A stretch of 44,535 nt of DNA from a virus. Of this stretch, positions 1-44,535 are shown in pieces (within the stretch, counting starts at the first letter, position 1; the number at the start of each line of letters is the position of its first letter). The DNA lies in the IMG/VR virus record IMGVR_UViG_3300025785_000033, positions 1 to 44,535 of that record; one strand, 5' to 3'. The notes under the pieces were generated by a model. The model had not been told where the DNA came from. It worked only from the letters and a program-made list of their open reading frames with translations, and made no database searches. The position numbers and the translations under genes are program-made.

Positions 1-1950
1 GCCAAGACCGCCTTCGGTTGGGATAGGGCGTGTTGCATCCAGTTGACGCTTGATCTCGCCTTGCAATGCTCGGTTGCCGGTCAGACGCGCAATAGCAAGT
101 TGCGCTTGCAAGTCTTTGTAGTTCTGTTTCTTTTGGCCAAGACCCAAATACACATCGCCGGGATTGATCTGGCCGTTGGCCAAAGGCAAGGTTTGTGTCA
201 GTTTGTCCGCAAGTTCTTCGTTGCGGCGGTCATTTTCAATGTCGCGGTTTGCCGTCAGGTATGGGTTTGGACGCTGGCCAATGCGTTGCAAGGCTTCGGC
301 TTCTGGTTTGACTGCCGCTTGCGCTTGCACACCGGGTTGTTCTTTGGCAGCGGCCAGCAAATCTTCGGGCTTTTGCGTGAACATGCTACGCGCACGTTCT
401 TGTGCAGTGCTAACTCGGGCAGCTTCGGCTTTGGCTGCGGCATCGGCACGCGCTTTGAGCTGCATTTTGATGCCGCCCAGCAACGCTTCGCTTTGTTTTG
501 CCGTGACGCCGGGGATTTGCGTGCGGTTTTCCAACAGCGCTTGCGCTTGTTTGGGGTCTTGCATCAGATAGTCAAGGTAGTCCTTGATTTGCGGCGCGGC
601 TTCGCGGTCTTTGGCCAACGCCATTTGTTGCGCGGCGTAGGTTTCGTGGGGTGCAGGAGGTGCGGGGTGCTGCGTGTAGTAGCCTGTTTCGTCCTCTTGA
701 GGCGCGGCGGGGCGAACCTTCTTGGGCACAGTCGTCACGCCTTGCATTTGCTCCAGCGCATACTCCTCCGGCGACATGTCCTTGACGCGCTGGTATTCGG
801 CAATAGCTGCTTGGCGGTTTTCGGCCTGTTGTGCGTACTTGCGCAAGTACTCTTCTTGATCTTTCTTTTGGCGTGCGGCTTCGGCTTTTTGTTGTTTGGT
901 CAGCACGGCTGGCGCAGCAGGGCCTTCGGCCACTTCTTCTGGCGCAGGTTGGCGCAGGGTCGGCTCAGGAACTTCTTCTGCGGGTTGTTGTGCCGCAGGT
1001 GCTTGTACACCGGGCTGTTGCGTTGGTTGTCGAACAGGTGCGGGTTGCTGAATCTTTGCTGCACTGCGCTCAAACGCATGGCCGACAGGTGCTAGCGCAC
1101 CGCCAAGAACCGCGCCGCCAAGGAAGTTGTCGTAATACTCTTGACGTGCTTCGGGGTCGTTGATGCTCAAACCTGCTTGCAGGCGTTCAAAGAACTGTTG
1201 GGCAGCTTCGGTCAAACCTTCTGCACCCATTGCTTTCAAGGTCGCACCACCGTAGCTAGCCAGCGTTTGGCTAAGTCCTTGTTTGGCAACTTGAGCGGCT
1301 TGTTGCTCGGTCAACTCGATGCCGGCTTTTCCTAGAATGCTGCGCACACCGGGAAGCATATGCAAAGAAAACACATCCAAAGCAGCTTGCGGCAAGGCAG
1401 CGGCAGCGGCGGAACCCAATGAAGCGTTCTGCAAAGACTTGTTCTCGTCCACTTGACGCGCCAAGTTAGTGCCTGTGAACTGGCCAAGAGACGCTAGTCC
1501 TGCACCAACTTCACCCGCACCAAGACCCAATGCACCAACAGCAGCAGCTTCGGGGGCAGCAGCTGCACCGATAAGCGGCGCGACCATGTAGGGCAAGGAA
1601 CTTCCGGCCAGTTCTTTGAATTTTGTGAAAGGAGCTTGAGACCAGCTCTCAGTGGTTGGCGCAAAAACGTCTTTGCCGTGCTGCACCTGCTCTTCGTAAT
1701 ATTTTTGAGCAGCGTCTTGGTTCATCAAGCCGAGCTTGCCGGCAGTAAGTGCTGCCGAACCTTTGAGGCCTGCGATACCCGATTCAAGAGCAGGAACAAA
1801 CCCTGTTTTGTCTTTGGCTTCCTCGGGCGCTGCACCCCCGCCAAAAGCATCGGGATATGCTTCCATTGCCTTGAGCCACACCTCTTTTGGATTTTGCCCG
1901 TCTTTAACCGGCAAAAATGAACCATCGGGTAGGGGCAGGTACTGGGGCAT
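1..1950 (-). CDS. Large internal virion (ejection) protein, N-terminal part; truncated by window edge
   Basis: An uninterrupted minus-strand reading frame of 650 codons starts at ATG 1950 (protein begins MPQYLPLPDGSFLPVKDG) and runs off the left edge. In-frame TGA lies just upstream, so 1950 is the first possible ATG. Residues about 115-165 and 260-275 are Ala/Gly-rich and hydrophobic (AAVGALGLGAGEVGAG; FLGGAVLGGALAP), as in membrane-active ejection proteins. A Pro/Gln/Glu-rich low-complexity stretch and long charged helical segments follow. It is the last gene of the internal-protein block, after the transglycosylase, the position of the giant ejectosome protein in T7-like and related phages. 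Function is inferred from position and composition; a large polyvalent protein is an alternative. The ribosome binding site is weak. Confidence 0.75.
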   Translation of the reverse strand, partial: MPQYLPLPDGSFLPVKDGQNPKEVWLKAMEAYPDAFGGGAAPEEAKDKTGFVPALESGIAGLKGSAALTAGKLGLMNQDAAQKYYEEQVQHGKDVFAPTTESWSQAPFTKFKELAGSSLPYMVAPLIGAAAAPEAAAVGALGLGAGEVGAGLASLGQFTGTNLARQVDENKSLQNASLGSAAAAALPQAALDVFSLHMLPGVRSILGKAGIELTEQQAAQVAKQGLSQTLASYGGATLKAMGAEGLTEAAQQFFERLQAGLSINDPEARQEYYDNFLGGAVLGGALAPVGHAFERSAAKIQQPAPVRQPTQQPGVQAPAAQQPAEEVPEPTLRQPAPEEVAEGPAAPAVLTKQQKAEAARQKKDQEEYLRKYAQQAENRQAAIAEYQRVKDMSPEEYALEQMQGVTTVPKKVRPAAPQEDETGYYTQHPAPPAPHETYAAQQMALAKDREAAPQIKDYLDYLMQDPKQAQALLENRTQIPGVTAKQSEALLGGIKMQLKARADAAAKAEAARVSTAQERARSMFTQKPEDLLAAAKEQPGVQAQAAVKPEAEALQRIGQRPNPYLTANRDIENDRRNEELADKLTQTLPLANGQINPGDVYLGLGQKKQNYKDLQAQLAIARLTGNRALQGEIKRQLDATRPIPTEGGLG

Positions 1951-1970
1951 AAGAGCGTCTCAACTAGGGT

Positions 1971-1991
1971 GCCCCGGAACAACTCCGGGGC
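1971..1991 (-). other. Strong intergenic stem-loop without U-tract
   Basis: GCCCCGGA and TCCGGGGC form a perfect 8-bp stem around a 5-nt loop. It lies in the 52-bp gap between the transglycosylase stop and the next minus-strand start. No T-run follows on either strand, so it is not a normal intrinsic terminator. It may stabilise mRNA ends or modulate translation of the large downstream protein. Confidence 0.55.
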
Positions 1992-2002
1992 TGATAGGCA
2001 AA

Positions 2003-4048
2003 TTATAGGGGTGCGCGAATGTTCGCACCAGCCCCGGGCAACCCCCCAAGCAAGTTGGGCATCGTGGCCATTTTTGCTTGGTTTGCAACCGCTGCATACA
2101 ACTGCGGTTGAGATTGTTTCAAAAACTCCATCGAAGTGGGGTCTGAAATAAACTTGTCCACCATCGACTTCATCATGGCCGCATTGCCTGCTGCATCGCT
2201 TCGCGCTTGCAAAGTTGCCAGAGCTTCGGGGTTGTTTTTGAAATACTCCAAGTTTTGAATTTCTGGAGTAACACCGTAGTGCTGGGCAATAGCTTGTTTG
2301 TATGCCGTGTCTGCCGCTTCTTTTTTCGATTCTTGGCCATACTTCAAAGCGCCGATGCCTGCTTGCCCCAAATTGGTCAAGGCGTTGGGTGACTGACCGC
2401 CCATCAAACCCAAACCCAGCATGAGTAGCATTTCGTTTTTGTCCATGCCAGTAGTAGGCACGGCTTGTTGGGCTGGTGCGCTGGTTGTACCTGTCGGTTG
2501 CGTCGCGCCTTGGCCGGCATCGTAAAAACCGCTTGTTGTTCCCATGTTGGCTGTGGGTTGCGCATTTGTCCCGCCCAACAAAGAACCGATACCGGGCGCA
2601 TTAGCTTCTGCGTTGACCAAATCAAACCCTTTGGCAGCATTGGCCACTTGCGCTTGACGGCTCATAATATCTCTAGGAGCTTGCGCAAGACCTTCTTCAA
2701 CGCCCTGTGCAGTTTCAGAAGTCAGTTTGCCAGCGTTAACACCTTGCTCTGCGGCTTGGGCAGCGTCTTTGTCTGCTTGTAAATAGCGCAGTTGTTTGGC
2801 TTGTTCCGCCGCTTGACGTGTTGCAGCGGCTTCTGGGGCCAAGGCCTCAAGCCCTGCTTTTGCGGGGCCGGTAAGGCGTTGTGTGTCCGCAATCTGTTTG
2901 AGACGCGCCGCTTCCGCAATCGCTTCTTCGGTAGGCGCTAAAGCTTTAGAAGCAATACCCACACCTTTACCTACCGTGGAAACAGGGCTAGCCCAACCAC
3001 CCAAAGCGTTGGCCGTATTTTCGACGTTGCTTGCAACGCCTTCCAATGAAGAAGGACTTTGGTAGTAATTTTTAATTGAGTCCCACATGCCATAATTTTT
3101 TACAGGCGTAGTAGCGGGTAGCTTTTTAAGCGACTCAACTTGTTCAGGCGTAAGCGCGGTGGGCACATCGTTGTCTTTTTTGAATCCAGTTGTGCTAGGA
3201 GCTGTTTGTGCCGTAGGCGTGCTTGGAACTTCCGCAGCTTGAGCGGTGCTGCCGGGCATGATTTTGTTCAAATACTGCGCGGTTTCTTTGGGCAAACTTG
3301 TGCGGTTCAGCGTGCCGTCGTTTTTGGCCAAGTGTTTGTTGACATGGCCTTGACCCCAGTTGTATGCGGCCAAAGCTTTTTCGTAGTCGCCGCCGTACTG
3401 GCTGCGCAGTTTGTTGAGATATTTGAAGCCGCCTTCCAGACTCTTTTCGGGATCATAACGGTCTTCGGGACTCATCCCCATTTCTTTGGCCGTATCAGGC
3501 ATGAGTTGCGTCAAACCAGCGGCTCCTGCTTTGGATTCGGCTTTAGGGTTAAATTGCGATTCTTGACGCACCATCCGCATAGCGATGTTGGGGTCAATGC
3601 CGTATTTTTTGGCTTTGGCCAAGACCATTTCGGCCATATCACGGCTGAGACCACCTTCGTCAAAATGCTCCACAATCCCGCCACCCTTCATGCCTTCCAA
3701 GTTTTTGGCCGACAACGCGCCAATGCCCTGTTCTTCGGGCAGTTTGGTTTGAGGCTGTTGAGGTTGCGCTTGTTGCGGCATCCCTGCGGGAGCGCCCATT
3801 GGGGCGTAAGGCATCTGCGGCATAGCGCTTTGCGCCATTTGGCCAACGTCTTGTTGCACCACGGTAGGCGGCTTTTGTCCGGCCATCGCTGCTTGCGATT
3901 GGCTGCGCATTTGCTGGCGTGTTTGGCTCTCTTGAAACGCCAAGGGGAACACATAAGGGTCGTTCTGGTGCATCTGCGCGTACTGCGCCAGTTGCTGGTC
4001 GGACATGCCGCGCAAATCGGCAATGATATTTTGTGGAGCGATTGTCAT
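2003..4048 (-). CDS. Internal virion protein with lytic transglycosylase (SLT) domain
   Basis: 681 residues. After a Gln/Met/Pro-rich N-terminus (about 1-125) comes a lysozyme-like SLT domain at about 130-265. It has the catalytic-Glu motif RQESQFNP (Glu163), AGAAGLTQLMPDTA (about 174-188) and AAYNWGQGHV (about 229-238), all hallmarks of Slt70/gp16-type murein transglycosylases. The rest is Ala/Gln-rich and helical. In podoviruses such proteins are packed in the capsid and cleave peptidoglycan locally during genome ejection. It sits between a Gln-rich internal protein and the very large internal protein, consistent with an ejectosome cluster. Confidence 0.88.
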   Translation of the reverse strand: MTIAPQNIIADLRGMSDQQLAQYAQMHQNDPYVFPLAFQESQTRQQMRSQSQAAMAGQKPPTVVQQDVGQMAQSAMPQMPYAPMGAPAGMPQQAQPQQPQTKLPEEQGIGALSAKNLEGMKGGGIVEHFDEGGLSRDMAEMVLAKAKKYGIDPNIAMRMVRQESQFNPKAESKAGAAGLTQLMPDTAKEMGMSPEDRYDPEKSLEGGFKYLNKLRSQYGGDYEKALAAYNWGQGHVNKHLAKNDGTLNRTSLPKETAQYLNKIMPGSTAQAAEVPSTPTAQTAPSTTGFKKDNDVPTALTPEQVESLKKLPATTPVKNYGMWDSIKNYYQSPSSLEGVASNVENTANALGGWASPVSTVGKGVGIASKALAPTEEAIAEAARLKQIADTQRLTGPAKAGLEALAPEAAATRQAAEQAKQLRYLQADKDAAQAAEQGVNAGKLTSETAQGVEEGLAQAPRDIMSRQAQVANAAKGFDLVNAEANAPGIGSLLGGTNAQPTANMGTTSGFYDAGQGATQPTGTTSAPAQQAVPTTGMDKNEMLLMLGLGLMGGQSPNALTNLGQAGIGALKYGQESKKEAADTAYKQAIAQHYGVTPEIQNLEYFKNNPEALATLQARSDAAGNAAMMKSMVDKFISDPTSMEFLKQSQPQLYAAVANQAKMATMPNLLGGLPGAGANIRAPL

Positions 4049-4056
4049 GGGTATCC

Positions 4057-5118
4057 TTACATTTTCGACAAAGCCAAAGCGCCCAAACCGCCGGGACGCC
4101 TGTCTTTAACTTTGCCGCCCTTTTTCATCTTGTTCAGTGCATATGCGGTGGTGCCCAGCCCTGCCACTTGGGACAACAAGCTTGGGTTGCTGTAGACGTT
4201 CTGCGTTGTGGAACTCATAGGTAGCCCACTCAACATATTTTGCATGTAGCTCAACTGCTGGTATGGGTACTGCAGTTGGTTTTGAAAGTCTTGGTACTGC
4301 TGGTTGAGCACGTTTTGTTGCTGCTGCTGTTGCTGCCCACCCATCGCCGCTTGCTGGTTGATGATGTTTTGTTGAGCGCCCAAGTTCTGGCCAGCGATGT
4401 TGGCCGAGGTAGCGCCGGCATTGGCCGCGTTGTTGTAGCCTGCTTGTTGCGCACCAATACCCGCCAAGCCTGCTTGCGCACCTTGAATGCCCAAATTCGC
4501 CGCATTTTGCATGTTGGTTTGAGCGGTGTTGTAAGCGGTGTTGTAAGCGTTGCTGACAAGCTGGTTGGTAGCCAAGTCTTGGTTTTGTTGGTTCAAACCT
4601 TGCATCACCGCTTGCCGTCCGCCACCAAAAGCGCCTTGCTGTGTGGCTTGTCCTTGGTTCATGGCTTGTTGTTGGCCGTACTGCTGATTGAGCAGTTGCA
4701 ACTGCGGCTGCAAAGAATTTTGCAAGTAAGGATTCATGAACGCGGCAACAGCGTTGGGGTTGGTGGCGTTTTGGCCGTAGCTCATACCCGCTTGTGCACC
4801 CATGTTGCCGTACATTCCGGCCATGCCTGTGGTTTGCAAATTACCAATGCCGCCCATTGCAGCCAAATTAGAACCTGTTTGATAGCCGCCGGGGGTTTGC
4901 AAATCCGAAGCCGAGTTAAACGCTTGGTTCTGTAACCCTGTGAAATCTGCTGTGCGTTGACCGCCGTAGGCTTGGTAAGGTTGAGACGTAACCGCTTGTG
5001 CTTGGCCAAGCATGTTTTGCACATAGGGCGCAGCGTAAGCGCTGATGCCGTTGTAACTGGTTTGAGTTTGGGTTGGGCTGGCTTGTTGTTGTTGACCGCC
5101 ACCAAAGATTCCGCTCAT
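4057..5118 (-). CDS. Gln/Ala/Asn-rich internal virion protein (ejection protein candidate)
   Basis: 353 residues of strikingly low complexity, rich in Q, A, N and G, with poly-Q at about 265-275 and no Cys. It begins MSGIFGGGQQQQ, which resembles the short N-termini of T7 gp14/P22-type internal proteins. It ends with KMKKGGKVKDRRPGG, a Lys-Gly-Gly motif shared with several small structural proteins here. Its ATG overlaps the stop of the upstream acetyltransferase gene by 4 bp. I infer an internal core or ejection protein from composition and position; no enzymatic domain is visible. Confidence 0.65.
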   Translation of the reverse strand: MSGIFGGGQQQQASPTQTQTSYNGISAYAAPYVQNMLGQAQAVTSQPYQAYGGQRTADFTGLQNQAFNSASDLQTPGGYQTGSNLAAMGGIGNLQTTGMAGMYGNMGAQAGMSYGQNATNPNAVAAFMNPYLQNSLQPQLQLLNQQYGQQQAMNQGQATQQGAFGGGRQAVMQGLNQQNQDLATNQLVSNAYNTAYNTAQTNMQNAANLGIQGAQAGLAGIGAQQAGYNNAANAGATSANIAGQNLGAQQNIINQQAAMGGQQQQQQQNVLNQQYQDFQNQLQYPYQQLSYMQNMLSGLPMSSTTQNVYSNPSLLSQVAGLGTTAYALNKMKKGGKVKDRRPGGLGALALSKM

Positions 5119-5516
5119 AATTTAATCTCCATCAAAACGGCTTTTTCTTCAAGCCCAACTCGTCTGTACAAACGTGCCGCAGCTTCACGCGCTAGCACTT
5201 GAATTTGGGTTGCACCCATGTTGCGTGCAATATTTTTCACTTGGTCAAAAGCCTCTTGGCTAGCCAAACCTGTGCCTGCCGCAGACACAATACACGCTGT
5301 GCGTGCGCCGGGTCCGTTGCTAAATCCCAGAATGTAGGCTCCACAAATTTTTTCGTCTTCCATTGCCACAAGCAAAACAAAAGCGCCTGTGCTCAGAAAA
5401 GCTTCGGCGTGCTCCACGGTGCAGCTATCAGTGTGTGACAGTCCCCGAGCAATGAATGCCCGAACTTGCGGCAGCACTTGCGCCACCATTTCAACAGGGA
5501 CGTACTGAATGTTCAT
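5115..5516 (-). CDS. GNAT-like N-acetyltransferase
   Basis: 133 residues. The pattern fits a compact GNAT fold: an N-terminal strand-helix, VLLVAMEDEKICGAYILG (central beta strands, about 47-64), a turn GPGARTACIVSAAGT, a helix FDQVKNIARNMGATQIQVLA and the C-terminal YRRVGLEEKAVLMEIKL typical of the last helix and strand. The acetyl-CoA loop (R/QxxGxG/A) is not crisp, so activity is uncertain. Small GNAT proteins recur among internal virion protein genes of podoviruses. Both ends overlap neighbours by 4 bp, indicating translational coupling. Confidence 0.6.
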   Translation of the reverse strand: MNIQYVPVEMVAQVLPQVRAFIARGLSHTDSCTVEHAEAFLSTGAFVLLVAMEDEKICGAYILGFSNGPGARTACIVSAAGTGLASQEAFDQVKNIARNMGATQIQVLAREAAARLYRRVGLEEKAVLMEIKL

Positions 5517-6715
5517 GCTGGCATGTATTTTTCTGGGTTAATTTCTTTGCCCTGTTTGCTGTGGCCAGTGCGTGCTGTGCGCACACGATCCATCATTTTG
5601 TAAAGCTGCTTTGAACCCGCATCGGTTGAACCGTTGCCAAGGTGCGACACCACGTCCGCAGGAACCACAAACTCACCCTCGGCCAAACGTGCTGGTTGAT
5701 GTTGTCCAATTTGCGCGGGGATGCTATCACTCATGCCGTCACCGGGGCCTTTGAGCATTTGACCGCCGTCGGAGTACGATCCAAGATTCGCCAACCCACC
5801 AGACGCTAAACCCATTGGGCCTTGGGCTACCGGAGTCTGCCACGCATCGGCAAAACCCATTGCTTGATTGTGCGCTTGGGGGTAGTTCATGTTTGCGCCG
5901 GTGGAATTCTGTGCAACAGCCATTGAAGTTGGCGTGCCGCCCATAGCGTAGCCGGGTACTTGACCGCCTTGCGCAGCGGTGTAGGTGTATGGCGTCTGCG
6001 CGGTGTATTGCGGGTTGAAGTACGTGCGTTCGCTCGTGTCTTGTCCGGGCTGGTAGTTCGCGCCAATCAAAGGGCGTGCGCCAGCTTGTGTCGGGTTAGG
6101 GTTTGACGACGAGTTGTACACGGGGTTGGCCGCGTAGGTGTAGGGGCGAATAGTGCCGGTATTGCCTTGCGATGAAAGTTGGTTTTGTGTGCCTAACGAA
6201 TCAAGCAGTGCTGGCGCTGCGGCAGCGCCAATGGTTTTCCACCCGCCCAAGGCCCCGGCGGTGGGGTTATCCGCAAAAGCAGAAGCGCCTGCTTTCAATT
6301 TGTCAGCGGCGGACATAGTGCTTAAGTCTTGCCCACCCATAGCGCCGGCAGCTCCGCCCAAATTTTCTAAGCCGCTCGTAATACCTGCACCACCATACGC
6401 GCCAAGACCTGCCATTAAACCTTTGCCTAAATCGCCCGTGCGCAGCGCTTGGATGCCGCCAATACCCAAACCTGCCATCATTGGCGTAATTTCGGGGAAA
6501 GCAAACGTGGCAGCAGCACCCAGAACGGTGGGCAAAATGCTATCCAAGAAGCCTGCCTCGGGCAGACCTGTGTGGGGATTCTGTGTCAATGACCCACCGT
6601 GCTGCTGGGCAAGCGCTTGCAAGCCGGCCAGCTCTTTGGTAGACATGTGGACAAGCTGATCGTCAGGGCCACGACCGTGCTCTTGAAGGTGTTTTGCGAC
6701 AGTGTGTAAGGTCAT
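5513..6715 (-). CDS. Structural protein, probable internal or tail-associated
   Basis: 400 residues. Residues about 55-125 are hydrophobic, Gly/Ala-rich (ILPTVLGAAATFAFPEITPMMAGLGIGGIQAL), which suggests membrane-inserting helices. The middle is Tyr/Asn/Gln-rich. The C-terminus has a conserved-looking segment, PARLAEGEFVVPADVVSHLGNG followed by GSKQLYKMMDRVR, which I recognise as recurrent in environmental podovirus proteins of this position but cannot assign a function. Overlaps both neighbours by 4 bp. Likely part of the ejection apparatus; this is inferred from location and composition. Confidence 0.6.
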   Translation of the reverse strand: MTLHTVAKHLQEHGRGPDDQLVHMSTKELAGLQALAQQHGGSLTQNPHTGLPEAGFLDSILPTVLGAAATFAFPEITPMMAGLGIGGIQALRTGDLGKGLMAGLGAYGGAGITSGLENLGGAAGAMGGQDLSTMSAADKLKAGASAFADNPTAGALGGWKTIGAAAAPALLDSLGTQNQLSSQGNTGTIRPYTYAANPVYNSSSNPNPTQAGARPLIGANYQPGQDTSERTYFNPQYTAQTPYTYTAAQGGQVPGYAMGGTPTSMAVAQNSTGANMNYPQAHNQAMGFADAWQTPVAQGPMGLASGGLANLGSYSDGGQMLKGPGDGMSDSIPAQIGQHQPARLAEGEFVVPADVVSHLGNGSTDAGSKQLYKMMDRVRTARTGHSKQGKEINPEKYMPA

Positions 6716-7026
6716 GATTTCATCTTCAAAACATTGGACGCACTCGTGTCAACATAAATGTCTCCACTGCGCAGGTTTGACAAGTCAGCTTGGGTGGCTG
6801 TGCTGGCAACGTATTGTGCCCGATTACTTGGGCTTGGTGCAGAAAAACTCAACGCAGAGACCACTTTTGTTGTGCCCACATCCTGCGCAGAAGCAACTTC
6901 CGGCGAGGGGTTATCCAGTTGGTTGAAGTACAAACGCAGCACGCTCAAAAGTTTGCGCATGTATTCTTGGCTGTACTCCGCAGGAGGGTCTAGCAAGCGG
7001 GGGGCAAGGGAATTTTTTGAAGCCAT
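6712..7026 (-). CDS. Small virion-associated protein
   Basis: 104 residues. Residues about 10-40 form a helix with a DPPAEYSQEYMRKLLSVLRLYFNQLDN pattern, followed by Ser/Ala-rich sequence and GDIYVDTSASNVLKMKS at the end, which resembles a tail-fibre or neck accessory fold. It lies 2 nt downstream of the tail hub gene and overlaps the next gene by 4 bp. Specific function unknown. Confidence 0.6.
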   Translation of the reverse strand: MASKNSLAPRLLDPPAEYSQEYMRKLLSVLRLYFNQLDNPSPEVASAQDVGTTKVVSALSFSAPSPSNRAQYVASTATQADLSNLRSGDIYVDTSASNVLKMKS

Positions 7027-7028
7027 GT

Positions 7029-9260
7029 TTATCTCCGTCCATCGGGGCGAATGTCAAGACGAGGGATGCCAAGCTGCCACTGGACGCCCAAGCCTGTGGA
7101 ACCAACAACAAGCGCCATTTGACGGCCTCTAGCGCGGATATACACCTGTTGTGTGTATTGTTGGATAAGGTACTGCGGTGTTTGGTAGTAGTTATTTGCA
7201 CTTACCACTGCATCCACATTATCTGAACCATAGGCCGCACCGGGGTTTTGGCGAGGCAATAGCGTGAAGGTCATGACTGGATCATTTACTGCCGAACCGT
7301 CAAAGTTGACATCAGGAACCAAGCGCCATGCAAAACCAAAGTTGTTGCCTTCGCCAATGTCAAAGTCTGATGACTGGACGTAACAAGTAATGGGCGATGC
7401 GGGGGAAGTTGTCCCATCATCCACACCACTTTCGTGGTAGATCAGTTGGCCGTTGTAGCCTGTTGCAATAGGGAAATTACGTAGGGAGTTGTTGTCCCAA
7501 GCAGTGCGTTGCAAATTGCCGTAGTACCAAGTGGTATCTAAATAGTTGAAAATAACGTAGCGGTCAATGGTACTGTTTGGGTTTGACACGGTGCCCGTGC
7601 CGTTTGGTCCCGTGATGGATGGGTAGAACCACCATACTTCATTAAACCCGTTGTTGACACCTGCAAAGATTTCATACCCTTGCTGCAAGTTAATGTTGTT
7701 GTAAACGTAGTCACGCAGCGTGCAGGGCAGCACAGACATTGTGCCGTTGTACATATAAAACTTGTCCACGCCCATCCAATAGGTGGCGTTGTTGACTGTG
7801 GCTACTGCGTTGGGGCCAACAATAGAAATCGTATCTGCCAGCAACTGGAAACCCCAAACGTAGGGGGGGCCTAAATACTGCATGGAGTACATCGCCGTGT
7901 CAGTCAACACCAAAATCTCTTGGCGGGACTGAATCACCGTCACAATCGTTGACCCAAGAGACAGTGTGTAGCTGCCGGCTTGGTTTGTGACTTGAGGTGC
8001 CCACACAGAAAATGATTCTTGGTCTGACCAACGAATCAACATATTGTTTTGCACAGTGGATCCGTAATCGTTAACACCATAGGCGATCACAAAACGAGAC
8101 GCATCAGACACCAACACGCCGTTTGCCACAGTTGGGCAGGACGTATCCACAGTCACATTGCCTGCTGTAGTGGTAATAACCGCACTAGGACCTAGTAGCT
8201 GGCCTCGATCAATCACGTTAGCATTGGCGTCCGTTGTCCAAATGTAGAGCGCACCACCACGGGGGTTGAACATCAGGTAATCGCCAAAGTTGTACTGCGT
8301 CCATGTGCGCAACTGCAAACCGATCGTAGACGGCGCGGATGTGCCCCAGCCTTCAAAAGATGCCGCATTTTGCACGGTAGCGCCGCTAAGGTGCGAGACA
8401 GCGATTGTGCCGTTTGTTCCGCGAGCGCATCCTGTAAGCGTGTTAGTGCTTACTCCGCTATATGTGATGAGTTCGTTATCTATGAGCACGGTGCCAGCAG
8501 TTGGAAAGCCCGTGGCCGATGTCAAGACAACGCTAGTAGCCGAGTCGGTCAATGCGCCGTTTAAAGTGGTCGTTGCCACGCCAGTTGTAACACCGCCCCA
8601 AGGACCTGCGCCCCAACCCGTGCCGTAGGTAAATACCGAATTACCTGTTGTGATTTGGAACGCAGCCGTAATCCCAGTACCCCCAAAACTAGACGTGCTG
8701 GTGTTGGCTACGACCGAAACTGTGATGGACAAGTTATTAGAGTCTACGTATGTAACTTGAAACTCGCTATTCAAAATGGTAGTCGTAACATTGCCAGAAC
8801 CCGCAGATACGTTTGAAAACGTAACAAAGTCCCCTGTTTGAGCACCGTGCGCGGGAGCGTAGACGTTAACTGTTGAAGACGTGGCGGTTGTTGTAAAAGG
8901 GTTTGATAGCGCGTTGGAGTTAGCGGTAGAAAAAGTGATGCGAATTGGCGTAATGTCATTGAAATACCCGCCAGCAGAGCTTTGAATATAGTACTTAAGG
9001 TTTGTGCCTACCCCCAACAAGTTATAGCCTGTTGTCGTAATCCAGTTAAACAAAGACCGCGCAATACCCCAAAAAGCGCCGGCGGGAGGTGCTAAAGACC
9101 CAATCGCAACCGTACCCGTATCTAACGTCCAACCGCCAATTTTTTCAGGAAAGCCAGAACGAAAACGAATTTTGTCCGATGCGTACCAGCCGCCTTCGTT
9201 GGCTAGAGTAGTGCCTTCACGGTTTACGCCGGGGCGAAATTTCAGTTTGTTTAATGGCAT
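7029..9260 (-). CDS. Tail hub/nozzle protein (T7 gp12/P22 gp10-like role)
   Basis: 743 residues, beta-rich. It begins with a motif common at the start of podoviral tail hub proteins (KLKFRPGVNREGTTLANEGGW, about 5-25, then DKIRFRSGFPEKIGGW). A beta-propeller-like stretch follows at about 380-640 with repeated W/Y-containing strands. Two inserted small domains are visible: an FCCH-like stretch around VYAPAHGAQTGDFVTF, and a second with TAGTVLIDNELITY and CARGTNGTIAVSHLSGA. The latter recurs in the 310-residue adaptor at 21459-22391. The assignment rests on size, N-terminal motif and position beside the internal proteins. Confidence 0.72.
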   Translation of the reverse strand: MPLNKLKFRPGVNREGTTLANEGGWYASDKIRFRSGFPEKIGGWTLDTGTVAIGSLAPPAGAFWGIARSLFNWITTTGYNLLGVGTNLKYYIQSSAGGYFNDITPIRITFSTANSNALSNPFTTTATSSTVNVYAPAHGAQTGDFVTFSNVSAGSGNVTTTILNSEFQVTYVDSNNLSITVSVVANTSTSSFGGTGITAAFQITTGNSVFTYGTGWGAGPWGGVTTGVATTTLNGALTDSATSVVLTSATGFPTAGTVLIDNELITYSGVSTNTLTGCARGTNGTIAVSHLSGATVQNAASFEGWGTSAPSTIGLQLRTWTQYNFGDYLMFNPRGGALYIWTTDANANVIDRGQLLGPSAVITTTAGNVTVDTSCPTVANGVLVSDASRFVIAYGVNDYGSTVQNNMLIRWSDQESFSVWAPQVTNQAGSYTLSLGSTIVTVIQSRQEILVLTDTAMYSMQYLGPPYVWGFQLLADTISIVGPNAVATVNNATYWMGVDKFYMYNGTMSVLPCTLRDYVYNNINLQQGYEIFAGVNNGFNEVWWFYPSITGPNGTGTVSNPNSTIDRYVIFNYLDTTWYYGNLQRTAWDNNSLRNFPIATGYNGQLIYHESGVDDGTTSPASPITCYVQSSDFDIGEGNNFGFAWRLVPDVNFDGSAVNDPVMTFTLLPRQNPGAAYGSDNVDAVVSANNYYQTPQYLIQQYTQQVYIRARGRQMALVVGSTGLGVQWQLGIPRLDIRPDGRR

Positions 9261-9275
9261 GGCTGCATTTTCCCA

Positions 9276-9875
9276 TTAAGTTGACAGCACATCAATAGCA
9301 CGGTCGGTCAAAGCGATGCGTTCTTCCAAGCCGAAAGTTCCGCCATTGATGATCTTGGTGACAAGCATCCAATTCTCGGCTGCGGCGGCGGCATTCAAAT
9401 GGTGTGTTGCCCAGAACCATCCCGCACTCATGGCCGCATATTTGGGCGTAACAAGCAGCTCTGGATGCGTAACCACATCAACCCCCACCGCTTGACCAAA
9501 GTGCCAGTAGTTGTCATGAAAAGTCAACTGGATACAGCCGCGCCCGTGGTACAGCCATCCCGCGCCAGAAGCTTCGTCCCCGTTGCCGCAACGCCCAGAG
9601 TACACCTTATTGGCAATTTTCTCCGGTTTGTGTGCGTATGCGTTGGCAATGTCGTCTGTGGGGAAGCGCTGCGGCCACAGTTTGCGCAGCGTCTCGGCTT
9701 TGTAGTTCAGATTCTCTTCAAGCGTCTTGAAATGGTTGCACTCATGGCTGCATTGTCCAATGAACGCGGCTTGCTGATCTACCGTGGCAATATCGAATTT
9801 AGCAAAAGTATCGTTGAGCGCTGGCACCCATTCAATGCCGATGCCCAGCCGTTGGAGTTGTTCAGCGTTTACCAT
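9276..9875 (-). CDS. Endolysin, GH19 chitinase-like lysozyme
   Basis: 199 residues, a usual length for phage GH19 endolysins. The family pattern is clear: QQAAFIGQCSHECNHFKTLEENLNY at about 34-58 with catalytic Glu45, then AETLRKLWPQRF, then GRGCIQLTFHDNY (about 111-123) with the substrate-binding region, and a C-terminal WWxIT-like equivalent WMLVTKIINGG. It cleaves peptidoglycan at the end of infection. There is no signal peptide, so release depends on the holin upstream. The gene overlaps the end of Rz by 14 bp. Confidence 0.9.
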   Translation of the reverse strand: MVNAEQLQRLGIGIEWVPALNDTFAKFDIATVDQQAAFIGQCSHECNHFKTLEENLNYKAETLRKLWPQRFPTDDIANAYAHKPEKIANKVYSGRCGNGDEASGAGWLYHGRGCIQLTFHDNYWHFGQAVGVDVVTHPELLVTPKYAAMSAGWFWATHHLNAAAAAENWMLVTKIINGGTFGLEERIALTDRAIDVLST

Positions 9876-10296
9876 TTACGAGCTTTCTCATGGTTTCGTA
9901 TCGGTCGATGCAGGCGTTGAGTTGGACGATGGCGCTGTCGCCGTCGTCGGTGATGGAGACAAGAGAGTCCGCAAACGCTGGGTCAAGCTGGGCTGTTGTC
10001 GTTGAATCTCCGCCGGTAGAGGCGGAACACTCAGTTGGGGTGGCGACACGGACGAACAACCGCTGATTCCCAGAATGAACAGCGTCACGAAACTGTTTCT
10101 GAGCAGTGGTGAGTTTGTCTTGTGTTTTCTTGAGTTCTGCATCTGCTTGCTCCTTTGCGTCTTGCATTTCTTGGTTCTTATGGCCAATGACCACAGCGTC
10201 TTCGTTCTCTCTTTCTTTGTAGCCTTCATGATGGCCGTACTCAAATACGCCAGCCAAAGCCAACAGCAACCCTAGAATTAGCCAAGGATTAGGCAT
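9862..10296 (-). CDS. Rz: i-spanin (Rz-like)
   Basis: 144 residues with the classic inner-membrane spanin layout: an N-terminal transmembrane segment (PNPWLILGLLLALAGVFEYG) followed by a periplasmic coiled coil rich in K, E and Q (residues about 25-75), and ending CIDRYETMRKLVNGKR. I prefer the ATG at 10296 because AAGGA lies 6 nt upstream; an ATG at 10302 also fits, but then the SD abuts it. A second lysis gene (Rz1) is embedded in another frame. Together they fuse inner and outer membrane after murein loss. Confidence 0.85.
   Translation of the reverse strand: MPNPWLILGLLLALAGVFEYGHHEGYKERENEDAVVIGHKNQEMQDAKEQADAELKKTQDKLTTAQKQFRDAVHSGNQRLFVRVATPTECSASTGGDSTTTAQLDPAFADSLVSITDDGDSAIVQLNACIDRYETMRKLVNGKR
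9888..10142 (-). CDS. Rz1: o-spanin (Rz1-like lipoprotein) embedded out of frame in Rz
   Basis: 84 residues entirely inside the Rz gene in a different frame. ATG 10142 has a strong Shine-Dalgarno sequence (AAAGGAG, 7 nt away). The product starts MQNSRKHK (positively charged n-region), then a hydrophobic segment SFVTLFILGISGC with a lipobox (ISGC, Cys29). After it comes a Pro/Ser/Thr-rich mature part (SVSPPQLSVPPLPAEIQ), which is the signature of Rz1 outer-membrane lipoproteins. Embedded Rz1 genes are known from lambda-like phages. Longer in-frame starts exist at 10244 but lack as good a ribosome site. Confidence 0.85.
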   Translation of the reverse strand: MQNSRKHKTNSPLLRNSFVTLFILGISGCSSVSPPQLSVPPLPAEIQRQQPSLTQRLRTLLSPSPTTATAPSSNSTPASTDTKP

Positions 10297-10298
10297 GG

Positions 10299-10751
10299 TC
10301 ATTCCTTCGTAGTTTGGCGTGCAGCGGCAATCGCTTGGCGGTCTTCATCGGGTTCTAAATAGTGCGGGGGATTGACGGGTGTCGTGCCCGGCGTCCACGC
10401 AGTCATTTGAACTTCTTGCACAGGCGGTGCAACGTAGGCCGGCGCATTATTTTTGGCCGCAGCCATCATATTAGAAGCCTCAGTCACTGCGCCTTTGGTC
10501 AAGATGCCGCCCACGCCGCCAACAATCAACAGCACAATGTCGTTGAGCATCTTGGTATAGGCTTGGTCAATTGGAGCCATCGCTTTGATAGGCTGGGTCA
10601 CAAAAGTCACCGAATACAGCAGTGCAAAAACGATGAACACCAAAATGAGTGTGACCATCACGATCACAAAAGCCCGAACCCGGACTTCAATCTCATCGGC
10701 ACTGAGACGCGGCTGGTTGCTGGCTAGAAGCTTGAGCAGGATTTCCTTCAC
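10299..10751 (-). CDS. Holin-like membrane protein, two transmembrane segments
   Basis: 150 residues from GTG 10751, chosen because GGAGAAG precedes it. A longer open frame extends upstream but overlaps the lipoprotein gene and lacks a good site. Transmembrane segments lie at about 24-48 (AFVIVMVTLILVFIVFALLYSV) and about 70-88 (MLNDIVLLIVGGVGGILTKGA), with a Pro-rich soluble tail. Position directly before the spanins and endolysin supports a holin, but no holin family motif is decisive. It overlaps the lipoprotein gene by 59 bp. Confidence 0.68.
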   Translation of the reverse strand: MKEILLKLLASNQPRLSADEIEVRVRAFVIVMVTLILVFIVFALLYSVTFVTQPIKAMAPIDQAYTKMLNDIVLLIVGGVGGILTKGAVTEASNMMAAAKNNAPAYVAPPVQEVQMTAWTPGTTPVNPPHYLEPDEDRQAIAAARQTTKE

Positions 10752-10920
10752 TTTTCTTCTCCAAAACAGGGGCCACCAGATACTCGGGGCAAGTTTGTGT
10801 GAATTCACACATGGGTTTTTGGCACTGCTTGTCAGCAAAGTGCGTGGGATCTTGGCAAGTGTAACGGTAGCGGTCTTCGCAGCCAACCAGTAACAAAGCC
10901 AGCAAAATCGCGTATTTCAT
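10693..10920 (-). CDS. Small Cys-rich lipoprotein in lysis block
   Basis: 75 residues beginning MKYAILLALLLVGCEDRYRY: a short signal peptide with lipobox LVGC (Cys14). The mature part has further Cys (YTCQDPTHFADKQCQKPMCEFTQTCPEYL), probably disulphide bonded in the periplasm. I recognise the DRYRYxCQDP..C.PP/KPxC pattern as a recurrent phage protein of unknown function near lysis or tail genes. ATG 10920 overlaps the previous stop (ATGA) with AAGGA upstream. It could be a second outer-membrane lysis factor or an exclusion protein. Confidence 0.7.
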   Translation of the reverse strand: MKYAILLALLLVGCEDRYRYTCQDPTHFADKQCQKPMCEFTQTCPEYLVAPVLEKKSEGNPAQASSQQPAASQCR

Positions 10921-11204
10921 TCTTTGTCCTTTTTAGCTTGTTCAATTTCCCGCTGGGCCTGTTGCAGCTTGCGCAGGGTGTGCTCCATTGCCATTTCAGC
11001 CACATACGCCCTATACCAAACGTACCCCGCCGCCGGAATCAATAACGCAAACAAGAGCACCAGCAAAATTAAAATGGCGTGAAACCCCGAGTCGCTAGAC
11101 GCACTGTAAGCATCAAGCCCCACATCCACGCCGCCAGCCCCACCAGAGTTACCCCTAGCGCCAGACGCATTGATCGACGTTGACGGATTGCCTCGCGTAG
11201 CCAC
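10917..11204 (-). CDS. Single-span membrane protein with C-terminal coiled coil
   Basis: 95 residues from GTG 11204 (AAGGAATGAAGCAAG precedes it). Layout: Gly/Ser-rich N-terminus (1-40), transmembrane segment at about 42-68 (HAILILLVLLFALLIPAAGYVWY), then a charged amphipathic helix ending KKDKE. Its first 45 codons overlap the C-terminus of the upstream gene in another frame. Later GTG codons at residues about 26-28 are alternative starts. Likely part of the lysis or membrane block; function unknown. Confidence 0.55.
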   Translation of the reverse strand: MATRGNPSTSINASGARGNSGGAGGVDVGLDAYSASSDSGFHAILILLVLLFALLIPAAGYVWYRAYVAEMAMEHTLRKLQQAQREIEQAKKDKE

Positions 11205-11812
11205 CTTGCTTCATTCCTTTTGCGGATGTGCTCGCGCCGAGCAAATTCCTGTTCGTCAATGATGCGTTCATACATCTTGAGAAACCTTGTGTATATGTCC
11301 TTCAACTCAGGGGGCGCATACACCATTGCCTCTCGGATCTCGACGCTCAAGTTCTCCAGTTGCAGCTCAACAAGTGAGCGCTCCATTGCTTTTTTAGCGA
11401 CGTTTTGGTCTGGATCGTAGACTGTAACTGATGTTTCTTCCAAGTCCGCGTAGTAGTTCTTGAGCTTTTGGTGGATGTCAAAGAACTCCCCCATCTTCTG
11501 GCCAATGTCAACAATGAGTTGGGTCTGCAGTTCTTCGGGGTCTTGGGATGCACGAGTCTTTTTAACGGGCACAGAAGCTGCGGCGGCAAGCTGGACGACT
11601 GGCGCACTCGCACTTTTGATTCCCAATATCCCTTTAACCCACCCCCAAAATCCTGTGAGTTCCTTGGCAACAGCTTTAACGTCGCCAACAGTGCGCTCCA
11701 CACCTTTTTTAAACTCTTCAATGGCCATGCGGCCTTCGTGCAGTTGGTCGCACCCAGCCTTGATCTGTTTGACCAGAGTGACTGCACCAAAGAGAAGGGT
11801 GATTGGGTCCAC
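11069..11812 (-). CDS. Coiled-coil protein with C-terminal membrane anchor
   Basis: 247 residues. Helical throughout, with a charged central region (about 85-205; DIHQKLKNYYADLEETS, RIIDEQEFARREHIRKRNEARWLREA) and one hydrophobic segment near the end (about 217-237; LALGVTLVGLAAWMWGLML). The start lies 3 nt after the tail collar gene stop. Its last 136 bp overlap the next gene out of frame. Family not recognised; a membrane-tethered structural or lysis accessory factor is possible. Confidence 0.65.
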   Translation of the reverse strand: MDPITLLFGAVTLVKQIKAGCDQLHEGRMAIEEFKKGVERTVGDVKAVAKELTGFWGWVKGILGIKSASAPVVQLAAAASVPVKKTRASQDPEELQTQLIVDIGQKMGEFFDIHQKLKNYYADLEETSVTVYDPDQNVAKKAMERSLVELQLENLSVEIREAMVYAPPELKDIYTRFLKMYERIIDEQEFARREHIRKRNEARWLREAIRQRRSMRLALGVTLVGLAAWMWGLMLTVRLATRGFTPF

Positions 11813-11815
11813 ATC

Positions 11816-12928
11816 TTAGGTTTTGATGATGAAGTAAATGCCCAAATATGGAGAAATTGTATTCATCGCACTATTTGTGGTGGAGTTGTTGCCAACCGTG
11901 ATGCCGGTTGTCGCGGTGCTTGTGTTGTCTGTATATGTGCTTGTAAAACAAGGTGTCGAGCTGCCCGATTGAGGAGCCGCATTGTAAGCATGTGCGTATG
12001 TGTGGTTGTGGCCCGGGTCTGTCACAGGGTGGGTGTGAGCAGGGAGGTTGTTTGCCACAATCGTTGTTGTTGCCGAACCACCGGTAGCGCCAACAGACGC
12101 AGCAGTAGACCCAACACCAATTGGCATACGGTCTGCATAGTTTGGCAAGTTGAACGTGGTTAACCCATCGCCCGAACCGAAAGTTGTTCCAACAATTGCA
12201 AACAAAGCTGCATAGGTTGTACGAGAAATAGCTGAGCCGTTACAGAGCAAATATCCACTAGGAGCCGAAGAAGTCGGCCACATGTTGATCGTGCCGGTGA
12301 TTGCGGCAGAAGCAAGGGCTCCTTGAACAAAAGCGGTTGTGGCAATTTTTGTTGAGCTGTCCGTAGAGGGCGTCACCGTAAGCGCTGTGGCCGTGCCAGC
12401 CAAAGAGGTCGTGCCCGACAACGTAGTGGCTCCAGCAACGGCAAGTGTTCCGCTTAAAGAGGTGTTGCCTGTGACGCCCAGAGTGCCTGCTACGGTTTCA
12501 TTGCCGCCCACGGAGAAATTACCCGCCACACCAGTGCTGCCTGCGTAAAAATTTGTGCCATCGCAGTAGACGGAGGTCGTTGTGCCGTTGGGAATGGTTA
12601 CTGTAGTGCCAGTAGATGCGCCAATGGTGATGGCATAACCGCCGGTAGTTTGGTTAGATACCACGTAGTATTTTGTAACTAGCGGTGTAACTACTTGGAA
12701 CACGCCGGAATTCGTTCCTTTGACCACAAGCACCATGTTGTTAGATGGAGACACCGCGCCTTGGGTGTTTGTCAGCGTGTAGTTAGCGCTGGACATGGTG
12801 ATGGTGACAACGCCGGCGATAGCTTGCTCAATGATTTGCAAGTTGGTGTTGGTCGTATTGCCCCACGCGCCGGCTTGTTGACCTGTGCCGATTAACGTGA
12901 GTTCAAGGCTTGATGAAAATGTAGACAT
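11816..12928 (-). CDS. Tail fibre protein with phage tail collar domain
   Basis: 370 residues. The N-terminus (LTLIGTGQQAGAWGNTTNTNL, about 9-29) is a virion-anchoring motif common in phage fibres. The middle holds short beta repeats (VAGTLGVTGNTSLSGTLAVAGATTLSGT) typical of trimeric shafts. The C-terminal part has a tail-collar/Mdp signature: GTINMWPTSSAPSGYLLCNGSAISRTTYAALFAIVGTTFG-type block at about 212-255, LPNYADRMPIGVG, then ANNLPAHTHPVTDPGHNHTYAHA with His clusters that may bind metal. Likely receptor binding. Confidence 0.85.
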   Translation of the reverse strand: MSTFSSSLELTLIGTGQQAGAWGNTTNTNLQIIEQAIAGVVTITMSSANYTLTNTQGAVSPSNNMVLVVKGTNSGVFQVVTPLVTKYYVVSNQTTGGYAITIGASTGTTVTIPNGTTTSVYCDGTNFYAGSTGVAGNFSVGGNETVAGTLGVTGNTSLSGTLAVAGATTLSGTTSLAGTATALTVTPSTDSSTKIATTAFVQGALASAAITGTINMWPTSSAPSGYLLCNGSAISRTTYAALFAIVGTTFGSGDGLTTFNLPNYADRMPIGVGSTAASVGATGGSATTTIVANNLPAHTHPVTDPGHNHTYAHAYNAAPQSGSSTPCFTSTYTDNTSTATTGITVGNNSTTNSAMNTISPYLGIYFIIKT

Positions 12929-12943
12929 AGTGTGTTCCTTTTT

Positions 12944-13414
12944 TTATTGTTTGGCAGCGGCGACTGGATCAAGTGTCCATGTCACATTCGAAGCTGCAAT
13001 CAAACTTTCAATGTCTGTAGCTGCCGCAATAGCTGTACGCGCTGTTTGAGCTTCGGTGCGAATTTGAGCACGCCAAGTCTTCCAACCTGAGTCTAATGCC
13101 GTGCCAGTTTCAGCGGCTTTAATGGCCATGTAATCGCTTGGAGACAGCAAAGAATGAGCCGTGGCATTGATCTGTGCTGTGGCGCTGTCTTTGAGCTGAG
13201 TCAAGTCTTTGGGCGTTGCATTGAACGTGCCATCGTTATTGGGTGTCACCCAGTAGTAGCGATCATCAGGGCGTGGCTGATCCGCAACCTCCGTGATGCC
13301 AATGGCTTCTTTCTCCGCAAGCGTTGAAAGACGTAACCAGTTGGCTGGATATTGCACACCGTTATGCTCAAAAGCATTGTCGGGGCTGAGTGGTTGACCG
13401 TTTAGTAAAAACAT
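12944..13414 (-). CDS. Tail fibre assembly/accessory protein candidate
   Basis: 156 residues. N-terminal WLRLSTLAEKEAIGITEV and later DLTQLKDSATAQINATAHSLLSPSDYMAIKAAETG resemble the DUF4376-type segments that follow fibre genes and serve as fibre chaperones or caps. Helical C-terminal half. It sits between the endonuclease VII gene and the collar fibre, 15 bp upstream of the latter. The chaperone role is inferred from this position. Confidence 0.62.
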   Translation of the reverse strand: MFLLNGQPLSPDNAFEHNGVQYPANWLRLSTLAEKEAIGITEVADQPRPDDRYYWVTPNNDGTFNATPKDLTQLKDSATAQINATAHSLLSPSDYMAIKAAETGTALDSGWKTWRAQIRTEAQTARTAIAAATDIESLIAASNVTWTLDPVAAAKQ

Positions 13415-13417
13415 GAG

Positions 13418-13918
13418 TTACCTCGCTAGATATGAAATTGCTTTAAGCATTAAGTCAGGACTGTCTTTTAACAATCCTAACGCTGTGTTGCATGAATCAC
13501 AAAGCAATCCTCTGACTCTACCAGTTGTATGGCAATGGTCAATGCTTAATCGCTTTTTGTGAGTGTTGGGGGGCAATGAACCACATATTGCACACGCACC
13601 ATTTTGTTTTTCCAACAATTTGTTGTATTCGTCAAAATCAAGGCCGTAGTTATTTTTCATGTGCCATTCAAGGTCGTATTCTTTTGTTTGGCTACGACCA
13701 TGTTTGTACGCAGGAGATTGTTCGCCTTTACGTTTTTGCAAACATCCCCAAGATTTTGTTCTGCCATAACGAATGTTCCCAGTGTTTAACACTGTTTCGT
13801 TACCGCAGTCACATTTACACAGCCAGCGCCATTGACCGTTTTTGGTTTTCTGTTCTGTGCGGCTTACAACCGTAAGCAGGTTGTATTTGTGGCCTGTAAT
13901 GTTGATTGACTTTGGCAT
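13418..13918 (-). CDS. HNH/recombination endonuclease VII-like protein (free-standing homing endonuclease candidate)
   Basis: 166 residues. An N-terminal Zn-binding module (CKCDCGNETVLNTGNIRYGRTKSWGC, about 33-58) resembles the NUMOD-like DNA-binding region of phage HNH enzymes. The C-terminal part is an endonuclease VII core: CAICGS, then KRLSIDHCHTTGRVRGLLCDSCNTALGLLKDSP (about 122-154), with the ββα-metal His pair and two CxxC. It is wedged between two tail fibre genes with 3-bp gaps on both sides, as expected of a mobile gene. Structural junction resolution is the alternative role. Confidence 0.85.
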   Translation of the reverse strand: MPKSINITGHKYNLLTVVSRTEQKTKNGQWRWLCKCDCGNETVLNTGNIRYGRTKSWGCLQKRKGEQSPAYKHGRSQTKEYDLEWHMKNNYGLDFDEYNKLLEKQNGACAICGSLPPNTHKKRLSIDHCHTTGRVRGLLCDSCNTALGLLKDSPDLMLKAISYLAR

Positions 13919-13921
13919 AGG

Positions 13922-16249
13922 TCAGCGGGCAAGAGAGACTTTAAAAGGTGATTCGGCAAAGGTTGCGTAGATGTAAGTTTCACCTGACGCATTTCCACCA
14001 CCAGATACATTTTTTAATTTAAAACCATTTGACAATATATCAAGAATCGGTCTTCCATCTGCTTCTGCTCCGTTTGTGTTTGGAAGCAATTGCAATCCTG
14101 CTACGTTATATGTATCTCTTGATGTATCATAAATTTGCCAATTTTCTGAACTTGAAGAACGCTTTAATAAAATAAACCGTGGTCTAAATCCACAATACAC
14201 AAAAGGACCATCAGTAGACCCGTTACCCGTGTATGACCCAAACTTGCTGAAACCAGCTACTGCAGACCAGCAGTAAGCAATCATTGTGTTTCCGCTGTTG
14301 TTTGTTGAGCCGCCAACTCCAACGCTGAAAACACTGCTTGTTGGTGCGGTGTTGTTCCAAAAATTCGCTGAAGATGCAGCGGCAGCAGTTGTGTCAAGCA
14401 AAAGATATTGTGTTGCGCCAATCGCAGAATGGTAAACACCCCAATCAGCACCAGAAGCAGAACGAACTTTTGTGATGATAAAAGAAGGAGCAACACCAAG
14501 CCCATGACCCACGGTAGCATTTGCACCTGTGCCTGTGTAGGTGACGATGCTAAATCCAGCCGTAGCATTCACACTCACAGTTGATGTGATAGTGCCGTTG
14601 GTGTTGGATGATGATGAACCAGCGCCTGCTTGCCATTGCCAACCAATGTATGTAACGGCGTTTGTGTTGACGCCGCCACCAACACTGTCAACGCCAACTG
14701 AATAGCCGTTGCTATTAAAAGCAGTCAAGCTATTTGCTTCTGACGTATCTCCATTGGTTGTGTTTGATTGCAAATCTACGTTTGTGCCTCTTAAAACATC
14801 AAACAATCTGTGAGAGTAAGAAGAGCTGCTGCGAGATTTGACCCAAACAAAGTCAGGCTTGAACGACACACCAGTTGTAGTGTTGTTGCTGTTCAAAATG
14901 TTTTGTGCAGCACCCGTACCCGTATAGGTCGTAGCAGCCATGTAAGACGCACCATTCACAATGGTTGGCGTTGGCAAGTTGTATGTGTTCAGAGCCACAA
15001 AGCCTGTGGGTGGGGTGTAGCTGAACGGGCGTTGACCAAAGTTTATTTCACCACTTGCTGCATAAGAACCAACCACAATATCAATATCGTTTGTGGCAGA
15101 AATAGACGTTGTTCCAACCAGCGCGTTGTTGCGATAAGTGCTGACTTGATTATTTACACGGTCTATGGCGAGTGCAAGGACTTCACCAGATGTCGTTGTT
15201 GTGTAAATGGTTGCTATATCGCCAGCCGAAGCTGTCAACGCCATAGATGGCGTACACAATCCAAGAAACGATACGTTGTTTGATGTCCACGGTTGAGTCG
15301 ATGTAAATTCAACATAGAACTTACTGCCAACTGCTGGCTGCATTGTTGCGCGAGCATTAGCCCAATATGCGTTCGTGTTTTGATACCGCAAATTTCCGTT
15401 ACTCAAGAATGTATTTGAGTACGCGTTGAGAAAATTTATTACTGGGTAATTCCCACGACCATTCCCGCCATCAGCGTAAGGCGTTGGCACATCAATCATG
15501 CTGTCGTAGGTAACACCAGTAGTCAGAGAGATGTTGTTGGTTGTCCAGTTGTTGCTGTTGCCAGACGTATCGTAGCCAAGCGTTGTGGTGGACGCATTGT
15601 TGTTGAAGTTCAGATAGTAACCGTTAGTCCCATAAGTACCGCTGTACTTGATAGGTTGCCACACACCTGTTGTAGTGTTGTATGCGCCAAACGATGATGG
15701 TGTTAGGGCTTGACCGTCAATGAAGTTGACTTCAGTGAGGTAGCCGTCAAAATATGTTCCAGCCGTATATGCTCCGTTTATAACTTGCGCTCCGATTGAG
15801 TGCAACGTGCTTGCATGGTTAAATGAATACGTTGTATTAGAAACGGTTGTGCCAGTCGTTGTCTGAGCTACGCCATTTACATAAATCGTCACCGTTGTTG
15901 TTGTGGCGTTGTACGACAAAACAATGTGATACCAAGATGAAGGGTCACGATAAACAGCATTTGTAACAAGGTTTACTGTTACAGCGCCACCAGTAAAAAA
16001 CTGCAATTGGTCTGATGAGTTGAATCTGAACCCGTCATAAGCAGGTGATGCGCCTGTACTGGCATTAAACAATGAACTAATTATTCCAAGAGAACCACGT
16101 TTAACCCACGCACTCCATGTCCAAATTTTTTCGTTTGTTGGCGTAGTAAATGTTCTATTTAAATAGGCAGATGCAGACGAACGAAACCGCAAGCTGCGGT
16201 TAAGTGTGTAGCCACTTGGGTTGCTTGCAGATAAAACTGGAAACGTCAT
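13922..16249 (-). CDS. Large tail fibre/adhesin with LamG (ConA-like) domain
   Basis: 775 residues. A LamG/concanavalin-like jelly roll is visible at about 25-180 (TWSAWVKRGSLG, DPSSWYHIVLSYNATTTTVTIYVNGV, FDGYLTEVNFIDGQAL). A SPRY-like middle follows (VEFTSTQPWTSNNVSFLGL, INFGQRPFSYTPPTGFVALNT). The C-terminal half contains two related modules with VTYTGTGANATVGHGLGVAPSFIITK and YTGNGSTDGPFVYCGFRPRFILLKR, like the DUF7483 fibre modules. Carbohydrate or host surface binding is likely. The stop-start junction with the upstream fibre gene overlaps by 1 bp. Confidence 0.8.
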   Translation of the reverse strand: MTFPVLSASNPSGYTLNRSLRFRSSASAYLNRTFTTPTNEKIWTWSAWVKRGSLGIISSLFNASTGASPAYDGFRFNSSDQLQFFTGGAVTVNLVTNAVYRDPSSWYHIVLSYNATTTTVTIYVNGVAQTTTGTTVSNTTYSFNHASTLHSIGAQVINGAYTAGTYFDGYLTEVNFIDGQALTPSSFGAYNTTTGVWQPIKYSGTYGTNGYYLNFNNNASTTTLGYDTSGNSNNWTTNNISLTTGVTYDSMIDVPTPYADGGNGRGNYPVINFLNAYSNTFLSNGNLRYQNTNAYWANARATMQPAVGSKFYVEFTSTQPWTSNNVSFLGLCTPSMALTASAGDIATIYTTTTSGEVLALAIDRVNNQVSTYRNNALVGTTSISATNDIDIVVGSYAASGEINFGQRPFSYTPPTGFVALNTYNLPTPTIVNGASYMAATTYTGTGAAQNILNSNNTTTGVSFKPDFVWVKSRSSSSYSHRLFDVLRGTNVDLQSNTTNGDTSEANSLTAFNSNGYSVGVDSVGGGVNTNAVTYIGWQWQAGAGSSSSNTNGTITSTVSVNATAGFSIVTYTGTGANATVGHGLGVAPSFIITKVRSASGADWGVYHSAIGATQYLLLDTTAAAASSANFWNNTAPTSSVFSVGVGGSTNNSGNTMIAYCWSAVAGFSKFGSYTGNGSTDGPFVYCGFRPRFILLKRSSSSENWQIYDTSRDTYNVAGLQLLPNTNGAEADGRPILDILSNGFKLKNVSGGGNASGETYIYATFAESPFKVSLAR

Positions 16250-17511
16250 TACGCCACCGCCTGTGAAATTCCTTGTTGGTACAAGTTTGTGCCATCACTT
16301 CTGAACACAAAGTAATCTTTTGCTCCAGCGGCAGTTGACAGAGTTGGCGCTGTGCCGTTTGCCCACTTAAACACTGAGTTCCATGATAGCGTATTTGATC
16401 CGCCATTCTGGATCACCGCAAGGGCATAGAACGCACCGTTGGACAAGTTTGTTGGTGCACCCATGGTGCGGTTGGTTGAAACAAACGTGAATGTTGCCAC
16501 TTGACCTTTTGAGGTGTCCCAAGCAATTGTTGCAGCGTCAGTTAAGTTGATGTTTGGCGCGTATGTTGTGCTTGGGATTGATGTGATGCCTGTCGTGTTG
16601 ATGGTCATCGCATCAGTCGCAGAGCTGCCAATCACAAGGTGAATTGCGTTTGAGCCGATTGTGCCCAACACCAAGTCGGTGCTGCCAGACAAAAAGAACG
16701 CATACCCAGCGGCATTGATTGAGCCTGTGCCAGTGTAACCCGATGAGTTGATACCCACGGTGGCAAAGTTGGTTGTGGCCGTTCCTGAGTCGTTGTAAGC
16801 AATGAACTCAGTCGAAGCAGCAGTGCCGTTTGACTTGTTTTGCAAGACGGCTTGCAAATAACCGTTGGTCGTACCAACGCCATTTGACACAATGCCCGTG
16901 TCGCTGAAACTTAGCGTGCCACCAATTTGGAAGTTGCTGGTGTTTGACGATGTCAGCGCAGAGATGCTCAAAGACGCCGCAGGAGCAACGAATGTTGTCC
17001 CGTTGAATGTAAACGTTGAGCTTGATTGGTACGCGCTGGTGCCGTTGCCATACGGAATATAGTTGGCCGTCAAGCTTGACAAACCTGTACCGCCGTTTGC
17101 GACACCCAAGATGCCTGTAACTTGAGTTGCCAAGTTGACAGTACCAATGATCTGTTTTAAGTTGCCGTTGGTATCGTAGCTTCCATCGGTTGTCCAAGTA
17201 TCCCCAACCTGCAAAGTGACTTTGACAATTGTTCTTGTGCTGGCAGAGTTTACGTATCCCACTGTGACCGTTACCGCCGCTGTGTCGGTGTTCTCGATGG
17301 TGATTGTTTTAACAATGCGTCGAGTTGAAGACGATGGTGATGCAACCAAAGTTACCGCAGTGATGCCGTTTAAAACGCCGTCGTTTGCACCCTCAACAAA
17401 TGTTGAACCGTTGTTGTCGGCGTAAGCTGCAGTGAAGTTTGGATTTGTGGTGGCGGCAGCGCCGGACATGACCGCTGTAATTGATTTTGATGTTGTGTCT
17501 AAAATAAACAT
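16249..17511 (-). CDS. Tail fibre protein with beta-helical shaft
   Basis: 420 residues. N-terminal 110 residues form a beta domain (KSITAVMSGAAATTNPNFTAAYADN, RRIVKTITIENTDTAAVTVTVGYV) that looks like an adaptor. Next come the shaft motif GVANGGTGLSSLTANYIPYGNGT, common in phage fibres, and a Ser/Thr/Asn-rich C-terminal region ending in a fold with FYALAVIQNGGSNTLSWNSVFKW. It is probably co-assembled with the LamG fibre encoded immediately downstream. Confidence 0.78.
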   Translation of the reverse strand: MFILDTTSKSITAVMSGAAATTNPNFTAAYADNNGSTFVEGANDGVLNGITAVTLVASPSSSTRRIVKTITIENTDTAAVTVTVGYVNSASTRTIVKVTLQVGDTWTTDGSYDTNGNLKQIIGTVNLATQVTGILGVANGGTGLSSLTANYIPYGNGTSAYQSSSTFTFNGTTFVAPAASLSISALTSSNTSNFQIGGTLSFSDTGIVSNGVGTTNGYLQAVLQNKSNGTAASTEFIAYNDSGTATTNFATVGINSSGYTGTGSINAAGYAFFLSGSTDLVLGTIGSNAIHLVIGSSATDAMTINTTGITSIPSTTYAPNINLTDAATIAWDTSKGQVATFTFVSTNRTMGAPTNLSNGAFYALAVIQNGGSNTLSWNSVFKWANGTAPTLSTAAGAKDYFVFRSDGTNLYQQGISQAVA

Positions 17512-17520
17512 GAGCAGCCT

Positions 17521-17865
17521 TTATCCATTGATCCACGCATAAGCGTAAGAGTTTGTTTGTTCAAAACCAACCTGCTCTGCAGGATAGTCACACCACACAT
17601 TGAGTGCACCCGAAAATGTCACAGCACTGCCAGAGTTGCTTGACGACAAAATGGTTGTGCGTGTCAGTGTTGGCCCTGAAATTGAATACGTACCAATACC
17701 AACTTCCCAGTTTCCAGAACTGTCTGTTGCAGTGTAATACGTTGTATTTCCATTTCCAATGACTGTGAAAGATTGAAACCCCGTCACAGAACCTGACAAG
17801 GTAAAACTGACAGTCGTATTGGCTGTGCCTGTCTGTTGTACGCGATCTGCTAAAACAAGTGCCAT
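17521..17865 (-). CDS. Small fibre-associated beta-sandwich protein
   Basis: 114 residues: MALVLADRVQQTGTANTTVSFTLSG, FQSFTVIGNGNTTYYTATDSSGNWEVGIGTYS, and TLTRTTILSSSNSGSAVTFSGALNVWCDYPAEQ. This set of motifs recurs as a stand-alone protein or domain at the base of tail fibres in many phages, probably as a fibre adaptor. It lies between a repeat protein and the fibre genes, with 9-bp gaps. Confidence 0.75.
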   Translation of the reverse strand: MALVLADRVQQTGTANTTVSFTLSGSVTGFQSFTVIGNGNTTYYTATDSSGNWEVGIGTYSISGPTLTRTTILSSSNSGSAVTFSGALNVWCDYPAEQVGFEQTNSYAYAWING

Positions 17866-17874
17866 GTTCTTTCC

Positions 17875-18534
17875 TTATTGGATGTCATTGACATCAGTCC
17901 ATCCAGCAGAAGTTCCTGTGTCCACCGCACTCCATGAAACGGTTTGCGTATCATCCACATTATTCCAGTTTGCAACCTGAGAGTCCACAATTGCAGCCCA
18001 GCCATACAAACTATAAAGCTCTGCAGCAACAAAGCTCTCAAAGATAGATTCGGCAAAATGCGCAACAATGCTGTTCACATCATTGCCTGTAACGTTTTCT
18101 ACCAAAGATTCCAGAAATGCAGCAGAAGCAACGTAGGCGGCAGCAGGAGAATAGTTTTCAACAATTGAAAAAAACAGTGCGTTGGCAATTGCTTCTACGT
18201 CAGCTGATGTAAACGCTTCCGTTACAGACGCTGCAAATTGAGCAGAAATTACATCCGACTCAGCAGAAGTAAATCCTTCTGTATCACTTACACTAAATTG
18301 CGCATTGATGGTTGGGGAGTCTGCAGAATTGTAACCTTCAACAATGCCTTCATACAAAACAGCATACTCTGCATTTGTATCGGCTGAAGTGAAAACTTCC
18401 GTGATTGTCTCAAGAAACGCAAAAACCTGCGTACTTAAATCTGCCGAACCGAAGTTTTCCGTAATAGAAAACGCATAGACATTATTGCCAAGCGTTGCAA
18501 ACGGAGTTCTAGCAAATGCGGCTATGCCAAACAT
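17875..18534 (-). CDS. Tail protein built of eight 20-residue repeats
   Basis: 219 residues. Residues 24-183 consist of eight consecutive 20-residue units with consensus (I/V)(T/V)E(x)(F/Y)(T/x)SAD(x)9-11(F/L)x(E/S)S, for example VTEAFTSADVEAIANALFFS. The remaining 36 residues hold three shorter W-centred units (NWNNVDD, SWSAVDT, GWTDVND). The regularity suggests a rod or solenoid in the fibre assembly. The gene lies in the tail fibre operon. Function unknown. Confidence 0.72.
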   Translation of the reverse strand: MFGIAAFARTPFATLGNNVYAFSITENFGSADLSTQVFAFLETITEVFTSADTNAEYAVLYEGIVEGYNSADSPTINAQFSVSDTEGFTSAESDVISAQFAASVTEAFTSADVEAIANALFFSIVENYSPAAAYVASAAFLESLVENVTGNDVNSIVAHFAESIFESFVAAELYSLYGWAAIVDSQVANWNNVDDTQTVSWSAVDTGTSAGWTDVNDIQ

Positions 18535-18544
18535 CTACCACCCC

Positions 18545-19144
18545 TTAAGAAGTGGCTGTTGTGCTGTACGTAACGCTGACGGTGTCACCTGCAGTTGTTG
18601 CCTTGGCCGTTCCAAACAGTCCTTCCGAGTACAGAGTACCTGCAGTAGAACCTTGCGTATTGACGGCGCCAGTACCCAACACCAAGAAACAACCGTAAAC
18701 CGTGCCGCCAGAACCAGTGATGGTGTATGTGATGGCGGAAGCAGTTGATGATGTCACGTTGGATGGTGTTGAACCTGTTGATGTGGCAGATCCAAATGAA
18801 GCTGTGCCGCGCACTGCAGAGCCGACCACGGTGTAAGCGGTGAACTCCGTCCATGTGTGCGATGCCATAGTGTCAGACGCAGCTGCTGTAAATGTGTTGC
18901 CGATCAAACCAAGATAAGGGCCTGTAACGCTGTACGAACTGCCTTTGAGAAAGGTGTCAAGCATCAGTTGTTTGCCCACGGCCACAACCAAATTGGGGAA
19001 CTCGTCAACCCACTTTAGCTTACCGTCTTTATCGCGGCACTCAACGTGATACCAGCCTTCAACGCCCATGCCCTCGGGGATGGTGGCTTTGGCTTGCATT
19101 GTGGCAACAGCGTGGTCACCAAAGTTTGAAATTTCGTTTGCCAT
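18545..19144 (-). CDS. Tail-associated structural protein
   Basis: 199 residues. N-terminal half: PEGMGVEGWYHVECRDKDGKLKWVDEFPNLVVAVGKQLMLDTFLKG (about 24-68), a pattern I know from phage tail proteins in fibre operons. C-terminal half: Ser/Thr/Gly-rich beta strands (YTITGSGGTVYGCFLVLGTGAV). It probably forms a collar or adaptor with the next genes. No enzymatic feature. Confidence 0.68.
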   Translation of the reverse strand: MANEISNFGDHAVATMQAKATIPEGMGVEGWYHVECRDKDGKLKWVDEFPNLVVAVGKQLMLDTFLKGSSYSVTGPYLGLIGNTFTAAASDTMASHTWTEFTAYTVVGSAVRGTASFGSATSTGSTPSNVTSSTASAITYTITGSGGTVYGCFLVLGTGAVNTQGSTAGTLYSEGLFGTAKATTAGDTVSVTYSTTATS

Positions 19145-19153
19145 GTTAGCTCC

Positions 19154-19582
19154 TTAAGCGATGCGGATGATCGCTGATGTGTTTGTCACTGCAGGAAATT
19201 GTACGGTGAATGTAGCGTTGGATACCTTGTTGCTGCCGAAGTCCAAAACGCAAACAGCCGGGTTGGTTGTGCCGTTGTTCAAATAGATCAAAGCCCCGCG
19301 AGCAGTAATTGGGCCAGTCCAAGATGCGTTTGCAAATGAAATGTACGCCGTGTCGCCGCTGGTTCCCGTTGTTGGGGTTTGCGTAATGGTCAACAGTTGG
19401 CCACCTGCTGCGTAGCTACCGCCTGTGGTTTCGCCCACGTTTGTGTACGCAGTTGTCGTTTGGTTCAGCGTTGCCGCGTTGGTGTACAACGCAATGTAGT
19501 ACGTGCCCGAGGTGAAGTTGTACACCCCGTTCATCAAACCTGTTTTGAAGGCGTCGCACGCCCAGTTCCCATTGAACGCCAT
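19154..19582 (-). CDS. Tail-associated structural protein
   Basis: 142 residues, beta-rich: FKTGLMNGVYNFTSGTYYIALYTNAATLN (about 12-40), ETTGGSYAAGGQLLTITQTP, then ASWTGPITARGALIYLNNGT and VCVLDFGSNKVSNATFTVQFPA. This set of motifs is a recurrent phage structural family found beside head-tail adaptors. It starts 2 nt after the upstream adaptor stop. Exact location in the virion is unknown. Confidence 0.7.
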   Translation of the reverse strand: MAFNGNWACDAFKTGLMNGVYNFTSGTYYIALYTNAATLNQTTTAYTNVGETTGGSYAAGGQLLTITQTPTTGTSGDTAYISFANASWTGPITARGALIYLNNGTTNPAVCVLDFGSNKVSNATFTVQFPAVTNTSAIIRIA

Positions 19583-19583
19583 A

Positions 19584-20537
19584 TCAAGTCACCGCCTGTC
19601 TGTACTGGGGCACGCGGTACGCATCGGTTCTTTCCAAACCATCGCCCAAACGTTTGGCCAACTGCAACGCTTCTTTGTACTTGTCGTCATACATCTTGAT
19701 AACGTCCACTTCACCTTTCATGAAGGTGTATGCTTCAACCAAGCAGCCGTAAAGCAACACAGTATCAAAGTTTTGGCCAAGCCAAGAAGTGCCGCTTGCG
19801 TTGGTGATGGAAGCAACAGGCACGGAAAAACCTGAACCTGCGCCCCCAATACTTGTAGCGGCAACGGAAAGCACGTCCCCAGCGGTGTACTGGCATCCAG
19901 CCGAGGTCACGGTTACGGTAGTAACAGCGCCGCCGGAAACGGTTACGGTGGCCGTAACCCCGGAACCTGTGCCGCCAGTCAAAGGCACATCAAAATACGT
20001 ACCATTAACATAGTTGGAGCCGCCTGTTACGGAACCCAGCGCTGCAATTTCGGCCTGAATAATCGACGCGGGGTAGTAGTAATAATGTAATTCAACGCTG
20101 TAGCTTTGGTCAGGGGTAGGCCCCATTAAAAAAGACAGGTTGTTAGTGACGCTGCCGCCAGAAATTGTGGGGCCAAACAAAGCGTAGTACGCGGGTTCTC
20201 CCGTGCTGGTTGCGGTAGGGTAGGCTTCTCGAATAAAGTTGACGTCTTTGTTCAATAAAAAAGTGTAGTTACCCGAAGGGTCAATAACGGCTAGTGAATA
20301 CACCGACAAAAAGTCCGTGGGCGCAGACAAATAAGGGCTTGTACTGGTCACTGTCCCTGTCACGTTTTTGCGCAACGAAGGGAACTGGATGACGTTAAAA
20401 ATGCGCTGTTCGGCCTGCTCGATAAAACGATTAATTTGTGTATTGGTAGAAACAAGTGTGCCGTCCGCCAAATACATTGGCGGGAACTGGTTTTCCGTAT
20501 ACGACTGAATCGCGTTAACGAGTTCTTGGTAGGTCAT
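19584..20537 (-). CDS. Head-tail adaptor/tail tube-like protein with inserted beta domain
   Basis: 317 residues. N-terminus TYQELVNAIQSYTENQFPPMYLAD…INRFIEQAEQRIFNVIQFPSLRK (about 2-57) and C-terminus NFDTVLLYGCLVEAYTFMKGEVDVIKMYDDKYKEAL form a split helical adaptor domain like gp11/gp4-type connectors. In between (about 175-250) sits a Gly/Thr/Val module, GSGVTATVTVSGGAVTTVTVTSAG and GAGSGFSVPVAS, a repeat type common in phage structural proteins. It likely joins portal and tail hub. ATG overlaps the preceding stop by 4 bp. Confidence 0.72.
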   Translation of the reverse strand: MTYQELVNAIQSYTENQFPPMYLADGTLVSTNTQINRFIEQAEQRIFNVIQFPSLRKNVTGTVTSTSPYLSAPTDFLSVYSLAVIDPSGNYTFLLNKDVNFIREAYPTATSTGEPAYYALFGPTISGGSVTNNLSFLMGPTPDQSYSVELHYYYYPASIIQAEIAALGSVTGGSNYVNGTYFDVPLTGGTGSGVTATVTVSGGAVTTVTVTSAGCQYTAGDVLSVAATSIGGAGSGFSVPVASITNASGTSWLGQNFDTVLLYGCLVEAYTFMKGEVDVIKMYDDKYKEALQLAKRLGDGLERTDAYRVPQYRQAVT

Positions 20538-20818
20538 GCCATTGGGCCTCGGGCCATCACGCCTTTAGTTGCTGCGCCAGTGCCACGGATTTTGATGCCT
20601 GTGGATTTTGGTTCAGCAGTGATATTGCCAAGGCTCACACGGCGTGCAGGCATACCACCGGGAGTGGATTCATCAGCTTTCATGGTATTGGGATCGGTCA
20701 TGTACTCAACGCCAGAATCGGCTTTGGACATGGCTTTGCCGCTCATGGTGTGAGGTTTGGCGTACACAGAAGCGGAACCCACCTCTTTGCCGCCTTTTTT
20801 CATGCTGTACTTGGCCAT
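20534..20818 (-). CDS. Small basic protein with KKGG motif
   Basis: 94 residues from ATG 20818 (GGAGG precedes it; a longer frame begins at 20869 without a site). Starts MAKYSMKKGGKEVGSASVYAKPH, then KADSGVEYMTDPNTMKADESTPGGMPARRVSLGNI. Basic, probably disordered at the start; no known domain. It belongs to a cluster of small Lys/Gly-rich proteins in the head-tail region. Confidence 0.7.
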   Translation of the reverse strand: MAKYSMKKGGKEVGSASVYAKPHTMSGKAMSKADSGVEYMTDPNTMKADESTPGGMPARRVSLGNITAEPKSTGIKIRGTGAATKGVMARGPMA

Positions 20819-20819
20819 A

Positions 20820-21020
20820 TTAGCCTCCGCGTTGGTTTTTAGCGCGAGCCATGTTGCGACCCATTGCACGCATGTCTTTGCCGGTAGGACCGCCTTTTTT
20901 CAACTTGGTCAAGTTGGTCTTTTTGTTCTCGTGCAACTGTTTGTCGTGCATACCAAAAGCTTTTTTGATGAGCTTCTTGTCCTGAGCCATGTCAGATTTT
21001 TCGGTTTCCATTTTTGCCAT
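20820..21020 (-). CDS. Small very basic protein
   Basis: 66 residues from ATG 21020, chosen because AAGGAGT lies 7 nt upstream; an upstream ATG at 21059 overlaps the zinc-ribbon gene and lacks a site. Sequence MAKMETEKSDMAQDKKLIKKAFGMHDKQLHENKK…KKGGPTGKDMRAMGRNMARAKNQRGG: nearly one third Lys/Arg. Nucleic-acid contact or a virion cementing role is conceivable. Family not named. Confidence 0.7.
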   Translation of the reverse strand: MAKMETEKSDMAQDKKLIKKAFGMHDKQLHENKKTNLTKLKKGGPTGKDMRAMGRNMARAKNQRGG

Positions 21021-21030
21021 GATCGACTCC

Positions 21031-21459
21031 TTACGTCGTTTGAACTGTAACTGTACCAATACTCACGCTCAATGCCAAGTTATTTGGCGTTAGCGCAGCA
21101 TCAAAATACTCGGAGCCTCCCACTGGGTTCCAACCCCATTGAAAAACCCGACTGCCGCCTTCGTTGACGCCGTACCCTGCTTGAGTCACGCCGCCATTCA
21201 CTTTTATCTGCAAACCATCGTTGCCAGAAACGTAGTAACTACGGTCTGGGCGCGGGTTGCGCACGCCTTGTGGATCATCCACTGGGAACTCGCCCAAGTG
21301 TAACTGCGGATGGTCAGGATCCCAACATGGGCCGCACACCAACAACTCGTAGTTTCTGCCCTTGACGACCTCGCGTTTGAGACCGGTCAGCTTGAAGCGA
21401 AAACCACAGCGATCGCACTCCGCAATCGAATTCTTGCCGGATGCAAACCGATTACCCAT
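21031..21459 (-). CDS. Zinc-ribbon structural protein
   Basis: 142 residues. An N-terminal zinc ribbon is formed by ECDRCGFRFKLTGL (about 14-27) and VCGPCWDPDHPQLHLGEFP (about 41-59). A beta-rich C-terminal half follows (YYVSGNDGLQIKVNGGV; FDAALTPNNLALSVSIGTVTVQTT). Such ribbon proteins are frequent between adaptor genes of environmental podoviruses. It probably stabilises the neck. The start overlaps the adaptor stop by one base. Confidence 0.7.
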   Translation of the reverse strand: MGNRFASGKNSIAECDRCGFRFKLTGLKREVVKGRNYELLVCGPCWDPDHPQLHLGEFPVDDPQGVRNPRPDRSYYVSGNDGLQIKVNGGVTQAGYGVNEGGSRVFQWGWNPVGGSEYFDAALTPNNLALSVSIGTVTVQTT

Positions 21460-22391
21460 CAGGTGCCCCCGATGAACATTTGTCTAGGCACGAGACGCAA
21501 CGCGGCGCGTTCTTGATCTTCGTCTGCTGCCGTCATCCACGCTTCGTCGTACTGCTGCTTCAAAACACCCAATCGCTCCATACCGCCGGGCACTTTGAGC
21601 GCAATGTAGTAGGCCAGCCCTGCGGCCATGCAAGGAATAAAGCGAAATGGCACGTCCATCACGTTGACACCGTTGCCGGCATCCTGCGTGCGGCGCAGCC
21701 GCCAGTACACAAACTGGTATTGCTGCGAATTGTCTGGGGTTGGCCACACTGTGACGGCAGGCAAGTACTGTATTGACACGGCAGCGCCACTATTGTGCGC
21801 AGCGGCGGTTGTGTTGTTTTGCCCACGGAAACAGTTGTACAGATTTGTGCCGTCGGTGTAGCCGTAATTGATGGTTTCGTTATCAATTTGCACAAAACCT
21901 GCGTAGGGCATTCCCACAGTGGAGCCAACGGGGATTGTGGTGGCCGTGGCGCTGATTGCCGCCGTCAAAGTGGTGCTGGAAGACGATGTTTGGCCATCCA
22001 AACGCTGTACCCACACCTGAATTGGACGCGCTTGCTGCAATTTGTTGGGCAAAGTCGCGTAGGTTGACACGCTGATGCGCGTGATTGTCAAATCCGCTTG
22101 TGTGGAAGCCACATTTGCCCCCGTGCGGATAACATGTTCTAGCAAATCTACGGTGTCATTGGGCAGCGCGTAGGTATTTTGACCCGGAACCAAGGTAATT
22201 TCGCCTTGGTCAATCGTCCACATGTTGACGCCACGGTTTGCCCAGTCAGCAAACAGTAAGTTTAGGGAACGACGGGCTGTGCGCAGGTCGTAGCCAGTGC
22301 GCAATTCGCTTCCGGCGCGTTCAAACGCCTCCTCAACCAAGTCGGTGAGTTGCAGATTGAACGATGTTGAGCCGGAAGTTACTGTTGCCAT
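21459..22391 (-). CDS. Head-tail adaptor (gp4/gp11-like) with inserted domain
   Basis: 310 residues. N-terminus LTDLVEEAFERAGSELRTGYDLRTARRSLNLLFADWANRGVNMWTID (about 15-61) and C-terminus FRFIPCMAAGLAYYIALKVPG…LKQQYDEAWMTAADEDQERA are a helical-bundle adaptor pattern. The middle (about 135-215) contains an insert, TIPVGSTVGMPYAGFVQIDNE and CFRGQNNTTAAAHNSGAAV, that is homologous in pattern to one in the tail hub at 7029-9260. Probable ring between portal and tail. Confidence 0.72.
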   Translation of the reverse strand: MATVTSGSTSFNLQLTDLVEEAFERAGSELRTGYDLRTARRSLNLLFADWANRGVNMWTIDQGEITLVPGQNTYALPNDTVDLLEHVIRTGANVASTQADLTITRISVSTYATLPNKLQQARPIQVWVQRLDGQTSSSSTTLTAAISATATTIPVGSTVGMPYAGFVQIDNETINYGYTDGTNLYNCFRGQNNTTAAAHNSGAAVSIQYLPAVTVWPTPDNSQQYQFVYWRLRRTQDAGNGVNVMDVPFRFIPCMAAGLAYYIALKVPGGMERLGVLKQQYDEAWMTAADEDQERAALRLVPRQMFIGGT

Positions 22392-22393
22392 GA

Positions 22394-22627
22394 TTATTTC
22401 TTCGCAGTTTTTGCGGAATCAATGAATGCCTGCTCCGTTGGAGCACCCTTAGCACCGGGTTTGCGCATTTTCTCACCACGCTTGCGCTTGGCGTTGATGT
22501 TCGCATAAAGACCGACTTTGCCGCCCTTTTTGTACTCGGTGAAGTCGGTGTCGTCGCGGCGTGCTTTGCGCGTACCGCTTGGCATCTTTGAGGAGGCAAC
22601 CGCCCCCATACCGCGACTGGGCATCAT
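22394..22627 (-). CDS. Small basic protein with KKGGK motif
   Basis: 77 residues from ATG 22627, which overlaps the upstream stop as ATGA; an adjacent ATG at 22624 is equally possible. Sequence has MMPSRGMGAVASSKMPSGTRKARR, then EYKKGGKVGLYANINAKRKRGEKMRKPGAKGAPTEQAFIDSAKTAKK. The motif block GLYANINAKRKR..G..MRKPG recurs in phage small proteins I have seen, but no function is established. Strongly basic. Confidence 0.72.
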   Translation of the reverse strand: MMPSRGMGAVASSKMPSGTRKARRDDTDFTEYKKGGKVGLYANINAKRKRGEKMRKPGAKGAPTEQAFIDSAKTAKK

Positions 22628-22815
22628 TTGCGAGTCATCCCGCCACCGCACATGGCTTTGACTTTTTCCTGTTCGTACTGATGGCCAGCGCCGTGCTTTT
22701 TGAACATTTCGCTGTGGTGCATGTGACCGCCGGCAGAGTGTTTTTCCACGGCCTTGTGGTGCATTTCGTGCGCAGGAAACTTGTCTTCGTTCATGTAAGG
22801 AAAATCGTTTTTCAT
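22624..22815 (-). CDS. Small His/Lys-rich protein
   Basis: 63 residues with ten His (KFPAHEMHHKAVEKHSAGGHMHHSEMFKKHGAGHQYEQEK), a composition that could bind divalent metal. It ends with CGGGMTRK. AAGGAGT lies upstream. Part of the small-basic-protein cluster; coupled by ATGA to the next gene. Confidence 0.68.
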   Translation of the reverse strand: MKNDFPYMNEDKFPAHEMHHKAVEKHSAGGHMHHSEMFKKHGAGHQYEQEKVKAMCGGGMTRK

Positions 22816-22825
22816 TTGAAACTCC

Positions 22826-23185
22826 TTATTTCATTTTTTTGGCCATACCGCCGCGTTTCATCGCGGGGCCAGTGCCGATATCGTTGCCAGCCATTTTGAT
22901 GACGCGACCTTTGGTCTTACCGCGCTCGGCCAAACCATCACGGCTAGGAGCAGCAGTGCGCACCTTGGCCATTTTTTCGGTTGTCAAACCCTTTTTTTCG
23001 CTAGTACCAGTGGTACCTGTTGTACTTCCTTTAGCCATGAGGCCTCCTGTAGAAAATTTGCGGCCTTTGTCGGCCTTGCTGAAATCTTGTCCCACAGACT
23101 GAGGGACTCCGGCTTTCTTGGCGAACGCGGCGTTGTGCGCCACGGCCTCCATGAAATTGTGTTGCTTTTTGCTAGTTGAGGGCAC
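22826..23185 (-). CDS. Small basic phage protein, SKKQHNFM family
   Basis: 119 residues. The N-terminal block PSTSKKQHNFMEAVAHNAAFAKKAG followed by VPQSVGQDFSKADKGRKFSTGG is a widespread conserved phage motif (DUF3008-like in appearance). The rest is Lys/Gly/Thr-rich and ends GPAMKRGGMAKKMK. It overlaps the coiled-coil membrane protein gene by 14 bp. Probably virion-associated; role unknown. Confidence 0.72.
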   Translation of the reverse strand: MPSTSKKQHNFMEAVAHNAAFAKKAGVPQSVGQDFSKADKGRKFSTGGLMAKGSTTGTTGTSEKKGLTTEKMAKVRTAAPSRDGLAERGKTKGRVIKMAGNDIGTGPAMKRGGMAKKMK

Positions 23186-23420
23186 TTCTTTGCTCCCTCA
23201 TGTAAGCATCCAGCTTGTCGTTGAGTTTATCGAAACGTGAGTCCATGTGCAAAAGAAATTTGTCCATTTCGGCCTGCGTCACGTTGTCGCGTGCAATTTC
23301 TTCTCGCGTGCGGTTCAAAAGAATCGTCACACGGTTGAGTTCGGTGGACTTTTCTTTCAAGTTCCACGCCAGCAAACCAATGAAGGTGGTCAGCAAAATG
23401 TTCCAGATGGGAATTTCCAT
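23172..23420 (-). CDS. Membrane-anchored coiled-coil small protein
   Basis: 82 residues: an N-terminal hydrophobic segment (PIWNILLTTFIGLLAWNL, about 4-21), then a continuous charged helix with heptads (LNRVTILLNRTREEIARDNVTQAEMDKFLLHMDSRFDKLNDKLDAYM, about 28-75). Topology recalls i-spanins or minor membrane proteins, but the lysis genes are 12 kb away. The SD is weak. Function unknown. Confidence 0.62.
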   Translation of the reverse strand: MEIPIWNILLTTFIGLLAWNLKEKSTELNRVTILLNRTREEIARDNVTQAEMDKFLLHMDSRFDKLNDKLDAYMREQRSALN

Positions 23421-23421
23421 G

Positions 23422-23667
23422 TCAGCACTTCCACGCCCGAAGGCTTTTGTTAATCCGGCTGTCTGGGTCTCTGGCGGTCTTGGTCGAAGTCAATTTCTTC
23501 TTCATCCCTTCCATCCGCGCACAGAAAGAATCCTTGCGTTTGCCGCCTTCGGGCTGAGGTGCTTTTAAGTTCATCCCCGCCTTCTTTGCGGACGCCCGCC
23601 CTTTGGCGTTCAAGCCGCCATTGGGATTCTTGCCTTCTTTGCGTTGCCATGCTAGTGTCTTTGCCAT
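23422..23667 (-). CDS. Conserved small phage protein (DUF6321-like)
   Basis: 81 residues: WQRKEGKNPNGGLNAKGRASAKKAGMNLKAPQPEGGKRKDSFCARMEGMKKKLTS then DPDSRINKSLRAWKC. The GGLNxKGRxS…NLKAPQP…GxRxxSFCARM signature is a well-conserved phage family of unknown function; I recall it as DUF6321 but could not check. Highly basic with two Cys. One base separates it from the glycosyltransferase gene upstream. Confidence 0.78.
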   Translation of the reverse strand: MAKTLAWQRKEGKNPNGGLNAKGRASAKKAGMNLKAPQPEGGKRKDSFCARMEGMKKKLTSTKTARDPDSRINKSLRAWKC

Positions 23668-23668
23668 G

Positions 23669-24403
23669 TTATGCCGCCTTCAATTTTGCCTGACGTTGTT
23701 CTTCAAGCATAGGCTTGATAACGTCTTCAACAAAGTCGCGTTTGAACTCTTCTTGGCCGATGTGGGGCAGGCTAATCTCAGCATCCACCCAGCACTCAAA
23801 TCCTGCCTCGCGTGCGCGATCGCAGAACAGGTAGTCCTCGCCGGTGTACTTCTTGTCGCGCAAGGCAAAGTCAAACACCGCAAATGCAGTTTCATTCTCG
23901 CGGGTCTCGTACTCCCACTCGGGATGGTCAGCAATGAGCTTCTCGATCACGTAGCGCTTGATGAGCATGAACCCTGTGCCCACACGGTTGACCTTGAGCA
24001 TGGATCCGTCAAAGATCATGTCGCCGTTGTCGTCGCGGGGGATGTCAAGGAAGAAAAATTTGTCCGAGGCGCGGCGTGGGTACAGGCCGGCAGCAACGTC
24101 TTTGTCGCTACTCTGCGCCAGCAAGCGCATCACGTCGTCGGGCATGACTACCACATCGGAGTCAAGGAACAGCATCTCGGTGCAGTCGGACTTCATGAAT
24201 TCGTTGACCAAAGAGTTGCGTGCCATCGGGATGATGGAGCAGCCGGCCATGTAGCTCAAATCGATGCTGACCCCGTGTTTGTGCGCAAGAGGCATGAGCG
24301 AAGCCAGACTGAAAGCTGTTCGGATGTTCAGCTTCCCGTCATACGTGGGGATCGCAATAAAAACCTTGCGCCCCGCTAGCTCAACTTGCTTGGTATCAGC
24401 CAT
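23669..24403 (-). CDS. Glycosyltransferase, GT-A fold (family 2-like)
   Basis: 244 residues. VFIAIPTYDGKLNIRTAFSLASL (about 14-36) is the nucleotide-binding start. SIIPMARNSLVNEFMKSDCTEMLFLDSDVVVMPDDVMRLL (about 56-95) holds the metal-binding DSD at 81-83. GTGFMLIKRYVIEKL and GEDYLFCDRAREAGFECWVDAE complete the acceptor and catalytic region. Phage GT-A enzymes glycosylate virion proteins, modified DNA bases or host surface glycans. Location among capsid and neck genes favours virion decoration, but this is inference. It overlaps the upstream structural gene by 8 bp. Confidence 0.85.
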   Translation of the reverse strand: MADTKQVELAGRKVFIAIPTYDGKLNIRTAFSLASLMPLAHKHGVSIDLSYMAGCSIIPMARNSLVNEFMKSDCTEMLFLDSDVVVMPDDVMRLLAQSSDKDVAAGLYPRRASDKFFFLDIPRDDNGDMIFDGSMLKVNRVGTGFMLIKRYVIEKLIADHPEWEYETRENETAFAVFDFALRDKKYTGEDYLFCDRAREAGFECWVDAEISLPHIGQEEFKRDFVEDVIKPMLEEQRQAKLKAA

Positions 24404-24902
24404 ACTGAATTGTCTGGAAAGTGATGTTGGTCACAACAACATAGACGCCGTTGAACGCCAAAATGCCTTCGCCAGAGAAAATGGTTTGGAAAGGCTGAAG
24501 CGCCGTGCCGGTGTTGTAGCTGGTCAACCACTTGTCTGTCGTGTAAATGCAGGCCGTGCCAGTTGCAATCGTTCCTGAATTCAGATCGTTGATTGTGAAT
24601 GTGTTTGCATCTACAACAGTGATGGCGTAGTTGCCGGCAACCGCAGCAACACTCGAAGCTGGCGAGTAAGTGATGCCCGCGTTTTGACCTGTAGTCAAGC
24701 CATGGCCTGTTTTGGCCACGGTGACTGTGGTGCCGCTACGACCATAGGTCGCAGTCACAGGGGCGCTCGTTGTGTCAAAGACATCGATAGAACCGGCTGT
24801 ACCGTTTCCACAATAGATCAAGTTTTTCAGACGAACGCGGCCAGAAACCATTAGGCCAGAGCCGCTGGAATGCGAACCCTTTACGTCATATTGCATTGTC
24901 AT
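24396..24902 (-). CDS. Beta-rich virion protein (decoration or fibre-like)
   Basis: 168 residues. N-terminus SGLMVSGRVRLKNLIYCGNGTAGSIDVFDTTSAPVTATYGR. An FCCH-like module follows: TVTVAKTGHGLTTGQNAGITYSPAS…YAITVVDANTFTINDLNSGT (about 62-115), also hinted at in the tail hub. Probable head decoration; the position directly after another beta-rich head protein supports this. Confidence 0.68.
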   Translation of the reverse strand: MTMQYDVKGSHSSGSGLMVSGRVRLKNLIYCGNGTAGSIDVFDTTSAPVTATYGRSGTTVTVAKTGHGLTTGQNAGITYSPASSVAAVAGNYAITVVDANTFTINDLNSGTIATGTACIYTTDKWLTSYNTGTALQPFQTIFSGEGILAFNGVYVVVTNITFQTIQYG

Positions 24903-24917
24903 AGGTATCTCCTAAAG

Positions 24918-24943
24918 CCAAAGAAGGGGGCCGAAGCCCCCGC
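24918..24943 (-). terminator. Intrinsic terminator after 237-residue head protein
   Basis: On the minus strand GGGGGC-TTCG-GCCCCC forms a perfect 6-bp stem with a stable UUCG tetraloop, followed by TTCTTT. It lies 7-22 bases past the stop of the gene at 24948-25661. The short, interrupted T-tract suggests partial termination, leaving the downstream genes at lower expression. Confidence 0.75.
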
Positions 24944-24947
24944 TCAA

Positions 24948-25661
24948 TTAGTCGAAGTTACCGTATGGGTACGCGGTAGTGGTGCCGATGTTGTAGTCAG
25001 CTTGGGTGTAGCGCACTGCGGCAGTTAGAGTGCCGGCAGTAATGGTTGGCAATACGGTACCTGAACCGCCAGTGTAGGGGATAGTGAAGGTCACAACGAC
25101 TTGCGAGAAACCAGCAGGTTCAACCACACCGGTAGGGTTGGTGAAGTCAAAAGTTGTGGCGTTTGTAGCCAACAACTGAGCGCCGTTTTGAGTGATGGTG
25201 TTGCGACCGGTTGCAGCGTTCACGGTGGTGATGCTGCCGTAGGTGGTGTCGTTGAATGCGTTGCCGATGCTTGCAGTCACAGTGCCCAATGTACCGCCAG
25301 TAGCGGTAATCACCACGTTGGTGTCGATCAAGAAATCGTTGATGTTGGCGCTGGTGGGCATGTAAAACACGATGCCGCGATACAAAGTACCAGAACCGCC
25401 TGTACCTGCATCAGCCGTGATAACTGCTGCGGTAGGAGGGTAAGCAGTAGCGCTGCGTGTGTAGACAGTGCCGTTGACGTTGGGGATCAAGTTGCCGTTG
25501 ACAAACTGGCCAGAACCGCCAGAGTAACCCGCAGTGGCTGCGGTAAGGTTTGTCAAAACAATGGAGCAGTCTTGAACGAGGTCGGTGTAGCCGACGTTGC
25601 GAATGGGGCCAAAACGCGAGTCGCCCGAAAGAATTGGGCCTGCAAAAGTAGAACGTGCCAT
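24948..25661 (-). CDS. Head decoration or structural protein
   Basis: 237 residues of Thr/Gly/Ala-rich beta sequence. N-terminal MARSTFAGPILSGDSRFGPIRNVGYTDLVQ resembles decoration/fibre proteins following the capsid gene in environmental phages. It has its own promoter (25756-25783) and terminator (24918-24943), the arrangement of a highly expressed virion component. Residues 150-237 include FDFTNPTGVVEPAGFSQVVVTFTIPYTG. No enzymatic motif. Confidence 0.72.
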   Translation of the reverse strand: MARSTFAGPILSGDSRFGPIRNVGYTDLVQDCSIVLTNLTAATAGYSGGSGQFVNGNLIPNVNGTVYTRSATAYPPTAAVITADAGTGGSGTLYRGIVFYMPTSANINDFLIDTNVVITATGGTLGTVTASIGNAFNDTTYGSITTVNAATGRNTITQNGAQLLATNATTFDFTNPTGVVEPAGFSQVVVTFTIPYTGGSGTVLPTITAGTLTAAVRYTQADYNIGTTTAYPYGNFD

Positions 25662-25755
25662 GACTAAAAGTCCTTATGCAAAAGTCCCTGTACCGATCGT
25701 TGCATCGTCTGCTGGGTCAGTGGTGGTACAGGTGAAGAATCCCAGACGTATGGTG

Positions 25756-25783
25756 ACTATACATCATTTCGATGAGGTGTCAA
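25756..25783 (-). promoter_or_regulatory. Sigma70-type promoter, minus strand
   Basis: TTGACA (25778-25783), 16-bp spacer, TATAGT (25756-25761) read on the minus strand. The -35 box overlaps the last codons of the HNH gene. It would restart transcription for the decoration gene at 25661 after the capsid terminator. No experimental support. Confidence 0.6.
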
Positions 25784-26363
25784 TAAGCTTGTTGGACTTC
25801 TTCAAGTTCTCTTCTTGCGTGATGACGCGCAGGTTCCACGGCACATGGAGGCCACAAACTTCTTCCCCTTGGATTGGGATAATGTGGTCAACTGCATAGC
25901 GCTGTTTAGTGGTGCGGCTCAACTCAATAGCCAAACGATATTGCAAACGAATTTCAAGCTTTTGTTCAGTGGTCAACCACTTCGGCGTGGCTTGGCGAAA
26001 ACGGCGTCGGCGTAAACTGACCAACTCTTTGTACAAATCGGGATTACGGGTTTTGTATTCTTGTTTGTACGCTGTTTTTGCCGCATCAGGACGGGTCTGT
26101 GCCCTAGCAATAATTTCTTCTTTGTTACGTGCGTAGTATTCTTTTTTTGCTTTTTGTCCAGCATCCGACTGGTTATATTGCCTGAAGTAGTCGGCGCGGG
26201 TTTCGTTCCCTTTTGTCCACTCGGCCTTGAGGCAGTCAAGGCATGAGCCTTTGGTTTTGCGTGGGGCGATGTGGCCGTGTTTGCAGGGCTGACCGGTGAA
26301 ATAGTATTTGCTGCCGGTTTGCTTTGCTTCCTCGCGGGACTTGGGTAAGTTTGTGGTGTCCAT
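25764..26363 (-). CDS. HNH endonuclease (homing endonuclease candidate)
   Basis: 199 residues from ATG 26363 (AGGAG 7 nt upstream; an upstream frame start at 26399 lacks a site). N-terminus SREEAKQTGSKYYFTGQPCKHGHIAPRKTKGSCLDC is a Zn-binding module typical of phage HNH proteins (two Cys pairs with His). A basic coiled helix follows. The C-terminal core is YAVDHIIPIQGEEVCGLHVPWNLRVITQEENLKKSNK with D-H, N and H in HNH order. It stands alone between the capsid terminator and the next promoter, a typical insertion site of free-standing homing nucleases. Confidence 0.88.
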   Translation of the reverse strand: MDTTNLPKSREEAKQTGSKYYFTGQPCKHGHIAPRKTKGSCLDCLKAEWTKGNETRADYFRQYNQSDAGQKAKKEYYARNKEEIIARAQTRPDAAKTAYKQEYKTRNPDLYKELVSLRRRRFRQATPKWLTTEQKLEIRLQYRLAIELSRTTKQRYAVDHIIPIQGEEVCGLHVPWNLRVITQEENLKKSNKLIDTSSK

Positions 26364-26393
26364 TTGTTTCTCCTGTTTTGACACAGGAAATTT

Positions 26394-26421
26394 TAGCATA
26401 AAAGAAAGGAGCCGAAGCCCC
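26394..26421 (-). terminator. Intrinsic terminator after the major capsid gene
   Basis: Minus-strand GGGGC-TTCG-GCTCC hairpin (UUCG tetraloop, one G-U pair) followed by TTTCTTTTATG. It begins 26 bases past the capsid stop. Same core sequence as the terminator at 24918-24943, which suggests a shared terminator design or recombination. Confidence 0.78.
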
Positions 26422-26427
26422 TAACTT

Positions 26428-26449
26428 TAATAAACTTTTTAGTTTATTA
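26428..26449 (-). other. Perfect AT hairpin overlapping the capsid stop codon
   Basis: TAATAAACT-TTTT-AGTTTATTA is a 9-bp perfect inverted repeat whose distal arm includes the stop codon of the capsid gene (26447-26449). It lies just before the GC terminator hairpin. It may protect the capsid mRNA 3' end. Confidence 0.55.
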
Positions 26450-27358
26450 GAACGAGCCAGAAGAACCCCAAACACCTAATGGATCGCTGTAGCCGAACGA
26501 ATAACGCTCGCGGGATTTGTAACGCACGTTACCTGTATCAAAATCCCCATCCATGGAATTTTGGAGGGCGATACGCTCGAAGTGTTTCAAACCGTTAGGA
26601 ACGTCGGTAATCAAGAACCAAGCATTGACGTCGGTCAAGAAGTGGTTAACGGTGTAGCCTTCTGGGATGGCACCGTTGTTCTTGATCGCGTTAATGTCGT
26701 TGTTGTTTGTACCAACACGCAATTCTGTTTCGAGCAATCGAGTTGCAACGAACATCAATGATGGAGGAACAACCAATTTCTTGGGTTTGGCAGCGATCAA
26801 AAGACCGCGTTCGTCTGTCCAAGCAGCGATTTGAATAACGGCGGCTTCCAAAGAAGTCTCGTTCAAGTCGGCTTGAGTTGCAGGCGTATTGCTGTTGGTA
26901 CCGCCGGAGACCAAGGGGTGTGCTGTAGAGAACAATTGCACGCCATCGCCACCAACGTAGCTGGAGCTAAAGCCGTTGTTCAAAACAGAAGCTGCCTTGA
27001 CTTGTTTGGTGTACGCCATTGCGCGAGCCAAGCCTTTGGTGTAGCGAGCAGACAAGCTGTCGTACAAGTTGTCTTCGATTGCCTCTTCGGTAATCGAGAA
27101 ACCCAAAGCGATGGTTTCGTGGTTGTAGCGTGCGGTCCATGCTTCTTGAGCGTTGTCATACGCGATGGCAGAACCCTCGTTTTTGACTGGTGCAGCAGAG
27201 AAACCAGACAGTTTGGTTTCTTCTTCGAAGCTACGTTCCGAAGTTTCGGTTTCGTAGATTTCTTTGTGCTCTTCGCCGTAGCGAGCATATTCCAAACCGA
27301 ACAATGCGTTCAGGCCGGGGAGCAATTCTTTTAACAGTTGTGCGCGTGAAACAGCCAT
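26447..27358 (-). CDS. Major capsid protein
   Basis: 303 residues with strong SD (AAGGAGT). Order of elements: RAQLLKELLPGLNALFGLEYARYGEEHKEIYETETSERSFEEETKLSGF (N-arm and E-loop region, about 5-53), NHETIALGFSITEEAIEDNLYDSLSARYTKGLARAMAYTK (long spine helix, about 79-118), LFSTAHPLVSGGTNSNTPATQADLNETSLEAA (about 141-172), then VVPPSLMFVATRLLETELRVGTNNNDINAIKNN and a WFLITDVP strand. This resembles the Mu gpT-like branch of HK97-fold capsids. It follows scaffold-like genes and carries a terminator, as expected of the most expressed protein. Confidence 0.88.
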   Translation of the reverse strand: MAVSRAQLLKELLPGLNALFGLEYARYGEEHKEIYETETSERSFEEETKLSGFSAAPVKNEGSAIAYDNAQEAWTARYNHETIALGFSITEEAIEDNLYDSLSARYTKGLARAMAYTKQVKAASVLNNGFSSSYVGGDGVQLFSTAHPLVSGGTNSNTPATQADLNETSLEAAVIQIAAWTDERGLLIAAKPKKLVVPPSLMFVATRLLETELRVGTNNNDINAIKNNGAIPEGYTVNHFLTDVNAWFLITDVPNGLKHFERIALQNSMDGDFDTGNVRYKSRERYSFGYSDPLGVWGSSGSF

Positions 27359-27368
27359 GATTTACTCC

Positions 27369-27980
27369 TTAGGCACCAGTTTGGTCGTTGTATTGAGCTG
27401 TGTTCAGCTTGACGACAAACTCGTAGTAGGTCGTGGCTGTTGCAGTGCGGACGCCAGTTGCGGTATCAACAATAACGTCGATCACGCGAATAGGCAGGGT
27501 GTTGGTGGTTGTGGCGGACGAGCCGTCAATACCATAGGCAGAATCACCAGTAGTGGTGCTACCGACGTTTGCAACCAAAGCCACGTTCTTGCCCACGATG
27601 CTGCGAGCGTAAGCGGCAGGAGTGGTAGAACCAGCAGTAGTAGCCACGACTTTGAACACGGCGTTGGGATCATCCACAACATAGGCGTAGGCCAATGCAG
27701 TAGTGGTGGACGCGGCTGCGGGGTAGTATTGACCTTCGACAGTCTGACCCAACGAGTTCACGTATTGGCAACCAACGACGACACCGACAATGTCACCAGA
27801 GTTGGTTGTAGAAGCTGCCACGAGGTAGCCGCCGCTTTCTTTCACGGTGTCACCGTTCAAGATTGCAGTAGCGTAGCCTGCGGCCACGGGGATTTGACGG
27901 ATCGCTCCGGCATATGGCAGGCCATCCAGACGCTGGAGGGGCTTGAAGCCATAGGTGCTGCTAACTGTAGGGTATGCCAT
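27369..27980 (-). CDS. Head protein (probable capsid decoration)
   Basis: 203 residues. N-terminus MAYPTVSSTYGFKPLQRLDGLPYAGAIRQIPVAAGYATAILNGDTVKESGGYL, then SGDIVGVVVGCQYVNSLGQTVEGQYYPAA: a small beta-barrel-like protein I know from the gene preceding the capsid in many environmental podoviruses. SD AAGGAGT. A decoration or minor head role is inferred from position. Confidence 0.75.
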   Translation of the reverse strand: MAYPTVSSTYGFKPLQRLDGLPYAGAIRQIPVAAGYATAILNGDTVKESGGYLVAASTTNSGDIVGVVVGCQYVNSLGQTVEGQYYPAAASTTTALAYAYVVDDPNAVFKVVATTAGSTTPAAYARSIVGKNVALVANVGSTTTGDSAYGIDGSSATTTNTLPIRVIDVIVDTATGVRTATATTYYEFVVKLNTAQYNDQTGA

Positions 27981-27994
27981 TTAAGGACTCCTTG

Positions 27995-28450
27995 TTACTT
28001 TGAACCTGAACCAAACCCAACACCGCGAGTCGTTGAAGATTTTTTCTCTGCAAACAACGTCGCCATGCGTGGGTCACTATTTCTCATGAAGTGGTTGTCC
28101 ACTGATTCCATCTGGTTTTGAGCTTGGTTGGCGTAGTACTCGTTGCGAGCTTCGATTTTTTCCTTTGCAGCTATGCAAAGCATCAAACCGCCGATTTCAA
28201 CGTTTCCTGACGCATCTCCCACAAGCATCAACTCCGGATGGTCAACTGCCTTCACTGGCACCCAACCTTCGCCCATCTTCATTGAGATGTTGCGTTGCTG
28301 GTGCTGTCCCATCACATGGGTGGCAATCCAGCGATAGACATAACCCGGCTTAGGTGTCGGATCAGGCAAGTTTGAGGGCGGCACATAGACTGCCCGAGCT
28401 GATTTTTCGCGTGACACTAAATCACGAGGTGTGCGGTTTGTCGTGGTCAT
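27995..28450 (-). CDS. Conserved head-region protein of unknown function
   Basis: 151 residues. PGYVYRWIATHVMGQHQQRNISMKMGEGWVPVKAVDHPEL (about 36-75), then NVEIGGLMLCIAAKEKIEARNEYYANQAQNQMESVDNHFMRNSDPRMATLFAEKKSSTTRG. The YRWI…N…KMxEGWxPV and GGLxL motifs recur in phage head operons in my recollection. It lies between scaffold-like and decoration genes with GGAGA upstream. Possibly a scaffold partner. Confidence 0.72.
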   Translation of the reverse strand: MTTTNRTPRDLVSREKSARAVYVPPSNLPDPTPKPGYVYRWIATHVMGQHQQRNISMKMGEGWVPVKAVDHPELMLVGDASGNVEIGGLMLCIAAKEKIEARNEYYANQAQNQMESVDNHFMRNSDPRMATLFAEKKSSTTRGVGFGSGSK

Positions 28451-28451
28451 T

Positions 28452-29405
28452 TCAATTCTCCAATTTAGCTACTTGAGCAGCGTATTGCTGCGGGGTCAAT
28501 CCAAAGCGTTTTGCAAGCGCGATTTGCGTATGCGTGAGTTGGACTTTCTTCGCTCCAGAAGTCCTTGTCGCTGGTGCAACAACGGACGCCGGTTTTCTCG
28601 GAGTCTCGACAGTAGACCTTGACTTACCATCGTCGCCCCCAAAAACTTCGGGAAACTTCGATTTCACGCGAGCGTCAATTTGCTCGAAATACTCGTCGGA
28701 ACGGGGGTCCATTCCTGAGTTCACTAATTTTTGATGCAGCCCTAGTGCAAAGCTGGTTACTTCTTCAAACCCGTTAGAACCGAACCACTGGTTTTTTGCC
28801 TGCCAGCGCAGCGTTTTTTCGTCCGGTTGAACCTTTTGGGGTTCTGTATAACGCGTTTGTACATCAAAATTTTCTTCTTGTAAAGGGGCTGGGCGAAAAT
28901 TTTTCGCTTGTTCCACTTCAAGGCGTGCTTCCATCAGGGCTTCTTGAGCCGCAATAATCGCATCCGTGTCAAACGCTTCGGTGGCTTCTTTGAGTGCCTT
29001 GCGTGCCATAAGCATCTTTTGCTCGGCAGCAGTAGTGGCCATCTTGCCCACCGTTTCCGCGCCTGTGTTGACGTGGGTCTTGAGCTTTTTGTTCTCTTCA
29101 ATCAACTGGCGAGTGAAGTTTTCAAGCTCTTGTTTCTCACGCGCAAGGGCTTCTTTGGCGCGACGTTCGTCGTGGCGTGCGTGCGTCAAGTCCTTGATGC
29201 GACTCTGCACTTTGTCCGAGTACGAATTGATTTCGTCATCGGTGGGGTCAACCACTTCTTTGTCCAATGGCTTGCGGCCACGGTCTTGCGGGGGCGTATC
29301 GTCTACAGCCTCCACTTCAACGTCGGTGTCACCGGGCATGGTGACTTCGATCTCTTCTTCTGGCGCGGTGGTGCCCACCTCGTCAGGGAATTTATATCCT
29401 GCCAT
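28452..29405 (-). CDS. Scaffold-like protein
   Basis: 317 residues. Acidic N-terminus (EEEIEVTMPGDTDVEVEAVDD, about 16-36), long charged coiled coil (about 65-175; SRIKDLTHARHDERRAKEALAREKQELENFTRQLIEENKKLKT), then LRWQAKNQWFGSNGFEEVTSFALGLHQKLVNSGMDPRSDEYFEQIDARVKSKFPEVF. A basic Pro-rich tail and a helical end (HTQIALAKRFGLTPQQYAAQVAKLE) complete it. Composition, length and location just upstream of the capsid gene match head scaffolding proteins. Confidence 0.8.
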   Translation of the reverse strand: MAGYKFPDEVGTTAPEEEIEVTMPGDTDVEVEAVDDTPPQDRGRKPLDKEVVDPTDDEINSYSDKVQSRIKDLTHARHDERRAKEALAREKQELENFTRQLIEENKKLKTHVNTGAETVGKMATTAAEQKMLMARKALKEATEAFDTDAIIAAQEALMEARLEVEQAKNFRPAPLQEENFDVQTRYTEPQKVQPDEKTLRWQAKNQWFGSNGFEEVTSFALGLHQKLVNSGMDPRSDEYFEQIDARVKSKFPEVFGGDDGKSRSTVETPRKPASVVAPATRTSGAKKVQLTHTQIALAKRFGLTPQQYAAQVAKLEN

Positions 29406-29415
29406 TTTTCACTCC

Positions 29416-29853
29416 TTATGCGCGTGTAATGCCACGCGGGTCGTCTACCACACAATCCACCTGATCGTCATTAATCACGCGGAACTCTTTGCCAAAAATC
29501 TTCACTCGCGTACCTGAATAAGTACGAACCATCACAAAATCACCGGCCTTGCACCAAGGTCCTGTGGGGAAACGCTCTTTGTCAAGATAGGCCGCATTGC
29601 CCAGCTTCAACACAAACAAGATGGTTGTCGCTTGCTCTTCCTGCTTCATGTACTCCGTTGGACGGTACAGCTCCGAGCCTTCGATTTTTTCGCTGACATC
29701 CGGAACCATGCACAAGATTTTGTGACCAGCGGGGGTCGGCAAAACCGAGGCTTTTTGTTCGTCTGTCTCGTCGTCCTTTGGCGCATCCATTGGTTGGATT
29801 TGTTTGGGCAACGTCAGGCCGGGCGGCAGGATGATTCCTGATTCACTTGTCAT
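29416..29853 (-). CDS. GroES-like co-chaperonin (Cpn10 fold)
   Basis: 145 residues with SD GGAGA. The Cpn10 layout is visible: N-terminal extension (1-38), LPTPAGHKILCMVPDVSEKIEGSELYRPTEYMKQEEQA (core strand and mobile-loop region, about 39-76), TTILFVLKLGNAAYLDKERFPTGPWCKAGDFVMVRTYSGTRVKIFGKEFRVINDDQVDCVV (about 77-136). The GDxVxxxxYSGTxVKxxGxExxxxxxxDxxxxV block is diagnostic of GroES. The T4 gp31 precedent shows that phage co-chaperonins help GroEL fold the capsid protein. Its place two genes before the capsid fits. The mobile-loop GroEL contact motif is not obvious. Confidence 0.8.
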   Translation of the reverse strand: MTSESGIILPPGLTLPKQIQPMDAPKDDETDEQKASVLPTPAGHKILCMVPDVSEKIEGSELYRPTEYMKQEEQATTILFVLKLGNAAYLDKERFPTGPWCKAGDFVMVRTYSGTRVKIFGKEFRVINDDQVDCVVDDPRGITRA

Positions 29854-30040
29854 TTGCTTTCTCCACTTTTAGTGCAAGGTCGATGATGTAAGCTTCTGCG
29901 ATGCCAAGACCTTGGATCACACCACAGAGTTTTTGGTACTGGTCGTACGATTTGCAGATGCCATTTGCCATGTCATCTGTGTAGTTATTCATGTCTTTGC
30001 GTATTTCTTCGCGCAATACGCGAGCGAATTCTTGGATCAT
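29843..30040 (-). CDS. Small helical protein between portal and co-chaperonin
   Basis: 65 residues: MIQEFARVLREEIRKDMNNYTDDMANGICKSYDQYQKLCGVIQGLGIAEAYIIDLALKVEKAND. Two helices with a pattern like small phage head proteins found right after the portal. Translationally coupled to the portal (ATGA) and overlaps the GroES-like gene by 11 bp. Function unknown. Confidence 0.7.
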   Translation of the reverse strand: MIQEFARVLREEIRKDMNNYTDDMANGICKSYDQYQKLCGVIQGLGIAEAYIIDLALKVEKANDK

Positions 30041-32664
30041 TCATTCTCCTGTTTGGGTTTTTGTGTGGCTTGTTCAGCCTGTTTGCGCATCAACTCGGCC
30101 TTCATCGCCGCAACTTCTTTGGCATGGTCAAGCTTTTGTTGGTGGGTTTGCTGGGCGTGCATCACGTCTTGGGCGTGGAGCTGCGCGGCCATTTGGTTCT
30201 TCGCGTGCGCACCCGCCAGTTCATGTTGGGCACGTTGTTGTTCAAAAGCTAGATCGTGCGCGTTGCGCATGGCGTCTAGTTGTGGGTTTTGGCCTTGCTG
30301 GGCGATGTGCATCTTGTCTGCTTTTTCGGCAGCGTCGATTTGAATCTTCTTCTCTTGCAGGTGCAACTGGTCGGCCTTGTAGGAGGAGTCCACTTGCAAA
30401 CGCTTTTCTTTCTCGGCCATCTCCATTTGCAGCTTTTGCTGTTTGAGCTGGAGTTCGCCTTGTTTGATTTGCAGCTCTTGCTGCTGCATCTGCAACACAG
30501 GGTCTTGGGCTTGTTGCTGGGCTTGGGCTTGTGCGGCCTGAGCTTGGTTTTGTTGCAGCAACTGGTTGGCCGCTTGCGCCATCATGCCCGACAGCGCCAC
30601 TTCCATCTCTGGGGGCAACTTCTCGTCTTCGGGAGGCAGGGGCATTCCGAGCTGTTGCTCGATCTGCTGGCGGTACTGGTAGCCGGTGTGCTCCGCGATG
30701 TGCGCCATCATCTCGCCCATCATCTGCTGCGCCTTGGGGTTTTGGCCAACCAACTGCTGGATCATGGGGTCTTGGACGAACGCCATGTGGGTGGCGATGT
30801 GCGACTTGTGGTCTTGGAACAGGAACGCTTTGACCGGCGAGCATTTCAGCACGGACATGTTCTCTGTCACAGGGTCTTGAGGCTTCATGTCCTCTTCGAG
30901 CGGCACAAGCTTCTCGGCGTTCTTGATGCCCAACACCTCCAGCATGGAGCGATGTAGGTGCGGCAAGTCGTAGATGTCGGGAGCCATCTGTGCCATTTGG
31001 ATGACGGCTTGGTACTGCACCACGCGCTGACTCATGGTCGCGGCGTTGGGGTCGCTCACGGGGATGATGTCAACCTTGGAGTAGTCCGACTTCTTGGCTG
31101 ACTTGTCGCCGTACTCGGGGTCGTAGTCGTAGTCTTCTGGGCTGTTGTCGCGGATGATCTCTGCGAGCAGCTTCAACTCTTTCTTGAAGGTGTGGTGCAT
31201 CCGCGCTTGAATGGCGGTCATCACTTTCAACTGGCGCTCCAGCAGCGCGAGGGTTGTGCCCACCGGCGCTTGGCTAGACATGTCGCTGATCTGCATGTCC
31301 GCTGTTGCGGCAAAACGACGGCCTTCGTCAACGATCTTGTCCAACAGACCTGCTAGCACCGCCGAGGGTTCCTTGTAGGGCAGCGGCAAGATGCTGTCGC
31401 GCATCGCGCCCGAACCCACGTCCACATCGCGCCACTCGCCGGGAGCTATCGGTGTGTCATCACCCTTAATGCGAAGTCCACGAGACTTGAGGCCCCCGGG
31501 TAGGTTCGATAGTGTTCCCGCATCCACCAACTGGCGCATGATGCTTGTGGCTGACTTGGCAAAGCCGCCGATGAGGTGGAAGAGTCCAAAGCCGTAGGCT
31601 CCGAAGCCGGGGATATATTGGTAGTGGACGAAGTATTGTCGTTTGAGGCGGTGTTCATCATCTTCTTTCCAGTTGCGGCGAATTGACAGAACTTGATTGG
31701 TGCCTTTGATTAGGGTAACTACGTATGGCAATGCGATGCCAGTTTCGTTGCCGTCACCATCGGTGTCCTCAAACCCTTCCAAGTCCAAGTCCACCAAGCA
31801 CTCGTAGAGTGTATAGCGTGCGTCGTCGTTGGCGCTGAACCCGGTTTCTTTGTCCTTGGCTTTTTGAATGTCGGTCTGGGTTTTGTCTGGGTCGCCCAGC
31901 TCCACGTCTTTGTAGAACCCAGCGTGCTGCATCTTCAAGATTTCATTCTTGGTCTTGCGCATGGTGTGGGTCATGCGGTAGCAAGTGTCCAAGTCGGTGG
32001 TGCCATAAGGCAGCAGCACATCTTCCGCCGGCACGAACATGGAGACCTGACGTCCCAAGCTGCCGTCTTCGTAGACCTTCTTGAACGCCGAGCCCGAGCC
32101 GGGCAAGCTCCACAACATGCGCTCGTGCTCCGAGCGGAACTCGGTCATCACTTCGGTCAACTCATAGTTCATGTCTTCTTCGACGCGAGTGGCGGCTTCC
32201 TTAATGTCAGGCGTTTCTTTGCCGATGATCTTGGTGCGCACTGGGCCTTGGGCTGGGAACGTCTCCGTAATCATCTCTGACTGGAAGCGCACCACGGCCT
32301 CGGTAATCATGGGGTGGAAGACCCCACACGCGCCGTTCCAAGGTTCTGTGCGCTCTTCGTACTGGAGGCCTAAGAGCTTGATGCCCTCAACGTAGGCTTT
32401 CTCCCAGTCTTTGCGGGATGCGCGATCGCCTTCAATGTCTTCCACCAGATCGCCGGCCAAGGACAACAAATAGCCCTCGTCCATCTCTTCGGCCAAGTTG
32501 CGGCTGAAATCATCTTCGCCGCCGGGCTTGATGGAGATGTCCGTGTCGCCTGCGTGGATGTCCACTTCTTCGGGGTCGATGATCTCGATCTCGATGGGTT
32601 CTTCATTTTGAGCCAAGTCTTCGATGCCCTGCGGAGCTTGGTATAAGCCTTTGTCGATTGCCAT
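30037..32664 (-). CDS. Portal protein
   Basis: 875 residues, large like P22-type portals. Acidic N-terminus, then WEKAYVEGIKLLGLQYEERTEPWNGACGVFHPMITEAVVRFQSEMITETFP (about 88-139), GSAFKKVYEDGSLGRQVSMFVPAEDVLLPYGTTDLDTCYRMTH (about 192-234), YQYIPGFGAYGFGLFHLIGGFAKSATSIMRQLVDAGTLSNLPGG (about 347-392; clip/stem region). The C-terminal 220 residues are Gln/Ala/Lys-rich coiled coil (barrel), including LQMQQQELQIKQGELQLKQQKLQ. It follows the terminase genes. Its first 10 codons are duplicated upstream at 33376-33410. Confidence 0.87.
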   Translation of the reverse strand: MAIDKGLYQAPQGIEDLAQNEEPIEIEIIDPEEVDIHAGDTDISIKPGGEDDFSRNLAEEMDEGYLLSLAGDLVEDIEGDRASRKDWEKAYVEGIKLLGLQYEERTEPWNGACGVFHPMITEAVVRFQSEMITETFPAQGPVRTKIIGKETPDIKEAATRVEEDMNYELTEVMTEFRSEHERMLWSLPGSGSAFKKVYEDGSLGRQVSMFVPAEDVLLPYGTTDLDTCYRMTHTMRKTKNEILKMQHAGFYKDVELGDPDKTQTDIQKAKDKETGFSANDDARYTLYECLVDLDLEGFEDTDGDGNETGIALPYVVTLIKGTNQVLSIRRNWKEDDEHRLKRQYFVHYQYIPGFGAYGFGLFHLIGGFAKSATSIMRQLVDAGTLSNLPGGLKSRGLRIKGDDTPIAPGEWRDVDVGSGAMRDSILPLPYKEPSAVLAGLLDKIVDEGRRFAATADMQISDMSSQAPVGTTLALLERQLKVMTAIQARMHHTFKKELKLLAEIIRDNSPEDYDYDPEYGDKSAKKSDYSKVDIIPVSDPNAATMSQRVVQYQAVIQMAQMAPDIYDLPHLHRSMLEVLGIKNAEKLVPLEEDMKPQDPVTENMSVLKCSPVKAFLFQDHKSHIATHMAFVQDPMIQQLVGQNPKAQQMMGEMMAHIAEHTGYQYRQQIEQQLGMPLPPEDEKLPPEMEVALSGMMAQAANQLLQQNQAQAAQAQAQQQAQDPVLQMQQQELQIKQGELQLKQQKLQMEMAEKEKRLQVDSSYKADQLHLQEKKIQIDAAEKADKMHIAQQGQNPQLDAMRNAHDLAFEQQRAQHELAGAHAKNQMAAQLHAQDVMHAQQTHQQKLDHAKEVAAMKAELMRKQAEQATQKPKQENE

Positions 32665-32665
32665 G
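32631..32665 (-). repeat. 35-bp direct repeat, copy 1 (portal gene start)
   Basis: Covers the first portal codons (MAIDKGLYQAP). 34 of 35 bases match copy 2 at 33376-33410; the last 30 are identical. The two copies flank the 223-residue gene at 32674-33345. Confidence 0.9.
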
Positions 32666-32673
32666 TTTATTCC

Positions 32674-33345
32674 TTAAATTGTTTTGCTTCCGCCCTGCAA
32701 GGGCTTGTCAATCATCCCGCCTTTTGCATGTTTGGCGTAACCTTGCAACTGAGCTTGCATTTTTCTGATGGGGTCCATCATTGGATTGGACAGTGGATTA
32801 AGAATTGGCATGTTGTCGCTACTTACCGATCCGACGCCGCCCTTTGGAATTACTTCTGTAATCTGATTTCCAAAGTGGATGTTACGCGCTTTGCTGCCTT
32901 TTGGGCTTTCAGAGCTGCCGTAAATTTCAACCGGATGCAAACCAACCGCCGGTTTTAAAGATACTGGAACACGGGAAACCGTATCTCCAGCTTTGTAAAC
33001 TTTTCCTTCTGGAACCCATTTTGATGGCGGGATTACATGATCTTCCGCCATTTGTACAAGCGCATTGCCTGTAAATTTTCCATTGTCCATTTCTGGAATT
33101 AGACGAGTAGCTGTGTTTTCATCTTGAATCCAAGAACCAACAGCGTTAGTTGCTTTTGGATCCATGTACAAAGTTTTTGTAGATGACGGCTGAATTCCGG
33201 TGGTTGTATCTGAATGGTTTGCGCCGCTGCGATTACGAATGGTTGTGCCATCATCCAAATGTGCATATGTCGACCCGCGCGATGTTTTGAACATTGAGTC
33301 AACATTTTCCATGTCTTCAAATGGTGCGTAATCCATGTCAGCCAT
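32674..33345 (-). CDS. Inserted gene of unknown function between terL and portal
   Basis: 223 residues, SD AGGAA. Starts MADMDYAPFEDMENVDSMFKTSRG, with YAHLDDGTTIRNRSG, PSKWVPEGKVYKAGDTVSRVPVSLKPAVGLHPVEIYG, and a C-terminus YAKHAKGGMIDKPLQGGSKTI whose KGG motif resembles other virion proteins here. No nuclease or transposase motif is seen. It is bracketed by a duplication of the portal 5' end, implying recent insertion into a terL-portal junction. Possibly a virion-associated or polyvalent protein fragment. Confidence 0.75.
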   Translation of the reverse strand: MADMDYAPFEDMENVDSMFKTSRGSTYAHLDDGTTIRNRSGANHSDTTTGIQPSSTKTLYMDPKATNAVGSWIQDENTATRLIPEMDNGKFTGNALVQMAEDHVIPPSKWVPEGKVYKAGDTVSRVPVSLKPAVGLHPVEIYGSSESPKGSKARNIHFGNQITEVIPKGGVGSVSSDNMPILNPLSNPMMDPIRKMQAQLQGYAKHAKGGMIDKPLQGGSKTI

Positions 33346-33409
33346 TTTGAATTCCTGTTAATAGTAAGAGCGCGAGCGGCGCTTGGTATAAGCCTTTGTC
33401 GATTGCCAT
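33338..33409 (-). pseudogene. Residual portal gene start (23-codon truncated ORF)
   Basis: ATG 33409 reads MAIDKGLYQAP, identical to the portal N-terminus, then diverges (LALLLLTGIQNG) and stops inside the next gene's start. It sits 15 bases after the terL stop with an AAGAAAG site, the position expected of the ancestral portal start. It is probably still translated briefly but has no evident function. Confidence 0.75.
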
Positions 33410-33410
33410 G
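33376..33410 (-). repeat. 35-bp direct repeat, copy 2 (vestigial portal start)
   Basis: Partner of 32631-32665, 745 bp apart and in the same orientation. It marks one edge of the inserted segment 32666-33375. Confidence 0.9.
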
Positions 33411-33424
33411 ATCTTAAATCTTTC

Positions 33425-34975
33425 TTAGTAATACGCTGCTTTGCGACGGAAGTAAAGAGGTTCGTCCTTCTCGTCAGAGTCCAGCGCAATGAACCCACCT
33501 TGGCGAAAACGCATCAATGCCTGCGATGTGGTATCCACGTAGTCGTCGTTTTCTCCGTTGGGGAATGACGCCACCTCTTCAATCACCTCGCGTGCCCAGC
33601 GTGTGTCTGGTGCCCAGACCATGCCCGAGGCGAACAAGTCCGAGACTGCATTCAATCGTACCACCTTGTCATTGCCACGACTAGGGTTGGTCTCGTCCAC
33701 GGGGATGCCCATGTTGCGCAGCTCTTGTATTAGTGGAGCGCCAGCGGCCTTCTTTTCCACGATGAACGCATCGGGTTGCCACTGCTTGTAGTGTTTGAGC
33801 GCGGTCTGCTTTAGCTCGGGGAAGGCCATGCGTGCTTTGAAGGCGTCGAGCAAGATGATCTGCGCCTTGTTGTTTTCTTCCTCGTTGTACCAGACGCCCC
33901 ACGTTGTGCAGGCGGAATAGTCGGCGCTGGTCTTTGTCTCGAACGCCGTGTCCCATGACTGGATGATGTAGTCGCAGCGGGGTGGGTCGTCTTGTGGCCA
34001 GATGCGCCAGCTCTTTCTTGAGATGATCGCCGCCGCGTCGGAGGTGGGCTGTTGCATGTACTGGGCGTTCCAGAACTTGGGATCCAAGTTGGCGCGTTTG
34101 GCCTTCAACTGCTCCAGCGGCCACTGTTCTGGCCAGAGTGACTTCTCAACGGTCTCGCCCGTCTCTGGGTCTTCGGACTCAAGGATGGCCGGCAGCTCCA
34201 CGATCTCCCACTGGTCAGCGTCGGGGTTGCGCGTTTGGTAGTCAATGAGTCGGCCAGTGAGGTCGATCAAACTCCAGCGCGTCATGATGACAATGATCGC
34301 CCCGTTAGGCATCAAACGCTGCAACGGCCCAGTTTGGAACCAGTTCCACGCGGTATCAAAGGCCAAGCGGCTGTTGATCTTCACGTCCTGCTCAGAATGA
34401 GGATCGTCAATAACGAACAAATCCGCACCACGCCCAGCAAGAGCGCCGCCCACACCCGCAGCGTAGTACTGGCCACCAGCAGCGGTGCTCCACTTGCCAG
34501 CCGCCTTTTGGTCATCGGCCACCAACGTCTTGGGGAACAGTTCGCGGTACTCATCTGAGTCGATCAAGTTGCGGATGCGCCGCCCAAAGTCTTCGGACAG
34601 ACCCGCAGTGTGCGTGCCCATGATGATCTTCTTCTCTGGGTACTTGCCTAAAAAATAAGCAGGGAACAGGTAGGAGCTGAACTCGGACTTGCCCATCCGT
34701 GGCGCGATGTTGATGATGACGCGCTTCTTGCGCCCCTCGATCACGTCGGTAAATATGCCTGCTAATTTCTTATGGTGCGGCCCAATTTTAAATCCCGGGT
34801 ACACATGTTTAGCAAAGTCCAACATGCCAAGTCTAGCGTTTGACAGAGACATGCGACGCTCACGCTCTTCCAGCATTTCCAACAACTCAAGCTTCTCCGC
34901 GCCCGACATTTTGGGCAGCGCGAACTGGAGGGTCTTGATCTCGACCTCAGTCAGATTCAGGTCGTTGAGTTTCAT
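33425..34975 (-). CDS. terL: Terminase large subunit
   Basis: 516 residues. ATPase: variant Walker A INIAPRMGKSEFSS (about 88-101), Walker B ADLFVIDDPHSEQD (about 184-197), coupling motif IVIMTRWSLIDLTG (about 228-241). RNase-H-like nuclease: IQSWDTAFETKTSADYSACTTWG (Asp342), AFIVEKKAAGAPLIQEL (Glu407), and GENDDYVDTTSQALMRF (Asp478/481). It cuts and translocates the genome into the procapsid through the portal. Start overlaps terS by 29 bp. Motif spacing is that of the TerL subfamily with APRMGKSE common in environmental podoviruses. Confidence 0.95.
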   Translation of the reverse strand: MKLNDLNLTEVEIKTLQFALPKMSGAEKLELLEMLEERERRMSLSNARLGMLDFAKHVYPGFKIGPHHKKLAGIFTDVIEGRKKRVIINIAPRMGKSEFSSYLFPAYFLGKYPEKKIIMGTHTAGLSEDFGRRIRNLIDSDEYRELFPKTLVADDQKAAGKWSTAAGGQYYAAGVGGALAGRGADLFVIDDPHSEQDVKINSRLAFDTAWNWFQTGPLQRLMPNGAIIVIMTRWSLIDLTGRLIDYQTRNPDADQWEIVELPAILESEDPETGETVEKSLWPEQWPLEQLKAKRANLDPKFWNAQYMQQPTSDAAAIISRKSWRIWPQDDPPRCDYIIQSWDTAFETKTSADYSACTTWGVWYNEEENNKAQIILLDAFKARMAFPELKQTALKHYKQWQPDAFIVEKKAAGAPLIQELRNMGIPVDETNPSRGNDKVVRLNAVSDLFASGMVWAPDTRWAREVIEEVASFPNGENDDYVDTTSQALMRFRQGGFIALDSDEKDEPLYFRRKAAYY

Positions 34976-35561
34976 GGTCTACGGTTGTTGGTGAGCGCTC
35001 ACTAACATCGGTCACATTGGCGTCGATGACGCCCATGAACTTGGCCAGCTTGTCTTTGATCTTCTTGTCGATCTCGGCGTCGGGCAACTCGGTCTTCTTG
35101 ACCTCGATGCGTTCGGTGAACAGCCCCACCTCCGTGACCTTGCCCAGCATGTCAAGCGCCTTCAAGCGGATGCGTGCGTCGGGGTGATTGGTCTCTTCCA
35201 AGATTTTGGCCACGGCCATGCCGCGCAACTCTTTGGCCATCTCCACGAACTCCCAGTCGTAGGCGGACAGCATTGTGACCAGATGGCGTACAGCCTCTGG
35301 CGTCTTGAGTTGGGTGAGTTGGGTTTTGGCTTCTGCTGCCGGCGCGGTACCGGCCAGCACACTGAACACTTTCCGGGCGGCGTTGGCGTCGGCTTCTTTG
35401 AGCGTGGCGTTGTCGTCCACGATGCCTAGGCGTTCGAGCCACTCGGTTGTCTTGACTTGTGCGTTGAGCGTTTCATCCGGCTCTGCCCTATCCAAAGGCA
35501 TGGTGCCCCGCGCCGCGTGCGCAGCCACAGGTGGGATGAAGTCAATCAGGTGTTCTAGCAT
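34947..35561 (-). CDS. terS: Terminase small subunit (probable)
   Basis: 204 residues from ATG 35561, chosen because AAGGA lies 5 nt upstream; a GTG at 35603 would add 14 residues without a site. Sequence MLEHLIDFIPPVAAHAARGTMPLDRAEPDETLNAQVKTTEWLERLGIVDD, followed by helices with HEAT-like character (EAVRHLVTMLSAYDWEFVEMAKELRGMAVAKILEETNHPDARIRLKALDMLGKVTEVGLFTER). The ALDMLGKVxEVxLFTER pattern is common in small terminases. Position directly before terL is the main support. Confidence 0.75.
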   Translation of the reverse strand: MLEHLIDFIPPVAAHAARGTMPLDRAEPDETLNAQVKTTEWLERLGIVDDNATLKEADANAARKVFSVLAGTAPAAEAKTQLTQLKTPEAVRHLVTMLSAYDWEFVEMAKELRGMAVAKILEETNHPDARIRLKALDMLGKVTEVGLFTERIEVKKTELPDAEIDKKIKDKLAKFMGVIDANVTDVSERSPTTVDHETQRPESD

Positions 35562-35628
35562 TTGGTCCTTGCGGGTTGCATTCCCGTTGGCGCAAGTGTA
35601 CACTCACTTTTGCAGTGGCGCAATCCAT
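35542..35628 (-). CDS. Possible 28-residue leader ORF before terS
   Basis: ATG 35628 has an excellent SD (TAGGAG, 7 nt). The frame (MDCATAKVSVHLRQRECNPQ…) ends at a TGA inside the start of terS, overlapping it by 20 bp. It may couple translation into terS or be an accident of the site. No homology recognised. Confidence 0.35.
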   Translation of the reverse strand: MDCATAKVSVHLRQRECNPQGPNARTPD

Positions 35629-35661
35629 TGCTTGTCTCCTAGTTGGGGTAAAACCCTTGAC

Positions 35662-35691
35662 GCCCCCGGTAGAAATATCGGGGGCTTTTTT
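35662..35691 (+). terminator. Intrinsic terminator facing the plus strand
   Basis: GCCCCCG and CGGGGGC (7-bp perfect stem, 10-nt loop) followed by six T. No plus-strand gene ends nearby, so it would block antisense transcripts invading or leaving the terminase region. On the minus strand the hairpin lacks a T-tract. It lies between tRNA-Tyr and the terS leader. Confidence 0.7.
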
Positions 35692-35693
35692 AT

Positions 35694-35778
35694 TGGCTGG
35701 CATGACTGGGATCGAACCTACTAAACCGAAGTAACAGATTTACAGTCTGCCGCGCCTCACCATCTGCGCCGCATCCCC
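35694..35778 (-). tRNA. tRNA-Tyr(GTA), somewhat degenerate
   Basis: 85 nt with encoded CCA. D-stem GCGC/GCGC, anticodon arm GCAGA-CTGTAAA-TCTGT (anticodon GTA), and a long variable arm with a TTCG loop as in bacterial class II tRNA-Tyr. T-loop is TTCGATC. Acceptor (GGGGATG/CATGCCA) has two mismatches and the T-stem one mismatch plus two G-U pairs, so decoding activity is uncertain. Reads tyrosine codons TAC/TAT. Confidence 0.7.
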
Positions 35779-35805
35779 GTTGCAGGGATGATCAGTATCG
35801 AAAAT

Positions 35806-35880
35806 TGGTCTGTGCGGCTGGATTCGAACCAGCGACCCCTCGTTTCCAAAACGAGAACGCTACCACTGCGCTACGCACAG
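35806..35880 (-). tRNA. tRNA-Pro(TGG)
   Basis: 75 nt with encoded CCA. All arms pair well: acceptor CTGTGCG/CGCACAG, D-arm GCGC/GCGT, anticodon arm CTCGT-TTTGGAA-ACGAG (anticodon TGG, codon CCA family), T-arm GCTGG-TTCGAAT-CCAGC. It is placed at the head of the minus-strand late region, 27 nt upstream of tRNA-Tyr, so both may be processed from the late transcript leader. Confidence 0.93.
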
Positions 35881-36050
35881 AGATCTTGGGTTCCGGTTGG
35901 ATTGGGGTTTTCATGATGTTGCGGATTGTAAACTTATTTTGGCGTGTTGGATACTTAAAAGTTGTTGGTTGGGCCCGACTCACTATGCGGTGTGGCCACA
36001 CGCGGAACTTAATCGCGCTGCCGGGGGCGGGTTATCACAACCAACACGAC

Positions 36051-36109
36051 TGAGGACTGGTAGGGGGCACTGCCCTTCTATGCTCCGGCACTCTCGGAGC
36101 CAATCCTCA
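36051..36109. ncRNA. Compact folded element (RNA-like)
   Basis: TGAGGA (36051) pairs with TCCTCA (36104), enclosing a GGGC/GCCC hairpin and the hairpin GCTCCG-GCACTCT-CGGAGC. Strand is undetermined. It is too short for a full tRNA and lacks a T-arm. Possible tRNA remnant or phage small RNA. Confidence 0.3.
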
Positions 36110-36121
36110 TGCGTCTTGGTT

Positions 36122-36193
36122 GTTGGTGTCTGGGATTTGCACCCAGTTGCCTACCCTTGTCAGGTTGTGCTTCGCTAGAGCACCCCCACCAAC
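36122..36193 (-). pseudogene. tRNA-like pseudogene (72 nt)
   Basis: On the minus strand: acceptor GTTGGTG/CACCAAC (7 bp), D-like stem GTGC/GCAC, T-like arm CTGGG-TGCAAAT-CCCAG. The anticodon segment ACAACCTGACAAGGGTAGG resembles a valine GAC arm with a deletion and cannot form a normal 5-bp stem with a 7-nt loop. The T-loop lacks TTC. Probably decayed. Confidence 0.4.
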
Positions 36194-36211
36194 AAACATA
36201 GTGTACACCGT

Positions 36212-36241
36212 TTGACAAGAGATGTTTGGATTTTTTATAAA
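36212..36241 (+). promoter_or_regulatory. Candidate sigma70 promoter, plus strand
   Basis: TTGACA, 18-bp spacer, TATAAA. It points toward the early genes, 265 bp upstream of the first ATG. The intervening 36242-36422 has no supportable gene. Confidence 0.5.
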
Positions 36242-36422
36242 AAGTTTGTGGGTAGGGTCATTAGACAAAAAGTTATAAAAATCTACAAAGTGGTTACGGA
36301 ACAGTGTTCATGGTTTCATGGTCGGCATGGTCAAAAAGGGGGTTCTGGGGGTACGGTGGGGTCTTTGGTTCCAAGATTACGCCGCTACCACGCCGCCAAG
36401 TAGCCCTTAGTTCTACCCCTCA

Positions 36423-36431
36423 TGCTATAAT
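36423..36431 (+). promoter_or_regulatory. Extended -10 promoter of the early region
   Basis: TGCTATAAT, a perfect extended -10 box without a clear -35. Predicted start is near 36438. The leader contains an inverted repeat TAACGAA/TTCGTTA (36437-36443, 36459-36465) and then palindrome copy 1. A very similar box (TGCTATACT) precedes the gene at 38012. Confidence 0.6.
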
Positions 36432-36466
36432 GAGTGTAACGAATCGGAATGGTTCTGGTTCGTTAT

Positions 36467-36483
36467 GGGGTCACGTTGACCCC
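36467..36483. repeat. GGGGTCA-CGT-TGACCCC palindrome, copy 1
   Basis: Perfect 7-bp arms. It lies in the leader between the extended -10 box and the first early ATG (36506), followed by GAATCTTTTAAAGG that includes the ribosome site. Confidence 0.92.
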
Positions 36484-36505
36484 GAATCTTTTAAAGGTAC
36501 ACATC

Positions 36506-36910
36506 ATGACTACTCTCAATACTCTCATCACCACTCTGCTCAAAACAGATGACAAGCAACAACTCACCGTTGACCAAATTGCGGCAGAGGCGGCGCGAAT
36601 CACGTTTGACGAATACCGCGCCATTGTCGTGGCCGTTTGTGAAAAGCATTACACCGTAAAAGCCCATAAGTCCAAGCAAGGCGACTACCTCACATTCACC
36701 AAGGAATCCGCGCCTGAGCAAAAAATGACGCGTTTGCTCAAGTTGCACCCTAACCGCCCCCAAGGTAAAGCACCCACGCAATCACGCAAGGTTGTCGCGC
36801 CCAAGGCATTGGTGTCTAGCGTGACCAAAGAAGTTATCGCGGCAGGCTTGACCAAGGCCGAATTCAATGCCTTTATCGTGGCGTTGAAGGCTTCGGTGTC
36901 GTTTGAATGA
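36506..36910 (+). CDS. First early gene, unknown basic protein
   Basis: 134 residues from ATG 36506 (AAAGG upstream). MTTLNTLITTLLKTDDKQQLTVDQIAAEAARITFDEYRAIVVAVCEKHYTVKAHKSKQGDYLTFTKE: the first 65 residues look like a small helical, possibly winged-helix, domain. A basic linker and a helix (TKEVIAAGLTKAEFNAFIVALKAS) follow. Strong promoter and first position suggest a host-takeover or regulatory role, by inference only. Confidence 0.72.
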   Translation: MTTLNTLITTLLKTDDKQQLTVDQIAAEAARITFDEYRAIVVAVCEKHYTVKAHKSKQGDYLTFTKESAPEQKMTRLLKLHPNRPQGKAPTQSRKVVAPKALVSSVTKEVIAAGLTKAEFNAFIVALKASVSFE

Positions 36911-36913
36911 TTG

Positions 36914-36930
36914 GGGGTCACGCTGACCCC
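36914..36930. repeat. GGGGTCA-CGC-TGACCCC palindrome, copy 2
   Basis: Starts 4 nt after the stop of the first early gene. Flanks extend the dyad (TTG…GAA). Confidence 0.92.
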
Positions 36931-36939
36931 GAAAACGTG

Positions 36940-36967
36940 GCGGCGCGGGAATGTGAGGCCGCGCCGC
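36940..36967 (+). other. GC-rich hairpin after palindrome copy 2
   Basis: GCGGCGCGG and CCGCGCCGC, 9-bp perfect stem with a 10-nt loop, no T-tract. It is flanked by a direct repeat AAAACGTG (36932-36939 and 36973-36980). Precedes the zinc-finger gene. Confidence 0.7.
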
Positions 36968-37000
36968 TGTTCCAAAACGTGTCAAGCACAAAGGTAAACC

Positions 37001-37195
37001 ATGCACCACTGCACAAAATGCGGCGATGCCGTGCGCCCACAACGCTGGGCGTTGGGCTTCAAACTCTGCCTATCCTGCGGCGAAACCCACGCGCAACAAC
37101 GCCGCCACACTGTTGTTCCCCTGAACAAATCAAACTACATCATGGTGACTGACCTTGCCATGCTCTCTCAACTTAACCCCAAACGCACGACCTGA
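37001..37195 (+). CDS. Small zinc-finger phage protein
   Basis: 64 residues. HHCTKCGDAVRPQRWALGFKLCLSCGETHAQQRRHTVVPLNKSNYIMVTD has two CxxC knuckles (C4/C7 and C23/C26). The remainder (VPLNKSNYIMVTDLAMLSQLNPK) matches a conserved small phage protein type found in early regions. Likely nucleic-acid or protein binding. SD AAAGGT. Confidence 0.8.
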   Translation: MHHCTKCGDAVRPQRWALGFKLCLSCGETHAQQRRHTVVPLNKSNYIMVTDLAMLSQLNPKRTT

Positions 37196-37205
37196 AAGGT
37201 ATCCC

Positions 37206-37382
37206 ATGACTTCCAAACTCGCGCTGGCCTATTCGCTGGCAATAACAACACTTCTATTCGGCTTGGCTGTTGGCGTCTCTGGCCTTGCTCAATACGAGGG
37301 CGGCTACCTTTGGCTCACTCTCACCATTGGTTGCCCCTTCCTCCTCGGCTCGGTTCTCACCCTCTTAATCAACGAATTCTAA
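37206..37382 (+). CDS. Small membrane protein, two transmembrane helices
   Basis: 58 residues from ATG 37206 (GAAAGGT upstream). Hydrophobic segments at about 6-27 (LALAYSLAITTLLFGLAVGVSGL) and about 34-54 (LWLTLTIGCPFLLGSVLTLLI). It could be an early inner-membrane protein, for example for superinfection exclusion; a holin is less likely since lysis genes are elsewhere. Confidence 0.68.
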   Translation: MTSKLALAYSLAITTLLFGLAVGVSGLAQYEGGYLWLTLTIGCPFLLGSVLTLLINEF

Positions 37383-37391
37383 GGACTCATC

Positions 37392-37622
37392 ATGCGCAAT
37401 ACAACACAACCCACAATCGAACACATGGGCACGTTCACCTTCCCTATCCACGGCGAATACAACGTCATGTACTACTACCCCAAAGGCAAAGCACAACCCG
37501 ACTTCTTTCTTGTCAACGTCTATCGCAAGAACAGTTCACGCGGCCTATGCTTGAGTGGTGAAGCCGCCTTCGAAGCATGGCTAGAGAAGATGCAAGCTCC
37601 CATTCAAATGAAGCTGTGCTAA
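37392..37622 (+). CDS. Unknown small early protein
   Basis: 76 residues, SD AAGGA. FTFPIHGEYNVMYYYPKGKAQPDFFLVNVYRKNSSRGLCLSGEAAFEAWLEKMQ looks like a compact alpha/beta fold. No family recognised. Closely spaced (9 nt) after the membrane protein gene. Confidence 0.68.
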   Translation: MRNTTQPTIEHMGTFTFPIHGEYNVMYYYPKGKAQPDFFLVNVYRKNSSRGLCLSGEAAFEAWLEKMQAPIQMKLC

Positions 37623-37625
37623 TTG

Positions 37626-37642
37626 GGGGTCAACCTGACCCC
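37626..37642. repeat. GGGGTCA-ACC-TGACCCC palindrome, copy 3
   Basis: Starts 4 nt past the preceding stop and marks the left border of the origin-like segment. Confidence 0.92.
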
Positions 37643-37647
37643 AAAAG

Positions 37648-37689
37648 GTGCGATATCCCTAAAAATCAAGGTAGGAGTGGATATCGCAC
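37648..37689. repeat. 11-bp perfect inverted repeat
   Basis: GTGCGATATCC (37648-37658) and GGATATCGCAC (37679-37689), 20-nt spacer. It can form a hairpin directly after palindrome copy 3. Confidence 0.88.
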
Positions 37690-37693
37690 ATTG

Positions 37694-37942
37694 GACAACA
37701 CTTCGGACACGCGGCAACCCGCATGGGCATTGGCTCTAGGTTAAAGCGTGTCCTAATATAATATCTATTAAAGTATATTCATATATATAGACAAGTGTTT
37801 ATTTGTTTGTTGTCCTTTGTCTTTGGCTAACCTTGGCTTAACCTTTAAACCCATTAGTATTGTTTTTAAACGATATAAAGTTGGACACTTTTTGCAAGAA
37901 ACCTAGCAACCATGCGGATTTTGGCGTGTCCGAAGTGTTGTC
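37694..37942. repeat. 19-bp perfect inverted repeat pair enclosing the AT-rich core
   Basis: GACAACACTTCGGACACGC at 37694-37712 and its exact reverse complement at 37924-37942, 211 bp apart. Each arm contains two GGACA-type motifs and TTCGGA. Such long exact arms are not expected by chance. Confidence 0.92.
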
Positions 37943-37969
37943 TACTTTGCGGTATCCAGCCCCAATACC

Positions 37970-37978
37970 TGCTATACT
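37970..37978 (+). promoter_or_regulatory. Extended -10 promoter
   Basis: TGCTATACT, differing at one position from the box at 36423. Predicted start near 37985, 27 nt before ATG 38012. Confidence 0.5.
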
Positions 37979-38011
37979 TGCCCGACATTGTTTTTTAACA
38001 GGAGATATCTG

Positions 38012-38815
38012 ATGTACTACAAGCACAGGCAATATATGGGTATGACGCAAAACGAATTGCTCACCCACCTGACCCGACAAAAGAAACCACCCCTCGTGAT
38101 TGAAACCATCATGAAAACTGTGGCCGAACAACAACGCAAACTGCGAACCGAGCGCATCACGCGGATACAACACGACCTATTGTGGGCGCCAATCATTGAC
38201 CCCGCCAAGCATGAACTACGCATTGTCGAGCGTATGCGTTGCACGAACACCGAAGATATCCCACGCCAAGAAGCATTGGATAGGTACGCCGAAGTACTGC
38301 GCGAACTGCTCGGGGTGCTGACTCTTGCGCGGCGCAAGCATGGCGTTGTGCCTTCCAAGCTACGAGAAAAGCTAGAGCGCAAGGGAATTCCTATTCCCAA
38401 CAAAGGCCACCACTGGGTCGATTGGGTATCCGAGAGCGACAAGGCCGAGGTGCGTGCGTTGTTCGATGCCATACCGTACAAGCAATACGCCAAACGCAAG
38501 ACGCCCTTCGAGCGCACGATACCCAAGGGTGAGGGCTGGCGCGACAAACGCAACAAGCTACAAAAACGCACAGAACTAGAGTTGGCTAAAGCCGAGCACG
38601 ACCTGCTCGCTATCCGCATGATGAAGATGGAAGACAAGAGCGCCGCCATACGCAAGCGCATAGCCAAGCACGAAGACTCTATTGCCAAGATGAGGCAGGT
38701 GTTGTTGTGGGTACGTGACGCCGAGGAAGGCGAAGCCTTGCCGCCAACATGGAGTGGGTACTACCTGACACGCGAGGAGTTCGCGCAAACGCCAACCATT
38801 CTGGAACGCCTTTAA
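38012..38815 (+). CDS. Unknown basic helical protein next to the origin-like segment
   Basis: 267 residues from ATG 38012 (AGGAG upstream; a frame start at 37988 lacks a site). Basic and mostly helical: RKLRTERITRIQHDLLWAPIIDPAKHELRIVERMRC, ARRKHGVVPSKLREKLERKGIPIPNKGHHWVDWVSESDKAEVRALFDAI, and a coiled coil (ELELAKAEHDLLAIRMMKMEDKSAAIRKRIAKHEDSIAKMRQVLLW). It is the first gene after the GGACA-motif region, so DNA binding there is worth testing. Family not recognised. Confidence 0.7.
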   Translation: MYYKHRQYMGMTQNELLTHLTRQKKPPLVIETIMKTVAEQQRKLRTERITRIQHDLLWAPIIDPAKHELRIVERMRCTNTEDIPRQEALDRYAEVLRELLGVLTLARRKHGVVPSKLREKLERKGIPIPNKGHHWVDWVSESDKAEVRALFDAIPYKQYAKRKTPFERTIPKGEGWRDKRNKLQKRTELELAKAEHDLLAIRMMKMEDKSAAIRKRIAKHEDSIAKMRQVLLWVRDAEEGEALPPTWSGYYLTREEFAQTPTILERL

Positions 38816-38848
38816 CGGATGTCAATTTTTAGGGGTCAACGTGACCCC
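38813..38848. repeat. Composite stop-codon module with palindrome copy 4
   Basis: TAACGGATGTCA (stop codon of the previous gene included) followed by a T-rich linker and GGGGTCA-ACG-TGACCCC (38832-38848). The segment from the stop codon onward is about 85% identical over 41 bp to 42588-42628. Confidence 0.88.
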
Positions 38849-38854
38849 GAATCG

Positions 38855-38886
38855 GGGAGCGCATGGTTTAGCCGCGCCGCGCTCCC
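38855..38886 (+). other. GC-rich hairpin after palindrome copy 4
   Basis: GGGAGCGC and GCGCTCCC, 8-bp stem with a 16-nt loop. Lies between copy 4 and the ribosome site of the gene at 38918. Confidence 0.65.
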
Positions 38887-38917
38887 TGCCTGTACTAGCT
38901 GGCCGAAAGGGAATTGT

Positions 38918-39097
38918 ATGAGTCAAGAAACGAGTACCAACCAACCCATTGAAGGGTTTGAGTACCGCGTGTACACGCAAGACGGTGAGTTGTTGCTGGT
39001 GACTAACAAGTACCGCATAGCCAACGACTACGCGCTGGGATACCAAACACGCACAGGCGAGACGGTGGTTGTGAAAACTAACAGAAAGGAGAACTAA
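38918..39097 (+). CDS. Unknown small early protein
   Basis: 59 residues from ATG 38918 (GAAAGGGAA upstream). IEGFEYRVYTQDGELLLVTNKYRIANDYALGYQTRTGETVVVKTNRKEN: predicted beta-rich, similar in style to small phage early proteins. Directly abuts the next ATG. Confidence 0.66.
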   Translation: MSQETSTNQPIEGFEYRVYTQDGELLLVTNKYRIANDYALGYQTRTGETVVVKTNRKEN

Positions 39098-39430
39098 ATG
39101 GAAAACTTCTTTGAGAAATTTCACGGGCGCGAACTGCGCCGCCTCATCAAGTGCATCACCAAGCTAGAGGCCGAAGGCTTGACCACCACTAGGTACACAG
39201 ACGCAGGTATCAACCCTAACTCGGGCAATGTGTATGTGTATGACGAAGGATGGAGCGCGTGTATCTTCATTGGTAGCGAAGGCTCAGAACCAACGTGGTG
39301 CTACCCATGTTTCGAGTGCGGAGAAGAACATATGTTCGACACGCATAAAGAAGCGCAGGAGTACGAGCAGACCTACGACCACCAATGCAAATCGTGTAAC
39401 CCAAAAGAAAGAGAGGAGATCACAAAGTGA
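39098..39430 (+). CDS. Unknown early protein with Cys-rich putative zinc site
   Basis: 110 residues, SD AAGGAG. N-terminal helix FFEKFHGRELRRLIKCITKLEAEG, beta segment NVYVYDEGWSACIFIG, then WCYPCFECGEEHMFDTHKEAQEYEQTYDHQCKSCNPKE with two CxxC groups that could bind zinc. Stop TGA forms the start of TGACGGGTGTCA. Function unknown. Confidence 0.68.
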   Translation: MENFFEKFHGRELRRLIKCITKLEAEGLTTTRYTDAGINPNSGNVYVYDEGWSACIFIGSEGSEPTWCYPCFECGEEHMFDTHKEAQEYEQTYDHQCKSCNPKEREEITK

Positions 39431-39439
39431 CGGGTGTCA
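39428..39439. repeat. TGACGGGTGTCA element embedding a stop codon
   Basis: TGAC-GGGT-GTCA dyad including the stop codon; identical 12-mer at 42588-42599 and a variant at 38813-38824. Confidence 0.85.
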
Positions 39440-39458
39440 GTCCCTTACTGACGTTTTT
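39436..39458 (+). terminator. Intrinsic terminator
   Basis: GTCAGT-CCCTT-ACTGAC (6-bp stem) followed by GTTTTT, 5 nt after the stop of the 110-residue gene. It directly precedes palindrome copy 5, so expression of the amidoligase probably depends on readthrough or on a start within the short gap. Confidence 0.75.
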
Positions 39459-39459
39459 A

Positions 39460-39476
39460 GGGGTCAAGCTGACCCC
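39460..39476. repeat. GGGGTCA-AGC-TGACCCC palindrome, copy 5
   Basis: Perfect arms; lies between the terminator and the ribosome site of the amidoligase gene (ATG 39507). Confidence 0.92.
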
Positions 39477-39506
39477 AAATGTTTTTCATCAACTAGGAGA
39501 ATTCAA

Positions 39507-41354
39507 ATGAAACTTTATTTCGCAACCTTTCAAACCAATGATTCTTTCGATACACCAAAACGGAGATCGCACACGGTGCTCATCGCAGAGCAAATCGAAA
39601 TCAGAAATGACCAAAGCCACCGCAAAATCTATGCAGGCTTGTACGCAAGCACATCGACCACAAACCGTAGAACCTCGCTGTTCACAAACCGCGCTACCCG
39701 TTTCAACCCAGAAAACCTGCACGTGCTGAGTGCAAGCACAGAAGAAAGTCCAGAAGATTTTATACATACCCACTACGGCCATATCACTAGCGAAAACCTG
39801 CAAGTCACCGAACTGACGCCCATTCAAATGCGTTGGCTTAGTGACCCCGAGCAAGGTTTGGGGGTCAAGATCAAGTTATTTGACCGTATGTACATGAACA
39901 CCGTTGGCCCTGTGGACAAATTCATAAGCCGTGTCACGCGGCAGATGAGAGAGCGCCTCGACAAACCACGCCCATATGCAGTCTACAAAGGCACCATGTC
40001 CTACTCTGCGGCGGACTACAAGCACAGACAAGCTGTTACAGCCGCGTGTCACAACGCGATCAAGCAAGCCGTTGCAGACGATGACGTATCTGTGTTTGAC
40101 GACTGGATACACGAGCACTATGAAAACATGACTGTGCAAAACGGTCTATCCGATTGGTTTGACCGTGTTAAAGACTTCTTAGACGATAAGGGTTTGTACA
40201 CCGACCTAAAAGTTTGTGACTGCGGCCACATGGAGTACACAGGCGAGACGCATGATGTGCGTGACGATACGTGGTGCGATGCGTGCTTCCGTGATGATGC
40301 TGTATTCGTAGAGGATAGAAACGAGTACTGGTCGCGTGACGATGCGTACTGGAGCGACAACCACGATGCGTATTATTCCTATGACCGTGACTCTGACGAG
40401 GCTGACGAAGACGGAGACGATGGTGATCCCAGCGCCCTCATGGACTACTCGACCAACGTGCTCGACCATCTGAACCGAGACACATCGTTCACGCCAACAC
40501 CTTACAGCGACTTGCTCATGGGCATCGAGTTGGAGATTGGCGTAGGGGAGGACAACTACAAGCGCGATGCGGTATCCAAGATTCGCTCTGCCTTGGGCGA
40601 GGATTATGTGGTGTGTAAGTATGACGGCTCTTTGCCTGACGACGGCTTAGAGATCGTGACTGCACCGCGCCGACTGGCTCATCACATCGAGCAGTTCAAG
40701 GACTGGGTTGTGCCACAAGGGTTTCGGGCATGGGATGCCAAGCGTTGCGGTATGCACATCCACATCGACTCGCATGGCTTCTCCAAGCTGACGCTCGGTA
40801 AGTTTTTCATGTTCATCAACGCCGAGTCAAACGCAGACTTTGTGCGCCAGATCGCAGGTCGTCATCCAAACCGCGACAACCAAGCGCGTGAGTATTGCGC
40901 CGCCGAGCATCAAGACATCCTCACCAACCCGAGCAAGGCGTTGAAGGGTAAGTCAGATCAACGCTATCGCATGATTAACACGAACAACCTGACAGGCTCC
41001 GAGTGCAACCGACTAGGCCTCAAGGACAACTACAACCGCCGTGGCTACGACACTATCGAGCTTCGTATCTTCAGGGCTTCGCTCAAGAAAGAACGATTGC
41101 TTGCACAGATCGAGTGGACTCATGCGGTCGTGATGTTCTGTCGCACAGCATCGTGGCGTGACTTGAACGGTGAAGCGTTTGTTGCATGGCTCAAGACTAC
41201 CAACAATGCGTACTCGAACCTTGCCAAATGGTATGGCTTGAGCAAGCGCGTCAAGGAAGCAACGGCCACAACCTGCGAAGACGTAACCCCTGCGCCCGAG
41301 CCTGTGACTACCGAGTCGCGTGATGTGCAACGTGCCCAACGGGGGTCACTTTGA
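39507..41354 (+). CDS. Amidoligase (GS-fold COOH-NH2 ligase) with zinc-ribbon N-terminal part
   Basis: 615 residues from ATG 39507 (AGGAG upstream). Residues 1-230 are uncharacterised. C237/C239 and C257/C260 (VCDCG…WCDACF) form a likely zinc ribbon, followed by an aromatic/Asp-rich acidic linker (262-307). The catalytic part at about 335-570 has GIELEIG (339-345), DGSL (373-376), GLEIVTAP (380-387), CGMHIHID (414-421) and TIELRIFRASL (516-526), the signature set of glutamine-synthetase-like amidoligases. These use ATP to join a carboxylate to an amine. The class II amidotransferase gene at 41529 would supply ammonia. Substrate unknown. Confidence 0.85.
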   Translation: MKLYFATFQTNDSFDTPKRRSHTVLIAEQIEIRNDQSHRKIYAGLYASTSTTNRRTSLFTNRATRFNPENLHVLSASTEESPEDFIHTHYGHITSENLQVTELTPIQMRWLSDPEQGLGVKIKLFDRMYMNTVGPVDKFISRVTRQMRERLDKPRPYAVYKGTMSYSAADYKHRQAVTAACHNAIKQAVADDDVSVFDDWIHEHYENMTVQNGLSDWFDRVKDFLDDKGLYTDLKVCDCGHMEYTGETHDVRDDTWCDACFRDDAVFVEDRNEYWSRDDAYWSDNHDAYYSYDRDSDEADEDGDDGDPSALMDYSTNVLDHLNRDTSFTPTPYSDLLMGIELEIGVGEDNYKRDAVSKIRSALGEDYVVCKYDGSLPDDGLEIVTAPRRLAHHIEQFKDWVVPQGFRAWDAKRCGMHIHIDSHGFSKLTLGKFFMFINAESNADFVRQIAGRHPNRDNQAREYCAAEHQDILTNPSKALKGKSDQRYRMINTNNLTGSECNRLGLKDNYNRRGYDTIELRIFRASLKKERLLAQIEWTHAVVMFCRTASWRDLNGEAFVAWLKTTNNAYSNLAKWYGLSKRVKEATATTCEDVTPAPEPVTTESRDVQRAQRGSL

Positions 41355-41514
41355 CGCGGCAGTTAATGCCGCAGCAAATCGTATTCGTATGCAAATGCTG
41401 AACCAGCCCTCACCTCGTGTTGACCACAGTTCACTCACCTACACAGTATCGCGTGACGCCAACGGCCAGCTTTACTACAGCACTCTCACCCCTTTCAACC
41501 CAAACTACTTCTAA
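41323..41514 (+). CDS. Small ORF between amidoligase and amidotransferase
   Basis: 63 residues from ATG 41323 (a GTG lies one codon upstream), overlapping the amidoligase end by 32 bp. VPNGGHFDAAVNAAANRIRMQMLNQPSPRVDHSSLTYTVSRDANGQLYYSTLTPFNPNYF. The C-terminal beta hairpin looks plausible, but the ribosome site is weak. If real it is coupled to the ligase and might be a carrier or substrate peptide for the pair; that is speculation. Confidence 0.5.
   Translation: MCNVPNGGHFDAAVNAAANRIRMQMLNQPSPRVDHSSLTYTVSRDANGQLYYSTLTPFNPNYF
41342..41358. repeat. Degenerate palindrome, copy 6
   Basis: GGGGTCA-CTT-TGACGCG: left arm intact, right arm half. The TGAC of the right arm contains the amidoligase stop codon. 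It lies inside the small overlapping ORF. Confidence 0.6.
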
Positions 41515-41528
41515 CTAGGAAAATCATC

Positions 41529-42590
41529 ATGTGTTTAATCATCTCTGGTCAATCAAACAAAATCCGTTCAACCTTGCTGGACACTCACGGCTTGCTTGCG
41601 GATATCTACTCCTCCAACCCTGACGGTATCGGCATCATGTACGGCACATCCAAGGGTCTCAAGGCCAACAAGTTCTTACCCAAGAACATTGGCGAGGCAC
41701 GCAACATGATCGAGCGTATGCCGCAAGACGACCGTGATCTGGCGATTCACTTCCGCTGGACTACACACGGCCACACCGACTTGAGCAACTGCCATCCCTA
41801 TGACGTAGTGCCAGGCTTCATTGCAATGATGCACAACGGCGTACTGCACACAGGTAACGCGGCAGACACGGCGCGTAGCGATACGTATCACTTCATCAAG
41901 GACTACCTGCATGACACCGTAGTGAAGTATCCCGACATCGTGTACGACAAAGGCTTCTTGACAATGGTGGCCGAGTTCATTGGCGACAATCGCTTTGTGT
42001 TCATGAATGGCGAGGGGCGCATCAGCCACGTCAACTATGACCAAGGCGTTGAGCATGACGGTATGTGGTTCAGCAATACCTACGCATGGAAGCCAAGCAA
42101 ACTCATCCCCAACTACTACAAGTCAACCAAGCGTGCGTGGCATGGTCATCTCTCCAATGGCTACGAGATGTGGGATGAGGATGAGGAGATCATCGGCTCA
42201 TGGTCTAGTGCTGGCACCGAGTTCACATCGACCAAGGGCATCCACGCTATGACTGACAACGAGTTTGCAAAACAAGAATCAAAGATAGAAGCGCCTTTCG
42301 CATACGAGCTTGGTGACGCGCTGATGCAAGCGGATGCAGAACTGTTGTCGGCGTACTTCGATGAGATGCCTATAACTTGTATCAACATCATTATGGGTAC
42401 ATTCGAGGCCACGTTGACAACACACAACGCAACAAATGACTTCGAGGCCGAGGTGATCGCGGCGTGTCTGGACAACGACATAGCCACCATGCACGACTTC
42501 GTGCGTAACGACCCCGAGACTGTTGCGGAAGTCATGTGTTGGCATCTGAACTGGGCGTACCAACCATCGAAAGTACCCGCGCTCGTTTGA
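41529..42590 (+). CDS. Class II glutamine amidotransferase (Ntn hydrolase)
   Basis: 353 residues. Cys2 directly after Met is the N-terminal nucleophile (MCLII). Family motifs follow: DGIGIMYG (32-39), AIHFRWTTHGHTDLSNCHP (72-90; the Arg and Thr-His-Gly that bind glutamine), GFIAMMHNGVL (96-106; oxyanion-hole Asn-Gly). This is the GATase-II set of GlmS, PurF and GlxB-like proteins. It hydrolyses glutamine to give ammonia. The C-terminal 130 residues are unassigned. Paired with the amidoligase upstream, it suggests amide or isopeptide formation on an unknown acceptor. Confidence 0.87.
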   Translation: MCLIISGQSNKIRSTLLDTHGLLADIYSSNPDGIGIMYGTSKGLKANKFLPKNIGEARNMIERMPQDDRDLAIHFRWTTHGHTDLSNCHPYDVVPGFIAMMHNGVLHTGNAADTARSDTYHFIKDYLHDTVVKYPDIVYDKGFLTMVAEFIGDNRFVFMNGEGRISHVNYDQGVEHDGMWFSNTYAWKPSKLIPNYYKSTKRAWHGHLSNGYEMWDEDEEIIGSWSSAGTEFTSTKGIHAMTDNEFAKQESKIEAPFAYELGDALMQADAELLSAYFDEMPITCINIIMGTFEATLTTHNATNDFEAEVIAACLDNDIATMHDFVRNDPETVAEVMCWHLNWAYQPSKVPALV

Positions 42591-42624
42591 CGGGTGTCAA
42601 TCTTTGGGGGTCAACGCGACCCCC
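42588..42624. repeat. Composite stop-codon module with variant palindrome, copy 7
   Basis: TGACGGGTGTCA (42588-42599, containing the amidotransferase stop) then GGGGGTC-AACGC-GACCCCC (42606-42624). The dyad is kept, but the inner TGA arm is CGA. Closely related to the module at 38813. Confidence 0.85.
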
Positions 42625-42680
42625 AATCTAAAAGCTTGGAGCGAAAGCAACCACTAACTTACCCCTCTCTTGTCCATCGG

Positions 42681-42709
42681 TTGACAACCTCAGCCGATTC
42701 GGATATATT
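42681..42709 (+). promoter_or_regulatory. Consensus sigma70 promoter
   Basis: TTGACA (42681-42686), 17-bp spacer, TATATT (42704-42709), 27 nt before ATG 42736. The best promoter match in the window; it drives the winged-helix-like gene and probably the operon up to the right edge. Confidence 0.8.
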
Positions 42710-42735
42710 TCCCAAACCTTAACTAGGAGAAAGCA

Positions 42736-43368
42736 ATGCCTGATCTACAAACTGCACTGAGCACCGCACTACTCAATCGCGGATTCGAAAACAACCTTGC
42801 CGTCACACTCAAACAGTGGGAAGACGAGGACAACAAGACGCTTCAATCAACCCAACCTCAACCCCAATCGAAAGACACTATGCAAACAACTGAAACCATC
42901 ACCACCAAACAAACCCACCGCTTCCAAGAAAAGAACGGCGTGACACGCGCCACCTTCGAGTTCGTTCGAGACAATCCCGGATTGAAGGGCAAAGACATCG
43001 TGGAAGCACTGCTCAAGCGCGGGTACAAGACCAACTCCACCGACTCGTTAATCTATCAAATGTTGCGCGTGGGATTGATGACGCGAGATGTGCAGGGTGG
43101 CTTTCATGCAGTGGGTACAGAGTACAAGACGTACAGCCTTGCCAAGAAGATCAAAAGCGCTAAAGCAGCCAAAGCTATCAAGAAGCCCACAAAGAAATCA
43201 GCAGGCATTGCCGCGTTGACTGTCGATACTGGTGCGAAGCAAGAGGCGCAGGCTCCTGTGTCGATCGTGCTTACTCGCAACTGGACAGCCGAGGGCGTGG
43301 TGAATAAGTTGACTGTCGTGCAAGCGCGTCAGTTGTTCGACTTGCTCAAAGACATTTTTAAGGGTTGA
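42736..43368 (+). CDS. Winged-helix-like DNA-binding protein candidate
   Basis: 210 residues, SD AGGAGAAAG. After a Gln/Thr-rich N-terminus comes NGVTRATFEFVRDNPGLKGKDIVEALLKRGYKTNSTDSLIYQMLRVGLMTRDVQGGFHAVGTEY (about 67-130). This follows a wHTH pattern: helix, helix, recognition helix, then a beta wing. A Lys/Ala-rich linker and a short helix (LTVVQARQLFDLLKDIF) end it. Strong own promoter and position make it a candidate regulator of the palindrome sites; no direct evidence. Confidence 0.7.
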   Translation: MPDLQTALSTALLNRGFENNLAVTLKQWEDEDNKTLQSTQPQPQSKDTMQTTETITTKQTHRFQEKNGVTRATFEFVRDNPGLKGKDIVEALLKRGYKTNSTDSLIYQMLRVGLMTRDVQGGFHAVGTEYKTYSLAKKIKSAKAAKAIKKPTKKSAGIAALTVDTGAKQEAQAPVSIVLTRNWTAEGVVNKLTVVQARQLFDLLKDIFKG

Positions 43369-43369
43369 G

Positions 43370-43438
43370 ATGAAACAAGTAATTCAAGATGAGGTCGTTC
43401 ATCAACTCAAGCAGGTACTCTGCGTGAAAGGAAATTGA
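43370..43438 (+). CDS. Tiny ORF, 22 residues
   Basis: MKQVIQDEVVHQLKQVLCVKGN, with AAGGG 6 nt upstream of ATG 43370 and the next ATG 2 nt after its stop. Amphipathic helix. It may be translated in the operon, but such short ORFs are hard to confirm. Confidence 0.4.
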   Translation: MKQVIQDEVVHQLKQVLCVKGN

Positions 43439-43439
43439 A

Positions 43440-43700
43440 ATGGAAAAAGAAACAGGTGGGCCAGCGTTTCCAACAAACGATGTTTGCTACAACGGCATGA
43501 CCCTGCGTGATTACTTCGCGGCCAAGGCAACTGATGAGGATGTACGGCAGTACATCAATGATTATTCTCAAATGGTCGATGGTTTTTATTTTTCGGTTGC
43601 AACGGGAAAACCTGAGCCAACAAAAATGCCAACGAAAAGAACACGCGAACAAGCCAAATACATTTACGCAGACGCAATGCTGAAAGCGAGGGAACAATGA
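43440..43700 (+). CDS. Conserved small phage protein (GMTLRDYFAAKA family)
   Basis: 86 residues. TGGPAFPTNDVCYNGMTLRDYFAAKATDEDV…TREQAKYIYADAMLKAREQ: the GGPAFP…GMTLRDYFAAxA…AYxxADAMLxAR signature is widespread in phages and prophages, function unknown. SD AAAGGAAAT. Overlaps the next gene by 4 bp. Confidence 0.85.
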   Translation: MEKETGGPAFPTNDVCYNGMTLRDYFAAKATDEDVRQYINDYSQMVDGFYFSVATGKPEPTKMPTKRTREQAKYIYADAMLKAREQ

Positions 43701-43885
43701 TCGAAGACAAAAACCCAACCACACGGTGTTACCCACGCACCCTACAAGAAGCCTTCCCCAACTCCATCGACCAAGCTGGGTGGTTCTATCCACCCGAACA
43801 AAACAACGGCTGGCGCAACGTGCTCATGGGCTACGCGGCGCTGGTGATCTGGATTGGCTTGGCGTATTACTTTTCAAAGAACTGA
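43697..43885 (+). CDS. Small membrane-anchored phage protein
   Basis: 62 residues. TRCYPRTLQEAFPNSIDQAGWFYPPEQ (a motif that recurs in phage small proteins) followed by a C-terminal transmembrane helix NVLMGYAALVIWIGLAYYF. Coupled by ATGA to the previous gene. Tail-anchored topology predicted. Confidence 0.75.
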   Translation: MIEDKNPTTRCYPRTLQEAFPNSIDQAGWFYPPEQNNGWRNVLMGYAALVIWIGLAYYFSKN

Positions 43886-43891
43886 GGACAC

Positions 43892-44224
43892 ATGGACGAA
43901 AACAAAAAAGTCTACGCGCTACTGGGGCAGCACGTGGAGTTCAACAAAGTGGATACGTTGTGGGTCGCAGTCATCCCCGATCGCACCATGATCGCAATGG
44001 AAGAACACCAAGCGCCGTTGTTGTCGCAAGACATTGACTGCCTATTGTTGACTGTGCGTACTAGCAACTGTTTGCGTGCCGAGAAAATCAACACGGTCAG
44101 GCAGTTACTCGATATGCGCGAACGCGACTTGTTGGTCATCCCAAACTTTGGCCGCAGGTGTTTAGATGATGTGAAGCAAGCCCTTGCCGAACATGATTTT
44201 TATTTAAAAGGAGATAAGAAATGA
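43892..44224 (+). CDS. Phage protein with RNA polymerase alpha-subunit C-terminal domain (alpha-CTD-like)
   Basis: 110 residues. Residues about 51-108 read LLLTVRTSNCLRAEKINTVRQLLDMRERDLLVIPNFGRRCLDDVKQAL, matching bacterial RpoA alpha-CTD (LTVRSANCLKAE…[20 protein letters not shown]). The DNA-contacting set is kept: Arg56 (E. coli R265), Asn59 (N268), Cys60, Leu61, Arg62 (K271) and GRR at 87-89 (GKK). The 50-residue N-terminal part is unrelated to alpha. Probably a monomeric decoy or adaptor that binds UP elements or activators. Overlaps the next ATG by 4 bp. Confidence 0.85.
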   Translation: MDENKKVYALLGQHVEFNKVDTLWVAVIPDRTMIAMEEHQAPLLSQDIDCLLLTVRTSNCLRAEKINTVRQLLDMRERDLLVIPNFGRRCLDDVKQALAEHDFYLKGDKK

Positions 44225-44535
44225 TTGAGAAATTTACAAAACGCTGGTTTGAACGCAAAGATTCAGTTCAAGAAAAGTTTGAAGCCAAACTGCCAAGCAG
44301 CTACAGCGACATTGTTCTTGCTGTGGTGGAGATGTTGAACGATGAAGGTGAATACGAAACCCCCGATCCAAAACGCATTCACCAGATTGATGACGGCGAC
44401 TACCAAGGCACATTGTTGTATGTGATTGGTGCGGCAATCTATCAGCCAAGCACTTACTGGTACGTCAAAGTTGGATATGGTTCATGTAGTGTTTGCGACA
44501 CGCTGCAAGCCATTTTGGACGGCGAATGGGGGCTC
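44221..44535 (+). CDS. Unknown early protein, truncated at right edge
   Basis: 105 codons visible from ATG 44221 (AAAGGAG upstream) with no stop before the window end. KFTKRWFERKDSVQEKFEAKLPSSYSDIVLAVVEMLNDEG, then YQGTLLYVIGAAIYQPSTYWYVKVGYGSCSVCDTLQAILDGEWG. The YGSCSxCDTLQ motif recurs in phage proteins of unknown function. Confidence 0.75.
   Translation, partial: MIEKFTKRWFERKDSVQEKFEAKLPSSYSDIVLAVVEMLNDEGEYETPDPKRIHQIDDGDYQGTLLYVIGAAIYQPSTYWYVKVGYGSCSVCDTLQAILDGEWGL

Follow-up and report, generated by a model that had tools for sequence, protein, structure and literature searches.

Described regulators with several sites in one phage

The phage lambda proteins CI and Cro bind palindromic operators that overlap promoters, regulate their own genes and carry their specificity in a recognition helix. 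The boxB elements of nut sites are RNA hairpins of antitermination, in which a conserved loop is read by the N protein. The stoperators of Cluster A mycobacteriophages are described as a 13-bp core present at 20–30 sites per genome and mostly in one orientation; the consensus is specific to the phage group and correlated with the repressor, and the sites lie in the transcribed arm away from promoters (PMC6550527). They are presented as asymmetric, and the protein that occupies them as a monomer having two DNA-binding domains (PMC9283540).

Here, we describe a set of palindromes in an uncultured phage and the protein that probably binds them, which is encoded at 36506 and is called REG. The set is like the stoperators of the L5 gp71 type (PMC6550527) in that one phage protein would serve many non-promoter sites through a group-specific motif correlated with that protein. 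Unlike stoperators, the sites of REG are palindromic, their centres occur in both orientations, and they number four to eight, none of them outside the early arm of any tested contig. REG, unlike the stoperator repressors, gave no family or fold match in the searches below, and lysogeny is not implied. By analogy, the REG system therefore resembles stoperators, with no kinship detected. It shares with lambda CI/Cro the palindromic operators, a presumed dimer, proposed autoregulation and a specificity helix, but its sites lie past gene ends and in a leader, and no helix-turn-helix family was detected for REG. Phage-specific hairpins in early leaders recall nut/boxB, whereas the palindrome centres are free and inverting and RNA-type pairs are not favoured. 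A literature search for such a regulator and palindrome system, covering mostly freely readable literature, returned nothing of the kind among the matches listed.

Palindromes and genes of the early arm

The window, which is the whole stretch of DNA analysed (44,535 bases), was scanned for GGGGTCA-N3-TGACCCC. Five perfect copies with invariant arms and differing centres begin at 36467, 36914, 37626, 38832 and 39460, exactly where the first-pass annotation had placed them; of its two degenerate copies, the one at 41342 was recovered with two mismatches and the other, with one mismatch, starts at 42607 and not at 42606. Beyond these seven there is no match at up to three mismatches in the 44,535 bases, and shuffled windows gave a mean of 1.43 matches and a maximum of 6 (0 of 100 shuffles reached seven). 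All seven are confined to the rightward early arm. In a 54,566-base contig of the same phage (G006), a scan allowing up to two mismatches recovers these seven sites alone, hence neither the late arm nor the additional 10 kb holds any. In the long contigs of tested relatives, sites also occur only in the early arm, and the earlier claim that full sites are absent from the late region holds here and in those relatives. The features are as follows.

36426–36431, + strand: TATAAT, likely -10 of an early promoter, upstream of the leader palindrome (predicted, read from the sequence)
36438–36464, + strand: leader inverted repeat AACGAA...TTCGTT between promoter and first palindrome (sequence)
36467–36483, + strand: palindrome 1, centre CGT, in the REG leader (pattern scan)
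36506–36910, + strand: REG, 134-aa protein, probable palindrome-binding regulator (palindrome-flanked here and in relatives; changes together with the arms)
36710–36739, + strand: REG residues 69–78, predicted helix with Arg76 (codon 36731–36733), the residue tracking arm base 6 (AlphaFold2 model and comparison)
36914–36930, + strand: palindrome 2, centre CGC, directly past the REG stop (pattern scan)
37392–37622, + strand: small early gene ending just before palindrome 3 (ORF list, relatives)
37626–37642, + strand: palindrome 3, centre ACC (pattern scan)
38012–38815, + strand: early gene followed by palindrome 4 (a palindrome follows the gene in 38 of 41 phages)
38832–38848, + strand: palindrome 4, centre ACG; L130 has the inverse, CGT, between almost identical flanks (pattern scan, comparison)
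39460–39476, + strand: palindrome 5, centre AGC, ahead of the amidoligase gene (pattern scan)
39507–41354, + strand: amidoligase-like gene (PF12224, E 2.8e-6)
41342–41358, + strand: degenerate copy with two mismatches in the end of the amidoligase ORF, doubtful (pattern scan)
41529–42590, + strand: class II glutamine amidotransferase-like gene (PF13522, E 0.0086, below the curated cut-off)
42607–42623, + strand: palindrome 7, one mismatch (A.C on the transcribed-sense strand), past the amidotransferase stop (pattern scan)

Counted from the last base of the stop codon, five palindromes start a short way downstream of a gene (36914, +4; 37626, +4; 38832, +17; 39460, +30; 42607, +17), and the one at 36467–36483 takes a leader position, 22 bases before the ATG of 36506. 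Six sites at or after stops plus one in the leader had been claimed; the sixth, at 41342, instead falls within the final codons of the amidoligase ORF, whose stop is at 41354, and the copy is doubtful because the close relative L130 (GAT 95% identical) has no site between 7971 and 11079. The flanks are conserved as proposed, yet rather than T-rich on the left and rAA on the right they form a weak, roughly symmetric extension, TT.GGGGTCA...TGACCCC.AA. The TATAAT at 36426–36431 is taken to be a -10 element on our assumption of the usual consensus; by eye, similar hexamers (TATAAT, GATACT, TAAAAT) precede the first palindrome in a number of relatives, and inverted repeats of differing sequence occupy the same leader place in a number of them. 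An AT-rich stretch with 49-base inverted repeats lies at 37678–37958, within the palindrome array, and an RNA polymerase alpha C-terminal domain is encoded at 43892–44224. An amidotransferase profile run against bacterial genomes gave 25 stretches and no confirmed relative.

Sites in related phages

In relatives with the same gene order, four to eight palindromes stand at the same gene boundaries with a phage-specific arm (GGGGTCA, GGGGACA, GGGGAAA, GGGGAGA, GGGGAAC, GGGGTAG and others), and some genomes mix two arm types (L200, L159, L139). A motif search in relatives had been set beforehand as a refuting test: the letters were not conserved, while the sites persisted at those boundaries, their arms recoded. 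Relatives were accordingly not judged by whether they keep GGGGTCA, a test that would have misled.

All 47 GAT-fetched loci with 6 kb or more upstream of GAT, near-identical contigs among them, hold at least four sites, as do 50 of the 62 loci that are 9 kb or longer; no dinucleotide shuffle of those 62 gave as many as three. In the latter analysis, 200 of 633 plus-strand ORFs of at least 100 aa ended at a site. In the initial DNA-pattern scan most of at least 119 loci carried the motif just once, which we attribute to chance in a very large collection, and loci with several copies or with REG were carried forward. Thirteen near-identical or fragmentary loci were left out of the counts of arm departures (242 sites) and gene boundaries (39/41 phages). 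Judged by comparison, the palindromes of the window are one case of a wider system in related uncultured phages.

In several relatives a palindrome is followed by a T-run, and terminator activity is therefore possible at some sites as well. It is very improbable, however, that the palindromes have nothing to do with REG and are selfish repeats or terminators, whether intrinsic or dependent on a host factor. Such elements would agree with the T-runs after the stem in some relatives, with the two of seven window sites (36466 and 39460) that passed a loose terminator scan, and with the 10 of 49 control loci lacking a REG match that still hold a palindrome family of at least four sites (L013, with five sites, is counted; five of the other nine, 9/48, have GC-rich arms). 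They would need neither common arm letters within a genome, nor joint change, nor a match to residues of one phage gene, and three GenBank phages with a related amidoligase and amidotransferase and no REG match show no palindrome family of more than three sites in the 15–16 kb examined.

The REG protein

Across the relatives, REG is a protein of 130–160 aa framed by the first two palindromes. A palindrome starts 0–13 bases past the REG stop in 39 of 39 phages, a count that is not independent because REG was picked partly by ending near a site, and one precedes the REG start in 31 of 39; a site lies within the REG ORF in seven phages. Among loci fetched by REG similarity, 150 of 158 have at least two copies of a locus-specific palindrome and an ORF of 100–190 aa ending at one, a count that rests on protein-fetched loci but likewise requires an ORF ending near a site; the ORF matches REG models in 149 of the 150. 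From the DNA pattern alone, 10 loci not closely related to the window were found to hold a remote REG match, and in 8 of the 10 a palindrome lies 5–8 positions past the stop.

The window REG belongs to no Pfam, PHROG or NCBIfam family. The family is absent from Pfam (window and 15 type C proteins) and NCBIfam (seven proteins), 22 type A/B proteins gave nothing but one weak match in PHROGs, and tblastn of four REG proteins against 50,697 GenBank phage records found nothing. An AlphaFold2 model (mean pLDDT 84) compared with the PDB by Foldseek gave best E values of 2.2 and 1.7 and matched no known DNA-binding fold (helix-turn-helix, winged helix, ribbon-helix-helix). The best hit of a VIA search was the KaiA C-terminal domain (Z 5.2) and the best E against BFVD was 0.21. 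A REG profile run against PDB sequences found five chains up to E 1 (best E 0.18), and no L5 gp71 or stoperator-repressor chain is among them.

Joint change of REG and palindrome arms

The base at arm position 6, located with reference to the G-run, follows a residue of the predicted REG helix: Arg occurs with C in 59 proteins and another residue with another base in 27, with 0 exceptions in 86. These 86 are the distinct type A and B proteins among 125 distinct REG sequences and form 20 clusters when grouped at 60% identity; within one cluster, residue and base switch together. L345 (mis-parsed ORF) and L370 (helix not parsed) were dropped by hand, and the less certain helix alignment of types C and D kept these types out of the count. 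In type C, FRDHI goes with GGGGAAC, and FRYHI or FRFHI with GGGGAGA or GGAGAGA, so that FRYHI pairs with two arm types. In type D, a helix difference between L139 and L141 (PARMSWTRN and PARKSWGRN) goes with a difference in one arm base (GTGGAAC and GTGGGAC). A remote marine group has C in the arm, but most of its members carry Asp at the aligned position and Arg just before it, and the Arg–C rule is thus not universal.

Between L148 (GGGGAAA) and L149/L150 (GGGGACA), the amidotransferase is 98% identical, the amidoligase 93/90% and the winged-helix gene 93/94%, but REG only 45/39%. Over 98 close pairs the median REG N-terminal score was 0.61 in the 20 pairs sharing an arm and 0.06 in the 78 whose arms differ, against 0.70 and 0.66 for the amidoligase, although same-arm scores went down to 0.20 and three different-arm pairs reached 0.68–0.90. 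Among phages with near-identical neighbouring genes, REG mostly diverges when the arms differ. Against this, L168 and L173 share arms with REG 47% identical overall and a nearly identical helix, and L137 and L144 share arm letters with REG at 52%.

In a Mantel analysis of 39 phages the correlation with the arms was 0.48 for REG vs 0.19–0.29 for genes present in at least 33. When REG was controlled for, a smaller correlation remained (37392, 0.39; 42736, 0.26; amidoligase, 0.23), and in the 25 phages having gene 37392 REG was not singled out (REG 0.49, 37392 0.49, amidoligase 0.51, amidotransferase 0.50). Within these limits, the palindrome motif correlates with the REG sequence, as in stoperators.

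Other genes were considered as the binding factor. The winged-helix-like gene 42736 was rejected, being 93–94% identical between L148 and L149/L150 despite their differing arms, and so was gene 38012, which is 27% identical between the window and L130 (same arms) and 96% between L183 and L186 (different arms). Gene 37392 is linked and correlates with the arms, yet it is 77–78% identical between L148 and L149/L150 and was recognised in just 25 of 41 phages.

DNA or RNA as the target

The first-pass annotation offered either a dimeric protein on DNA or an RNA stem recognised by a factor. If REG bound the palindrome as an RNA hairpin in the leader and intercistronic mRNA, controlling translation or mRNA stability, it would suit the location of sites in presumably transcribed stretches, many a few dozen bases before the next start codon, and the ability of the arms to form 7-bp stems. 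Departures from pairing on the transcript strand are however balanced, with no excess of G-U over A-C: GT 19 and AC 11 among 242 sites, GT 16 and AC 23 among 575. Position -1 favours A-C (AC 69, GT 28, 242 sites). Moreover, the centres are exactly inverted in 42 of the 91 orthologous site pairs having different centres, and the single-base centres of several phages (GGAGAGA-T-TCTCTCC, GGGGTCG-C-CGACCCC) are too short for a loop unless pairs open. The lack of a wobble bias and the freely inverting centres favour DNA binding by a dimer, and the RNA stem is unlikely. Binding by a dimeric protein is well supported by the comparison, and of the three products nominated earlier that of 36506 is the likely one. 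REG is accordingly a probable sequence-specific DNA-binding protein for the palindromes, an assignment drawn from sequence comparison in which its binding to them is well supported.

Proposed mechanism

We propose, with a probability of about 0.65, that the palindromes are operators of REG, which is the product of the first early gene and most likely a homodimer whose helix reads the inner bases, that REG acts as an autoregulated roadblock on early genes, and that arms and REG are recoded under cross-silencing. The half-site would be roughly Y-GGGG-NNN, its inner bases read by the helix near residues 69–78, and the centre would serve as a spacer only. Palindrome 1 lies about 30–46 bases past the likely start point and most others just past stops in a transcribed arm, positions that suggest that bound REG would block RNA polymerase, limiting its own gene and throttling each following gene. 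The regulon or insulator role across the arm suggested earlier is plausible. REG would also silence an incoming phage having matching operators, and selection for escape could then make arms and REG change in step again and again. Template switching within a palindrome might transfer a new base between its arms, and would also produce inverted centres.

Two other roles for bound REG are improbable, and about equally so. A DNA maintenance array (centromere-like partition, replication control or nucleoprotein sites) would suit multiple copies dispersed within one 3–8 kb stretch and the AT-rich repeats at 37678–37958 inside it; the sites, however, track gene ends without clustering at that stretch, no ParA-like gene was seen among the proteins scanned (part of the genes), and the 54.6 kb contig has no integrase (PF00589) match. 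Alternatively, REG could be an activator, antiterminator or elongation factor loaded at the palindromes, with no roadblock. The sites do lie inside apparent transcription units, one just past the likely start, and the phage also encodes the polymerase alpha domain at 43892–44224, but a rapid joint change of specificity fits silencing systems under cross-immunity, by analogy with the stoperators (PMC6550527).

Significance

More than 100 distinct matched regulator and operator sets are now at hand (125 distinct REG sequences, one mis-parsed), some in near-identical backgrounds. They form a natural experiment on a long-standing question, namely how the specificity of a DNA-binding protein changes along with all of its sites. 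The REG and palindrome pairs also supply orthogonal regulator/operator parts ready for use and may mark cross-immunity among uncultured phages. A bolder and still tentative reading makes REG a new family of DNA-binding regulators whose fold has yet to be seen on DNA, with a readable residue-to-base code governing its diversification in uncultured aquatic phages; the operators would be recoded genome-wide in step, with help from template switching, and co-infecting phages would escape mutual silencing without a lysogenic cycle. If true, lytic phages would run an immunity-type specificity race.

Layout of the window and its palindromes

The window comes from a tailed-phage genome and is laid out as follows.

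Late arm, leftward: terminase, portal, major head protein and lysis-type genes
35806-36211 (-): tRNA-Pro (TGG) and a tRNA-Ala call (AGC), immediately left of the early promoter
Early arm, rightward: start near 36440
36438-36464: short inverted repeat downstream of the likely promoter and ahead of palindrome 1
36506-36910 (+): REG, the putative palindrome-binding regulator
37678-37726 and 37910-37958: 49-base inverted repeat (84%) with an AT-rich core, lying past palindrome 3 and ahead of gene 38012
39507-42590 (+): amidoligase-like and class II amidotransferase-like gene pair
43892-44224 (+): 110-aa protein; residues 37-100 match the alpha C-terminal domain (CTD) of RNA polymerase (PF03118, E 2.7e-20)

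The five perfect and two imperfect GGGGTCA-N3-TGACCCC palindromes described in the first-pass annotation were confirmed, minor points aside. Shuffled versions of the window held a mean of 1.43 matches at up to three mismatches, and none of 100 attained seven. A search of a longer contig from this phage (L073/L125, G006; 54,566 bases) recovered all seven of these sites, with no further match at up to two mismatches.

The leader repeat at 36438-36464 perhaps forms a 5' mRNA stem; in a number of relatives, short inverted repeats that vary in sequence can also be made out there by eye. The AT-rich stretch 37678-37958 is a possible replication origin, and five relatives (L149, L150, L167, L168, L173) have TATATAT-type runs at roughly the same position. 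The alpha-CTD protein turned up in 9 of 81 searched sources, a set that includes many too short to show it, and such a phage domain could redirect host RNA polymerase. Genes related to the amidotransferase are carried by the Methylophilales phages MEP401 and MEP402.

Recoded sites at shared places

Relatives were fetched with the amidotransferase gene (41529-42590; best 80 of 90 loci). Beyond the nearest relatives the exact letters of the motif were absent, while palindromic sites were present with arms specific to each phage, and these families were recovered by searching for any repeated perfect palindrome. The arms include GGGGACA, GGGGAAA, GGGGAGA, GGGGAAC, GGGGTAG, GGGGGTA, CGGGGAC, TGGGACA, GTGGAAC, GGAGAGA and GAGAGAA, among others, around centres of mostly 1-5 bases. 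At least four sites were present in 47/47 loci with at least 6 kb 5' of the amidotransferase (near-identical contigs counted) and in 50 of the 62 loci that span 9 kb or more, the remaining 12 having at most 3.5 kb upstream of that gene; dinucleotide shuffles of the 62 gave at most two. Among control loci of similar minimum length (9 kb) that lack a REG match, 10/49 had a family of at least four sites, and five of these have GC-rich arms. The control families include that of L013 (contig G001), where 25-base palindromes TCACGGGGTCAC-N-GTGACCCCGTGA at 5229-9207 surround, by eye, amidotransferase-like and amidoligase-like ORFs; REG match is absent, and perhaps a different regulator uses the same plan. 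Two arm types occur together in L200 (5419-11136), L159 (141-6506) and L139 (5240-11153), genomes possibly caught in the middle of recoding or after recombination.

Seven shared places account for 192 of 245 sites. A palindrome lies 3' of the REG stop in 39/39 phages (REG being chosen partly by this criterion), 5' of the REG start in 31/39, 3' of gene 38012 in 38/41, 5' of the amidoligase in 34/41, 3' of gene 37392 in 16/25, 3' of the amidotransferase in 19/41 and 3' of the amidoligase in 15/41. Seven phages have a site within the REG ORF. Perfect sites are restricted to one stretch of about 3-8 kb in six long contigs of 40-61 kb (G007, G009, G010, G015, G016, G017) and in G011 (68 kb), with one additional 2-mismatch match outside the stretch in G009. 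In G018 (63 kb) sites lie near both contig ends, a layout that fits a circularly permuted record.

REG changes with the arms

REG, which the first two palindromes frame, diverges most where the arms diverge. Between L148 and L149/L150, the amidotransferase is 98% identical, the amidoligase 93/90% and the homologue of gene 42736 93/94%, but REG just 45/39%, and the arms are GGGGAAA versus GGGGACA. With the same arms REG is mostly kept (window/L130 76%, L179/L186 71%, L149/L150 77%). The exceptions are L168/L173, with REG at 47% and an almost identical helix, and L137/L144, with REG at 52%, equal arm letters and centres of 1 versus 2 bases. In 98 phage pairs whose amidotransferases are similar, the N-terminal part of REG had a median score ratio of 0.61 where the arm was shared (20 pairs, minimum 0.20) and of 0.06 where it differed (78 pairs, three exceeding 0.41); the corresponding values were 0.70 and 0.66 for the amidoligase and 0.83 and 0.51 for gene 38012.

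In Mantel tests on 39 phages, REG reached 0.48 (partial 0.47, p 0.001), genes present in at least 33 phages gave 0.19-0.29, and gene 37392 reached 0.49 (25 phages). Some other genes retained a correlation of 0.14-0.39 with REG controlled for. On the 25 phages bearing gene 37392, REG (0.49), amidoligase (0.51) and amidotransferase (0.50) were not discriminated; it is therefore the close pairs, together with the residues, that carry the case for REG, and the Mantel tests do not.

A residue-to-base code

REG alignments of three sequence types, used as queries, gave 158 further loci, of which 150 held at least two copies of their own palindrome and an ORF of 100-190 aa ending at a site; this ORF fitted the REG models in 149/150. 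Types A and B make up 86 of the 125 distinct REG sequences. Across them, the amino acid aligned with window Arg76 tracked arm base 6 with 0 exceptions: 59 have Arg and C, 10 have Asp and A, and 17 have Ala or Lys and A/G following T. Shared ancestry was handled by 60% clustering only, which gave 20 clusters; one contains both states, residue and base having switched jointly between L327 and L314-L318. In type C, GGGGAAC goes with FRDHI, and GGGGAGA with FRYHI or FRFHI; FRYHI preceded by different residues also occurs with GGAGAGA. Two type D proteins differ in a few helix residues and in one arm base.

Remote REG genes, in loci found by DNA pattern only, have a palindrome 5-8 positions past the stop in L031, L035, L036, L060, L084, L093, L096 and L049; L040 and L044 lack a palindrome past the stop. 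L049 has Arg at the Arg76 position, and the other seven have Asp there, Arg one position earlier and C as the arm base, so the residue-base rule applies within types A and B only.

The AlphaFold2 model of the 134-aa window REG (mean pLDDT 84) has two helical parts, an N-terminal domain including helix 69-78 and a C-terminal helical hairpin, connected by a loose linker (pLDDT <50 at 87-95). The type C model has a similar outline (mean pLDDT 81). Foldseek gave no match for the REG models in PDB (best E 2.2 and 1.7) or for the REG model in BFVD (best E 0.21), and a VIA comparison (Z up to 5.2) was not telling. Window REG matched no family in Pfam, PHROG or NCBIfam; weak matches in 1/22 type A/B members (PHROG) and 1/15 type C members (Pfam) were taken as chance. 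Searching GenBank phage records with tblastn returned nothing for four REG proteins (L181, L084, window, L160). MEP401 and MEP402 (isolates) and ctgrD200 (metagenome-derived), GenBank phages with related amidoligase/amidotransferase genes, showed no REG match and no palindrome family of more than three sites in the 15-16 kb examined.

Probable recognition as DNA

The first-pass annotation had offered either a dimeric protein or an RNA stem read by a factor. If the sites were read as folded RNA, G-U departures should exceed A-C departures on the transcript strand. In 242 sites, arm departures were 19 G-U and 11 A-C, and those directly outside the arms 28 and 69; single-departure sites among 575 distinct ones gave 16 and 23. 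The RNA stem thus loses ground, as there is no consistent G-U excess. At orthologous sites with matching flanks, the centre was the same in 230 pairs, exactly inverted in 42 and otherwise different in 49 (pairs not independent); L237 and L238 have TT and AA centres within 30 flanking bases without a difference. The departure counts and inverted centres support recognition as DNA.

Proposed mechanism and comparison with stoperators

By comparison across phages, recognition of the palindrome arms by REG is strongly supported, and arm symmetry together with the centre data supports REG probably acting as a dimer on DNA. From the positions of the sites, bound REG would hinder RNA polymerase at the leader and 3' of genes. 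By analogy, this way of working may be similar to that of stoperators. Unlike stoperators, the REG sites are palindromes, small in number and limited to one arm, and a profile search of PDB sequences detected no kinship of the protein; the REG system would therefore be stoperator-like in working and not a member of that system. The 54.6 kb contig gave no integrase match, and the relative L160 encodes DNA polymerase A, a PD-(D/E)XK nuclease and an SNF2-type helicase.

Template switching between short inverted repeats is reported to leave two marks, inverted spacers and homogenised arms (PMC8604942). By this route a change in one arm would more easily spread to its partner. In Cluster A mycobacteriophages, repressor and site motif correlate and bear on superinfection (PMC6550527, PMC9283540). 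Because the REG system changes rapidly and because of this analogy, cross-silencing between co-infecting phages may be the selective force behind its divergence.

What the first reader, a model, noticed from the sequence alone, without database searches (positions are those of the whole stretch)
39507..42590. Amidoligase plus class II glutamine amidotransferase pair: possible novel modification system
A GS-fold amidoligase with all signature motifs sits next to an Ntn-type amidotransferase with Cys2 nucleophile. The ligase carries an uncharacterised 230-residue N-terminal part, a zinc ribbon and an acidic-aromatic linker. Comparative genomics has predicted that such ligases make peptide or amide modifications in phages and bacteria, but substrates of phage members are unknown to me. 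An intervening 63-residue ORF could encode a substrate or adaptor. Targets might be host cell wall peptides, host proteins or phage proteins.
Basis: partly seen in the sequence, partly recalled or inferred. Interest (0 to 1): 0.85.

Follow-up and report, generated by a model that had tools for sequence, protein, structure and literature searches.

The report
Phage amidoligase–glutaminase gene pair
A freshwater phage carries two adjacent genes that look like a glutamine-fed enzyme pair for adding amide groups to an unknown target; the pair is real and strictly conserved, but the kind was already predicted in other phages and its target has still not been shown.

Summary
Window 39507-41354 (+) encodes a 615-aa PF12224 amidoligase with a glutamine-synthetase-like fold and all catalytic residues. 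Window 41529-42590 (+) encodes a 353-aa class II (Ntn) glutaminase starting Met-Cys. Profiles, AlphaFold/Foldseek and residue conservation agree. The pair is one module: of 80 contigs found with the glutaminase, every one with enough upstream sequence has the amidoligase directly upstream on the same strand; the reverse search found one exception (C. difficile phage AR1086-1). It recurs in unrelated phages (MEP401/402, ctgrD200, vB_AciJM_313, mycobacteriophage Marvin gp105-106) and two bacterial contigs.

It is not the multi-gene "peptidoglycan modification cassette" of phiEco32/LUZ24: the COOH-NH2 ligase, GGCT and ATP-grasp genes were not found in these phages, while positive controls rang. 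The closest match is Marvin's two-gene version, zinc-binding motif included. The 63-aa ORF between the genes is not conserved outside near-identical phages, so it is an unlikely substrate. Most likely mechanism: the glutaminase feeds ammonia to the ligase, which amidates a carboxylate, plausibly on a host cell-wall precursor; the target is unproven. Verdict: new member of a known, predicted but untested kind. Phage-private intergenic palindromes seen nearby deserve their own look.

The parts
39507..41354 (+). amidoligase gene, 615 aa (P0001)
   Evidence: PF12224 27.8 bits vs cut-off 22; phrog_16683 9.5e-19; GS/YbdK fold first
39507..40196 (+). variable N-terminal region, residues 1-230, no family above cut-off
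   Evidence: weak DUF2716 only; diverges fastest between close relatives (pN 0.167 vs 0.015 in the catalytic domain)
40200..40391 (+). zinc-ribbon plus beta-hairpin domain, residues 232-295 (C239, H241, C257, C260; W/Y/D-rich hairpins)
   Evidence: Cys/His invariant in 31 lineage members and in Marvin gp105; modelled as strands, pLDDT about 88-93 to residue 290
40392..40442 (+). acidic low-confidence linker, residues 296-312
   Evidence: pLDDT <50 at 297-304; aligned region averages 32% D/E
40512..41201 (+). GS-like catalytic domain, residues 336-565 (E341, E343, D373, S375, E382, H417, H419, R452, Y487, N491, E518, R520)
   Evidence: residues identical in all 12 phage homologues compared, including Marvin; invariant in 41
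41320..41514 (+). 63-64 aa ORF between the two genes, doubtful gene, not a conserved part of the module
   Evidence: absent in most relatives, gap 19-62 nt; frame stays open in L007 and L008 with a changed middle
41529..42590 (+). class II glutamine amidotransferase (Ntn) gene, 353 aa (P0002)
   Evidence: MC start; HFRWTTHG, HNG and SDT motifs invariant in the lineage; GlmS/EgtC fold
41529..42098 (+). glutaminase domain, residues 1-190
   Evidence: PDB profile search and Foldseek
42108..42281 (+). disordered Y/D-rich linker, residues 194-251
   Evidence: pLDDT <50; aligned region averages 19% D/E and 19% Y/W/F in 34 homologues
42294..42563 (+). C-terminal helical domain, residues 256-345, no named family
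   Evidence: pLDDT about 75-95
39460..39476 (.). intergenic palindrome GGGGTCA-n3-TGACCCC just upstream of the amidoligase
41342..41358 (.). degraded palindrome copy (2 mismatches) overlapping the amidoligase stop codon
42607..42623 (.). palindrome copy (1 mismatch) just after the glutaminase stop codon

Best explanation
A two-gene, glutamine-dependent amidoligase module in the early gene block of the phage. Shown by sequence and models: a GS-like ligase and a class II glutaminase, both with intact active sites, evolving as one unit. Inferred: after Met removal, Cys2 of the glutaminase releases ammonia from glutamine; the ligase activates a carboxylate with ATP as an acyl-phosphate at its Glu/His metal site and amidates it. 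The zinc/beta-hairpin and N-terminal parts would select the substrate or dock the partner. Inferred and weaker: the carboxylate belongs to a cytoplasmic cell-wall precursor (stem-peptide Glu or DAP), so the infected cell builds altered wall that hinders competing phages or host responses. My confidence is about 0.75 for the ligase-plus-ammonia-donor chemistry and about 0.35 for the cell-wall target.
For: Ligase: PF12224 above cut-off, GS and YbdK as top folds, catalytic residues identical in 12 phage homologues. Glutaminase: C2, R76, T79, G81, H102-N103-G104, D118 invariant; GlmS/EgtC fold. One unit: 73 of 80 glutaminase contigs show the ligase by profile, three more show its C-terminal tail, four start too close to the gene; of 78 ligase loci, four lacking the glutaminase end within 57 nt and one is a true exception. 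Same order in two bacterial contigs, Marvin and twice in vB_AciJM_313. Purifying selection: dN/dS 0.14 in the catalytic domain, 0.07 in residues 231-330. In a P. aeruginosa phage evolved in the laboratory, missense changes arose in both an amidoligase and an adjacent GATase gene in two evolved phages (PMC11450229). Precedent for a glutaminase-ligase pair amidating peptidoglycan: MurT-GatD (PMC3267633). Cell-wall prediction for phage amidoligases: PMC10580990, PMC5498523, PMC11945000.
Against: No biochemical evidence exists for any of these phage proteins in the papers I could read. The cell-wall idea was built for a larger cassette; its COOH-NH2 ligase, GGCT and ATP-grasp genes were not found here. 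No wall-related gene is conserved next to the pair; the conserved neighbours are phage core genes. The match to LUZ24's amidoligase is weak (hhalign probability 26%). Foldseek E for glutamine synthetase is only 3.7e-3 with low TM-scores, so the fold match is at domain level. Lysis-enzyme types do not discriminate.
Confidence: 0.4

Rival explanations
1. The pair modifies a protein (host or phage): the ligase amidates or adds an amino acid to side-chain or C-terminal carboxylates, with the zinc domain recognising the target.
For: Large variable N-terminal region plus a conserved zinc/beta-hairpin domain suit recognition of a macromolecule. The module occurs in phages of very different hosts (Methylophilales, Acinetobacter, Mycobacterium), so a universal target is plausible. 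Both proteins carry acidic-aromatic stretches that could dock partners or be substrates.
Against: No shared third gene as a candidate substrate in the unrelated phages. The 63-aa ORF is not conserved.
Confidence: 0.22
2. Small-molecule metabolism: the ligase makes a gamma-glutamyl-type or amidated metabolite and the Ntn protein acts as a gamma-glutamyl or amide hydrolase (EgtC-like) rather than an ammonia donor.
For: EgtC, a hydrolase in ergothioneine synthesis, is among the best fold matches of the glutaminase, and YbdK, a GS-like ligase, is second for the amidoligase. An auxiliary nitrogen-metabolism role has been proposed for phage-borne amidoligase and GATase (PMC10945688).
Against: GlmS (glutaminase) is ranked first. 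Neither GGCT nor other metabolic genes accompany the pair. A large zinc-containing recognition part is unusual for a small-molecule enzyme (inference).
Confidence: 0.2
3. Modification of phage nucleic acid or a nucleotide precursor, in the way class II GATase domains serve some 7-deazaguanine DNA modifications (my own knowledge).
For: The module lies close to replication genes in MEP401 and LUZ24 and, in this lineage, upstream of a DNA polymerase-like gene.
Against: The Pfam tally of the window's other genes listed no base-modification family, and none is evident among the conserved neighbours.
Confidence: 0.07

Closest known systems
Mycobacteriophage Marvin gp105-gp106 (cluster S)
   Same: adjacent amidoligase then class II GATase as the whole module; identical catalytic residues; same zinc-binding C/H/C/C pattern
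   Different: shorter ligase without the long N-terminal region; different host; gp105 is annotated in the record as 'glutamine amidotransferase domain protein' although its matching part is the amidoligase
Methylophilales phages MEP401/MEP402 gp05-gp06 (PMC10580990)
   Same: same two-gene order, catalytic residues identical in MEP401
   Different: about 22% identity to the window ligase; zinc ligands not conserved; GATase shorter
phiEco32 / LUZ24 / RIO-1 peptidoglycan modification cassette (Iyer 2009; PMC5498523; PMC11945000)
   Same: PF12224 amidoligase followed by a class II GATase
   Different: has COOH-NH2 ligase, RimK-like ATP-grasp and GGCT genes, not found here; amidoligase only distantly related
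Glutamine synthetase / YbdK ligase superfamily
   Same: fold and Glu/His catalytic layout
   Different: sequence too distant for a PDB profile search; substrate unknown
MurT-GatD
   Same: works like it: a two-gene glutaminase-ligase pair for amidation (PMC3267633)
   Different: different folds on both sides: Mur ligase plus class I-type GATase

Membership tests
Amidoligase_2 (PF12224) | score above the curated cut-off | tested here: met
   27.8 vs 22 bits; 33 of 34 homologues match at E<=0.01
Amidoligase_2 (PF12224) | GS-like fold with acidic/His metal site and catalytic Arg | tested here: met
   Foldseek GS prob 0.99, YbdK 0.97, though E only 3.7e-3; E341, E343, E382, H417, E518, R520 invariant
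Amidoligase_2 (PF12224) | ATP-dependent amide bond formation | not testable with these tools
   needs biochemistry
Class II glutamine amidotransferase | Pfam GATase_6 or GATase_4 above cut-off | tested here: not met
   16.5 vs 27 and 12.7 vs 23 bits
Class II glutamine amidotransferase | Ntn fold with Cys at position 2 and Gln-binding motifs (HxRWxTHG, HNG, D118) | tested here: met
   GlmS/EgtC fold prob 1.00; key residues invariant in 37 homologues
Class II glutamine amidotransferase | glutaminase activity | not testable with these tools
   needs biochemistry
phiEco32/LUZ24 peptidoglycan modification cassette | amidoligase followed by GATase | tested here: met
phiEco32/LUZ24 peptidoglycan modification cassette | COOH-NH2 ligase, ATP-grasp and GGCT genes | tested here: not met
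   no match in the window record, 12 lineage contigs (some may be fragments) and 4 phage records; LUZ24 and a Kuravirus ring
Marvin-type two-gene amidoligase-GATase module | only two genes, adjacent, same order, intact sites on both | tested here: met

The most novel reading that the evidence does not exclude
A self-sufficient two-gene amidation system, spread across unrelated phages, whose zinc/beta-hairpin domain directs amidation (or amino-acid ligation) onto a specific host or phage macromolecule other than peptidoglycan, as a new kind of phage takeover or protection chemistry.
Probability: 0.15. Interest if true: 0.8.

Novelty: new member of a known kind. Interest (0 to 1): 0.42.

Why it matters
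Phage amidoligases have been predicted since 2009, and I found no demonstrated substrate in the papers I could read. The minimal pair removes the confounding extra enzymes of the large cassette, so one co-expression experiment could identify the product. Its strict conservation, and its recurrence in unrelated phages, suggest that the reaction matters to infection.

Tried and rejected
(1) 63-aa ORF as substrate: rejected, not conserved. (2) Membership in the large peptidoglycan cassette: rejected for lack of three of its genes, with positive controls; a first search without a positive control was uninformative. (3) Link between lysin type and module: inconclusive. The window has a GH19 lysin, Marvin and ctgrD200 have Amidase_2, and the M15 peptidase family gave nothing. 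(4) Bacterial operons as a clue to the substrate: the first scan found no relative; the second found two contigs with the same pair and no informative extra gene. (5) Solved relatives of the ligase by sequence: none. (6) Iyer 2009 and the Marvin paper were not held, so their content is cited through other papers. (7) Rfam on the early region: only the tRNA-Pro above its gathering score.

Full report
What is there. The window is a 44,535-base virus record with tailed-phage structural genes on the minus strand and an early gene block on the plus strand from about 36,450. In that block 39507-41354 encodes a 615-aa protein and 41529-42590 a 353-aa protein, each after an AGGA-type ribosome site.

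Ligase. PF12224 is above its cut-off and phage amidoligase families match residues 335-566. In 41 homologues E341, E343, D373-G-S375, E382, H417, H419, R452, Y487, N491, T516, E518 and R520 are invariant; the twelve catalytic residues tabulated are also identical in Marvin gp105, AR1086-1 and a Microcoleus phage. The AlphaFold model (mean pLDDT 76, catalytic part mostly 80-96, weak at 470-487) finds glutamine synthetase, YbdK and a YbdK-like protein first in the PDB, though with modest E-values and TM-scores. Among viral models it finds annotated phage amidoligases, including those of Pseudomonas phage tf and Salinivibrio phage CW02, and the Marvin-group protein of Mycobacterium phage Tesla. 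The zinc motif C239-x-H241...C257-x2-C260 is invariant in the lineage, present in Marvin and not conserved in MEP401.

Glutaminase. Pfam alone is below cut-off, but the family profile, fold and motifs all place it with class II glutaminases: Cys2, HFRWTTHG, HNG and SDT. A disordered Y/D-rich linker and a C-terminal helical domain follow.

One module. Of 80 glutaminase contigs, 73 show the ligase immediately upstream by profile; three more show its C-terminal tail; the other four begin less than about 100 nt before the glutaminase. Starting from the ligase, 73 of 78 loci have the glutaminase; four end within 57 nt and one, C. difficile phage AR1086-1, truly lacks it. Contigs overlap between searches and include near-identical phages, so these are not independent events. 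The independent support is that the same order recurs in MEP401/402, ctgrD200, vB_AciJM_313 (two pairs), Marvin and two bacterial contigs, Candidimonas nitroreducens and a Pseudomonadales MAG. Both genes are under purifying selection, strongest in residues 231-580 of the ligase. The N-terminal 230 residues evolve fastest, which would fit a target- or partner-recognition part.

What it is not. COOH-NH2 ligase, GGCT and the RimK-like ATP-grasp enzyme of the LUZ24/phiEco32 cassette were not found in the window record, 12 lineage contigs, MEP401, ctgrD200, Marvin or vB_AciJM_313, while LUZ24 and a Kuravirus ring. The contigs may be fragments, but the four phages are records described as complete. 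The 63-aa ORF is not a shared part.

Mechanism. Established chemistry of the two families (general knowledge) predicts glutamine hydrolysis at Cys2 and ATP-dependent amidation at the GS-like site. The target is not shown. Published predictions say cell wall, with superinfection exclusion (PMC10580990, PMC5498523, PMC11945000, PMC11318856). One paper reports that two laboratory-evolved P. aeruginosa phages both gained missense changes in an amidoligase and the neighbouring GATase gene (PMC11450229), which fits joint function but says nothing about the target. MurT-GatD shows that a glutaminase-ligase pair can amidate peptidoglycan (PMC3267633). Because the pair is self-sufficient here, the reaction should be complete with two enzymes. 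That fits simple amidation better than the several unusual linkages proposed for the large cassette (inference).

Verdict. The finding is correct, well supported and a new member of a known, untested kind. The module is flanked by phage-private palindromes, described under noticed in passing, which suggest that it belongs to the early regulated block.

Noticed in passing
window 36467, 36914, 37626, 38832, 39460, 41342 (2 mismatches), 42607 (1 mismatch); also e.g. L013, L018, L036, L043, L051, L066, L070, L073: The early plus-strand intergenic gaps carry a 17-bp palindrome GGGGTCA-n3-TGACCCC (7 sites; 0 of 100 shuffles reach 7). All 50 lineage contigs tested have at least 3 copies of their own palindrome with similar geometry but different arms (14 different top arms), e.g. 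GGGGAC, GGGGAG, GGGGAA, GGGGTA, GAGAGA; arms are near-identical within a phage while loops often vary. The stretches of MEP401, ctgrD200, Marvin and LUZ24 examined show none. This looks like operators (or hairpins) of a regulator whose specificity diverges between phages; the nearest parallel found is the 17-bp dyad repeats of cluster O mycobacteriophages (PMC4351075).
   Followed up: partly
window 43892-44224 (+): 110-aa protein whose residues 37-100 are a stand-alone RNA polymerase alpha C-terminal domain (PF03118, E=2.7e-20), a possible transcription take-over factor; a cluster of 6 related ORFs occurs among the window and its relatives.
   Followed up: partly
L172:3734-6647 (-) and L088:3825-6795 (+), Acinetobacter phage vB_AciJM_313: Two separate amidoligase-glutaminase pairs in one phage, suggesting two targets or specificities.
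   Followed up: no
L089:4674-5786, C. difficile phage AR1086-1: Amidoligase with intact residues but no glutaminase beside it; the next ORF looks like a nucleotidyltransferase (my reading of its sequence), so it may use free ammonia or another amine.
   Followed up: no
L171:4699 onward, Microcoleus phage My-WqHQDG: An amidoligase-like ORF is directly followed by a hypothetical protein of about 3,400 aa.
   Followed up: no
L170:3127-4488, Marvin gp105: Annotated 'glutamine amidotransferase domain protein' in the record, but its matching part is the amidoligase; gp106 is the GATase.
   Followed up: yes
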